Shown here: positions 1 to 64,000 of the stretch, one piece after another | Position numbering within the stretch: the stretch's first letter is position 1 | How the letters are laid out: every line of letters starts with the position of its first letter | Assembly (NCBI GenBank): GCA_950295325.1 | Contig: OX485804.1 | Location: 44,876,429-44,940,428, forward strand | Source: Polytrichum commune | Lineage: Eukaryota > Streptophyta > Polytrichopsida > Polytrichales > Polytrichaceae | DNA length: 64,000 nucleotides | Direction of reading: 5' to 3' | Notes under the pieces: generated by a model | Database searches by the model: none | Seen by the model: only the letters and a program-made list of their open reading frames with translations | What the model was told of the DNA's origin: nothing | Translations under genes and position numbers: made by a program

Positions 1-523
1 TCGCACGTGGTTACAAAATGTAAGGGGGTGTGACCCCCCCGTGAAAATAACTCCAATTAAGGTTCGGTTTGTTGGGAGGATTTATTGGATACGTAGAAAA
101 TTTGGTAATCATTGGGTAGAGTATAGGGATCCAATTGACTTGATAAACCGTCCATCAAACATGGACATTGGCTTATGTTGGTATCAAAAAGGCCAACAAC
201 AAGTGAACTTAGAATCTTACTAATCATTTGATGAAAAATTGCATATGATCTTACCAAATTTTTTAAACAATAATTGCATGAGCTTCTAGGACATATATTA
301 TAAACTTAGATGCTTATGAGTTACACTCGGGGGATGAAAAAATCTTTAGTGACTTTATGATAAATGCTAGGATTTTGCATCTTACATATGAGAGGGGTTG
401 ATTGCTATTCAAAAGTATATTTATATGCTTATATTAATGACTATATATGAATGTAATCTTTTTATGTATACATATTGTCACTTGTATTTTTATCATTATA
501 ATTATATGTGTATTGCTTGGTTT

Positions 524-524
524 C

Positions 525-559
<35 letters not shown>

Positions 560-560
560 C
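524..560. repeat. (CAA)n microsatellite
   Basis: About twelve uninterrupted CAA units. No gene is recognised on either strand, so it is not treated as a coding glutamine or leucine tract. Confidence 0.9.
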
Positions 561-1341
561 CAAAATATTAATTGTGCCCAAGGGCACCTTCTTTGTTGAT
601 CATACCTTGCAATTTCGCAATAACAAATACTCATCCTAAGAATTAGGTTTTTTTGGATGACAAACTACACAACTCATCAAATCGACATTATCGTCAGCAT
701 CGTAACTCTCGGTAACCTATTAAGAAACCAACAACATTTATTGTGTTTGTTACATGTGTGTAGTTTATGCTCCAATGACAATCTTCATGATTCACGATCA
801 CGAACCGGACGAGACCAACTCCCAATCCAATCCAACAGCCAAAGTGTTTATGACCGAGGGGCCGATCACACCAGCCACTACTGGCACCATCCATCAACAC
901 CTCCAGCTACAACAACGTAAAAAGTGGTGGACCAACATCTACTTCTGAACGTAATCTCCAACAATTTCACGACTGGCACCGGACACGCGAGTCAATGTGA
1001 CCAGGCGACACGAGTTAGCGTCCGAAAAAGATTCTCAAACATTATCAATCAAAACCCTAGTGTTTCCAAGTCCAAACACTCCCATGTTACGATCTTCCAG
1101 TTTTCCTTTGTTAAATCGAGGTATATTCCATAGATTCTTCTTCTAACAACGACGGATAAAATTTTCCGTAAAGCCTTCAACTTCAACCGGTCGGTCGTTC
1201 CTCAAACTCCACCGGTTCATCCATAACGAGCAGCCGGTTCTCCCCCTCCCTTTCCTCGGACGGCGTGCCCACAACACATGATTAAAACCCTTACACTAAA
1301 CCCATCACCCACATGTGGGTTTAGAGTTAAATAAGCAATTT

Positions 1342-1433
1342 TGTGTGTGTGTGTGTGTGTAAACGGCACCTCGATAATTAGGTCGACTTTCACACCCGAC
1401 TAAGTTAGCTAGCTTAGCTTAGCTTAGCTTAGC
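1342..1433. repeat. (TG)n and (TTAGC)n simple repeats
   Basis: A TG tract lies at 1342-1360. A five-base AGCTT/TTAGC tandem lies at about 1405-1433. No function is inferred. Confidence 0.8.
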
Positions 1434-1884
1434 CTGCAAGCTGGGGGACCGAGCCGGCCCCAACCACCACTTTCGGGACCCGAGAATCTCCCTCTCATGT
1501 GCTTACTTAATTAGGGCCTGACTCCACAACACACGTAGCCTAATTAAGTTAATTCCACTCGATTAAGAAACGATAAACTGCCCCCCAACAGCTAGTATGA
1601 CTTGGATCGACAAGTGTCGGATTATTTCGGGGACATAATAGCCGTCTAGTACACGATGAATGAAAGAAAACCCACCCATTCTTAAACGGCGCTTAATTAA
1701 TCCATCATATATGATTGTGAAGTTGAGATGCGGTTGCATCACTCGATTCTTTCCGATAAATATAAACTTCCTCAGGTAGTATACATAATAATACTCCTCA
1801 TAGCGAGAGAGTGTGTGTTTTTTGTAGTGTGTGCCTAATCTATTATGGCCGGCCTACTTATGTGGCATATTGTGTAAGAGGGAA

Positions 1885-1901
1885 GGGGGGGGGGGGGGGG
1901 G
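1885..1901. repeat. Poly-G tract
   Basis: Seventeen G residues in a row. The exact length is uncertain because such homopolymers are prone to sequencing and assembly error. A TA dinucleotide tract follows at about 1964-1979. Confidence 0.8.
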
Positions 1902-1979
1902 CTAGCTATAGTGCAACGACGAGTGTGATATAGACTAGATTTAGAACCTCAATTTTACGTGGATATATATATATATATA

Positions 1980-2479
1980 AGGGCCACTTCACACACGAGA
2001 CTGAGAGCCCGTGACCAGTACACTTCGAGCACTCTCATTGGTGGAAAAGGCGGAGCCAGTCCAAGTTCGCTTCACACTATGCTTGAGGGACCAATGGAGT
2101 ACGTGAATGCAAGATGGATGTAAAGTTTACATGGATTCCTACGTGGCATCAAATGGATCATGTTTCATGGTCACTTGGACTATTTTCAAGAACCGCCTCT
2201 TGGAGGTTGGTCCAATACAAAACCGGGAGACCATTACACTTTGAACGCTCACAACCGTTGATTTATTATATTTTATCATGTGTGAGGATCTGCATGAATA
2301 GGAATTCATTGTAATAGCATTTGGTTGAGGTCCCGGTCACGTGTGACTTCACACCACACCGAGGATCCGTGACCACACTACATGATTTTGGGGGTGTGTT
2401 GGGACGGCCTTTGGACACTTTCTTTTGGGCTCCCACAATTTCATGGTCACGGCTCTTGGCTTGTGTGTGAAGTGGCCCT
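1980..2479. mobile_element. TIR element family B, copy 1 (about 500 bp, non-coding)
   Basis: The left end (1980-2018) begins AGGGCCACTTCACACAC and continues to GTGACCA. The right end (about 2443-2479) is its inverse, TGGTCACGG...GTGAAGTGGCCCT. The ends therefore form imperfect terminal inverted repeats of about 37 bp. No transposase-like frame lies inside, so this is a non-autonomous DNA transposon. A second, left-truncated copy occurs at 6783-7237 with the same internal order. No clean target-site duplication was seen; the left flank is a TA tract that obscures it. Confidence 0.75.
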
Positions 2480-4190
2480 CATATGTGGATTCGGAATTGC
2501 CTCCACTCTTTACCCACATAAATTCATTGATTTGGGCGAACCAACCCATACACTCGTTTCTTGTTGGATGCCAAAACCCTTGCCTCCGAGGAACCACTAT
2601 ACATGTTGGTTCACCCCAACCACAATAACCACCTTGGGTCAAAACCTCCGGTCCACAAAAACTTAGAACTTTTTTTTCTTTTTTTTTAATAAATCCGTCC
2701 ATATAACAACCACATTATTTACATGTAAAAAATAACCACTGTGTTTTGTAATAGTGATAGTGAATTTTCAATATAGTGTGGTTTTAGCTGGGGCAACCTA
2801 ATTGCACATACCACCCTAGCCAATATTGTGGAGTGTGGTGGCATGTTAAGTTCAGTTGCAAGCTTGTGTTACCTCTATACTCTCATAGGAGCATGTTGAT
2901 TAGTTGATTTCAGATGAACATATATATGCAAGTCTTATGTGGTTACTATTCGTATTTCATTCGTATTCCAATTCCTTGCACCAAAAAAATAAGTGAAGAT
3001 GAGAAGAAGAAGAAGAAACTTTGTACCCCTAAACCCTAAACCCTAAACATCACTAATTATTCATGTATTATTCACGTTGCAAAGGTTGTTGCCTTATTGG
3101 AGGGCCACTAATAGACGAAGGTAAAAACTATGAGGATGGCTATTTTTGGCCTTCTTGGAGTAACCGACACGGGGTATGATGGGAACATTGAGCCCCAATT
3201 CAATGTTTGAAGGTGAGCGAGATGTCAAGGTTGTTGCACAACTATCATCTAGTGGGATATACCCTAACCAACAATCTCGCGATAGTCATGAGGGTCATTA
3301 GTGTGGAGCCCAAGCTCCTAATGTGTGGGTTCGACCCTCCCCTACCAACATCTTATGGCTAGATGTGAAAACAAGGTTCATGCCTATTTTAACCTAGTGC
3401 TTGGCCACTTGAATTTATGGATAACTTTAATGTATGTTATTTTGACGAAATTTCTCAAAATAACACTATCGAATCTTTTGAATGAATATTTCACCAATTC
3501 TCCATGATAGTTTATGTTTAAGAAACCAATTGAAGTCCTCCAAACACTTACTTCTATTATTGATTATAGTGTTGGATAGATGTCACTATGGGCCATGGCT
3601 AAACACCCACGTTTTTGAGCTAGACCCCCACCACTATCACTAAGGAAAAGGGGGTCTAATAACATGACCCCCACATGATTGTGGTTCATTCATCTCAAGT
3701 GCGTCCTTCCATACTAATGCGGAGCCTTCGATGCTAATTACGAGATCAAAGCGTTTAAAATATAAATCTATGAGCTATAACATAGATGCCTATGTTATGT
3801 CAGTCCCAAATATGCATATGAAAGCTTATTTCATTTCATGGGACAAAGCTCAACCCAAGTTATCTTTTTGAGCCGGTGGAGGCTGACGACTGCACCACTC
3901 TCACTTCTAATTTTCTCGAGGACTGGTGGAATTTACTTGAGGATAATACAAATGTCATCCATCATGGCCAATAGGTGGGATTCTACAAGGACGGGGAGGA
4001 GGACCCAAAATTTGTCATGCAAAGCACCAATGAATCCTCCCCCCCCCCCCCCTCATGCATGCACCAACATCACCTTACCTTGCCTCTCAAGGTTAAATGC
4101 TACACAGTGGGTACCCATTCCCGTTGCCTTACCTGAATGGAAAAACACAGTGGGGATGTGGTTGGTTTTTTCCCTCAAGTTTAGACCATT
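2480..4190. other. Intergenic with a dispersed repeat (family G)
   Basis: No gene was recognised. About 3600-3770 matches about 13705-13885 in direct orientation, with shared stretches around CTAGACCCC, GGGGTCTA/GGGAGTCTA, CTCAAGTG and GAGA(T/C)CAAA, indicating an old dispersed repeat with many substitutions. A poly-C tract lies near 4038-4053. Confidence 0.5.
3027..3048. repeat. Interstitial telomere-like repeat (CCCTAAA)3
   Basis: Three consecutive CCCTAAA units, the Arabidopsis-type plant telomere motif. A short run like this is usually an interstitial telo-box rather than a chromosome end. It supports a land-plant source. Confidence 0.8.
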
Positions 4191-4197
4191 TGAACCA

Positions 4198-4423
4198 CTA
4201 CATCATTTATGGGATTTAGTGTCACTTGATATTTGTAGTTACATTGTGCTATAACTTTTTTTTTATCGTGGATCTCATTTCTTACCAACAAAGGCCAAAT
4301 TGGTTGTTTGGACAGTTGATAACGTTAACATCTTTACTTGGTAAGTTTTACATTAACAATAGAATGTTGTAGCAATGTGTAACTCCAAATAGTAAGTGAT
4401 ACTAAATCCCATAAACGGTGTAG
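4198..4423. mobile_element. MITE family C, copy 1 (226 bp)
   Basis: The ends are inverted copies of each other: CTACATCATTTATGGGATTT at the left, and at the right the inverse, beginning near GTAACTCCAAATAGTAAG and ending CGGTGTAG. The interior shares the TTACCAACAAA and AAATTGGTTGTTTGGACA blocks with the copy at 22939-23160, so the two are one family. There is no coding capacity. Confidence 0.75.
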
Positions 4424-4439
4424 AGGTCTAAGGAAGGAA

Positions 4440-5750
4440 GAGATTACCTTCTTCTGCAGCAAGACAACCACCCTTGGTTGGGACCCGGAATGGTGGTGAT
4501 GGGTGGATGGATGGCTCCCATTTCCTTAACCACACCACCAAGTTTGGCAGAGACACGGTCGTTAACATGATCCCCAATGAGTCCAAAGCAACAAACAAAT
4601 GGAAAGGGTACCTTTCTAGGACCTACAAGTTTTGTTGGTCTCAAATTTGGGACTCTCTTCAGTCCGGTAAGGAAGCAACTTTCATTTGGTCCATTATGCA
4701 TAAGGCGGTCATGGTCAATAAATGAAGGGCACAGGTTGCCCCAATGTTCATTTCCAAAGCAACGTGTTTTTGGCCTTCCTAACACAAGCAAATTAGTTAA
4801 GCACAAGTTTGGGATTGCATCCAAGCTATGCGAGCTTGGCGATGGGCTATTTTCATCATGCATGATTTATGTGGGATTAGGGCTGGCAATTATGATAGCT
4901 TTCATTTGAAGCAAACCATCTTTGGTGAAAAGATTCCTAAATAGGTTGCCAAAAATATTAAGATTTGGCACCTCCTCTGTGGCATTACGCTATGGACTAC
5001 TTTGATTGAGCACAACAATAGGGTGTTTAATCAAGAACAACGGCCCAAATCCAAGGTTAATCATTTTAATATGGGAGGACCTCATTATGTTCGCCAAAGT
5101 GGCATGGGCTAGTGGTTAAATTTGTTAAGATTAACACCTATTCAGCCAAAGCCCTGCTCAAAGGTTTCGATCCAACCTTGGGCGACAGGCACGCCCTTTG
5201 TAGACGCGGCCTGGAATTATTCCCAGAATCTCACTCCGTCCACTAGGGTTGTTACTTCGAATCCAACCCATAAAGCCAAACCAACAAAAAAGTAAGTTAC
5301 GTCATGGTCTTATACCTGTTGTAAAGATCCGTTTAACTTGGTTGTTAAACGAACAATAAAAGAAAATGACGGAATTGAATTGAGTTAGATTTGATAATGG
5401 AAGGGTGAAGCATACTGAATCGTTGATGTGGGGGGGGGCAACATGGTGCTACTTGGAATTGGAAAAGACAACGTATGTAAGTGGTTTGGCACTTGGGTTA
5501 CTGGGTGGCTTGGGGGTTGTGATTGGTTGGTGGGCTGGGGGTGGTCCTTGGTTGGGTGGATTGTCCTTGGTGGGGTCCACGTCTCTTTATCTCGCAGTGT
5601 GGCGCGTCCAAAGGGCTCTGCCTCCCCTCGAAGTGGGCGCGTGTTCCTTTGTTTTTTTTAATGCATTTGGTGTTGGCTTGTTGGCCTTCTGTCTCAGTTT
5701 TTCTTTTAATAATAAGCTTACCCTGGATCTAAGATTCCGAGAGAGCCCAT
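4440..5750 (+). pseudogene. LINE (non-LTR retrotransposon) ORF2 C-terminal relic
   Basis: Conceptual translation across several frameshifts and stops gives pieces typical of the zf-RVT and tail region of plant LINE ORF2. An IW-SLQSGKEATFIWSIMHKAV-like block lies near 4640-4710. A block resembling KHKF-WDCIQA-RAWRWA lies near 4800-4850. A KIWHLLCGITLWT...NNRVFNQEQ-like block lies near 4965-5040. The 3' part, to the T-rich and TTTAATAA stretch near 5650-5715, fits a LINE 3' end. The reverse transcriptase core is absent, so this is a 5'-truncated, inactive copy. Identification rests on family resemblance recalled from plant LINEs, not on a search. Confidence 0.6.
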
Positions 5751-6140
5751 GATGTTTTTTTTTCACATACGTAAACTTAATAGTAGCTGGTACAGCTGGA
5801 AGCACTCGGGACCTAATAAAGAAATCTAGTTGGCTGAATCTGAGATAGTCTATTTGGAGGGTAAATGCCCACATGACCTGGATTTATGTGTATATATAGT
5901 TTTAACAAATAACTTTACTCCTCGTAAACTTGAGATGAAATGGATTCTCGAGTCCCCAAACCCAATAGGCTTCATCTCAATGAACGGAGCGAACCAATTG
6001 CTAGTTACAAATGAACCGGTTGAGTTTGAAAAATAGCCAATTGAAGTTCAAGACTTCAAGAAAATTACTAGATCGTTTTAGGATAACTTATTGCAGTGTG
6101 CCCAATTTAATAGAGAGAAAATGAATGATGCCAACATGTA

Positions 6141-6503
6141 AGGTAGATGGGTTTAGTTTTTTCATTGGAGCCTTGGATTTGATTGGTATGTGGTTTGGTG
6201 AGGATTAAAGAGCAAACATCATAAAGACACATGTTTAAAAGAGATTGGACTAAGTCTTCAAATATCAATAACCACTTTACACTCAATAACGAACACAACT
6301 GGGAGGACCCATGTACCCAATTAAGAAATCATCAAACATGCACTTCCAATAACCATCACTGAATCAAGGGAGGTCCGACTTTCAATCCGGATTTTGGAGA
6401 TGTTTCATCGTAGATTTGTTAATGCAACATGAGTTTTGTTGTGTGAATCTAATTAGTAGAAGTTGGTGGACGTGAAAACAAACGAAATAACACCCACGTA
6501 CGG
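6141..6503 (+). mobile_element. MITE family A, copy 1 (363 bp)
   Basis: The left terminus AGGTAGATGGGT and right terminus ACCCACGTACGG are inverted, and each is flanked by TA (6139-6140 and 6504-6505). The interior contains the family-wide blocks TTGGTATGTGG, GAGCAAACATCATAAAGACA and GCAACATGAGTTTTGTTGTGT. It is non-coding. Confidence 0.85.
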
Positions 6504-6782
6504 TAGAAGAAGCTAATTAGGGTTAGCTTCTTTAATTAGACACGTGAATTTGGCTCATGGTCGGAAGTACAATCATTATAATTTGGTGGATGAGTAATGC
6601 ATGGTGATTTAGATGGCGCCTTGATGATATTAGGGTTAATCACCTTCTCAAAAAGCAAACTATACCCACCATCCTCCATAATTAGCAGTGATATCCACCG
6701 AGTTATGGCACAATTGATTTTTGTGGGTGAGGTGGGCAAATTAGGAGGCAGCATGTGGCTACGAGGTGCCGACCAACTTGTA

Positions 6783-7237
6783 TTATGGACACTCTCATTG
6801 GTGGAAAAGGCAGAGCTGGTCCAAGTTCGCTTCATACTACGCTTGAGGGACCAACCGAGTATGTGAATGCAAGATGTAAAGTCTGCACGGATTCCTACAT
6901 GGCATCGAATGGATCGTGTTTTGTGGTCACTTGGACTATTCTCAAAAACCACCTCTTGGAGGTAGGCCTAACACAAAACCAGGAGACCATGGCACTCCAA
7001 ACACTCACAACCGTTGGTTTATCCTATTTTATCACGCGTCAAGACCCACATGAACATAATTTCCTTAAAATAACATTTGGTTGAGGGTCCGGTCACATAC
7101 GACTTCACACTACACTCGAGGGTCCGTGACCACACTACACGATTTGGGAGATGGTCTTGGGACGGTCTTTGGACACTTTCTTTTGGGCTCTCACAATTTC
7201 ATGGTCACGGCTCTTGGCTCGTGTGTGAGGTGGCCCT
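6783..7237. mobile_element. TIR element family B, copy 2 (left-truncated)
   Basis: It matches about 2026-2479 from ACTCTCATTGGTGGAAAAGG through the right terminal repeat ending GAGGTGGCCCT. The left terminal repeat found in copy 1 is missing. Many scattered substitutions suggest age. Confidence 0.75.
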
Positions 7238-7653
7238 ATAAGTGACACGCAAAAACGTTCCCGGACACCGCCTTCAACTACCTAATTAAGTACGCACCTA
7301 CTTAACCAGGAGTCATGGGTACAAATCACTTCATTTCAGTTCATTTCATTCCATTTTATTTCACTTCACTTCACCGCATGTAAACTTGAATTTGCATTTG
7401 ATTTCGTCGATGATGATCATTGTCGTCGTAATAGGTGGCCTCGGACATCACTTAAACTTCGTGTGCCAGGAGTGGGTGGCTTAACTAACTTACTTTCATT
7501 TGCTGCTCACCAAAAAACAACAAGCCCTCTGATTCAAGTGCCACCAAGCTCCACACCACACACAAGTGTGGAGGGGAATTATTGCATACGAGCATGCGTG
7601 CCTTTCATTCATCCAACGTCAAAGTAAAAGTAATAAAAAAGAAGCCTTGAATA

Positions 7654-8027
7654 AGGTACGTGGGTGTTGTTTGGTTCATGTTTCATGTTCGTCAACTTCT
7701 GCCAATTAGATTCACAAAACGAACTCGTGTTGCACTAGCAACTCTACGATGAACCGTCTGCAAAAATCGGACTGAAAATTGGACCTACCTTGATTTACTT
7801 ATGGTTGTCGGAAGTGCATGACTGTTGAGTTTCTTAATTGGATGCACAGGTCCTCCCAATTGTGTTCATCGTTGAGTGCATAGTAGTGATCCCTATTTGA
7901 AGACACTGATCAATTTCTTTCAGGCATGTGTCTTTATGATGTTTGTTTTTTGATCCTCGTTGAACGACACACAGATCAAGTATGGAAGTCCGATTAAGAA
8001 AACCAACCACTTAATACCCATCTACCT
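7654..8027 (-). mobile_element. MITE family A, copy 2 (374 bp, inverted)
   Basis: It starts AGGTACGTGGGTG and ends CCCATCTACCT, with TA on both sides (7652-7653 and 8028-8029). The interior is the reverse complement of the other family A copies, including TGTCTTTATGATGTTTG. Confidence 0.8.
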
Positions 8028-8339
8028 TAGTATGTAACCTTCAGGAGGTTATTTTTTTGAAATCGATTTGACATTGGAATTAGTTTTGAAGACCTTGAAT
8101 TAGTGTAGTTGAAGTCATTTGAGATTAAATAATTGGCCAACTAACTTTCTCGCCGAGTTCAAACATTGATGTGACAAGTTGAATGAATATCGTGATACTC
8201 GCCATCACGAGGACTTTGACATCTTAAAATGCAAGTGGCCAGCATTTAATGTTGAGATGGTGGCTCCAAATGGTATGTTCATGGTACCCATAGTACCCTT
8301 TCGAGGTTTAACTCCTTAGCATATAAGAAGAAGCCTTTA

Positions 8340-8630
8340 TATTGGCCTTAGCCCGTGTTGGTTTGGTATAGGTACTTTTTACTAAAACCGTTTGCATATT
8401 CTACTTGATACCGACATGGTATGGGTATTTGATCCCATTGGGTTCTATGTACCGTGCAAGGACTTTCATACCTAGGCAAAACCATTCTAGTATTAGTATG
8501 GGTTAGAATGGTATTGATGCATATTATAACTTGGGCATACAATAATTTCTCCCACCCTGACATTTGATACATTTATTGATGTTGAATATCGATACCATGC
8601 ACTCACCGGTCTTGACATGTATATTTGAGC
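8340..8630 (+). repeat. Dispersed repeat family F, copy 1
   Basis: It contains the ordered landmarks GGTATGGGTATTT, ACCGTGCAAGGACTTTCAT, TTAGAATGGTATTGA, ACTTGGGCATACAA and GATACCATGCACTCACC. The same landmarks occur at about 15870-16240 and in the two flanks of the 55771-63240 insertion. Nature unknown; no TIRs were identified. Confidence 0.7.
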
Positions 8631-8639
8631 TCTACACAC

Positions 8640-11600
8640 TTCCATTCATAGTTTTTTTTTTGTTTGTCACAAATTGAAAATTTAATTGAATAAAGAACCC
8701 ATAGTCTTCCATTCATAGTTAGGTGTGTGTAAGTTGACATTAAATTATACTATGTCATTCGACAAATGATATCTATGCAATCAATTTGGAAATCCACACT
8801 TTGGAAGAAACTACAGTGTTGCAATTTAGAAGAAAAAATTTGCGACCTATCTGAACTGTTGCCTTACAAGATTCGGTTCTACCTACCTACTCGGGCTTGA
8901 CATAAGGTAAAAATCCTTTATGTAGTTGTTTCTCCTATTATGACATGTATATTTGAGTGGTATGTAGCTTGGTGTGGCTCCAAGAATAAATACCAAGAAG
9001 GCACGTGTTTAAAAAGTATTGGACTACCATACTCATAATATGGTAAGTATTCTAGGTTCAATAGTCAATATTATTGAGGGACCTAATATGACCATTCAAT
9101 GAGCACGAGAATCATCACTATAACAATGAATGAAACTTTCATACGAGTCTCTAAAATTGCTAACCATCTCGTGCAAGTCGCATGTTTTGTATCTTAGGAG
9201 AAGTGGGTCAGTCACCAAAAACATCGATTTTTATCAATAATAATTACAAAAAAAAACATCTACCTTAGTACCTCTTACTGCTCTATGCCATGTATGCACA
9301 CCGTTATTCATAACAGTGCACAACTTCTTGGTTACGTTTAGTGGGACCAAGTGTCACATGAACATAATTATCCTTTGATTCCATGATTCTTGTTTATGGG
9401 GAGCACTCAAGTGTTTACTATGGATTTGTCAACACATATTTGTAGATTATCAAAGTTTCTCAATTGCAGCCTTTTTTCTTTGGAAAGAGTTCATTGTGTA
9501 GATGCTTAGCATGCTATGTTTCCACTATCAACATATGAGTTCCACACAATTGTCATGCATTAGTAAAAGAACTAGCAAATGATATGTGATAGATTTGCAT
9601 ATTTTCCAATGACACATGACAATTGCCCGGGACTCACAACTTCGATGTGCACTAGGTATATGTGTCATGTTTTGGCATTTCATTGCTTCTCAAAATCATC
9701 ATGTCGTGAATAGAATGTTGTGAAGAAAATCCTATTTAGTAACTATTTTGCATAATATTACCCTTAAAGCCTGAATGATTAGCCCAAAGTGAGTTGCCTA
9801 CTATTTATTTTTTAAGATTCACATTGGAGATATCCAATCACTTCTTATTCAATTAATTTGTTTCTCTTGGTTGTAAATCTTATAGTTCCACAACATCTTT
9901 TATGACACGGTGTTTGAAAAAATCTTAATAATTAGTCCGGTTAACAAAGTCTTCATAACATTATTAAGCAACGTGCGTTCGTTCACGTGGACCTAAAGAA
10001 TATAACCATGAGATGCCGCAACTAGTGCAAATTCATAAGTATGAATAATAAAATATTTATTACAATAAATAGGTCAATGATTACTTTATGCCTTTCACAA
10101 GTCCCTTCTCTCAATTATTTTTATTGAGATCTCAACTCTTGTCAACCCCAATTTCGACACCTATTTCTTGTCCCAATTGCTGCAACTACGTACTTCTTCA
10201 TCATTATGAACACCGTTATATCACTACAAGGATTAGAAACAATCTCATTGACTAAAAGAGACAAATGTCAACAATCAATATTGTCTGCTCTAGGAGAGGG
10301 GAAGGGTTATGTTCCTAACAAGGGTCAAATGACGTTTGTGGCTTTAAACATTTTATACCTATATTAGTTATGCTTCAAGTGATCTCAGTCATGTCGTTAT
10401 GCTTATAGCGTTTAATGGTTGATCCATATAAAACTTGATATTTTGTCCATGCTAGGAGAGGGACCGTAGTCTCATGAGAAAACTACACTATTGTTATTTA
10501 TTGCTCAAAGTCTCTGCAATAAGTGCTTCTACCTTATAGGTTTGTGATGTCAAAGCTCATTTTTTTGCATCGAGCAACCATAGAAGATGAAAAATATTAT
10601 GGGATGGGGCCCGAACTAAGTATTGTTTTGCATCAACATTTGCATATGAGAGAATACCTACCACAATCCCAACTACCAACACAACAAGAGTGAAGTGCAA
10701 TTGAAGATTTTCCATAGAGGGGTTTGTGCATGCACATGTGTACCAAGTAAGTATATGGGGGAACTAATGATGTTGGTTGTTAGACTTGAACTCAAGGAAC
10801 TCATTACCCAAGAACCTCTCTTGAAGGTTATTGTCAAGTACCACCAAATGTTGATAAGCTTCAAGAGCCACTTCACATATTATCATGTGAGACGTGTGTA
10901 GACTTTATGTGATCATTCTTCTTAATTGGATGCCTATATATGGCAACATTTGTGGTAAAGAATGGACATCATATGTTACAACAAGACTAAACTATGTGTT
11001 CAAAACATGTCAAGCATTTTAGGTCGTATCGTTAATTAATCTAAGAGGACACGTGTGAGTAAATGATCAAAACAAGTAAACATCTTCACTTTAACCTTTT
11101 ATAACATTTGAAGAGCATGACTTTGTTTTTGAGAATATTTGAAATGACAATCCATATAACATTCACGTTGCTAATCAAGTGAGGCAATTTTTGGTAGAAA
11201 GTAAAGGCCAACATTGTCCATGGAGTTGGAAGTGCCTATAATAAAGCCACGTACCTTGAAAACTTGAGGGGGCCCATGAACGGTTTGAAATTTGCTCATA
11301 ATTGTATATGATCGTTTAATATCGGTCTTTAACTACTTCTCGGTCAACACATTGGCTCTTGGGCACCAAGCAACAATAGACAAACATCACAAATGCGTAT
11401 CAAGTTTGGAAACTCCCCGAGTTTGAATGGTTTGACAAAATCACTCCCTTGGAACATTATACATAACATATGCATATCAAGATATGTTTGAAGACTACAT
11501 CCACTTCATAACTCAAATGGGACCATCTAGTTGCCCAATCCTACGAAAGTATGTGCACCCATTTTTGGTTTACAATATAAGAATAGGTCTATGGGATTTG

Positions 11601-12340
11601 ACCAACTTTATCTTGTACAAATTGTGGCTATATCTACACATATATACACATATATACGATATATCTTTGACCAATTCAAAGGAGAGATATCATGTTTCTA
11701 AGTATAGGGTGTGGATTGAATGCACAAATCGGATAGAACACAATATAACAAGTGAGAATGCTAGGGGACCACTTGCGTGCATATGGCACCCACCACAAGA
11801 GTCACGTAGTCTTACCGTTGGTTCGCTTACAATCGAGGATAGTAGATATCAACTCCACGGTCACAAATATTGTAACCATGTGGTAGAATCGAACTAGTGG
11901 CAACACCTCGCATCTTTCATAGCAATTCAATTGTGTACCTTTCATATATATATATATATATATAATTGTTTGATGGGTTCAACGAGTATGATGCATTGAT
12001 CTTTGAATCAACTTGAACATTTTCACAAACAAAAAAATTGTCCCCAAAAACAACTTCACCCTTAAACCTCTTACATCACCACAACATGTGGTCTTAACAC
12101 GGATGTTAAACTTCCATTAAATAACTATAAAATATACGAGTGTGGTTGTAGACATTGTCATTATCATATATCATAAGGAAACTGTCAAATCAACCACACG
12201 AGCGAAGCTCTATGTAGATAGTGACGAGAGAGGAAGCAAAGTTGATACCTTCATCCTCTTCACGCGTGTGACAAAAATTCAAAAGTTGACAGGTCATGTG
12301 ACCGCGTGACGTGTCTTTGTGATCGTTTTAACGAACTGCG
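8640..12340. other. Intergenic, no gene recognised
   Basis: AT-rich sequence without supported coding potential. Strongly decayed fragments resembling MITE family A occur near 8950-9045 and possibly 10905-10990. The 137-codon frame at 11484-11897 has no recognisable motif. A (TA)n tract lies at about 11945-11964. Confidence 0.5.
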
Positions 12341-12346
12341 TGGCAC

Positions 12347-12750
12347 GGGTAGATCACTCCATTGTCAAGTTGAACACCACGTGCGACCAAAAAAAAATCT
12401 TCTTTTGGTAAGTTGCACCACCAAAATGGGTCAAAATTTTATCAAATTTTCTTCATGAGTAGATATACACAGTACCTATGACATAGTTAAAAGTGGTAAC
12501 TAAATTTGATGATTTGTTTTTTTCATAAAACATACCATTTCTAACTAGAATGACACAGAATTGAACTAAAACAATTACTAAAAAAATAAAGATGACTAAA
12601 AATTTCAAAAAAGTATACAAAAGATACTATCAATGGTTATGTACATGTAGAAAAAATATAATAAATCTTAAAATTATATATGGCATGTAATATAGGGGTA
12701 GCAAACTTTGTCCGCACGTGGTGTCAACTTGACAATGAAGTGACCTCCCC
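12347..12750. mobile_element. Foldback/MITE-like element D (404 bp) with G-box termini
   Basis: The left arm (12347-12395) contains CATTGTCAAGTTGAACACCA then CGTGCG. The right arm (about 12705-12750) is its inverse, with CGCACGTGGTGTCAACTTGA then CAATG. The arms are about 45 bp with a few indels, around an AT-rich, non-coding centre. Both arms contain CACGTG, a G-box core, so the element could carry transcription-factor sites. Only one copy is visible. Confidence 0.6.
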
Positions 12751-14400
12751 ATGCTGCGTGGTCAATTTAACAACCCCATAAAACCATACAGTGGAGTGGA
12801 AGAGAAAATATAACAATTAGTAAGACCACGCAACAGGCACGCGATCTCCATGGCAGTCCGTGAACGACCACCACAATGACAAGGAAAAGATGGCATTTTC
12901 ACGGATGATGAGGAAGAGATTAGGAAAACGAAAGAGTCGTGAAACCGAACCGCCCATTCAAACCCATCCGTCCATTGAATTGAAGGTGGTACGAGTTGCG
13001 GGACTAGTTCCCCGTGAACCGAAAACCGCCTTCGACTTTTTATTGGAACCCGGCACCAACCGAATCCACATATAACATGTATACCTCATTGAAGTGGTCA
13101 AGCTCTTTGTCGTCCTCTCCCCTACCCTAATCAATACAACTTGGCCGCTTGCTTTTCGTCTATGACACACACCCAAGCCACGGGACTCGAGTTTCATTTC
13201 GTCTTGGTATCTTTAAACGATCGTGGATGACCGGGCTATAGAAAACATGAAAGAAGATCTTATAAAGTTGATAGTCAGAAAGAAAGAAAAGATAACGCCC
13301 GTATATTTATACCGGCGTGAATATGAGCCCGTTGACCCTGTACTAATCACAGTGTCCCGTGATGCAGTATAGGGTGTTATGCCTCCCTTCGTTGATAGTC
13401 ATGTTTTATGAGAAAGAGGAACTTCACTTTGAAAATGAATAAGACACGAGGTTATGAAATTACGAGAGGAATGGTTGCAAGCACGATTTGGATTTGCTCG
13501 GCATCTTGCACTAGTTACGGGATTTGTTTTCTAAGGGAAGGCGGGTGTGGAGGTAAATGTGTGTTTAGAGTATTGAGCTCTCCCCCATTTCCTTGGCACT
13601 TGAGAGCCAAGATTTAGAGTATTTAGCAAGATAAAGAGGTGCATGCTCAATACTGTATGTCCTTTTTAGAGTATTGAGCCCACCCCCATAGTTGCATCCA
13701 ACCACATCAAACTCGACACCTTTTTGACCTAGACCCCAACGTTGTCACCAAGGTTGAGGGAGTCTAGTAAAAACCCAACCTCAAGAAATTTGTGGTTAGT
13801 TTATCTCAAGTGTGATCATGTGTATGAATTGGAACCTCCAATGCCAATTCCGAGACCAAACATCTACAAAATGAATATTATAAGTTCCAATATATTTCGC
13901 TATATTTTCACCTTGAGCAGTAGTGGTAGAGGGCTTCTCAAGTGGTGGGTCCAAATTGGAAGAGAGAGAATTATTGTATACAACTAAGTTTGTTGACAAT
14001 TCCTTTTAAATGACCTTAGGTATACTAATTTGGACCACTTGAAGATAATTATGGTGTCAAATCAACCAAAAAAAAAACCTACAAGCTTCATACTATTTAA
14101 GGGTTTATTTGTTGGATGAATTAGAGGTGCGCTTGTATGCTCTCTCTCTCTCTCTCAATGGGGAGTACCGACCGCTGTTCCAGATGAACCAATTACGTTA
14201 TAGAAATAACCAATTGAAGTTCAAGACTTCATGAAATTACCGATCATTGCAAAGAAAACTATGGAATATACCTCAAATTAATTAAAAAATTGAAAGATCA
14301 CAACATGTAACTGGTTGGACTTGAAAACACTAGGATTTTGACCAATTGTGTCCAAAATTATATATAGAGAGAGAGATGGCTTTTGCTTTTAGCTTAGGTT
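12751..14400. other. Intergenic with family G repeat copy
   Basis: About 13705-13885 is the second copy of the dispersed repeat seen at 3600-3770. A TTTAGAGTATTGAGC word occurs twice, near 13564 and 13666. A (CT)n tract lies at about 14140-14156. No gene was recognised; the 71-codon frame at 12860 is basic but has no family signature. Confidence 0.45.
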
Positions 14401-14439
14401 TGCGGGCAACCCACAATTGGAATGTGTCAAAAATACCCT

Positions 14440-14790
14440 AAAGGTGGGCGCCGGCGGTCCCAGACCTGCCGCGGATGCCTCGGGAGCCGCTCCCGGTTAC
14501 CCGTTGCGGCAGACAACCCGCGGTTAGCCGACGAACAGTTTACTGCATATTATCATCCATATTGTCCACTAGGTGGTGTGTGGTTTCATCCATCCTGTTC
14601 ATCCTGGACCAACGAACCCCTAGAGTCCAGCCGGTGTCCTCACGACGCCACGTCACGGCCCCGGTGGACGCTTCCTCCGGCCCGCTCTCCACGTGGCAGA
14701 TCCGGGCAGGTCTACAAAAGGCGACGAGTGACGGAGAATGGTGGACGGATGTCGAGGGCGGGCCCTGTCTCATCCCCACAAGCTCTTCTC
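14440..14790. other. Isolated GC-rich island, no gene recognised
   Basis: Base composition jumps well above the surrounding AT-rich sequence, with many CG dinucleotides. Overlapping frames on both strands stay open for 80-136 codons, as expected of GC-rich non-coding DNA. No domain was recognised. It could be a captured gene fragment or a promoter relic. Confidence 0.4.
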
Positions 14791-14918
14791 AAAAGGAACC
14801 TTTGTGTGGAGCCCCATTATATTGTCATTTAGCGCCGAAGTAGATGGGTCCTTAAATGGTTACTTCATTTTCTTCTTCCAACCTGCCCGCTTCTCCTAGG
14901 ATATATAACATGCGATTA

Positions 14919-15295
14919 AGGAAGATGGGTCTCAAGTGGCTTGTTTTTTCCGTCGGACTCCTATAGTTGATTGGTATGTGAGTCAATGAGAGGATCAAAG
15001 AGCAAACATCATAAAGACATATGTTTAAAAGAGACTGAACTACGTCTTTGAATATTAATTAATACTCCACACTCAATAATGAACACAGTTGGGAGGATTT
15101 ATGGCATTCAACCAAGACATCCACAAACATGCATTTTCGATAACTACAGTTGAATTAGGGGAGGTTTGATTTTCAGTCCGGTTTCTCTGGATGCTTCGTC
15201 GTGGATTTGCTAATGCAACATGAGTTTTTGTTGTGTAAATGTAATCGGTAGGAGTTGGAGAACGTGGTAACGAACCAAATAACACCCACATACCT
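14919..15295 (+). mobile_element. MITE family A, copy 3 (377 bp)
   Basis: It starts AGGAAGATGGGT and ends ACCCACATACCT, flanked by TA at 14917-14918 and 15296-15297. The internal GAGCAAACATCATAAAGACA block is intact. Confidence 0.85.
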
Positions 15296-15769
15296 TAGTA
15301 GAAGGGTTTAGTACAAGATCGTTAGCACATCCAAGTCAACGTGGTGGTCACTTTCCTTGTATGTTCTGAAGCTCATCCAGAGTTTGAATTCATTATCAAA
15401 GAGACTCTTGTGATTGTTAAATGGTCACATTGGCCCTCCCTCATCCCCCCCTCGCGTGCGCTCTATTGAGCTTAGAATGTTTGAGCACGTAGTTCAAATA
15501 GAGAGAAGATTTCACAGCGGGAATCGAACCCCCAACCACTCCACAATCACCCAGTAGTTTAGGACCATCACGGACAAGTGTTAGTTGTACTAAGAGTCAC
15601 TTTACACTATGGCCAATGCCCATGAGTATGCAATTGTGGGGGTCCTTAACTCATCCAAACAACGTACTATAGAAAATTGAATTTGTGTGATCACGACCCT
15701 TTAAGTGTAGTGTAAACAAGTACATGGCCGGACCCCTCAACTACCAAACACTTTTTCATTACTCTATGA

Positions 15770-16240
15770 TTTGGGTGGATCCTTCCACAACGGAACTTCT
15801 AATGAATGAAGGGTTGTGAGATTTTGAAGTGTCATTTTGGTTTCCCGGGTAGCATTTAGACCAATGTTGGAGTGGTACCATTCTCTTCAATACCATTTGG
15901 ATACCTATAATGAGATTTACATCTTTTTTTGATGGGTATGGGTATGGATATGGGTATTTTGTTTTCAATACCATTCGGGTGCATATACCATGCAAGAACT
16001 TTCATGCCCAGGTAAAATCACCCTAGTACCAATATGATTTAGAATGGTATTGACCCAAATAATAACTCAAGTATACAAAGATTCTCTCACCTTGACAAAC
16101 CCACCAAATATCAATATTTGACTGGTGTTACAATTTTCATACCCTTGGGTAGGTTGGTTGACACCGTTAGTGATGTTGATTATTGATACCATGCACTCAC
16201 CTATAGACCGGTCCAACGTTGGTTTAGACCAAATTCTTTG
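15770..16240 (+). repeat. Dispersed repeat family F, copy 2 (uninterrupted reference copy)
   Basis: This is the fullest uninterrupted copy in the window. It runs from TTCAATACCATTTGGATACC through GGGTATTTTGTTTTCAATAC and CATATACCATGCAAGAACTT to CCGGTCCAACGTTGG. It serves as the empty-site reference for the 55771-63240 insertion. A related stretch with GTTGTGAG-TTTTGAAGTGTC also occurs near 49500. Confidence 0.7.
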
Positions 16241-16884
16241 AGGTGGATTTGGTGCAAAATTCACACACCACGGAATGGTGCCCATTTCATGGTATGAAGA
16301 GTTCATTTAGATTTCTTCACCCATTCAAACTTTGTGGGTCCCTTCCAGCTAGAGCGAGCGATCCCATTGGTTGTGAGCAAAATTATGACCCAAGGAGTTT
16401 ATATTAGGGTTTTGGGTCCAAGGTACAATGAATCAACGTTGTTGTGGCATCACTTTCCTGCCCAAATCTTGGCATTCACCACACAAGGAAATATTCCTCC
16501 CAGTTTGAGAAATTGGTCTTCAAGCTTGGGTCCAATATTAAGTCCAAAAGTGAGGTCCATTAAGACGTGTTTTGGACCCCAAGTTTGTTGGACCTAGATT
16601 CTAGTGTAGACATACCCTTATTAGTGGCTAGGGCCAGATACCCACCTCCTTGAGCCGGGCTACCAACACCATTACCCGAGGTAAAAATGTAGTTGATTAT
16701 ATCATAGCATGTATGTTTCAGTTTAGTAGACGATTTGACCCCGGAATAACATTATAGTTCCCAAATGAATATGGAGAGATTCACTTGAAACAAATAAACC
16801 AAATTTTATGGGGGCTAATATTCAGTTAACCCCTTTGCCTCATTAATAATGGTGGGGGTCCAACTCAAAGAGGTGGGTGTCCAA

Positions 16885-17246
16885 GAGATGTGGGTATTAT
16901 TTAGTTACATTCCCTTGTATCATGGTTGGTGTGTGGTTAGGCGATGATCCAAGAACAAATGCCATGAAAGTACATGTTAAAAACATATGGACTACATCTT
17001 CAAACTTTATTAACTACTCCACACTCTAGTGAATGCAATACTAGAAAGACCTATACATTCATTGTAAGAATCAACAACCATGCGCTTTCAATAACCATAA
17101 CTAAATCATGGAATGTCCAATTTCCAAACCGATTCTTGCACATGATTCATCATAGATTTGCTAATGTAACGTAAGTTTTGTTGTGTAAATCTAATATGCA
17201 GAAATTGGAGAAAATGAAAAACAAACTAAATAACACCCACATATCT
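16885..17246 (+). mobile_element. MITE family A, copy 4 (about 362 bp)
   Basis: The left end AGATGTGGGTATTATTTAGTT and right end ACTAAATAACACCCACATAT are inverted. TA follows the right end at 17247-17248; the left boundary is slightly decayed. Confidence 0.75.
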
Positions 17247-17249
17247 TAA

Positions 17250-18480
17250 TAGCCCTGGCCCTTATTACTTCTCTCGTAACATGAATGTGAAATGAGAGGC
17301 GAGATGTCGAGAATACAAATACCACATAGTGCAAAAAAAGTGACGAAACCGTTTTGGAAGATGCACCAAGTTGTTAGAGGTAAAGGTCCGCTTTTATGAA
17401 ATTCAAGTGTGCCACGTGTCAAGTCAGTTTAGAAGAATCATGAACTAATTTAGAAGGTTGCTGAAATTGGTTGAACACTCTGATAACATTGGTTGGAAGG
17501 TGCATGAACTAGGTTGGAACCTTCATGAAATTGAAATTGAGTTTGTGCTTTTGTGTAGTCATCTCACCAAAGGAGTATTATAATAGAGGTGCCTATTCCC
17601 ACTCAGGACCCCATTGGCAATCTATAGGATACCGGAATTTCGATCAGGCCAAAACCAATAGTGTGATGACACATGTCTTGGTGCTAAAGTGAGCGGTTAT
17701 GGCATACTCTAAACATTGGTAATATATTCATACCAACTTCTGGCTTCAAAAATTCACAGTAACTTCAAGTTAAGCAATAAAATTACCGAAAAATTTGCAG
17801 TCCTCCTTATTTCTATCTTCCTATGCGGGAGAAATTTGCACCGCCTTAAATTCTCTAGATTTGGTGCAGAATCTCTTAATAGGTGATTGGTCATGGGCGC
17901 CTCTACTCTAGTGTAGTGCCCCCCCCCCCTGGGTTTTAAAACTCTATCCCACATTCATCCCACGTACTTAATTCATTCATCCGCATCGCAGAGTTTTTTG
18001 TTGCTGGCCTGCCCCTACATTCGCCGGCCCCACCGGCGCGTGCAGAGAGATCAAGAGAGGCGATTCAATCTTTCTTTTTCGCCCTGTTGGCCATCGGTCG
18101 CAGTGTTTTTCGAGCGACGAGATCGATCAGGCCGCGCGCAGCAGGCGCAGTTCGGAGGCTGGCAGTGGCATCAGACATGTCAGAAATCAATTAAGGAACC
18201 TGCTGGCCCTCGATGGATCCGAACTCCACTCCAGAGACTCGTTGCAGACAAGATTTTAACTCACTCCTGGTTTGAAACCCGTTGCAAGTAACTAAGGAAG
18301 TAAGTAAGTATAGTACTGTTCCGACCGTTGCCGCAAATCGCATCATTGCCTTTCTTCTGGAGAGTGTGAGAGAGATCATCAGCCTCTTTCCATATACCGT
18401 CACACACACAGGCACACACATACCTACACACACAGACACACACAAATACACACAACCTCTCCATCCACACAGACTTCAGG
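17250..18480. other. Intergenic and upstream region of the J-domain gene
   Basis: No gene was recognised. Composition becomes GC-richer from about 17990. A (CA)n tract lies at about 18402-18455, just before the presumed transcribed leader of the J-domain gene. The core promoter was not located with confidence. Confidence 0.45.
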
Positions 18481-18489
18481 TTAAGTGGC

Positions 18490-20160
18490 GGGTGGAATCA
18501 ATCTACGGTGGATGAAGCTCGCGCGTGCGAAACCGCAATCGCATCCGCCTACGGACTTCTTCTTTCCCGTTCCTCTGTTTTGCCTTCTCGTCTCGTAGCC
18601 TAGCTCGTGCGCTCCTTGGCCGTGCAGTTGTGGTGGTCTCAGTTTGGCACAGGTTCGGTTGCTTTTCATCAGAGTCTGGAATTGGCAGCCGTTGGGAGCT
18701 CTCTCGTCGTTTAGTGCGGGGTTTTCTGGCGTTTGTCTCCTACTTGTGGTGCTTGTGGTACTTGTGGTTGTGGTTGCGAGCAAATCTTAGTGAGACGAGC
18801 TGGTTCGGAGAGTTAGCATACCAGATCCTGTCGCTGGAGTAGTATAGTAGTGTATTTATGAGCGTCTGGAGAGCGGGCGGGCGGCCGGAGTTGTTTTCAA
18901 TGCAGCGCCTCCGTGGTTTGTTCTCTCTTTTGATGGTGTGTGCTTGTGGAGCTCGTGTGATGCCGATTGAGGTTTGAGTGAGCTGCCGGAGGAAGGAACT
19001 CCAGCTGGTTCTGTGCTGCCAAGGCTCTTTGGAGTGGGAGTTTGGGATTTTTGGCAGGTCGTTTTCGGAGGTATGGCACCAGCAATCCTTACTATTTACT
19101 CTTAGGTCTCGTGTCGTCTCGTGTCATGGCATCTTCGAGGTTTTTATTGTGTGCGTTTGTTGCGAATGTAATCGGAGCTTGAGGTTAAATGTATCAATAA
19201 AAACAAGGTTGCTGCCTGTCCCGATAGTGTGTTTGCTAGGCTTCCTCTGGTTTCCTCCGGGGGAGTGATTGGCAACACGTCCCTGTGACGTTATAAGAAG
19301 ATGTAGTTCCTCCGAGGACATTGTGTACACGATTTCAAGAAGTTAGGCCATCACGTCATAGTCTTTTCGAGGACGTTGGTATTCAATGGCACGGGTTTCA
19401 AGTACGCTTATCCAGCCTGTGGCTCTCCGGATCTCCCGGGGCTCGTCGTTGGCTATTATTCCAGTTCTATCTATGCATTTCTCCAACCTCCTTTAGCACT
19501 GAGCAAGATAGGCTGAGAGAGAGATTCAGCTGGAATAGAGCACCTTGGCTAAGCACATTTGGTGTGTTCAAGGACTCAGCTGAGCTGGTGTCCACAGGTT
19601 TCCCCTCAACACTGCACTGTAAGTACGTCAGGGTGTTGTCCTCGGTCGCGATCGAAACCGTGGCCGTTTTAGTACACGATTGTCTGTTGTGAGCTCATCT
19701 CAATCTTTGTATTGAAGTTTTGTCTCTTGGAGGAGCAGATTATCACAATTAATCACACCTCTTCATTGTGCTGCACATATACAAGGGCAGTGAAAGAAGT
19801 CTGGTCTCAAAATATATCCAAACGATTTGGCTCGCCCTCACTCAAAATCTATATCGAACGAGGACGCGGGTCCAGATTATCTCATGTTGATCTTTACTTT
19901 CAAGAGAGAGGGAATCGAATAAGCATCTATAGTAAAGAAGACGATCCTATGAGGATCGTTATGTAATAGCTACGTAGAACTGGCCTTGTCAGAGGCTTTC
20001 AATGTCTTATGATGTCAGGTTTAGTACTTCCAACTGTACACTAATGGTTCAAAATTTTAAGGAACTAGGAGTATTCCTGTTGTGCGGAATTGGCAGTGGG
20101 ATGTGCTGAACTGTCCTACGATTTCATATACTCCTGATAATTTTGTTTGTCTGTTTGCCA
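18490..20160 (+). promoter_or_regulatory. Putative spliced 5' leader of the J-domain gene
   Basis: This GC-richer stretch precedes the coding start. An acceptor (TTTGCCAG at 20153-20160) sits four bases before the coding ATG. A consensus donor (GTAAGTAC at 19619) could define a roughly 540-bp 5'-UTR intron. Several upstream ATGs with short frames lie before 19619, so upstream-ORF control is possible. This is inferred without transcript evidence. Confidence 0.4.
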
Positions 20161-20164
20161 GGTA

Positions 20165-23100
20165 ATGGGGAGTCCAGTTCACACTAAGTTGGAAATGAAG
20201 GAAGCATGTCAAAGTGAAGAAGAGGAAGCGAAGAGATGGATGGACCGTGCCAGCAGATATCTTATGGAGGGCCGGTATGAAAGTGCCATTCGGCTTCTTG
20301 AGAAGACCGAAAATGTGTTTCCTGATTGCAAAAATCTCCCAGAACTTATGGCAGTCACTCAGGTGTGCTATGCATCGACTTGGCGGGCATGCCATTGTGG
20401 GAGGCCCTTCGCCAGGAAGCTACCGGATTGGTATCGTGTTCTCAAGGTTAGTGAAGAGCATTTACAAGTATGTTTGTCCAAGTAATAGCAATTGGCTTCC
20501 CATATGTGCATTATTTCCCTGAGGGAGGGCGCACGCCAGTTTCTTCTCAGTTCTAAATTCCGATTATGGGAGTCTTCATATCTTGTGGGTTCTAAATTGG
20601 ATCGCTTGTGTACAGGTTGAGGAGAATGCTGACTTCGATACCATAAAGAAACGCTACCGGCAGCTGGGTAGGTTCACAGACATCGAATTCAAATCTAATA
20701 TTTACTCGTTACAGATGCCAAGTGCTGGCTTTTTGATCGATCTGTGTCCTTACAGACTAGGAAACAGCACTGTCACTGGAATTGAGATTGGGAATTCTGC
20801 AAACTAATACATGTGGTTGTATGCACAGCCTTGTTACTTCACCCTGACAAGAATAAGCATGTCAACTCAGAAGGAGCTTTTAAACTCATCTCTGAAGTAA
20901 GTATCACAGCACAATCTAAAACTGATAGGATTTCAGTTCCAGCTTGCTGTGGAATGTCATGGTTGTTGATGATGTTGCCTTCCCTGTCGTTTTTTGGCTG
21001 CATGGTTGTTTGATACTGAACCTGTTTGACTTTGACAGCATTCTCTTTATCAACGAGTAGTCTTGGATGTACATCTCACTGTTATCATTTCTCACGGTTG
21101 TTTTCTCCATGAAACAGGCCTACGCATGCTTGTCTGATAAGGTAAAGCGGGATGCGTTCAACCTGGAGCGGAGGAGAAGTCACTGTTCGAACTGTAACCT
21201 AAAAGTGCAAGTCCATGCTGCTGGTCATGGGCTCAGGCCAAGTGCTGAGGTCCAAAAGCCCAATCCTTTGCACCACAGCAACACATTCAACGGCTCCAGA
21301 AGCTGGGTGAATGAAACTGACAACTTTCAAAACCTTCGAGAGAGGGCTAAAGCAAGAGTTGACACCCTGGAACGGGAATGGGGTAGTAAAAGGTCCAAGT
21401 GGATACAACAGCTTGCAACTGTGCGGCAGAGATATAAAGGGAGTCGCACATATGAAAGCCCTACACCTACACCTGTGAAATCTCATGGAAGCACAAGACG
21501 GGAATCCTTGTCACCTTTCAGGTGCCATGAGGAAGCTAAACCCAGGGAAGCACAATTTGCAAGATCACAGAGCAACTGTGGTGCCAATGTGGGATCAGGT
21601 CCAGAGCTCAATACGGGTGTTGGTCAAGAGCGAAGGTCTTCCACAAGTGATGTGAATGGTGAAAGAGCAACGAAGATAGAGGAGAACCTAGACTCATTAT
21701 TGAGGAGATTGAAGGCAGAAAATACCAGTACGACTAGAGAATATTCCATGTTGAGAGATTTCGGAGTACATATAAGTACCCCAGAAGCTGAGCATATGTT
21801 GAGACCTCTCAATGGTAGGAGGATGGCAAGAACATCATCACTTGATAGAAGGTGGTCCAGAGCTGATGCAGGACAGGGTTTTTCATGTATACCAAAAGGG
21901 AGGTGCTTGTCAAAGAAGGTATACAGCCCAGTGGCAGCAGTCAACCTCTCGGCTGCTTACAGTGACCGTGGCAATCGAAAGGTCTCCACCTCAGATGGGA
22001 AGAGTCAGAGCTTTCCAAAGGGTGACATATCCTTCCGAGGGGTGGAACGAACAAAATCCGCTTCAGAACTTGGCAAGACGTACCACCCAACAGTGTCTAA
22101 GGAAGAACACCTTGGGGGCCAAACCATCTCCAAGACTGCGTCAGGAACATGGACTGAGAGAGTGCAGGTTCATTCCAAGATGTTCGATGAGTTTGTCACT
22201 TCTGTGTTCCCCTCTACGGCTCAGACGCCTATCCATAGTCAAAGCGCTAGTTCTGACAGAGCCTCTACTGTCTTCAGGGCACCAATGGGCTCTGCGATTG
22301 ATGGGTCCAAGGGGCCCAACACCATGCCATCTTCAAAGCCATCGGTGGATCAGGAGCAGAAGAAGATCCAACGTGAAAGCTTGTTTCCGTCGGAAAGGAA
22401 GGTCTCAAGTTCAGGTAGAGAACGAAGTACGATTCCCATTTCAAAAGATAGCTCTGATGGAAGAAGCCTCCATCAAATTCGATTACCATTGGGGACAAGG
22501 AGTGAGAATGTGTCCTCCTACTCGAATAACTTGAACCAAAGCTCAAATGTGTTCAAGGCTTGTAAGATAGATAAGCAAAAAGAAGCGCATCTTGAGCATG
22601 TTGAGGACTTGCAGCAAAAGCAGGTTTGTTCCTACCCTCTGATGATGCTTATGAATGAGTTGATTTGTTGGTAGGTATTCTGTAGAAATGCTGCACAAGT
22701 TAAAGAATGCAAGTGTCTTAAGAGAACAAAAAAATTTCGTCACTTATTCTAATTAGAGGCGGCATATGGGGAGATGAAGTTCATTCGACACCACTTGTTG
22801 GAATGAGTATGGATTACTGTGTATAGTTCCAGGGTGCTGGAACTATATACTAACTGCAATGCCATTGTAATACTAATATACTAACTGCAATGCCATTCAC
22901 CATGAGCACCTTAATCAAGAGAAAACCCTCGGCGAGAACTACACTAAATATGATATTTAGTGTCACTGACTATTTGGAATTACGTAATGCTATTTCTTGT
23001 TACTGTATAGCTCATATTTTACCAACAAATGTTAAATTGGTTGTTTGGACATTATAGAACATTAACAAATTCACTTGTTAAATTTTGCATCAATCGTAAA

Positions 23101-23450
23101 AAGATATAGCACTATCTAAATCCAAATAGTCAGTGACACTAAATATCATATTTAGTGTAGCACTCATAGCAAAAATTGTAACTACCATCTAAGTACAAAC
23201 AGTGATACCTACTAAATTCCAATGAGCAGTGTAGCATTTTTACACTGGAAAATGGACACTTCATGGTGGTATTGGCTTGGATCAGGTTAAGTTTTCAAGA
23301 CATAGGCTCATTGTTTGGTGATGTGTGCAGAAAAGTGATGCTTTGAATGGGATTCTTGAGCGGCTTAGGGCAGAGGCCAAGACTGTTGCAGCAACCCTGG
23401 ACAGACTAAGAGAAAACTTCTCCATAGAAAATACAGCTGTGGTTCACTAG
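20165..23450 (+). CDS. J-domain (DnaJ-like) co-chaperone, 675 aa, 5 coding exons
   Basis: Coding exons read 20165-20446, 20616-20667, 20829-20896, 21118-22623 and 23331-23450; all introns are GT-AG and phases match. The N-terminal helical part (residues about 20-70) resembles the plant DnaJ family that begins with an aggregated-helix segment. The J domain starts at DWYRVLK (88-94) and continues EENADFDTIKKRYRQLALLL. It has an intact HPD triad (116-118), so it should stimulate Hsp70 ATPase. The C-terminal half (about 150-675) is long, Ser/Arg-rich and low-complexity, ending in a short coiled-coil-like segment. No DUF3444 domain was recognised. The ATG used is the first in the exon after an in-frame acceptor; a second M lies six codons upstream inside the intron. 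The leader appears to lie upstream from about 18500, with a plausible donor at 19619. The client and compartment are unknown. Confidence 0.85.
22939..23160. mobile_element. MITE family C, copy 2, inside intron 4 of the J-domain gene
   Basis: Perfect 40-bp terminal inverted repeats: 22939-22978 begins CTACACTAAATATGATATTT, and 23121-23160 is its exact inverse ending ATATTTAGTGTAG. It is 222 bp with no coding capacity. It lies between exons 4 and 5 in the 707-bp intron 22624-23330. A further partial right-end fragment is visible at about 23175-23236. Perfect ends suggest this copy is younger than the one at 4198-4423. Confidence 0.85.
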
Positions 23451-24834
23451 GTTTACGCAATCCTCCTCCCTTGTACATTAGCAATTTTGATGTTTGTCCG
23501 GCCACTTACATCGACGAGGAGTAGTGCTTTACTATCATCTCGAATTCTGTAGGTGGCAAACAGAAGTCCAGGGCATGTACATCTAATGGTAGACATTACT
23601 CCATTCTTCTGATTAGCCATGTCCAAAGTTGGTAAATTATTCTACATATTAGGTAGTGGTAGTGATCCCTAAAACAAAAAGGTTGTGGGCTAAGCAACTG
23701 TTACTTCCTTGAGGCTTGACGAGCGCATGGCCCTCAAAGGAGACATGAGGAGTTCTTCGTTAGCATACTCACTTTTGTATGCTCTTAGCCTATTACATGG
23801 TGAAAAAATGGTTGTAAATATTGGTTCTTGCGTATCTACTCGCAGGTATGAAGGTCTTGCCGAGATTTTGCCTAGTAGTAAAGCACTTCCATATTCTCGA
23901 ACCTCTTTGTATCGCCTCTTGTCCAATTCAGCCATCAGCCAATATCGATGTCGCAAATAAGGTCATTGATAAATGTAGCCTAACTTGAATTGGCCTGGAA
24001 TCATCCCGGAAATCATGTGGCATTGTTTGTGAATACAGACTTGTTCTTCCAAGAACACTAGCCCCCTTACCCTCATGTATTGAACTAGTCTGGGCCCATG
24101 CCATCCTGGCCCATTGAACTTGTGCATGCCTGCACGGTCCACTCATGCCCCAATCACACCAAACTTTCTGTCCAGTTTTCAGCCATGAAATTGTTGGGGA
24201 TTGTGTTGAGAAATAGATGTTGGCCCACCACTTTTGACACTGTTACGGATGGAGATGCTGACGAATGGTGCCAGAAGTGGTTGGTGTGATCAGCTCATTA
24301 ACATGCTGTTGGCGATGGCCAACCCTATTGGAACTATGCAACACCATTTGCGTCACCACTTGGGAGTTGCATTTGCTGAAATAGAAGAAAATGTAGTGTC
24401 CTGATGGGTAGGGATTCGCAACGTCTATGTGAACTCATCCACGGGGAAGGTGAAAATATAGGGAACTATTCTATGACATTATAACGTCTGTTTTTGATAT
24501 TGGACTCCGAAAATAGCGCCATCGACTTCAATTAAGATAGTGGGATTCGATTGGAAATTGGAATAAATCAGTCCTTAACTTGTAGGGGACTTGTTTTTAT
24601 TAGAGCGGCATAAACCCCAAGCCAAAGTCTGGGTGGACTCTCATGTAACATTGCAATACCTTGGCAGTTTCAACATTTTAGAAGCTAACTTCTACACATG
24701 TTTAGTTGTGTGGCATGTACATAACATTATTCAGCGTCCTTGGCTCATTCCACAGCTCAAAATAAAGCTCTTTTGGTGCTAAAACCAACACCCCACCCAA
24801 AACCAACACCTACAAATGCCTCTCAATCACCAAC
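23451..24834. other. 3' flank of the J-domain gene and intergenic
   Basis: A stretch at about 23690-23960 is open on both strands for 83-88 codons, but no family was recognised. The rest has no supported gene. The final nine bases before 24835 are the left target-site duplication of MULE-1. Confidence 0.45.
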
Positions 24835-25333
24835 CCCTAACATTACCAAACCCAAAGGAGGTAAATGCGGTCCACATTTCGAGGCCTGTCAGAGGCTGCC
24901 CTGTACACCATGCCCTCGGCAGCCGGGACCCGCCCCTACCCGAAACCCACTGCCGGCCCGGGCCAGGCTGCCACGCTGATGGCGCCAGGCTGTCACAGTG
25001 TCCACGCTGGACCGCCATGCTGTCACCTTTAGGCGCCCACCCACCCCCCGAGGCCACGTCCTCGCCAATGTCTCATCTCATGCATCCAGCCGGCATGCCC
25101 ATTCTCTTCTTACAGTGACATCCCATCTGCCTCCATCATGGCATCCACCCATCAAGGCGAACCCATCTCCCTCGATGGCCGCGTTTTGAATTATGTATTT
25201 AAAGCACCTCCATCCAACGATGGCTTCTCTTTTTCCTTGAAACCTGCACGCTCCGGATCTCTGCCGCAGTGGAGTGCAGCATTGATGCGGCACTGATGCA
25301 ACACTGATGTAGCGAAGGGATTACGGGCATGAT
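24835..25333 (+). repeat. MULE-1 left terminal inverted repeat
   Basis: It matches the inverse of the right terminus, including ACATTTCGAGGCCTGTCAGA, the GGCCCGGGCCA core, CCACGTCCTCGCCAATGTCT and GCGAAGGGATTACGGGCATG. It is GC-rich with many CG sites in its outer half. Mutator TIRs normally carry promoter and transposase-binding sites. Confidence 0.85.
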
Positions 25334-25369
25334 GAACATCTTCAGCGCTTCCTTTCGAACATGGTGGTT

Positions 25370-26650
25370 ACAAACGAGGTAAGTGACACAACTTTTCATG
25401 ATTCTTTGCAAATGTCCAATCAAGCATCGTTTCTGATCGAGTGTAACCTGATAATTTGCTGCACACCTTGGATTATTGCTGTGGTACAGTTTGTCCCACG
25501 AACTGATTGGAGTGCAACAATGAGTTGGTCAAGAGTGCTTTGTTTTTCATATTTGGGTGGAAATGTCTATTCAACCATCGTTTCTTTGTGATTGTAACAT
25601 AATCATTTGCCAAAGAACTTGGATTATTGCCGCAGTACAATATCTTGTAGGAAGTGATGGGTTTAGATGAATGAGGTGCTAAAGTGTGGCTTCATTATTC
25701 ATATTTGTGGGCAACCAGTGCACTCAACCTTGCCTCCTCATTTATTGTAAGGTTTAGAGACATGATGTGCTATAGTCAGACTTCATTTTTCATATTTCTT
25801 TGCAACAGCCTATTCAACCTTCCCTCCTCATTGAATGTAACCTAATCATTAGCTGCGCTATAGTCTCCTTCACTTCCTGCTGGGTTTAGAGCAATGATAT
25901 GCTAAAGTGTGATTTCATGTTTCTTCTTTCTTTGCAACAGTCCTAAAAACCTTCCCTACTCATTTATTGAAACCTAATCATTAGTTGCACTATAGTCTCC
26001 TCTACTTCCTGGTGGGTTTAAAGCAATGATCTGCTAAATTATGGCTTCATTGTTCATCTTTCTTTGCAATAGTCCATTCAACCTTCCCTATTCATTTAAT
26101 GTAACCTAATCATTAGTTGCACTACAGTCCTGTCCACTTCGTCATGTGTTCACAGCAATGATGTGCTAAACTATGTCGTTATGTTTCACATATCTTTCCA
26201 ATAGTCCATTCAACGTTCCCTCCTCATTTATTATAACCTATTCATTAGCTGCACTACAGTGTCCTCCACTTCCTACTGGGTGTACATAAATGATGTGCTA
26301 AAGTGTGGCTTCCCTTTTCATATTTCTTTGCTGCAATCCATTCAACCTTCCCTCGCCACTGAATGTAACCTAATCATTAGCTGCACTACAATCTCCTCCA
26401 CTTCCTGTTGGTTTTAGAGCAATGATTTCCTTAACTATGTTGTCATTTTCCATATATCTTTGCAATAGGCCATTCACCCTTCCCTCCTCATTTATTGTAA
26501 CCTAATCATTAGCTGCACTACAGTCCCGTCCAGTTTGTGATGGGTTTAGAACATTGATACGTTCAAATGTGAAATCATTTTGGGTTTAGGTTGCAATAAT
26601 GAGATGAAACATCACTGTTCATATAGCCTAACCTAATCATTTGCTGCACA
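25370..26650. repeat. MULE-1 left subterminal tandem repeats (about ten units of about 130 bp)
   Basis: Successive units share the order GTAACCTAATCATTAGCTGC, ACTACAGTCTCCTCCACTTC, GGGTTTAGAGCAATGATGTG, CTAAAGTGTGGCTTCAT and TTCTTTGCAACAGTCCATTC, ending AACCTTCCCTCCTCATTTA. Units start near 25441, 25591, 25837, 25970, 26100, 26230, 26363, 26497 and 26630, with one shortened near 25746. The same unit occurs inverted at 34600-35040. Subterminal arrays like this often bind transposase. Confidence 0.8.
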
Positions 26651-27095
26651 ACCCAGATCTTTGCCGCACTCTGGTCTCGTCCATGAAGTGATGGGTTTGT
26701 ATGAATCAAGTGGTCAAGTGTGCCGGCCAATATGTTGTCCACACTTGTAATTCATGTCCTCATTGTCAGCATGTGTAAGGCTTAATTTGCGGAACTCTAG
26801 CAAGGCGTGCTATTTTTGTCGACTACCTTCATCGTCGGACAAGCACACCGTGCGCATACGGTGGTTACAACAAGTGTGTGTCATCCCAGTAGCGTACATT
26901 ATTGTAACATGTCGCATTTTCTGTTAGTTTGTGTTGGCTATTTTTTCTAGTGTCCTCCTCATTTGTGGGAGCCCAGATTGCACTTGAAAGTTTTGTGCTT
27001 TATCATTTCTGCATTCCATGTGTTCTGGTCACTTCAGGCTCTTGGAGGCACTGCACTCATCTACTCTCAATTTTTAGGGTTTACAGTGTGTTAGA

Positions 27096-30000
27096 ATGGG
27101 TGTCGATGTGCTCCCTCCTCCGGAGGGCTCCGGCGACCCACATCCGGGAACCTGGCGCCATATTCCCCGTGCCGCAAGCACTCATCCGTCCTCCTTCTTC
27201 CTCGGGCCTCTAAGTGCCCTCTTCATGGCCATTGACTCTCAAGGATGTTTGCATGATATGGACTGCGAGGCCAAAACGAATATGGCAGAAGTGGATGAGG
27301 TTGTGTACTACGTCAACCGGGATTCTGCGGGGTGGGTGGAGCAGCACGTCAGGCGGCATGTCTACATTGAGTTGAAGTTGGAGTGTACTCGCAACCGCAC
27401 TCGGAATGGGGACAAGGCCAGGGACGATTGGATGTGCCTCTATTGCAGAGGATCATTTCCTAGCAAACTACGGCTCACAGACCACCGAGTTGGAGGCTGC
27501 CTGTGTGGACCGGTCAACTCGAGTGGAGCAAAGTGGGAACTGCCTGTGTATCCCAATCTGAAGATGGCAAAACAAGGTAAGGACCTCAAACTTGCTCTTC
27601 AGCGTGGTGATGGGGAATTGTGGGACAACCTCCACGAGGATGAGGTATGGTTGGATTTAAACCATGAGCTCAGGGATGTCACTCTCCCTCCCCCCGGAGC
27701 CAGGGTTCAGGTGCGTTCATTCATGGAGGCGACGCTGGAGAGATTGATAGCCTACCCTCCCCCGCCCAGAGATTTCCGGCCGCAACCCAAATCCAAAGCG
27801 CCACTCCCTCCCATGCATGATTTTGCCCCACCTGAGCCACCAACTTTTGTTGACCTTCCCGATGATGAAAGTGATGAGGACGAAGTGCCCCCTGTCCGGC
27901 CGAAGAAACGAAGCCATGCAGAAATGGAAGGTGGCCACTGCGTCTTCCATTCTTGCCGACAGTTCAGAGCTCAGCACCGGAAACAAAGTCCTCTGCATTC
28001 GCGACATACGGCTGGTGGAGATCAGCGCCCACCGAACCCTCTGCGACCTGCGCATCCTTCCGCGGCTAGCCACAGAATACCTCCTCCCCACCCCATTCAG
28101 TTCACACCTCTCCAAACTCGTAGCCCCTTACCAGAGAGGGTTGCCATTTTGCTGCCTCCCCCTCCTACTAAGCAGGTGCCGCCGTCTCCTGCTGCACATG
28201 TGCTGCTAGACGCGCCTCTGCCACCTGTTACATCTGCCACTCATATGGAGACTCCAAGAGAGGAGCACGACTTGGCATTGGGGCTTCGAAAGGAGCGCCA
28301 TGCTTTCTACCTGAGAGCCGCAACTGCAACGCGCGGGACTATCAAGATGGACATCCCCAAACCACCTCTGAGGCCGCCAATACAACCCCTGGGCTTATTC
28401 CATTTGATGGCATGTGGTCTTTTGGCGTTTGATTTGGAGCACGGCAAATATGAAGACTTTGAGGCTCAGGTTCATGAATGGAAAAACCACCCAACATTCA
28501 TGGATAGACTATTTGCCGCATACGGCAGATTTTGTTCTCCTTCACACCAGGTAACAACTATATGTTTTTTATGCCCTCTTTGCAGTTTATGATATTCTGC
28601 ATTTCATCTTGTAACAATGTAACATTTCCTCTTCATTTGTGACCACAATCATGCTACCGTTCTTGTTGTCTCTTTTATTCATGTTTGTAACATGTGTTGA
28701 GGGATGGTAATGAAGTCGTAACATGTGTTTGGGGATGTTAACTTGCAAGTAACATGTTCTGTACTTGTTGATGCAGGCCAAACCAGAAATAACACCGCTA
28801 ATCACGTAGGCTGTGGTGGGGGTCGTCAACAACATTGAGGATGCCACCGCTATGGACGTGGAGACGGCAACTCTAATCACTTACGTGCAACACATCTTCG
28901 TCATGCGGGAGGTGGTCAAAGAACGAAAGCAATGGGAGGATGACTGCCAAAAAAAGGTCAGCGAAGCCATTGCCAAGGTCATGAAACAGTGGAATGACGA
29001 GCATTACACGTGTTTGCTGCAAGCTACTTGGGGGTGGCACCCTTTCTATTCCTCTTTTCTGGCCAATCCTCTATGCGCCAACTTCATACCCCCCCTACTC
29101 CTTGTCTCATTCAGCTGTTGAGGGTTGGGATGTGCGTGAAGTCGTATTGCAACAATCTCATGTGAAAAGGGTATAACTGGTGGCTTGGTCAGTCCTTCTT
29201 CTTCGATGTTTTCTTAAGTATTATAGCGTATCGCCCCCTATGCTATTACACCCGCAGAATGGTCTCACTGGAGCCAACATCACGAAATGGTTGGGGGTCG
29301 CAAAAGAAGTCGATGGAGATGGCCCGCATGCTTGGCAGTTGACAACGTCGTACTTGAAAGAAGAGGGTTTCGTATTGTTTGCAGGAGCCAGGCCGGTGGA
29401 TTCGCTACACCAGTGGGTTGCAGATGTGGAGGGTGCTTGGAGGGAGTTAAAAAATCCCAACCCTCAATGGTGGGCAGAGTTACGGCAATGGTGCAATTCA
29501 ACTCAGTTTAAAGCAGTGCAAGATATGGCCTTCCATGACAAGCAGATATGGATCAGTGCCTGGGTCATTTGGGATCCTCCCAGTGCGTCTTCACGCTCCC
29601 TTGCATGTTACGAACGATGATTACAATACCGAGAGGACATGGACATTGGATATGTCCTTGCCAACCCAGGTAAATTTGTGAACTTTCATTTGTGACATGA
29701 TGTATTGTTTTCAACATATCTTTCAGAAATTACAAATGTAACAATGCCAATGTGTGTACTGGCTGACATATGTTATGGTCCCACCGCCGGAACCCACTGA
29801 GTATTTGTACGAGCTCAGAGTTGTTGCAGAAAATATCAGCAGAGAACATTGCTAACATTCGGAAGTACATCCTCCACAAGCCACCCAACATGAAGTGGAT
29901 ATTCATGAATATGAGGTGCAGGCTACAAATGCCAGCAAGGCCGACAACGTATGCGGTATTAGCATACCAGAAGCGGCAGAGGTTGTACAACCCCGGATGG

Positions 30001-30311
30001 AACCAGACTCCAAATACAATGCAGAGGACGTTGCCTCCACAGATGCATGCGTACATGTTGGACCCGCATGGGAGATACCTATGACTCAAGAGAAGTCATT
30101 GGAGGACTTGCCTAGTCAATTGGATTTGGACTGGCAAGATTCGGTGTCACTTACTCCCACGCTCTCACTTACTGCAACATGAAATTTGGGACATGAACTT
30201 GAAGCGGGCGCGTCATCTCAGGTTGACGATCTGCCCGTGGTTGTGGCCGTCGATACATTTGCTGAAGTATCCCAGATTGCACAGGAGGCTGTCATGGATG
30301 CTATTCAATAG
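27096..30311 (+). pseudogene. MULE-1 accessory gene (mudrB position), decayed, uncharacterised
   Basis: The first exon (27096-28550, 485 codons, donor CAG|GTAACA) contains a Cys-His cluster CLYCRGSFPSKLRLTDHRVG followed by GC, that is C-x2-C-x12-H-x4-C. A long proline-rich middle with an acidic run DDESDEDE and a basic PKKR-like patch (possible nuclear signal) follows. Later frame-consistent pieces are 28777 onward (acceptor GATGCAG), 29258-29580 (Trp-rich), 29580-29670, and 29770-30311. They are interrupted by TAG at 28807-28809, a one-base frameshift near 29575, TAA at 29853-29855 and TGA at 30180-30182. The frame ends TAG at 30309-30311. It converges on the transposase as mudrB does on mudrA, but no sequence relation to MURB is claimed. 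Function unknown. Confidence 0.6.
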
Positions 30312-30728
30312 ATCCTCTCCTAATAGACGTCCAGGGCAGACGGAAGACCCGTTACATGCATTGTATCCTAGGTTAGAAGTAATATACATGTTATAAGTTT
30401 AAAAATTTGATAGTACATTCATGGACTTGCAAGTAAATAGTGATTGGGTGGGCTTTCAATGGAAGGACAAGAAAAAGTAGAATTTAGAATAAGTAGATTT
30501 GTTGTTATGATTGATACTTTGTACTTTATGAGTGATGAACTTTGTATTGTGTAACAATTGCAACATTTGTAACATGACCCAATTTTGTTTTTCCAGTTTG
30601 AGAATAAGTGCATATGCTTCTGGCGTAGCTATTAATGCAAAGGGAATTTAAGGTCAAGTTGTGTGGATGACTGTTGGTGATAGGGGAAATGCTATGGGTG
30701 TAATGCAGGGGGTTGAAGACAAACATTT

Positions 30729-30885
30729 GTTACAGATGGAACACTTAAATCAATACCCACAAACACTCGTTATAGATGGAACGCTTAAATCAATACCCAC
30801 AAACATTCGTTACAGATTATATTACTTAAATCAATACCCACAAACACTCGTTACAGATGGAACACTTAAATCAATACCCACAAAC
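30729..30885. repeat. Tandem repeat, four units of about 40 bp
   Basis: Four head-to-tail copies of a unit containing TTACAGATGGAACACTTAAA and TCAATACCCACAAAC. The third copy has a small substitution cluster. It lies between the 3' ends of the convergent MULE-1 genes. Confidence 0.85.
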
Positions 30886-30954
30886 TGGAAAAATGTATTA
30901 TTCATTTGAAAACATTGTTCACAATGTAACATGATATAGTCCTTGAAAATCAAA

Positions 30955-31308
30955 CTAAGGAGCCCAACTTGGCCTATACACCTTAATTGGTCGTTGGTAT
31001 GCCAACAGCGGGCCGTGTGGGGAAGGGGCGACGACAGGAGGTGGGGTTGTGAGCTGCCGGACAGCCTGTGCATGTCTTCGCCTCAGCCGGGCACTTTGCG
31101 CTGGTGATAGTGCCCCCTGCACATGAAGTTTGTGGGGCATGAAATCGAGAACATCGGACTGCTCGTCGGCAAGGCGCATAGGAGTTGTTGGCGGCGTGTA
31201 GAACTCCTCATCGCTAGACATGTCATAAACTGGTCCAATGACATCAGGGCATCTGCATAACCATTTCCAAACAACTGCACTTATGCGTGCTACGTGAAAG
31301 GGAGGCAT
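30955..31308 (-). CDS. Small proline-rich protein gene within MULE-1, 117 aa
   Basis: An intact 117-codon frame begins MPPFHVARISAVVWKWLCRC, contains MSSDEEFYTPPTTPMRLADE, and ends in a Pro/Arg-rich tail YQRPIKVYRPSWAP. A TATA box (CCATATAAAGG on the minus strand, about 31446-31458) lies about 140 bp upstream. It is followed by a pyrimidine-rich leader typical of plant 5' UTRs. That arrangement argues for a genuine transcription unit, either a captured host gene piece or a third MULE gene. No family was recognised. It is encoded on the transposase strand, downstream of the transposase frame that ends at 31584. Confidence 0.45.
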   Translation of the reverse strand: MPPFHVARISAVVWKWLCRCPDVIGPVYDMSSDEEFYTPPTTPMRLADEQSDVLDFMPHKLHVQGALSPAQSARLRRRHAQAVRQLTTPPPVVAPSPHGPLLAYQRPIKVYRPSWAP

Positions 31309-31445
31309 GGTGTTTGGAATGAGGTAGTAGGCAAAATGACATATGGCAAGCCACTTGCTAGTGGCTCGAGTTGCACGTTTCTATGGTCCCTAAAATGGGA
31401 GAGTGAAAGAAGAGAGGGTGGTGGAAGTGTAGAAGATGAAAACGT

Positions 31446-31458
31446 CACGGCCTTTATA
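31446..31458 (-). promoter_or_regulatory. TATA box for the small MULE-1 gene
   Basis: CCATATAAAGG read on the minus strand. It sits upstream of a CT-rich segment (about 31385-31440) and the ATG at 31308. Inferred from position and sequence only. Confidence 0.45.
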
Positions 31459-31583
31459 TGGGCAATGTTGGAACTTCCACCCGCATGTGAGAATGGCTGA
31501 CACATGTGCCATGGTCTGTAACATGCGCCCTCGACAGTAACATGTGCATGTTTTAAAATGTAATGTTCACCAACATTACATGT

Positions 31584-33821
31584 CTATCTTTGACGCTCCA
31601 GGAAGTCTTTCCTCCGCTTCAGTGACATGTTACTGCCGTCGTCGTTCGGGCTGAAATGTAGTTCCACTTGCGATGGCTCCACCAAACCATGTTTCATTTC
31701 AGCCAACAGGGTTTGTTGTTTCCCCCGGACAATGTGAAAGTCAGCTAGCAGGTGTTTTAGCAAGAAAGTATCGCCTCTAGCAGCCACCATGAGTTCGGTT
31801 GCAAGGTTATGGACAATGGTTTCCATATCCGTAACACTGGCGGTGATGCGAGCGCCAATAGCACCATGCAGACCTGTCGCGGCAGTGCAAGATGGCCCAA
31901 TATCATCACAATCCTCTGGGAAATGTACGACAGAATCCAACATGTTCGCACGACCTCCCTCACATGTGCCTGCAAGAGACCCACAATAACCTGTAATAGT
32001 TCCTTCAGCAAGTTCGGGATGGAGTATCATGAGGACCTTTATCTGATGCTTGCATATGTTGCCCTTAAGTGCCCACACGCAATCACAACAACCCCATTCA
32101 CAGTCCGGGTTGTACACATAATACAATTTGGTTGCGTTATTCATGGGCTTTACCAATGTTGGACCGTCGTTTGCAATGGGGAGGGTGACACAACTGTCAG
32201 GGATTTCCCTAGCTTTGAGCACAACGTTGATAACAAATTGCTCTTGTTTCAAGTTTGGGACGAACCCGTGTTGTTTCCTCATTGCCTGGTACCAGTAATG
32301 GGAGAGAATTTCCCCTGTCAACTTGTATATGACCCAATCCAAGCGATGTCCATGCGCTCTGCCTTTTGATGCACGCAAGGTGGCTTTAAGGTTTGAGTGG
32401 TAGCTCTCAATTGCAGCATTTGTGTTCTGCCTTGCATACGGCAAGTTACGATGGCCAACAATCCACATATGAGTATTGTCTGCCCATTGTTTGTCAAAGT
32501 AAGCCCAGAAATTGCTCACAATGGAGAAGATATCTTTAAGAGCATTCAATTGCCGAATGGCCCAAGGCCCCATTCCATCTCCTCGGGGATATTTTGTGTC
32601 GTACATAATTCGATCCAGTCCCTTGAGCACAACAGCCCGTATAGCGTGGTCTTTGATTTTCGCTACCGCTTGCTTCAACCATGCACGACGAACATGCCAG
32701 AGGCACAAGAACACTTTAACTCCAGGCCACACGGATTGCAACCCTCTAATCTTAGCCTGCGCACAATCTGTAATGAATGGATTCGGCGCCTAGTCAGGTT
32801 GCAGGGACGCCAATTTTTTTGCGAGTGCCTTCATCCATGGCTCAAGATCAGGTTGCTTGGAACTAGAAGTAACAATATACGCCACGAGCACTCCATTCAG
32901 CCAGTCATCAAACACCATCAAGGTGTACAGTGGAAACTGCAAGGGGAAAAAAAAAATGTTACGATTTGGGAGAAACTTGAGGGAAAAAAACCAATAGTGT
33001 TAGAGCAAACCACTTAGCGTGGACGTGGTGTGTAACATGCTGACAGTGGGTCTATGGTAACAACAAATCTTGTTCTCGTTAGTTGCAAATGTGGCGTTAA
33101 TGGAGACGGTTTTTTTGTGCCCGTGTTTTAGCATCATCTCTTCTTGCCAAGATGTTTGGATGCCAATTGTGAATGAAATATTATCACGTGTAATAGCCCC
33201 CCGAACATGTACGCCTGACTCTTTGTAGTAGAACACGAGAAAGGGATGTTCTTGTGTCCACATGTGTACAAATTTTGCATCGTTGTTGTCGCGTTTGTAT
33301 GTTTCTATTGTGAGGCACCCAACAACATTGCGGATGTCTTGCTCAGAAATGAAGAGGTCTTGTGTGAGCTCCTTCCCTCGCTCGCACGCTTCCATGAAGC
33401 GTTTTATGTGTTTTTCCATTATTTGGGAGATAGACAAACCCAGCCGTAAATGACACATGATGAATTCCCGGACGTGCACGGAGAGATGGTTGGAGAATTT
33501 GCTCTTATGGCCAATCTTTGTGGACCCATGGCAAAATATCCCATTTAGGTTCACATGCTTCATTTGATAGTATGTTATTTCTACAACTGAGGGCTCCATG
33601 TACAATTGTTTCACGACAAATTCACACTGGCACCCCCTTCGTTGCCCTGATCCACGCATCCTCGCTGATGTGCGTGGTCCTGTGTGACCTTTTCCGTTTG
33701 GAACATATTTGCCCTTCACGTCGAGCTTTCGTTTCTTCTGGTACATGTCCTTCGTAATCACTGGTATATGCGAGACATTGTCATTTGGCCATATTGACAA
33801 TGATACCTGGTAGTCGGCCAT
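31584..33821 (-). pseudogene. MULE transposase (MURA/FAR1-like), inactivated
   Basis: Two blocks join across a short intron. Block 1 (33821-33045) includes a MULE N-terminal region (basic, HVNLNG, SKFSNHLSVHVREF) and ends with the ATFATNENK stretch preceding the first catalytic region. Block 2 starts at 32936 after a CTTGCAG acceptor with FPLYTLMVFDDWLNGVLVAY. It continues through FITDCAQAK (second Asp), CLWHV, IESYHSNLK (catalytic Glu) and a SWIM zinc finger (CDC then CKH, about 32080-32040). A frame-compatible donor is ACT|GTCAGC (33045/33044), but this junction is uncertain. A TAG codon at 32790-32792, between the FDDW block and the ITDC block, breaks the catalytic core. Upstream, 34565-33960 holds a FVKGEEARIDGPCKFV-like stretch in a frame with further stops (34140-34142 and 34002-34004). 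Confidence 0.8.
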
Positions 33822-34599
33822 GGAGTCAACAACATGTGTTGGGAGTGCAAGTCACATACACATGGGAACATATAATTTTTAAATCAGTAATATGAGAACA
33901 TGCACAATGGAATTCAAATTACATGTTACAAACACACCTCATGATGGTGGAGTGTTCCATCGGAGAAACGTAAGTTTCCCCTGTTGGTTTGACGGAGAGC
34001 CTTAGCAAACAAATTTGCAGGGACCATCAATGCGAGCTTCCTCACCTTTCACGAAATCATATATTCTTACCCATGGTATGTACGCTACCGAAACTGGAGC
34101 ATGAGTCATGGGACCGTCCCTAAACCCTTTCGTGCGGATCTAGATTGCCCACGTCAGATCCTTGTGTGTGAAACTGCCTGGTTTGGGTGTTTGAACTAAG
34201 CCGCGGAACCGCTCAAAGTCTGCCTTGTGTACCTCCTGGTATGTGGACTCGTAGGAAGGCTCTAGGGCACACGACATACAAGGTGGCCGTTGGGAGGGAA
34301 GATGTTCATCTGGAAGAAGCTGGACGTCGGTATGCAATGCACCACATGGCTGAACAGCGGCGCCAGTAACACAGTCACCCATTGAAGCCCTATATTTGTG
34401 ATGAAAACATTGACACAGAAGCGAGAAAGGGGCGTCAAATCCGTTTTTATCTCTATATACCTCTATGGAAGAGACGTGCAATAAACGAATACATGAGATG
34501 AAACAAAAGCGATGCCTCAATCCATATCTGCAAATATGTATGAAAAGCGCAGTTAGTGAGGGCACTATCTATCCGGTGCTCTTTCCTGGTGGTTGTAAA

Positions 34600-35040
34600 C
34601 CCAACAGGAAGTGGAGGAGACTCTAGTGCAGCTAATGATTAGGTTACATTCAATGACAGAGGAAGGTTGAATGGACTACTGCAAAGAAATATGAAACATG
34701 AAATTACACCTTAGCAGATCATTGCTCTAAACTCACCAGGAAGTGGTCGGGATTATGGTGCAGCTAATGATTAGGTTACAGTAAATGAGGAGAGATGGTT
34801 GAATGGACTTGTGGCCAGAAATATGAAACATGAAATCAGACTTCAGTGGATCATTGCTCTAATTAAACCCAGCAGGAAGTGGAGGAGACTGTAGTGCAGC
34901 TGATGATTAGGGTACAATAAGTGAAGAGGGAAGGTTCAATGGATTGTTGCAAAGGAAGATGAAAACCGAAGCCACACTTAAGCGAATCATTCTTTGATTC
35001 CCATCAATTCCTACAAGAGATTGTAGTGCGGCAATAATCC
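34600..35040. repeat. MULE-1 right subterminal tandem repeats
   Basis: Three to four inverted copies of the roughly 130-bp unit found at 25370-26650, recognisable by GCAGCTAATGATTAGGTTAC, GGAAGGTTGAATGGACT and CACTT(A/C)AG-GATCATTGCTCTAA. There are fewer units than on the left, so the element is asymmetric. Confidence 0.8.
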
Positions 35041-35045
35041 GACAT

Positions 35046-35677
35046 GCTAATCATGCCCGTAATCCCTTCGCAACATCAGTGTTGCAATCACAGTGCCACA
35101 CTCCACTGCGGCAAAGATCCGGAGCGTGCAGGTTGCAAGGAAAGAGAAGCCATCGCTGGATGGAGGTGTTTTAAATACATAATTCAAAACGCAGCCATCG
35201 AGGGAGATGGGTTCCCCCCGGTGGGCGGATGCCGGCCATAATCCCCATGGGATGCCATGATGGAGGCAGATGGGATGTCACTGTAAGAAGAGATTGGGCA
35301 TGCCGGCTGGAAACATGAGATGAGACATTGGCGAGGACGTGGCCTCGGGGGTGGGTGGGCGCCTAAAGGTGACAGCTTGGCTGTCCAGTGTGGACACCGT
35401 GACAGCCTGGCACCATCAACGTGGCAGCATGGCCCGGGCCGGCAGGGGGTGTGTTTCGGGTAGGGGTGAGTCCCAACTGCCGAGGGCGTGGTGTACAGGG
35501 CAACCTCTGACAGGCCTCGAAATGTGGACCGCATTTACCTCCTTTGGGTTTGGTAATGTTAGGGTGTTTCGGGTAGGGGCGGGTCCCAGCTGCCGAGGGC
35601 GTGGTGTACAGGGCAACCTTTGACAGGCCTCGAAATGTGGACCGCATTTACCTCCTTTGGGTTTGGTAATGTTAGGG
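35046..35677 (-). repeat. MULE-1 right terminal inverted repeat with duplicated tip
   Basis: It is the inverse of 24835-25333. The outermost 113 bp occurs twice in tandem: 35452-35564 and 35565-35677. Both start TGTTTCGGGTAGGGG and end TGGTAATGTTAGGG. Only the outer copy abuts the target duplication. Confidence 0.85.
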
Positions 35678-35686
35678 ATCACCAAC

Positions 35687-37737
35687 ACTCTACTACCTTG
35701 AAACGTTCCCCATGGTGTAGGAGTGTATGGGCCCACGGAGTGACGCTTTGAGGTGCCATTAGTGGCGCCACCTCACAGCGACCTCCACTGCCTTCATGTA
35801 GGGTAGGTGACGGGCTCCATTCTATCTTGGGTTGGTTCAAGGTGGGTTTAGGGTGGCTTGTCAATGCCTATTCTAGCCATTCTATACACTGCAAAAGGGG
35901 GGGGTGTAGCCATTCTATTCACAAAGTCACAGAGGTAGGCCCACAAAGCACAAAGGGAGTTGGTACCCAAGATGCAAGGTGATGGTTTTGCCAGAGAACT
36001 AGGTGGGATCATGGAGGTGGCCACATGGCTTTGCACACCAGTACTAGTTGGTCTTTGATCTAGCCTGGGTCTAGTACCCAACTATGTTGTGTTGGTTCTA
36101 GGTAATGAAGGTGGGGGTCCTTATCATATCCAAGGTTGTCATACACGGGGCCTATATATTGGTTTAAGGAAGCTAGTGGTTTTGACTCTGGATATTCATA
36201 AAACATCTAATTGAAGCTAATTTTCTCTCTCTCTTTATACCTATGTCTAGGAAAAAGGCTAATATGATTTTTATTTTTATAAATTTTATATCAACCATGT
36301 AGCCATATGTATGTGCAATAGCTTAAAGTGTTGGTTTAAGCACCCTCTACCTTATATATATATATTATATATTATGTTTGGGTCGCATTAAAAATTTACA
36401 TAGAATTTGAGGTTGATGTTGTGCAGCTGCTTGGGTCTAGGTTGGGTGATTGGGTGGTAGCTGGCCTAGGGTCTGCAAGAGTTGGGCTCTGATATATAAA
36501 TATACCTAGTCAGGTTGGCAAGCCAAGGTAAAGAATGTGCAAGGCAAAAAGACAAGTTTGCTACTACCGTAGAGGGCTCCCTATTCCATCACAAATTAAT
36601 TTGTTTTTCTCTCATTGCTATGTGTCATGCTAACATTTGTATGGACTCACTTGTATCTCACGTGGAAACTATATCCTCACACATGTAAAGATGAAATGGG
36701 AAACCTTCTACGGTAAAACTTACAAGGAAATTAGCATGCAGGAGTTAAAAAGTCTAAGGTCTATTGGGGATGGTCAAGTTGGCCTCCCTGATCATAGAAG
36801 GCATTGTCATTAGCTTAATTAGTTTATGAGAGGGCCTAACCTATAATAAGACTGTTAATTAAGTTGAGAGAGAGAGAGAGAGAGAGAACTTCAAAACGCT
36901 TTTGTTTACCAACATCCGAATTAAAAGCTTCGTGGGGTCAACAACTGCATAGATGGGGTAAGCTTGGCCTCAATTTGTATATGGCATAGACCCGGATGGC
37001 TGGGATGACCGACAACAAATAAGATCCGACTTCGTAGGGTCCCTCACACACACTAGCTAGTTTCCATACACTTGCTCATCTTTATATTTTCAACTTGAAT
37101 TTGTACCACATTAGACTAAACTTTGGATTATGAAAGCATAATATGGGCAGATGTTTGGGCCCACCGCTCTTAGCTACGAGATTGAATAATGTTATGTAAA
37201 ATTTGCACTTTAAAAATGAAAATTTTAGTGTTGAAGTTGACATGGACTACAATATTTCTTTAGGATGTGAGTTTTAAATCTTACATGTCAAATGCACTAG
37301 GACAGGTTCATTCCACCATTTAACACATCTATCCATGCACATATCACCAAACATATTGTCCCCACATAGCCCTTCATAACCCTGGCACAAAGTTATGAGA
37401 GTGCGTGGTATATACCTATGTATATTACCTATCCATTACTACGTGATCACTTTTCAAAGTCTTTGGTTCTTTCAATAGAAGTTTGTTCCCGATTTGTAAA
37501 GAAGGTGAAATTTGTGCCCAAGAAAATAATAGATTAATTGGTGGATTGGGATTGTGACAATATTGTGAGAAATTAATAATTATCCAAGGACAATGATTAT
37601 TGAACACTAGTTTCCCCAAAAATTCATAAGCTTAGTTATAGTCAAGGCGTTGAAAGGGTGACAACTTCTGTAATCTCTACATAACCTATATTAACAAAGT
37701 AAATATATTCATGAATAATATCAAATACACACACACG

Positions 37738-37794
<57 letters not shown>

Positions 37795-38143
37795 CACATG
37801 GTTACAAATATATTTAAGGTGAGCAAAATGGGTGCTACTCCGCACTAAGTTACTTGCATCAACGATGAATTCTCAACCCAAGAGCACCATGCAATTACAA
37901 AAAAAAATGCCAAAAACCATGTTGAATACATGAGGTTACAAAACATAGAGCACAATAGTATATCTACTGTGCTAAATGAAAAATGGTAAATTACTTCATG
38001 AAAAATGGGACGGGTCTTTAAGTGTGCCTAATTTAGGTGCCATATGGTGCGTAAAGAATAGTCTCCCAAACTTTGCCCATGAGTCACCTATTAGATACAT
38101 GGAAGTGATCCCAAAGTGGTTACAAAACATTACTTATTATGTA
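35687..38143. other. Intergenic, no gene recognised
   Basis: It begins with the right target duplication flank of MULE-1. A (GA)n tract lies at about 36865-36887 and a compound (TA)n(GA)n tract at about 37738-37792. Short frames show no motif. Confidence 0.5.
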
Positions 38144-38533
38144 CGGTAGATGGGTCTTAAGTGGCTTGTTTTTCTTAAACAAACCTTTATATTTAATTGG
38201 TATGTGGTTTGGTGAGGATCAAAGAGCAAACATCATAAAGACACGTGCCTAAACGATTGGACTACATCTTCAAACATCAAAAAACCACTCTACGCTCAAC
38301 AATGAACACAATCACCAGAACCTATGTATGTAATTAAGAAACCAACGAACATGCATTCTTGATAACCGTAACTAAATCAGGGGAGGTCCGAATTTCAACC
38401 CGTTTTTTTCTTCTTTTTCTTCAGATGTTTCATTGTAGATTTGATAATGCAAACACGAGTTTTTTTGTTATGTAAATCCAATTGGTGGAAGTTGGAGAGC
38501 ATGAAAAACAAACGAAATAACACCCACATACCG
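38144..38533 (+). mobile_element. MITE family A, copy 5 (390 bp), upstream of HSP60
   Basis: The left end CGGTAGATGGGT and right end ACCCACATACCG are exact inverses over the tip apart from one base, and TA flanks both (38142-38143 and 38534-38535). It lies about 520 bp upstream of the HSP60 start codon, so it may contribute to the promoter region. Confidence 0.85.
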
Positions 38534-38639
38534 TAGGCGGTGCATTTGTTGCGAGATAGAAAGGGCAATGAAAGCAAAGCATTGACATATCATAATATGC
38601 TTGGGAATGGTGCCATCCATACCTAGGGTTTAGGGTTTT

Positions 38640-39050
38640 CCAAGTTGGCAGTTCACAGCCTAACCACTTCCTGCTCGCAAGAACACCAACAAACAAACCA
38701 ACACAAGACAAAGGGCCCGGAAGGAAGAAGCAGCAGCAGAAGGCTCTGGAAGCCTCGCCTCCTTTCTTCTTCATTCCATACATTCCCTTCCTCTTTACAT
38801 TATTATTATTATTATTATCACACAGTGACGAGAGAGCGAGAGAGTGAGCTAGGGTTTCTTCTTGCTCACCATTCCTGGCTCCATTTTGTTCCATTAATCA
38901 CTCCTCTCGGCTGTTCGCGCTACAAGACCCCAAGCTATCAATCCAGCCACCAGGTTTTTGAGCCGTTCTTTTTACTTGCCTGTGAAATCCGTGAGGCGTT
39001 TTGGAGGTTTTTGAATCTTGGCAAGCGCATTTGAGCGCTCGGAAGACATC
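38640..39050 (+). promoter_or_regulatory. Promoter and 5' UTR region of HSP60
   Basis: It contains an (ATT)n tract at about 38800-38819, followed by purine-rich GACGAGAGAGCGAGAGAG and TAGGGTTT (a telo-box motif common in plant housekeeping promoters) near 38850-38857. The transcription start is not resolved, and heat-shock elements were not confidently seen. Confidence 0.4.
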
Positions 39051-42000
39051 ATGTATCGCGCCGCAGCAGCATTGGCGTCCCGTGTAAGGTGATTTTGGTG
39101 GAACTCCTATGCTCTCGCTCTCGCATTGTGGTCCTCGTTTGGCTCAGAAATTGGGAGTGATGCGATCGGTAAGGTGCATTTGTACGAGGTGGAATTGAGT
39201 TGCCTCACGACGTGGTAAATTATTGACGTCGAAATTGTGTACGAGATTGTGTACCACTTCAACCCGAGGTTTCCTGTGTGCATTAGAGGCCTTTCTTGGT
39301 GCCTTTGCAGCTCTCAGTGCAATAAAATACATGAAGAGGCTGTTTCGGGGCACTCGCGTTGGTTTTCTTGATCAGCAGATATAGTTATAAGACATTGTGA
39401 ACACAACAGTTCTTGAAGTGAAATGAAATGACACTTCTGGTGTGCTTTGGCCTCGATCATATTTTTTGGTCAATGTGTCGGGGGGTTCAAAGTAGTCTTT
39501 GTGGCAGATGTATATAGCGAAACCCATGACAACACATGCCATTTTTTGCTCTGTTTTGCCTCTTCCACATGTTTTTATGCACCATTGATTTTCAGCGTCC
39601 CGTTCTTGACCTTCGTGAGTGAAGACATTTCCTGTTCTCAGAACTTTTATTGTTGGTTTAGGTTCTTGGTGCGATTCATGCAAACCCCAAGTCTCGTTCA
39701 GCTGGAAGACTGAGCTTTCTTTCAACGTCGATTCCTCATGTGTTGGTTGTTGAGGGTCTCAGAATGTGTTTGTCTTGCTGGGTCTAGGGGCCTTCTTTGG
39801 TCGTGTCAGTGAAAGTCGAGTATATTTCCGATTCTTTCATTGCCTGTATATGAGTAATATGGACTGACAGAAGTGCAAGGAGGAAATTTTGTGGAAATAG
39901 ATTGCAGCATTATTGACTGATCAAATGTATCCGTTTTTTCTGTCCCTGGCAATGCAGGGCACGTTCTCTTATTCCAGTAAGTGCCTTTTCATAGTTACCT
40001 TTACCTGTGATTGAGGTGCAATCTATTTTTAATCAGTGACTGCAGAGATCAACATTGCTGTACTAATGGAATGTGAAGGAGAACGCAATGGTTTGGCTAG
40101 GAATGTAAATCTAGGTATAAAATTTTCGAGGGTTTTGAAATAATATTATATCAATCGGATGGAGGAAGAGATGGATAATGCACGTGGTCCCTCTTTACCA
40201 AAAGGTTAATTGGTTATTCGATCTTGAATAGCAGGATGTCAGTCGTTTCCAATCTGTACGAAGGTTCTCGGCGAAGGATATCCGGTTTGGTGTGGAGGCC
40301 CGTGCCCTTATGCTTCAAGGTGTGGAGCAACTTGCAGATGCGGTGCAAGTTACTATGGGTCCAAAGGTATTTGATAGCTCTCCTTTCTGTTATAGTGTGC
40401 AAGTAGAGAGATTTCCTTGTTCATTGAATGTGAGTTAGCTCTAGATCCAAGTAAAAGAAGCCTCTGGGATTGTTATTTTAGTGCCTATTGCTGGTTGCCG
40501 TCATTTGCAAGAATTGTGCGTACTCCTTACAAGGAAAATCGCTGAGTTGTAGTATGAACAAAAGTTAGGCTTTCATGTAGCATTATTTGGACACAACACA
40601 GCAGAGGCCAGAATGTTTAAAGGAGGCCTTTGAGATTGTTCACTGTAAATCAATTATTATAGACTGCCGTATTAATATTCTGGAAGCATTGAAAATCAAA
40701 CTCTGGAGAAAATTCTTAAGGCTCTGTTGGCTCTCAACCAAGATCCGACCCTTTTGAGTGGTAGAGCTTTTGTAGTTTTTCTTCATTTCGTCTGTGCTCA
40801 CGGTTTTTGTTAATGTCAGGGCCGTACTGTTGTGATAGAGCAAGCATATGGCTCTCCCAAGGTTACAAAGGATGGTGTTACAGTGGCAAAAAGTATTGAA
40901 TTCAAGGACAAACTCAAGAATGTTGGAGCTGCACTTGTAAAATCGGTTGCAAATGCAACAAACGATGTTGCTGGAGATGGTGCGTGCACTCTTTAGGAAC
41001 ACCAGTTATATGGTTTTAAAGTAAGGATGTCATAACTGATATCACTTCAAGCAGGTTAAATTGGACATATTAGAATACAGAGTAGTGTTGTTCTTGGTGA
41101 CCACGAGTTGGTTTATTTGGAATTTGTTTCACTAATGTGCGTTCTCTAGTTCCCTATTATTGTAATGTGTTTCATATGACCCGGATCACCTAATATAGGA
41201 TCTCCCATACTTTCTGGAAGTTGATCTACGTGAAAAGAGTGAAGGTAAGCATGTAATAGAGTGCAACCTATTCTTGTTAGGCCCCCAACGTGGTTGTTAT
41301 TACACATTCTATTTGTATCTGTTTGATGCTCACATATTTTCTGATTGGTATGCTTGCAGGTACAACTGCTGCAACAGTGCTCACGCGGGCCATTTTTGCT
41401 GAAGGATGCAAGTCAGTAGCAGCAGGAATGAATGCCATGGACTTACGCCGGGGTATCCAAATTGCTGTAGATGCAGTGGTTGCTCACCTTAAGAGCCAAG
41501 CAAAGATGATAAGCACATCTGAAGAGATTGCACAAGTGAGTAATTTGCCATTTTGTCTTACTTTAGTCATGGGTGAGAATCTTCATGGACACAGAATTTT
41601 AGGTTGACTGTAGTTGTTTGTATAATGCTTTTGTCCCTGTGTGTTTGGAGCAGGTTGGAACAATTTCTGCAAATGGGGATCAGGAAATTGGTGATTTGCT
41701 TGCTCGTGCAATGGAGAAAGTTGGTAAAGAGGGTGTCATCACAGTCTCTGTAAGTGGGTTAGGTTCTCATGACTAGGTTTCTTCCATTTGTACTAGATCA
41801 TCATGACATTTTTTTAGATGGTTTAGTTGACTATTAGCACTTAACAGGGTCAAAAACAAGTTGAATTTATTATTATTTCTAGTCTCTACCAAGAGCACTG
41901 ACATGGTATGACATGGTTATGTTGTGGGGTGCTAGCTTGTATATAGAACAACAAGCTTCTGCTTTGCAAGTCCTTATTACCTTTCAGATGAGAGTTGTTT

Positions 42001-45000
42001 AATAAGTGTTGGCAAGTCTTATTGCCACACATGATGGTGGTCTCTGATTGAAGGTGGTGAACATGGTTGCAGGATGGCAAAACTCTGTTCAATGAATTGG
42101 AGGTTGTGGAAGGAATGAAGCTCGACAGAGGGTATATTTCCCCTTATTTTATTACCAACAGCAAGACTCAAAAAGTGGTGAGTTCCTTTAGTCTAGCAAG
42201 GCTTCTCTTTCAGACGTTCTCAATATATAGATGGTATGCATGTGCAATTCCTCGAGGTTGTTTCAATTGCAACAGTAGTGCAGTTTTGCAAATTCTGTTC
42301 ATTTCATGATGTAATTGTAGACAACATCTGTTCAATAGTTATATGGAGCTCATTGACACATGTTCTCCAGGTGCAGTACTCTTGATATAAGGTTGTAAAG
42401 CATCATCATGATAAATTAATATTAAGAGTAGGAGTCAAATTGACATTGGTTGATGTTGTGTTCTGCCAGGAACTTGAAAATCCAGTCATTTTGATACATG
42501 AGAAGAAAATTACTAGCCTGCAAGCAATTCTTCCAGTCCTTGAGCTTGTTGTCAGGGTAAGTTCCATAGTCTTATTTCTAGTATCCTGTTCTCATAAATT
42601 TTGGATTGGCCTGCGGCAATTTGTGTTTCTGTTTACTCTTGTAAGTGGAAGAGTGCTTCTCCCAAGTCCATCACTAATTAAGTATCCATCTGTTTATGGA
42701 ATTGAATGGGTCAGGATCAAAGACCCTTGTTGATTGTAGCTGAAGATGTAGAGAGTGAAGCCCTTGCCACTCTCATTGTCAACAAGCTTCGTGGTGGTGT
42801 AAAGGTATGGTTGTGTTGTTCCTGTTATAGACTATTCCTCATGTGGTTATGAATGACTAGGTATCAATGATTTGGGTGGGTCAATCCTGTATAGGATTAG
42901 CTTTTATACTGAATGCTTTGTGAACTGAAGTTGAAAACCAAGATTAGTGCGAAGTCGTGGTATCAAAGACAATAGTTCTGCTTTGTAATTACTGTGCAAG
43001 ATACTCGTACACAGGTGCTACATAGTTTGGAGGGTGTATAGTCCATTATGATCTAGGGATGTCACTGCAGCCCATTCTTGTAACATGAAGTTGGAATCCT
43101 GGTGGAATTACAGGTTTGTGCCATTAAGGCGCCTGGATTTGGTGAGAGCAGGAAAGCCATCATGCAGGATCTTGCTGTCCTAACTGGCGGTCAGGTACAT
43201 TATCTTGCTTGTTTGGTTTTCTTCCATTGTTATGACAACCTTATTCTCCACATTACGTGGTTACTGATATCTGCAAGCGTTGCCCACATGATGCTTATGA
43301 GGGACAACCTTAGTGTTCTGAGTTCCAGCATGAGAATAAGCTTAGGACTTGCAAATCAGAAGTAAGTACAGAAACTTGATAATATTAAGTACTATTCATG
43401 CCATGCAACTCTCTGGCCTCACTGACTTCTTGAAGGAAATTTAGTGTTAATGGTCGAGGAGTTAGTGTTAGTGAAGTCTTAATGTTAGGATTTAGTGTGT
43501 TAGTGTTTGTTGTTAGGTAACAGTCTTGTTAAATTTACATCATGATTGTCTAGTATGCTACATCTGTGTTTGGGTTCCTAACATCTTCTGCACCTGCACA
43601 GCTCATCAGTGAGGATCTTGGGTTCAAACTTGAGAAGATTCAGCCAGAAATGTTTGGAGGAGCAAAAAAGGTGTGTTTATCATCATATTGAAACATGTCT
43701 GTCTTATAATGGTCTAGATATTTGAAGTTCTGAAGGCTTTTTCAGCATATGGTTAGACACACTTCTGTATGGGTGTCAAATGTCCATCACAAGGGAAAAA
43801 GTATTTTGTTAAGCAGTTTTTGTGTTGAGGCTCCTAGATTTGTCAAGTGGCAAGTAATCTGGCAGTTCTCTTAGAGATGAATTATTTATGTTGAATTTGG
43901 GCAATATCCTGCAGGTTACTGTATCAAAGGATGACACTCTTATCTTGGATGGTGCTGGTGACAAAACTATCATTGAGGAACGCACTGAGCAGGTAAATTT
44001 GCTTTTTAATATTTTGGGTTAGCATTTGTTTTCTTGTTCTTAATATTGTATGCTAATACAGAATGTTAATTTGCAGTACTCATTGGTGCATTGCTATATT
44101 TCGTGATCTTACTGCTACTAAGTTCATTTTTGTGTTGTGCTTCCTTCTCTGGTCAGGGAAACCCTTGAACACATAAGTTTTGTTTCAAGTTATATTAAGC
44201 AGTTAAGCAGAGTTTGAGTAACCTCTTTTCCTTGTACTGCAGATCCGGGAAGCACTTGCTCAAGCAACTTCAGAATATGACAAAGAGAAATTGCAAGAAC
44301 GATTGGCCAAACTCTCAGGAGGTGTTGCTGTTCTTAAGGTCTAATAATATTCCTCTTCCTTTAATTTTGGTCCTATAATTTTGATATATGTATATCTAGG
44401 TCCAATAGATTGTTAATAAATTGACTCAGATTACATATTTAACTCAGACCAAAACCATTGTCAAAAAAATACTACAGTTTTAAACTAAATTCCAGATGTT
44501 TTTACGGTGACCTCACTAGACTTTCACCTTTGGGAATATAGTGACCTAGAAATGAGTGAGTGATACGTAGGGGCCAATTCCCTAAATAGTGCTACTTCTT
44601 ATAATCGGCGAGTTACCCTATTTATGATTAGCAGTGTACTTATAAGTTGTGCAGCATACATTATATTCACATTATATATCGCAATTTGACGTTGAATTGA
44701 CAAGTTTTCCTATTCATCCATTTCAGATTGGAGGAGCTAGTGAAGTGGAAGTTAATGAGAAGAAAGATCGTGTTACGGATGCTTTAAATGCTACTAAAGC
44801 AGCTGTGGAAGAAGGAATTGTTCCTGGTATGATATTATTTTCTGTCTTCTGATGCCCTAGACTTATGTGTCAGTTTTATCTCTCAACAAAAATTGTTGCA
44901 ATGACAGAAGATCATCTGGATTTAGTCTAGTGGGACCCAATGGACCACAAGGAAGTCTTTGACCTCAGCAACTATGGTCCATAAGTACTGAATTATAAAA

Positions 45001-46506
45001 TTAGACTGTGTTTGTTAACTCATAGATGTGAACACCTGGTGAAAATTATTAATAAAAAGCAATCAACAACGGGTCATAGCGGCTATGATCCATTTTATAT
45101 ATAATTGATAGAAAATATTTCCTGGTGGGAAAAGATTCCATCTTGGAGGTGGCTGATTGTATGATGAAGTAGTATGTAGTAATTGTGCATGTGGTGGCAT
45201 CCCATACTCGATTTTATCCAGCAAGTTATGGATCAACTGTGCTGTAGTGTGGAATGCAATGAGGTTGCATTAAGTAATTCATTGAATGGCAGGTGGTGGT
45301 GTGGCTCTTCTATATGCTTCTCGAGAACTCGACAAGGTTGTAACTGCAAACTTTGATCAGAAGATTGGAGTTCAAATCATTCAGAATGCTCTTAAGGTAT
45401 GACACTCTTAAGGTTTTGGACATTATTCTAATCTGGTTTTGTTTGGACACTGTTCACTTTATTTTTTAAGCTACTTCAAGACTGTAGGCGAGGTCTAAGT
45501 TTTGCATCTCAAGCACATTGCAATGTACTTATTGGCACTCAGGACCCCAATGGATACCAGTGTTTCGTAGTGTGTGCTCAATTTGTCAATATTTTTGGAC
45601 ATTCCATAGAACTGTTCCTTTACACCACAGTCAAGTCATTCAAGGAAATAGTTATAAGGATTAAAATGTGGTGGATTACAGATGCCTACATACACAATTG
45701 CACACAATGCTGGAGTTGAGGGCGCAGTTGTGGTTGGCAAGCTTTTGGAGCAGACCAACCTAAACATCGGCTATGATGCTGCCAAGGGTATGTGAACCTT
45801 GATAGACGAAAATGTAAACCGATCTTCTTTATGTATGGTGTTAAAAAAATGTATGTGCTATTAAAAAAAATATTCATTGTCCTACACAGAAGACCATACA
45901 GGTTCTCATTTGATGCAAGTCTAGTTTTCAATGCTTACCAAGGATGTGGCCATTAGAGGGAATTTTGTCAAATGTCCCTAACAACCTGTGTCTGATGTCT
46001 TTCAGCTGAGTATGTGGACATGGTAAAGGCTGGCATCATTGATCCTGTCAAGGTTATCAGAACTGCACTTGTTGATGCTGCAAGGTACTCCTGACTTCTT
46101 CTCGAATAGCTTCCTAGTAAATATATTCCATAGTCATGTATATAGAGCTAGATGCTATGGTGTGGTCTACTTGGAAGTCATGTCATTTCTGACCCTGCTA
46201 CTGATAGCTATTGCCAAAAAACAGCCTGCTTCAACAACCTGAATGATGTATTTAGAAGATGAGCATTTGTTTCTGATACTCCAGGTGTTGGAAAACAACA
46301 GAAGTTTAAGCTGGGCAGAGGTTTGTCTTCAAATTTGGCATTCAGTTGTTGATATTCTTCTCTGTATGGTATGGTGCAGTGTCTCATCACTTATGACGAC
46401 AACGGAAGCAGTAGTAGCAGATTTCACAAAGGAGGAAAAAGAGTTGATGCCAGGCATGGGAGGAGGTATGGGAGGCATGGGAGGCATGGGCGGCATGTAT
46501 GGCTAA
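39051..46506 (+). CDS. CPN60: Mitochondrial chaperonin HSP60 (CPN60), 580 aa, 18 coding exons
   Basis: A group I chaperonin that folds imported matrix proteins in an ATP-driven ring. Exons: 39051-39088, 39958-39976, 40235-40366, 40820-40979, 41360-41535, 41654-41749, 42073-42177, 42470-42556, 42715-42804, 43114-43194, 43602-43670, 43915-43992, 44243-44338, 44727-44826, 45293-45396, 45682-45787, 46006-46084, 46380-46506. All are GT-AG with consistent phases. The first about 35 residues are Arg/Ala-rich without acidic residues ([19 protein letters not shown]), a mitochondrial presequence, before the mature start near [12 protein letters not shown]. Signature segments include VTMGPKGRTV, the nucleotide-binding AGDGTT (about 114-119) and [15 protein letters not shown]. 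The C terminus has GGM repeats ending MYG. The length matches plant HSP60 (about 575-580). Exon 2 is only 19 bp. Confidence 0.95.
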
Positions 46507-48318
46507 AGGGAAGATGGTAGCACTCGATTATCCTGAGTATTACCAAGCGTTCATCAACAGGTTGCTTGTTCTGTTGAAGTTCCGGGAATTAGGCATTTGT
46601 CAGAGGGTTCTGAGATGGGAGGTGCTTGCAGTGCTTTGGGTATGTCCCTATAGAAGATTTTTTTAATCTCCAAGTGTTACCAAAACAGTCAGTATTGTAT
46701 CCTCAAAAATCAGAAAATTCTGACAGAGTTCAACATAGGGAGAAATTTTGACCTTGTATAATTTCTGCTTTCCTTGGGATCTATCAGTGCACATGTAGGT
46801 TCATCCGCCATCTTCTGTCTTTATGCTTTACTTGTTGCACTAGGTACAGTACATCCATACTTGAGGTGTCCACAACCAAAGTTTTGACACTCAAGAGATA
46901 CGAGAAAGTTGTAGACGAGGAACTATTCTTTGACAGGAGGGATGTTGAGGAGGAAGAAAGCAGTGCACCTATCAATCTAGGAGAACTCTGCCCTTACATG
47001 ATTAGAATAGGAACGTATTTGTGGGCTACGTTATCGCTCAAGTCTGCAATAGGGAGCTTCTGTAATTGATTTGTTCAAGGTTTTTCACATGCTGTTCAAT
47101 GACATCTCAGGAGCAACCTAACGGGGAGCATGTGACCTTGAAGATGTGTGAATTTGATAGTTTGGTTTAGGCCTACACAAGGTGGAGTGGGCATTGAAGA
47201 GTGGATTTGACCTCAAAGTTTTCGTCTCTTCTATTGGTGCAATCCAAGTGGCAACAAGCAATTTGTGAACTTTAGTAAATTTGTGAAAAGGTTAATTCGA
47301 AGGTTAGTGGAGATAAAGGATAACCTTATTACCCTTTCACTGCCAAGGTCAATAGCCATGGGTGCTCTTAATCACATATGACAAAAATGAAAAATTCTTT
47401 GGTGAGAGTTATCCTTACTATACTTGCCAATTCCTTGAATCAATGGCCTCTACCAGTTATTTGGAGGCCACCCATAAAATATCTCTCGCTCATGGTCAAG
47501 GTTATGACCTTTTGGATGGTCTTGAATTATGCACGCATTGTGTGATAACAAACATAAGTATAGTGCAAACATACAACTATTTGGCCATAAATGTATGATT
47601 AAAAACATCAATGAAAGTTGCATATGATGCACAACAACATAGTTGTGGGAAGAATTCAGAATATTGAGAGGATTCAGAGCATGATGTCAACCACCGGATT
47701 TGTCCAGAATTGGCCAAAATGTCCAGAATTGCCTAAATACTAGTTTGAGTCAAATACTTTTCATCTTCTTGAGCATTTGGGTAGTTTTTCAAACACCTTG
47801 ATCTGAAGTTAAGTGTTGTATTTGATCATCAAAAGCTTCATTTCAAAATTACACACCAAATTTTTGTGGGTGCCATTTTTGTGCAGTTGGTAGTAGTACG
47901 GGGAAGGTAGTAGATGTTACATACCACTAAGTGTAATGGAGAGCTATGTTGAAGAGGGTTGTTGTCTTACTTACATTTATGCACACAATCATCTTTCAAT
48001 TCTCAAGCATCTAAATGTTGCACTGACTAACCTAGTCACTGGGTATCTCCATTCTCAAGCAACTAAGTTATGTACCTAATTGGCAGTGAATCTCCTTACT
48101 TGCTATGACCAATGATCCCCATGTCGTGTCAAAGTGATCAACAAATGGTGCTTCCTCCTTGTGGTTTACACGATTGTATGGATTAGTGAACAGTAAGAGG
48201 TTTTCCAAATCTTTTTTCATTCTAATGCCCATATTTCTTACATTAAAAATGTGATAGTAAATTAACCTTCTCACCTTGGGGCATCAAAATTGCATGTTGA
48301 TCAACCTAACATGTTTCC
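46507..48318. other. HSP60 3' region and intergenic
   Basis: The 3' UTR of HSP60 probably occupies the first few hundred bases. A 67-codon frame at 46866 has no recognisable family. Nothing further was recognised up to the tRNA terminator. Confidence 0.5.
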
Positions 48319-48319
48319 C

Positions 48320-48324
48320 AAAAA
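48320..48324 (-). terminator. RNA polymerase III T-run terminator of tRNA-Glu
   Basis: Five T residues on the minus strand (AAAAA on the plus strand), about 25 bases beyond the tRNA 3' end. This is the usual Pol III termination signal. Confidence 0.6.
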
Positions 48325-48348
48325 GGTAGTCTACTTATCTCGGGAGCT

Positions 48349-48420
48349 TCCGTTGCCGGGACTCGAACCCGGGTCGCTCGGGTGAGAGCCGAGTATCCTA
48401 ACCATCTAGACTACAACGGA
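48349..48420 (-). tRNA. trnE-CUC: tRNA-Glu (anticodon CUC)
   Basis: The minus-strand 72-mer begins TCCGTTGTAGTCTAGATGG and ends GGGTTCGAGTCCCGGCAACGG plus A. The acceptor stem pairs TCCGTTG with CAACGGA. A-box (TAGTCTAGATGG) and B-box (GGTTCGAGTCC) promoters are intact. The anticodon loop reads CTCTCAC with CUC at the centre. No intron and no encoded CCA, as in eukaryotic nuclear tRNA genes. It appears functional. Confidence 0.96.
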
Positions 48421-49674
48421 TTTTGATATTAGGAAGAACATCTATACTTAAAATTGGAAACCCAACCCCACACGTAGATTGCAGGTCACATGTTGTGTAC
48501 CAATGGCAGTTGTCTATTCGGACTCAATGGATTTGCGTTGTTGCCAACCCCGCACAATTGATGGCCACACCATAGTTAACCTTAATTACTTTTGGACTTA
48601 TTTGCGGAGCACATGGTATACGCCTTGCTGGCAGAGACCCTAGTTGCCTCGGCCAACGGGCTTGATGATTAGAAGTCACTTGACCCACGGTCCTAAGACA
48701 TGCCCCCAACTCTCTATAATCTACCATTACTACTCATTAGTGCCGGGACCTTGATCGGAAGTTTGAGACGGGCCCTTACTAGTGCGGGTAGCTAAAGAGG
48801 CAAAATGCATGTGCAAGGACTAGCCACACTAGTCTTGGGAGTCATGAAGTCCAGGGACAACACCCCATGATGTCACTCCCCTTCCCCACCCATACTAACC
48901 TTTGCTCTTTGATGTGGGGCCCCCACCTCACTTTTAAAGAATGGAATGTGCACCTAAGTTGATACTAAGTAGCAAATAAGGAGCTAATTGCACCTTAATA
49001 AGTTGGTATATTAGAATGAAGTCCAATACTTGCAGATCAATCCCCTTGTCCGATTAGAATGTTCTTGATACCGTTGAAAAACTCTCAAGAATAGCTCTCC
49101 AACAATAGTTCATTCTCCTTAATTGGATAAATATTAGAAGTTCCACACTCAAAAGAGTGTTGTTGTCCCATGGAGGCATCGTGTGGCTCTTTTCGTGACA
49201 ACAACTACACTTAGGCTCCATGAGGCTCTGTGTGGTCCTTTAGCACTGCTCTAGTGGCACTCACGAGCTTAGCCGCCTTTTCAAAATGGGTGGTCATTGC
49301 CACCACCAATGGACTCCCTTGGGACATCCCTTGAAACACATCCAAAAGATGTACCATGAAAAATTGAAATTGAATTTTGTGTGGTCACATGCCTTGAAGT
49401 CTAGTGGGAAAACACCTGCAACTAGGCTCTCAACAGAATGCTATATCGATACCAACATTTTCATTTGGGTCATTCTACCCAACAGGTTATAGTAAATCAA
49501 AGGTTGTGAGCTTTTGAAGTGTCATGGTCTCGAGGTTTTGTGTTAAACCCACCTATTTAAGATGAGCTTGCCGCAAAATCTAGTAGACCATGAAGCATTA
49601 TCCATTTCATATCATGTAGTACTCCATATAGGTTTATCATCCTTGGTCCCTTAGGCCCTCAAGCTCTAGTGTTA
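48421..49674. other. Intergenic, no gene recognised
   Basis: No supported coding region. About 49480-49620 resembles the start of dispersed repeat family F near 15780-15850 (TTGTGAG-TTTTGAAGTGTCAT). Confidence 0.45.
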
Positions 49675-50035
49675 AGGTATGTGAGTGTTATTTGGTTGCT
49701 CTTCTTAATTGGACCCCTATATCTGATTGGTATGTGGTTCGGTGAGAATGAAAGAGCAAACATCATAACGACACATGTCTAATAAAGATTGGACTACGCC
49801 TTCAAATATTATTGACTACTCTACACTCAAAAGTGAACACAATTGAGAGGACCTATGTATATAGTTAAGGAGCCAACAAACATGTACTTCTAGTAACCAT
49901 AACTAAATCAAGGGAGGCCCAGTTTTGCAGATGTTTTATCGTAGATTTGCTAATGCAACACAAGTTTTGTTGTGTAAGTCTAATCCGTAGAAGTTGGAGA
50001 ACATGAAAAATGAACCAAATAACACCCACAAACCT
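49675..50035 (+). mobile_element. MITE family A, copy 6 (361 bp), upstream of the Dus gene
   Basis: This is the best copy for the terminal repeat: left AGGTATGTGAGTGTTATTT, right AAATAACACCCACAAACCT, flanked by TA at 49673-49674 and 50036-50037. It lies directly before the presumed promoter and 5' UTR of the dihydrouridine synthase gene. Confidence 0.88.
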
Positions 50036-50279
50036 TAAGTGCCCCTAAATGCTATTATTCAAACTATTGAACCTTTCCTCACTCTCTCTCAGTACTACTT
50101 TCACGAGCTCCGGATGAAAGCTTCACAAATCCAAGCATAAACTCCCCAGAATTGCAAGTTTCAGAACTCTAGCGCAGAAAAGGCGCCTTATCTTTGCCGT
50201 TTTGGGCGCCAATTTAATGCAACACAACATCGGAAGAAAGAATTAGTGCTCAACAGCTCCGGTGAGGCGGTAGAGGAAG

Positions 50280-50912
50280 GTAAGTTTCGTGAATTCCATC
50301 TCCATTCATTTAACTCCGTGAAATTGTGAATGTCGTGAACTTGTGATGCTCGCAATGCCTGCTGGAGGATGGCGAAATTTTAATCTGGAGGTAGCAACTG
50401 TTGAGAGCTGTCAACCATTTTGTGCTGGATGGGGTCCAGGATATTTTGAGTATTATTAGATAAGGGCCATGGTATATTGTCATTTCCAGGAAGACAGTGT
50501 GCACATTGTTGAAGAACTTTGTAAAAAATATCTCCGGGAGTTTGTCCCTTGTGATTTTCCATTGGTTGTTTTGCATACATTATCGATAATTTCTTTCCAC
50601 TTGTAGTGCACTAAGGATGTAACCAGCAAGCATGTTTTTGGTTCAAACGTCCTCACTATCTCCAAGCATGTAATGAAAACTTACTGACTATGGAAGGTTT
50701 GTATGTAAAACAACCAACTCCCGACCAAAATTCATGTTGGGTTAGAGGATAAATTTAGTATGTTGGACCATGTGACATTTTGTAAAGAGGTGGATGTGGA
50801 TGGGTTTGAATGTGTGGTTCACTCTAAGAAACTGCGGGTGGAGGGCATAATCTCTGTGTTCCTAGTAGAAATTACGGTGGCGAATTGACCTTGTTTCGGC
50901 TGATTTGTGCAG
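50280..50912 (+). other. 5'-UTR intron of the dihydrouridine synthase gene
   Basis: Donor GAGGAAG|GTAAGT at 50279/50280 and acceptor TTTGTGCAG|GTTGG at 50912/50913, upstream of the ATG at 50939. The presumed first non-coding exon is about 50090-50279. Inferred from splice consensus only. Confidence 0.5.
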
Positions 50913-50938
50913 GTTGGTAAGGGGAGTTAGTAAAGAAG

Positions 50939-53900
50939 ATGGCCAAGACACTGGGATATTCTCTCTCAAGCTCCATGAATCTATTTGAAATCATGTATTT
51001 GAGTTCTCTCTCTTCTAACATCTCTGTGTGCACGCGAGTCTCGAATACATGCCTGACTCTCAATGGGTTGAGGCTGACTGTGAATCGGGCAGGCATGAGG
51101 GTTGCAAGCCAATCTATCACCTGCCCAGAGAAATTTGTGTGTAGAAGTTTCTCCGAGGGTAGAATCAAAGATTCAGACATGGAGGTCACGAAGGACTTAT
51201 ACCCTAGGAATTTTGCACTCGAATCGAGTATTAGGGTAGAAGAGATTACTTGGGGTTTAAGTGATACAACAATGTTGGAAGACAGGGTTGCAAATAGTGA
51301 AAATGCAAAGCAGGTAATTAGTAGAAAAGATTGTGGACCTGTGGATAACAGTGATTCGTCTGCTGCAAGCACGCGAGAGGAGCTATATCACAAACTGCCG
51401 GAGGCAAATGTTATACGTAAGAATCAGCAATTTGTGATTTGTGATGTAGAGTCAGCAATTGGCGGTGAGGGCATGATGATGGAAGAGTTGATGAATGGTA
51501 GTGCTAATTATGCAGATGGAGATTTGGCGAAAAGGCGGCATGTGGAGAGGGCATGGGATCACTGGAACAAGATTGGGGCTCCCAAGCTGGTAGTGGCTCC
51601 CATGATGGATCAGAGTGAGCTGCCGTTTCGGATGCTGTGCCGGAAGTATGGCGCCACCGCAGCCTACACGCCCATGTTCCATTCTCGTCCATTTGCATTG
51701 CAACGCGGGTACCGGCGGGTTGAGTTCACCACATGTCCAGTAAGTCACATTCTTTTGTTCTGAAACTTGGTGCTCACATTCTCCACTTGGTGCTTATTTT
51801 AAGTTCAACATTCAACACAATTGAGAGGGTCTATGTGAAGAGAAAGAGAGTCTCCACCTTGACCTCTTATAACTTTTGCATCTCAAATTCGATTCTCAAT
51901 CCTGAACTAATAATCTCTGTCATTCATAATTGCTACCTGGATGTCACAATTTTCAGTCCAATCCAACGGCCAAAATCGGATGTGAAGTTGGAAGTGCCCA
52001 CAGTAGGGCTACAAACGTTATCATATCTCGAGCAAGTCTTGTTGCTTGAAGCTTTAAGTGCTCACGGCGACCTGAGAGGTCAATCCGTGGAGGAAACTCC
52101 TCCCATTGCACCGAGGTAGGGCCACCCCACTAACCTTGTAAAATTTGGTCTTACAAGAATTGGAGATGATGAATCTAACAAGTAAACTCACTCTAAAATT
52201 TCAAGGAGTTGTTCACAATTGATAATTGGGTCGTATTCATTTGCCAACATCACCTTCATATCTTGCCCAAGGGGTCTTTTTCAAGGATATGCTAGTAATT
52301 AGAAGAAAAAAAGAAGTGTATTGCAATGCTTGAAAAGATTGGGGCGAATGTAACTTTATATTAAAGTTCGGCAAATAGCTTGAATTGGAATCACCCACCT
52401 TCGAGTCAATGTGATCGACTATCCACAATAACCAGATATGGAGCCCAATTTGCCAAAAGCCAGTCCCTTTGGTACACAATTGTATGAAAGTGGGGGTTTT
52501 TGGTTAGTTGTTATAAGTCGGAAACAGGCGACTGTTACGTCTCCACTGGTAACATCGATATGGTCATGGCTGTGATGATTCCGGTGAATTGGTCTTGTTG
52601 GTGTAGCTGTGCCTCATATGAAGAAGGCTCATAAGAAGGGCTTTGGCTGATGATGGCAGGAGGATCGGCCACTCTTCGTGCAATTTGGTGCGAATGATCC
52701 TGGAATGTTACTGCAAGCAGCCATGTTTGTGCAAGAGCATTGCGACTACGTTGACATCAATTTAGGGTACTCTCTTCTATCCTAATCCAGCTGAGTTTAC
52801 TCTTGGTGAGGTGCCAATGTGAGATGTGTTTCAAAATTTAAAATGGGGGCAGTATAAGTGGAGGGAAAAAAAATCTGCCATTGGTCATCGGTTCCTTTAA
52901 CCATGGTTCCATGGGGAGGGAGCACCACTTGTGGGTGAAACTTGAATCGACATGTAGATCGTTGTCTGTAGCAGGCAAGCCAGTGTCTCCCAAGCAGGTT
53001 GGTCATCACAACACCTGGCTGCTTGAGAAATGGAATTTGGCAATTGCATGCCCACACATAAGGGAGCATCAACCTTCTTCAAAAGGACTTCTCCTTTGCA
53101 CTCGACATGCGATCATCACAAATCTGCACTTGAGTCACATGGCAGAGGGAATACTTCACTTTTCTCATGACTTGAATCCCTTGTTTTTCTCCCCTTTGCT
53201 AAATTTTTCTTGCATGGGAGAGGGGTACTAGAAAGTAAGAAACACGACTCTGATGGTGCCACCAGCATTATGGTGTTGTTTCATTTTCGAGTTGGTCTAA
53301 GTCTATATATGTTATCCAAAATGGACATCACAAGAATATGAGGGTTCCCATAGACTACTACCTTCTTGCGAAGGTGAAAACGTTGAACGGGTGCAGACAA
53401 GCCGGCTGACACCTATTTCCCCCAAAAGCAAGCCCCTAGGTGGTTGGTTGGCAAATATTTGGTTCACCCGGATATCCCCACTATGATTGGGTGGACCCTA
53501 GGTGGTAGGGTGCATTGGAAATCAAGTCATTAGAAGAGGAAAGGGGGGTCAAATAAGCCTCAGAGGACCCTCAATTGGTGACTAAAAAACGAAATGCTTC
53601 TTACTAATTTGATTTCCGCCCATGGGCCCAGGCAACCGAGAATCCCATGAGTAGATCTCATTAGAGCAGGAATCGAAGGATTGGACCTTTAGATTGGACC
53701 CTTCAGACTATTAGTAAGAGTCGGTTCTCCATGTTTATTGGTTTGGTGGGACATGTCGCATATTTGGCGCCAAATATGCGAACAATGATTTTCTTGTCTC
53801 AATTTTATGCGTGGCATGTTATGTGCCATGAAGGACAAGAAGAAAGTACAGTTGGGCAATTTTTTTGAGGGGGCCATTCACTAAAACTGTCCCAAACTTG

Positions 53901-54869
53901 AGGCCCACTACTATAACACTTCCTCATTACCTCCTCTAATGTGCTAGGCAGGTGAGGGGTACTTATGAATTAGTTTTTGCTAGGGGACCCAACAAACAAG
54001 GTTAGGGTCCAAGAGGAGAGTTGTATTCATGGTAGACAAATTTTCTGAGATTGTTCATGCTCTTCTCTGAGTGCAGGTGTCCGCAACGTGTTGCAAAGCG
54101 AGGTGGATATGGGGCCTTCCTTATGGACGACCTCTCTCTTATTGAAACGATGGTCACACGGCTTGCCACCAACCTCACGACTCCGGTTTCATGTAAAATC
54201 CGAATATTTCCCGACCTAGATGAGACGCTCGATTACGCACGCATGCTTGAAGACGCGGGTTGCTCATTACTTGCTGTCCATGGACGCACACGTGACCAAA
54301 AAGATGGCCGGGCCACCCGGGCAGATTGGGACGCCATTAAAGCTGTAAAACAAGCGGTTCGCATTCCCGTGCTTGCAAATGGCAACATCCGGTGGCTTGA
54401 GGACGCGCATGAGTGCATGAGGGTTACGGGTGCGGATGGTGTGTTGTCGGCTGAGTCATTACTCGAAAATCCCGCTTTATTTGGAGGCCACAAGATGAAA
54501 CCCGTGGATACGGTTACTGGAGGATTCAGTGAGTTGAGTCGTGAGGGCTCGGCAAATGAGCCGGCCCTTGCTCTTGAGTACTTGGACCTTTGCGAGAAGT
54601 ACCCAGTTCCAGAACGAATGATGCGCGCACATGTGTATAAAATATTGCGAATCTGGTTCAATCGGTATCCGGAGGTGTGTGATGAGCTGAATGTTAACCC
54701 GGGGGCGAGTATTGGTTGGATTAGGGCTATGATTTATAGGCTCCTTGAGAAACACATATCATCATTATCAAATGCTAACTTATTGGGTCGTCAAGATTGT
54801 GGAATGGGCAATGCGAGGGAGGAGGCTAGTGAGCTCGTTCAGCTCGGAAGCCTGGTTCAATTTAGGTGA
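50939..54869 (+). CDS. tRNA-dihydrouridine synthase (Dus1-like), 566 aa, 3 coding exons
   Basis: A flavoenzyme that reduces specific uridines in the tRNA D-loop using NADPH and FMN. Exons 50939-51739, 52660-52766 and 54077-54869 join in phase with GT-AG introns. The TIM-barrel domain starts at about residue 203: [20 protein letters not shown], then [13 protein letters not shown] (FMN/substrate region). Further on are [26 protein letters not shown] with the catalytic Cys at about 304, SCKIRI with Lys343, [11 protein letters not shown] (371 on) and [17 protein letters not shown]. These match eukaryotic Dus1/DUS1L. The first about 200 residues have no counterpart in yeast Dus1. Their start is Ser-rich with few acids ([20 protein letters not shown]), so an organelle-targeting extension is possible. 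A later in-frame Met could also be the start. Confidence 0.9.
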
Positions 54870-55480
54870 TTTGATAAGAAGGCCATGGAGAAAGACCAGC
54901 CACGAGTTGTCTATCTGATTATAAGTACAAGAATTAGGTTCTGAGAGACATGTGCCATATGTCCTTATTATTCAACACTTGAAAATGGTGAACCAGGTAG
55001 GTAGCCCTCTATGGTTATCCTGAGTCAGACAAGAAGGGACATGGACGATGAGTTTTGCAAGAAACTAGGGTAGGGAGCAGAGAGAAAACTCTTGAAGAAG
55101 AAAATAAGGATAACCCTCTTGGGCCTCGACCCCCAAGCTCTCCGAGAAGATGAACTGCATGTAATTTGGACATGCTATGTATATTGGACAATCATATCTA
55201 TTTATTGGCTTTGCCTCGGAGCAGAGCTCATGGTTCCATTGGTATTTTTGTTTTGGCCAATATTTTTGTACAGGAATAGATACATCCATGTGAGTGGATG
55301 AGCTTGTTTTGCTCAAGTAATTGGATAATTAGAATTTTTTCATTACCAAGTTCTTACTTGTATCTATGTGGAAAGTCTACTCCATGCAGGGTCACAAAGG
55401 AGCGAAGAGAATATAATGAAAATTTGTGGAAGTCATCTGGAGTATACTTATTCAATTGCAACTATTCTAGTAACTTAACC
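54870..55480. other. Dus gene 3' region, no further gene recognised
   Basis: This probably includes the 3' UTR. A 69-codon hydrophobic frame at 55092-55301 is not supported by any family or splice signal. Confidence 0.45.
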
Positions 55481-55484
55481 TTAT

Positions 55485-55770
55485 GTTAGATTATAAGTGT
55501 AGCAACCAATGTTGGACCAGTATTAAGGTGAATGCAAGGGTATTAATAATCAAAGATAATAATGGTATGAAAGAACTTACTCATGGGTATAAAAATTGTA
55601 GTCATATATTGCTATTTGATGGGTATATCAAGATGAAAGAATCTTTGTATACCCAAGTTATTATTTGGATTAATACCATTCTCAACCATATTGATACTAG
55701 GACGATTTACCCAAGTCTGCATGTTCTTACATGGTATATATATCTGAATGGTATCAAGAACAACGATACG
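55485..55770 (-). repeat. Dispersed repeat family F, copy 3, left half (split by insertion)
   Basis: The reverse complement follows the copy at 15940-16240: GATACCATTCAG, TATATACCATGTAAGAAC, TTGAGAATGGTATTAATCC, ATAACTTGGGTATACAAAGA and CTGGTCCAACATTGG. The match stops at the outer end of the left arm at 55771 and resumes at 63241-63345 on the far side of the insertion. Confidence 0.75.
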
Positions 55771-55774
55771 ACCA

Positions 55775-57222
55775 GGGATTCGTGGCACTCATGTATTTTC
55801 ATTAGTGAGAGTTCATTCATCTTTGCAGATGAGATGAATCACTTAAGATACTACCTTACGTCGTCGGCTCCTTGTCTCAAGGGTTTTAAAAAAACCAAGT
55901 TTTAGTAGTTCTAAATTATCCTACTCTAATTCAATACTTAAGGCAATAATACAAAGGGGGTTAGACATAAAAAACAACATGCCTCATATAGATGCAAGTG
56001 AATGCATCATGCGTTGCCAACCTATCATTACTAGTCCGGTAATCTTTAAGAAATTAATATGGGCGGACGTTAAATACCCCCTCATGAACTTTCGGGGGTG
56101 TTAGATTCGGGCTGGGGCAACCTTCTAAAGAAATTTTTGAACCCGACCAAAAATTGTTGCCCATCCCGCCCAACTTTAAAAAAAAAAAATTGCTCTTGCA
56201 TTCTTGAAGGCCACTTGACTTCAAATCCCATATTGAGTGCATTTCACCTTCAAGGTCTAAAATCCAATATATATGTGCACTTCCAATTAGTAAATAAGCA
56301 ATTGATTGGGATTTCATTTCGGAAGTGAAACCATCAATGAAGCACATAATTAACTTGGAGGTCAAAAAAATTACAAAATCCTCATTGACATTGAAGTTAT
56401 AATTTTGTGACTTACCATTTAAAATTATCTTTGCCATTATAATGATAGACTAGTATAAGTATTCATAACATAACCACAATGAAACAATGAAGATAGAATA
56501 TAGAATATACAACAACAAAAAATTTATATAAAAATAAATTTTATTTTTTAGGTAATATAATGAGGTATAAATAAATGATATGTTATTTGGAATTAGACTT
56601 GTGGGACAACATTATGGATGGGGTATACTTAGAAAATCATAAGTTTTTGACTATAACCTATCTGAAATATTGTAATATTTTATCCTCATCACATATTGTA
56701 TTATCTTTAAAATCACATGGTGTATATTAATTATTTTGAAATTAATTTTCACAATAATAATAGTAATTTATTATTATAATTATTGAATTTATTTTTTGAG
56801 TTCACCAATTTACCATAAAGTGATATATATTTTTGACATATTACAAATGTTTGAGCAATCACATCCGTACAAAATAGGTGAATTATGAACCAAAAAATGT
56901 CTATGACAACACATCATAATTATATGTTGCAACGTTGATATCTTGCGATATTTAACAAAATAAGCATGTGGAATTCAAAGCCACATCATGGCCTTGGAAA
57001 AAATTCATGGGAGATTAGAAAATAAGCTTAGAGCATCCAAGGCCACATCATTGCCCCTTGCCAACTAATTGTATTTACAAAATAGCTAGTAGTTCACAAT
57101 AGCTATGAGGGAGGAAATAGGTCTTACATGCCAACTCGGATGCCAACTTACATGCTTCTTGATGGACTCATCCGATTTTTGTTACCGGATGACTTTACTT
57201 GAGTGCCACAAATCCCTAGCCC
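55775..57222 (+). repeat. Left arm of the FRO transposon (1,448 bp)
   Basis: The outer end starts GGGATTCGTGGCACTCATGT. The inner end is GAGTGCCACAAATCCCTAGC, the inverse of nearly the same terminal word, so the arm itself is bounded by short TIRs of about 20 bp. The AT-rich interior contains a 127-codon frame (56437-56054, minus) with no recognised family; the identical frame occurs in the right arm. Comparison by eye shows the arms essentially identical except at the tips. Confidence 0.88.
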
Positions 57223-58938
57223 GGCATCCCAATGCACTACGCTAAATGTCATAATGTAAATATGTTTTCGCATAAAAAAGTTCTGACATTGACAAATTGT
57301 CTTATTATTATTGGCAATTAGTGGACTTAACCCTTTGAGATCTTTAGGCATCTAGTTTGGGTCCTTCGCAAATAGTGTATAGGTGCAAGCACGGTAAAGT
57401 GGACAACTCCTGGTCCTTGCCTAGTGTTCAGTGAAAGTGATTCAAAACTATACATTAACTTTGTACTTTGTGAAGAAAAAAATCATTAGACATTTTTAAA
57501 ACGTATTGATCTACAAAGCCAAGCAAATTATGATGAAAAAAAAAAATTCTAAGGAAAGTCTACATATTTTAGAAGACCGTATAAGTGGTGTACAAGTAGG
57601 TGATATTGAGCAAATGGTTGTCTAAAGTTTGTTCAAAGCACGATAAAATTACATAAAATTGATGGTTTTCCACAAAGTTTTGTGATGATGCCCTCAAGTA
57701 GATAATGAATTCAAGGAACATGAAAGAAAAATCCAACTTCAAAATAGTTAAGGTCATGAAATCTATGTCCAAAACAAGACTCGATCATTTGCTTTTGAGT
57801 TTAATGATAAGTATTGAAGATCTCAACTTGATTTTCTACATTTGAATATTCAACATAACAACAAAGGTCATCATGAAAAGAAATCCAATTTAAACAACGC
57901 TTTGCTACTACTTTTAGGCCTTTGACCAAAAGCATTATGGTTTTAGTCTAATGAAGCATTTTTTTCGTCCACTTTACCATGTTTGCACCCAACACAACAA
58001 CTGTGATAATTTCAAATGTTTGTATTCCGTGTTGAGCGCCAGCCATCACATTTGTGTAGTTTTGTGACTTAGTATACATCATGTTGGCGGTTAGAATCGT
58101 CCAAAACTCATGTATAAATCCAAATATACTTAAATCCTAGTTTTTAGTCATGTAGGGGAATTTTTGGAAAGATGGATGGGGATGCAAATAAGATGATTTT
58201 CGCTCAAAATGTTTTGTGATATTAAGAGATGCCAACAAGTGTATCAACTTTTGGTCAATATCATAGAATACGAAACGAGCTATATTTCTTCAAAATAAAG
58301 AATAAGCATAAATTTGGTGTGCAACCACTGAATTACTTACTTTTGAAACCCAAAAAAATTGATTACACATTGGAGTTCAACGACTTATTTAAAGACATGA
58401 TTAATGAGCATATATATAACACATAACTTTCTTCATCCTTTCTTGTGTAATGTTTACTCCATATACTGTACTCAATTTGATTGATTTTTGCAATTTTATG
58501 CTCCAGCTACAATTGCTTCACATGTCAAACATCACATATGTGATTGTGGAGACATAAACAACACTTCAATCGCATAATTGAACACAAGACTTTTACCTGG
58601 CTTATTGCCTAACGAAACGAACTTTGTGGGTTTTTTCCTTCCGTTTAGAGCATTCTTTATACATCGACCTTGAAGTTGTTGTGAATAACCTGCTTATCTA
58701 GCTTTCCCCTATAAACAAGTGCATTAGCATTATTCGGTTGCACGACTAATAAACCTCAACACAAACTAGTTGTCTACCATGACAAAAGTTCTCATGTGTA
58801 GAATGTGTAAATAATACAAAATGACATATATTGAGAATTTGGCTTAGGAAATATGCATGTGGGATGCATATTTTCACATCCCATATTACAAAAGCCAGAA
58901 CAATAGCACTTTGACTTGCAAAGGCGCATGTTGGTTTC
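57223..58938. other. Non-coding region between left arm and FRO 3' end
   Basis: AT-rich, with no supported gene. It contains the nested TIR element at 57382-57989 and presumably the FRO 3' UTR near 58840-58938. A 65-codon frame at 58229 is unsupported. Confidence 0.5.
57382..57989. mobile_element. Nested TIR element E (608 bp) inside the FRO transposon
   Basis: The left end GGTGCAAGCACGGTAAAGTG then GAC (57382-57404) and the right end GTCCACTTTACCATGTTTGC then ACC (57967-57989) are inverted with 21 of 23 identities. The interior is AT-rich and non-coding. No clear target duplication was seen. Confidence 0.65.
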
Positions 58939-61212
58939 CTATAGAGAAAAACTAACCGAATGATAATTAAAGATTTCGGCTTTCAAAGTGGCTTGCAAAC
59001 CCGACCGCCTTTGACATTCTTTCGCCACAACATGTTGAAGGCCCTCCGGGCCGGAAACTAGAACACCGACATCTTCGTGTCCAAAATCCTTTACAACTTG
59101 ATCAAACTCCCTTGAAAAATCGGGGCGCGAAAACATGTAACCCTCGGCCATATCATACAAAGTTGGATGAGCCCACTCCATGTCATCAACACTAGAAAGT
59201 TCATTTTCATATGAGCCCACAACCCGCGCCGCATGTGCATGATTTTCCATCACTTTTCTCTCCTTGCTTTTGGAATGGGCGGTCCAACACAAAAGTACGG
59301 CGCTCCCGGCGACCACGATGCCCACAAACATGCTCACGAACAAGAGGCTGCCTTGGATCCATTGGAAGTTCGGAATGTTTTGAGGCACCAGATTTATGCC
59401 CTGAAACGTTGCAACCGTCGCACAACTTGTGATCAAAATCATCCAAAACATCCACAAGTTGTCTCCCGTTCCTGTAATCGAGCGAACGCGACTCGTGTTG
59501 GTTAGATTGTCATTGGGACCAGGTGCGGGAATCACATGAATCGCCCCTCCAAGGGTGTTGTCAACGTTGTCATCCACATAAGCTTTGTTGGTTTGGAACC
59601 GCGTCACATACACCTTCACATAGATTCGACATGCACCCGATTCGTAGTCCCTGAAAATCAAACTCGGTGAAACTTGACGGAGGATGTCAAGCTCGGTTTC
59701 GGACCGAACCGACCATATCAACACGATGTTCTTCGGTAGGTGGACTCTTTCTTCGTGAGCTGTGATGCGATATCGGTGCAAAATGTCTTGGATGATGGCC
59801 ATGAATGGCGTGATTCCGATGCCGCCCGCGACGAGCACCAACGTCTTGTAGTTAAGATAGTACTCGGATTCGTCGCTGTACGGACCCTCCACGGCGATCG
59901 GCATGGAAAACGGACACTTTTTCTCAGTGGCCGTATTCGCGATTTCCGTGACGTGTGCAGCGACGCGGGATGTCCACGAGTTTTTCGCAGAGGATGCACC
60001 TGTGACTTTCTTGATGTGAATGGTCATTTCACCGGCACAATCTTGAGCGCTCGACGCCATGCTAATCGGGTGCCATTCAAGATGGGAGACGCTGGGTACC
60101 TTCAAGAACATGAAGCTCAGGGCGTCGTACATTAATGTCGAGGACCTTGGAACCTTGAGCTCGATTATTCCGTCAAAAGACACGCGTGCCCTGGACACTT
60201 GTATCAATTGCCTTGATTGCCAGAACCGCATGAACCGGTCGAGGAAGAAGAGGAAAATGGGGCCCATTGTATACCCAACCGTTCTCACCCCAACATGGTA
60301 CACGAAGCCGACGAAAAACAAAATGTAAAGTTGATGAGAGTAGTAAAAAAAGTTGAAATGACGGCGCCGGATCATCGGCAATGATGTGGCCACCATGTAG
60401 ATGGCGATGAGTAAGGCGACGAGTCCGGGAACCACGACCACTCCCGATGATCCGTTTGGCGGTGTGGTGAAGGAGATCAACCGATACCATGTGTGTGTTT
60501 TCGCGTACACTCCGATGAACGAGCCTCCGTGCGCTAAAATGACCGTGACTAGAAGGTAGCCCACCCACTTGTGGTATTTCACAGCGTGCTCGAATGGGAG
60601 GCCAAGCATGCGTAAAATTGGCGAGTTTCTTGTCACCGGGAGCAAAAGGAGTGACATGAGCACGGCCAAGATCCGGCCCAACATCGTTCCTGCTTGTGCT
60701 GTTTTTGCCACCACTTTGTCCACTCCGGTGGTATTAGAAACCGTGTCAATGGCTTTCGCTTGGGGCACGTACCAAGCGTAGAAAAGCCAAAAAACCAAAA
60801 CCAATGTGCTTATAATTGCGATGAGATCAACTACGGCCATCACCCCAAACACGCGGTTGATAAACACTGGCCGTGTCCACAACATTCTCCACATGCGAAA
60901 AGCTCGAGCGAAAAATTTATCGTTGCTGCTCTTCTTGGCTTTCAGTGATGGCGGAGATTTCTTCGTGAGATGTAAATGCAATGTCCCAAGAAGTGCGAGA
61001 ATTATAATAGGGCACGTGTATAATATGTAAATTCCGACCATGTCGCCGAATTTTTGTGTGTGTTGTGTTACAAGCGTTTCGATTGTCCAACCAAGCATTG
61101 TGGGAGTGAAGAACCACCAAATTATCAAATACATAGATATTGCGAACATCAAAGTGGAAATCACAAGTTTCATCATCCTTCTCATGATGTTTGGATTTAT
61201 TGCAACTGCCAT
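58939..61212 (-). CDS. FRO: Ferric-chelate reductase / FRO-type flavocytochrome, 757 aa, intronless
   Basis: A membrane flavocytochrome that passes electrons from NADPH via FAD and two b-hemes to extracytoplasmic Fe(III) or Cu(II). The frame is uninterrupted and matches FRO length (about 700-750). Hydrophobic segments lie at about 15-37, 57-80, 117-148, 178-193, 217-235, 257-280, 290-312 and a C-terminal pair. Two bis-heme histidine pairs are present: H214/H228 and H293/H306 (H-x13-H and H-x12-H). The FAD motif is HPISMAS (381-387). NADPH contacts are EGPYSDE (442-448), GGIGITPF (463-470) and SGPEGLQ near the C terminus. It ends NYHSVSFSL, as plant FROs do. Arabidopsis FRO genes have several introns, so the intronless form is notable: either a retrocopy or lineage-typical. 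A TATA box lies about 109 bp upstream, inside the transposon. All key residues are present. Confidence 0.93.
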   Translation of the reverse strand: MAVAINPNIMRRMMKLVISTLMFAISMYLIIWWFFTPTMLGWTIETLVTQHTQKFGDMVGIYILYTCPIIILALLGTLHLHLTKKSPPSLKAKKSSNDKFFARAFRMWRMLWTRPVFINRVFGVMAVVDLIAIISTLVLVFWLFYAWYVPQAKAIDTVSNTTGVDKVVAKTAQAGTMLGRILAVLMSLLLLPVTRNSPILRMLGLPFEHAVKYHKWVGYLLVTVILAHGGSFIGVYAKTHTWYRLISFTTPPNGSSGVVVVPGLVALLIAIYMVATSLPMIRRRHFNFFYYSHQLYILFFVGFVYHVGVRTVGYTMGPIFLFFLDRFMRFWQSRQLIQVSRARVSFDGIIELKVPRSSTLMYDALSFMFLKVPSVSHLEWHPISMASSAQDCAGEMTIHIKKVTGASSAKNSWTSRVAAHVTEIANTATEKKCPFSMPIAVEGPYSDESEYYLNYKTLVLVAGGIGITPFMAIIQDILHRYRITAHEERVHLPKNIVLIWSVRSETELDILRQVSPSLIFRDYESGACRIYVKVYVTRFQTNKAYVDDNVDNTLGGAIHVIPAPGPNDNLTNTSRVRSITGTGDNLWMFWMILITSCATVATFQGINLVPQNIPNFQWIQGSLLFVSMFVGIVVAGSAVLLCWTAHSKSKERKVMENHAHAARVVGSYENELSSVDDMEWAHPTLYDMAEGYMFSRPDFSREFDQVVKDFGHEDVGVLVSGPEGLQHVVAKECQRRSGLQATLKAEIFNYHSVSFSL

Positions 61213-61786
61213 CTTGACTCACTGATATCTTCGTTTTCTATATATTTTCACCTTGAGTGTTTTGTAAAACGATAGCATGAGCTTGCAAATTTAATAGGAC
61301 ATTTGAAAATACACACACGCATTTATAGATATATATATCCCAACATTCAAAAGTAAAGTATTGGAAAAAAGTAAAATGAATATTGGCAAAAGTAAGATGA
61401 CTATCAGACAAAGTAAAAATATTGACTAGCTAGAACCTTAAGAACACTATTCACTTTTGCTTTTGGATGATCTGAAGCTTGTTTCGGATTAACTTTTTCT
61501 TTTATTTACATGAAACTTTGCATACAGAAGACCCACTTTATGAGAATGTAATGGAAGAAGGCTTTCATTTTCTTCCATAAAAATTAAAACGATAAAATAT
61601 TACACGAAATAATCTTATTAGTGTAGGTGGAAAATCAATGTGGAAATGATGAGTGTGGGCCACTCCAATTGTCTACTCCAGGTGGGGATTACATGGGCCG
61701 AAGATTTGAGGTTTCTCCCTAAGTCTTCTTGGAGACTACCCACCAACACCTTATGTGTTAATGTGTAGTTATAATGAGCTTATATT
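61213..61786 (-). promoter_or_regulatory. FRO promoter region within the transposon
   Basis: On the minus strand CTATAAATG (TATAAAT, 61321-61327) lies about 109 bp before the ATG at 61212, giving a plausible 5' UTR of about 80 bases. A second A/T-rich TATATA lies at about 61234-61245 but is very close to the ATG. No iron-regulatory motif was recognised by eye. The region ends at the inner tip of the right arm. Confidence 0.5.
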
Positions 61787-63234
61787 GGGCCGGGGATTCG
61801 TGGCACTCAAGTAAAGTCATCCGGTAACAAAAATCGGATGAGTCCATCAAGAAGCATGTAAGTTGGCATCCGAGTTGGCATGTAAGACCTATTTCCTCCC
61901 TCATAGCTATTGTGAACTACTAGCTATTTTGTAAATACAATTAGTTGGCAAGGGGCAATGATGTGGCCTTGGATGCTCTAAGCTTATTTTCTAATCTCCC
62001 ATGAATTTTTTCCAAGGCCATGATGTGGCTTTGAATTCCACATGCTTATTTTGTTAAATATCGCAAGATATCAACGTTGCAACATATAATTATGATGTGT
62101 TGTCATAGACATTTTTTGGTTCATAATTCACCTATTTTGTACGGATGTGATTGCTCAAACATTTGTAATATGTCAAAAATATATATCACTTTATGGTAAA
62201 TTGGTGAACTCAAAAAATAAATTCAATAATTATAATAATAAATTACTATTATTATTGTGAAAATTAATTTCAAAATAATTAATATACACCATGTGATTTT
62301 AAAGATAATACAATATGTGATGAGGATAAAATATTACAATATTTCAGATAGGTTATAGTCAAAAACTTATGATTTTCTAAGTATACCCCATCCATAATGT
62401 TGTCCCACAAGTCTAATTCCAAATAACATATCATTTATTTATACCTCATTATATTACCTAAAAAATAAAATTTATTTTTATATAAATTTTTTGTTGTTGT
62501 ATATTCTATATTCTATCTTCATTGTTTCATTGTGGTTATGTTATGAATACTTATACTAGTCTATCATTATAATGGCAAAGATAATTTTAAATGGTAAGTC
62601 ACAAAATTATAACTTCAATGTCAATGAGGATTTTGTAATTTTTTTGACCTCCAAGTTAATTATGTGCTTCATTGATGGTTTCACTTCCGAAATGAAATCC
62701 CAATCAATTGCTTATTTACTAATTGGAAGTGCACATATATATTGGATTTTAGACCTTGAAGGTGAAATGCACTCAATATGGGATTTGAAGTCAAGTGGCC
62801 TTCAAGAATGCAAGAGCAATTTTTTTTTTTTAAAGTTGGGCGGGATGGGCAACAATTTTTGGTCGGGTTCAAAAATTTCTTTAGAAGGTTGCCCCAGCCC
62901 GAATCTAACACCCCCGAAAGTTCATGAGGGGGTATTTAACGTCCGCCCATATTAATTTCTTAAAGATTACCGGACTAGTAATGATAGGTTGGCAACGCAT
63001 GATGCATTCACTTGCATCTATATGAGGCATGTTGTTTTTTATGTCTAACCCCCTTTGTATTATTGCCTTAAGTATTGAATTAGAGTAGGATAATTTAGAA
63101 CTACTAAAACTTGGTTTTTTTAAAACCCTTGAGACAAGGAGCCGACGACGTAAGGTAGTATCTTAAGTGATTCATCTCATCTGCAAAGATGAATGAACTC
63201 TCACTAATGAAAATACATGAGTGCCACGAATCCC
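61787..63234 (-). repeat. Right arm of the FRO transposon (1,448 bp)
   Basis: It is the inverse of the left arm. The inner tip reads GGGCCGGGGATTCGTGGCAC; the outer tip is its inverse GTGCCACGAATCCCCGGCCC. The tips of this arm match each other better than those of the left arm, which have a few substitutions. The 127-codon frame (62572-62955, plus) is residue-for-residue the same as in the left arm. Confidence 0.88.
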
Positions 63235-63240
63235 CGGCCC

Positions 63241-63345
63241 AACAATACCATCAAATAGCCATACCGAACTGGTATCAAAAAAAGGTGAAATACTCATTGT
63301 AGATACCCAAATGGTATCATAAAAAGATGATATCAAGACCAGTGC
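63241..63345 (-). repeat. Dispersed repeat family F, copy 3, right half (split by insertion)
   Basis: The reverse complement matches 15885-15945: GATACCATTTGGGTATCTAC, AATGAGTATTTCACCTTTTT, TTGATACC and TTTGATGGTATTG. It continues into the left half at 55770 when the intervening block is removed. Confidence 0.7.
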
Positions 63346-63863
63346 TGGTAGGAACCATGACTAGGATATGCACACCTTTGGTATGTCCTGCATTGCTTGT
63401 CAGAGTAAATACATCGAGCAAAATCTTTTCCTTATCATACTTTCTTGGATGTGATGACTTGCAAACATTCTTGCACTTTCCCTTTCACATCAATCTCAGA
63501 TACAGAAAGTCTGCACCAAAATATATTAAACATGATGAGCCCTTTCATCTGGAAATGCTGATTCCTTGATAGGGTCAAATGTGAAGATCAATAAATCCCG
63601 CATCATAAAATTACAGTTTGTACAATACAGAGAAGGTGACTTCTACGCTTTCAAGAATCATCTAATGTGGACAAAATGCCGCTCCAAATTCTCCGGTAAA
63701 TGATAAATCCATGCGAATGAGCATGATCTGATGTTCATCAAAAGCGAACCTTAGCAAGGTTTGTTGCTGCTCACTAAAAAGAAAGCAGTTGTGAAAATTC
63801 TAAGGGCTAGGCACAAATTTTGTGTATTGAGACAAGACACATTAAGATTACCCTTGACCCACT
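63346..63863. other. Probable 3' region of the partial gene at the window edge
   Basis: No independent gene was recognised. The 80-codon plus-strand frame at 63327 has no motif. It may be the 3' UTR or 3' flank of the minus-strand gene that follows. Confidence 0.4.
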
Positions 63864-64000
63864 TTATGGGCTGCTCTCCACTTCGTCTTGCTTAGGAAGG
63901 AGCTCTTTGAAAGTTTCTACCAAAGTGGCTGCTTTATATGTGAAAAAACCCACCAACATCGGAATGAGCTGCAACGGAATCACGTCATATTGTGGTACAG
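63864..64000 (-). CDS. C-terminal exon of an unidentified gene (partial)
   Basis: The minus strand is open from the window edge to a TAA at 63864-63866. It encodes a protein-like C terminus, LIPMLVGFFTYKAATLVETF then KELLPKQDEVESSP. A TTGCAG acceptor (63972-63977 on the plus strand) precedes the CTCATTCCG codons, so the exon may begin near 63971. A hydrophobic helix followed by a charged tail suggests a membrane protein, but I do not recognise the family. The gene continues to the right of the window. Confidence 0.5.
   Translation of the reverse strand, partial: VPQYDVIPLQLIPMLVGFFTYKAATLVETFKELLPKQDEVESSP

Follow-up and report, generated by a model that had tools for sequence, protein, structure and literature searches.

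A probable composite Mutator-like transposon carrying a complete ferric reductase gene in Polytrichum commune

Tn10 and other bacterial composite transposons carry a gene by means of two complete, inverted elements, whose outer ends are used. The element Ac belongs to the hAT superfamily and produces an 8-bp duplication. Plant Pack-MULEs have Mutator-type ends, a 9-bp duplication and host-derived cargo without a transposase (PMC13317346, PMC3310237), and the cargo consists mostly of gene fragments; the pieces of genes that plant DNA transposons capture are usually non-functional (PMC13317346). MULEs with additional long terminal inverted repeats (TIRs) have been described, mostly from tomato and Arabidopsis; they have extra termini inside the MULE, mostly in tandem, and some families have been amplified, two of which have lengths of about 1.3–1.4 kb and hold no whole gene (PMC3310237). 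Ac macrotransposons excise and reinsert in maize, where the termini of two elements move the intervening DNA and copies can rise in number (PMC9910405). In Starships, the giant tyrosine-recombinase elements of fungi, ferric reductase is one kind of cargo that has been looked for (PMC12134995), and a template-switching origin has been proposed for multicopy animal Pack-TIRs (PMC8277862). The unit described here lies in a 64,000-nucleotide stretch of the Polytrichum commune genome, referred to as the window, and combines features of Pack-MULEs, multiple-TIR MULEs, macrotransposons, Starships and Pack-TIRs. Whereas Pack-MULEs mostly carry fragments, it carries a whole gene with its upstream region, and each of its arms is a complete element. 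It differs from multiple-TIR MULEs in that a 4.6-kb segment lies between two whole elements in inverted orientation, from Ac macrotransposons in its Mutator type and its natural spread over five chromosomes, and from composite transposons of the Tn10 type in being eukaryotic and having non-autonomous arms. Starships have reported ferric reductase cargo in common with the unit and differ in being giant tyrosine-recombinase elements of fungi. A literature search returned no paper joining a Pack-MULE with a ferric reductase and, among the titles listed, none on a mobile FRO, which is not proof of absence.

The whole unit, arm-FRO-arm, spans positions 55770–63239 of the window and is 7.47 kb long. 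A mechanical inverted-repeat search paired positions 55772–57222 with 61787–63237 (1451 nt), and refinement by the terminal GGCC motif placed the arms at 55770–57221 on the minus strand (outer end GACCAGGG, inner end CTAGCC) and at 61788–63239 on the plus strand (GGCCGGGG...CCCCGGCC). The arms are 1452 bp each and differ at five bases, which corresponds to 99.66% identity; their alignment bears out the constant coordinate sum of 119009 given in an earlier note on this DNA. None of the five differences is more than 15 bp from an arm end, so that 1435 identical bases form a single run. The left arm is adjoined on its inner side by the 9-mer CGGCATCCC (57222–57230) and the right arm by CTTATATTG (61779–61787), the presumed target sites of the original insertions of the arms. 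The inner segment includes a nested passenger repeat of about 610 bp (57382–57991), and 23 places genome-wide match this stretch only. The FRO frame occupies positions 58939–61212 on the minus strand and is adjoined by the upstream region that travels with it (61213–61787, minus strand), in which the motif TATAAA is located 115 bases ahead of the ATG; 9 of the 11 other copies match this region wholly or partly. The intact 757-codon frame and the TATA box between the arms are thus as the earlier note had them. Its further claim that the unit lacks a transposase agrees with a genome-wide profile search for the MULE domain PF10551, in which none of 142 matches (from 150 of 271 candidates scored) fell inside the unit. 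Within the unit, the Pfam scan covered the FRO frame. Two other ATG frames of at least 90 amino acids are present between the arms, both of which overlap FRO.

The unit is bracketed by the 9-mers CAACGATAC (55761–55769) and CAACAATAC (63240–63248), which are alike at eight of nine positions, an agreement with a chance of about 1 in 10,000 in a fixed register; the single mismatch is a transition. The unit sits within a high-copy repeat, and a paralogous empty site has been found at C2:22.09M, where the repeat aligns straight across the point at which the flanks were joined, with mismatches such as divergence between repeat copies produces. The empty site carries the 9-mer only as CAAAAACAC (6/9 by eye), which is expected because the repeat is only about 80–85% alike. 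Matches to the left and right flanks were found side by side at four loci (C2:22.09M, C2:67.63M, C1:53.62M and C3:14.55M; 40 candidates scored per flank), of which C2:22.09M was read in sequence. The duplication and the empty site demonstrate that the outer ends were used together in the window copy and that the window unit was inserted as one piece. Both outer ends are intact in two units, the window unit and that at C1:15.40M, and the duplication is present in the window only; the flanks of the latter, TTGGAATGT and AGTCTATGT, match at only 4/9 by eye.

Two unrelated solo insertions flanking a resident FRO, without movement of a unit, could produce a similar arrangement, given that the arm family is common, with 1140 termini in the genome at two or fewer mismatches. 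The arms were compared with solo members of their family for duplications of their own. None of the nine FRO-flanking arms tested has its own 9-bp duplication, the best strict-register match being 3/9; the test covered 9 of 12 arms, with three broken ones left out. By contrast, 15 of 19 solo arms have one at 7/9 or better: ten score 9/9, four score 8 and one scores 7, whereas one scores 6 and three failed with 1, 1 and 4. Two of the 21 solo arms were dropped owing to alignments shorter than 1350 bases. When the register was allowed to slide by three bases, FRO arms reached at most 6/9, like the failing solo arms. The absence of arm-specific duplications and the single duplication around the whole led to the rejection of independent insertion of each arm at the window locus; together with the empty sites and the same junctions repeated at eight loci, they make unrelated insertions a highly improbable explanation.

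The arm family is present as single elements across the genome (408 Mb in 64 contigs were searched), 86–90% alike to the window arm, with two further arms at 93–94% (C7:38.81M and C7:37.28M). The arm end sequence occurs at 578 + 562 = 1140 termini genome-wide with two or fewer mismatches, and the reversed control gave 0. The solo elements have both ends and 9-bp duplications of their own, and the view that the arm is no more than a TIR was rejected for this reason; both arms are Mutator-like elements complete in themselves. Ends like those of the arms are found in an 11,544-bp element at C1:11.70M, which has a 36-bp perfect TIR of the arm end sequence and GCCGTATCA on both sides as a perfect 9-bp duplication. 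It holds a PF10551 match of 40.5 bits with one stop within, and four of its open frames scanned singly matched no transposase family. Its ends are alike to the two arm ends at 83% over 263, 75% over 652 and 79% over 114 bases. On C1, converging perfect termini enclose 3 of 30 PF10551 hits, compared with 0.026 expected (P = 2.6e-6); the pairing limit of 30 kb was chosen after the lists were seen, and four of the seven pairs are without a PF10551 hit. The element at C1:11.70M likely marks the helper family of the arms and, because of the common ends, the arm has the look of a MULE derivative with an internal deletion. The Mutator type is indicated by the 9-bp duplications of the window unit, the solo relatives and the C1:11.70M element, and by the ends in common with this MULE-domain element. 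The earlier note had called for a genome search for the arm and for further arm-FRO-arm units, and both were found.

With the inner segment and the protein as queries, the FRO segment was found in 12 or more copies, including that in the window; all copy counts are lower bounds, and arm status is as seen in the sequence examined round each copy. Four copies have both arms, some of them broken (window, C5:35.98M, C1:15.40M and C2:48.87M), four have one arm (C3:43.42M, C5:6.60M, C3:18.98M and C6:44.12M), and no arm was seen in four (C6:31.11M, C5:27.28M, C1:29.27M and the approximately 82% relative C6:16.63M). Three extra places, C6:33.39M, C6:31.12M and C5:27.29M, match the first 600–800 bases of the segment without FRO. 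The arm-bearing copies, at least eight on five chromosomes, have 12 arm/FRO junctions, each of which coincides with one of two shared points once a few bases of alignment trimming are allowed for. Since the same junctions recur at seven loci besides the window, the arrangement is not due to chance. The proposal that arm-FRO-arm is one transposable unit of the Mutator type, with a full FRO and its upstream region as cargo, has thus withstood the comparison with independent insertion: a 9-bp duplication surrounds the whole, an empty site exists, other copies carry the gene between arms, and a MULE-domain element has the same ends.

The earlier note left the choice between a composite and a Pack-MULE-type transposon. 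Host-gene sequence does lie between MULE termini without a transposase, as in Pack-MULEs, and two complete elements bracket the cargo, as in a composite or macrotransposon; the composite part of the proposal stands, and an ordinary Pack-MULE fits less well. In the latter case, a long-TIR MULE would have copied FRO inside itself, either during gap repair or through template switching, and the resemblance of the arms to complete elements would be secondary. MULEs and Pack-MULEs with long, multiple TIRs are described (PMC3310237), and the armless locus C6:31.11M could serve as a donor. Furthermore, outside the window, the two arms of a unit have diverged from each other about as much as arms taken from different units: identity within units is 95.07% at C1:15.40M and 95.69% at C5:35.98M, about the same as between units, and that of the broken arms at C2:48.87M, 96.74%, is slightly above the between-unit values. 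However, every arm has both termini, the solo relatives bear 9-bp duplications of their own, and in 12 of 12 FRO arms the outward terminus corresponds to one and the same end of the solo element, whereas a MULE would have a left end at one side and a right end at the other. An origin as an ordinary Pack-MULE is rather unlikely.

The armless locus C6:31.11M holds both arm-adjoining 9-mers, the right one at 9/9 (CTTATATTG) and the left one as AGGTATCCC, which agrees with CGGCATCCC at 7/9, with non-arm sequence outside them. C6:16.63M stays alike with C6:31.11M for about 85 bases beyond the right-hand junction, as a locus that predates the arms should. Two arm insertions, one on each side of an FRO in such a locus, followed by joint movement, would fit this pattern. 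In a tree of FRO copies rooted with C6:16.63M, C6:31.11M and C5:27.28M are placed outside the arm-bearing copies with weak support of 56–62%, and the armless fragment C1:29.27M groups among the arm-bearing copies. None of the copies of the FRO segment was found to have both arms at the original site. The armless C6:31.11M copy was also considered as a second long-armed transposon. Among 40 candidates scored, the long matches of its left flank, two short internal repeats aside, are confined to C6, and this flank is located within an inverted duplication, each side of which measures about 3.4 kb; a segmental duplication is more likely.

Left and right arms are not cleanly separated by side in the weakly supported arm tree, so independent solo insertions would need later homogenisation or a local hop. 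A local hop or arm–arm conversion before the spread would explain the unsorted arms. The window arms, at 99.66%, are the exception to the similar divergence within and between units, and appear to have been either homogenised or inserted more recently than those of other copies. All five of their differences are transitions, which fits methylation-driven change at the arm ends; none of the 18 CpG sites in the arm interior differs, which favours gene conversion.

The FRO frame is stop-free and intronless and encodes 757 amino acids. The protein has the Pfam domains Ferric_reduct, FAD_binding_8 and NAD_binding_6 over their cut-offs, histidine pairs at 214/228 and 293/306 with heme-ligand spacing, HPIS at 381 and GGIGITPF at 463; we take these for the His, FAD and NAD motifs that were to be expected. 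In an alignment with cytochrome b-245, H293 and H306 match a pair of histidines and are presumably heme ligands. The domains and histidine pairs predict that the protein is an FRO-type ferric-chelate reductase. A profile search of the genome for NAD_binding_6 yielded 17 matches: nine in copies of the mobile segment, two at C2:31.35M, and six at other, resident FRO-like loci (C5:13.10M, C2:3.47M, C4:29.68M, C5:20.19M, C3:41.75M and C5:20.23M), all of which match the FRO protein as well. The nearest resident, C5:13.10M, has 63–67% protein identity to the mobile FRO in three blocks, which implies two introns; the lack of introns in the mobile FRO makes it likely to be an old retrocopy.

Five copies have full-length frames of 757–761 amino acids: the window, C5:35.98M, C3:43.42M and C1:15.40M, which bear arms, and C5:27.28M, in which no arm was seen. 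The frame at C5:35.98M starts with ATA in place of ATG. Pairwise dN/dS among the five is 0.17–0.28 (NG86) or 0.22–0.39 (YN00). Private changes, defined as unique to one copy among 11 and read in the window frame with C6:16.63M left out, comprise 63 replacement, 74 silent and 0 stop changes in the five intact copies, and 118 replacement, 84 silent and 4 stop changes in six damaged copies (121/84/4 in a context-aware count, which classes a few changes differently). The expected ratio of replacement to silent changes is 2.0 from noncoding changes and 1.9 with CG/CHG context, for which some context rates are based on few sites. The intact copies have an omega of 0.42–0.45 (p = 5e-7 to 3e-6), and the damaged ones 0.70–0.77 (p = 0.008 to 0.04).

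The unit could be mobile with FRO as a dying passenger, the low replacement rate stemming from a constrained master copy or from mutation bias. Seven of the 12 copies are truncated, disrupted or without a full frame, and since omega is below 1 in the damaged copies too, the low ratio may owe something to bias or to constraint of older date. However, the intact copies are below the damaged ones (Fisher p = 0.027), a comparison in which the intact copies were picked for the absence of stops. Outside CG/CHG sites, the intact copies retain 30 replacement and 31 silent changes (omega 0.43, p = 9e-4), compared with 60 and 37 in the damaged copies (omega 0.72, p = 0.08), and the window copy alone has 9 and 21 private changes (omega 0.23, p = 9e-5). 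The dying-passenger explanation is doubtful, although it carries some weight, and the intact FRO copies look protected by selection; the evidence is good, not final.

The locus is probably a composite Mutator-like transposon, in which two MULE arms move an FRO cassette as a unit that has multiplied, and some of the reductases may have served the plant. An intronless FRO would have come to be flanked by two complete 1.45-kb non-autonomous MULE copies, inverted relative to each other, and a MULE transposase supplied in trans would have acted on the two outer ends. The 7.47-kb arm-FRO-arm unit then moved as one and left one 9-bp duplication, as the footprint of the window copy shows. The package has spread to five chromosomes, on which eight or more copies bear arms, and the substitution pattern of the intact copies suggests that the plant has made use of some of their reductases since they were copied.

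The importance of the locus lies in a whole gene with its upstream region between two complete elements, on five chromosomes, with a signal of selection in the intact copies. The chances are about even that it is a naturally occurring equivalent, in a plant, of the composite transposons of bacteria: a mobile iron-uptake cassette, the copies of which stay under selection after landing, with reductase dosage set by transposition. The five full-length mobile frames nearly equal the six resident FRO-like loci, counted as loci with completeness aside, and the setting of nutrient-uptake gene dosage by transposition thus becomes testable. The mobile FRO may thereby affect iron uptake in the plant.

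The probable composite Mutator-like transposon, in which inverted arms flank the intronless ferric reductase gene FRO, is inserted in a short high-copy repeat, a copy of which spans window positions 55504–55769 and 63240–63350 on either side of the unit. The unit itself contains a repeat of about 610 base pairs (57382–57991), which was the sole stretch matched at 23 places when the genome was searched with the inner segment of the unit.

A match to the MULE transposase domain PF10551 (36.7 bits) is located on the reverse strand of the window at 32691–32939, within a 471-residue frame interrupted by one TAG. Two pairs of converging MULE ends, arranged back to back and each containing a PF10551 match, are positioned at C1:27660241–27700409.

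The resident FRO locus nearest to the mobile gene, C5:13098700–13102500, apparently has only two introns. The armless FRO copy at C6:31111449–31127442 lies within an inverted duplication; each side is about 3.4 kb long, and the pieces are 85–94% alike. An intact FRO copy at C5:27284525–27295460 also lacks arms, and shares sequence outside FRO with the C6 locus. Because the two loci are alike beyond the gene, a second route of movement may have carried FRO.
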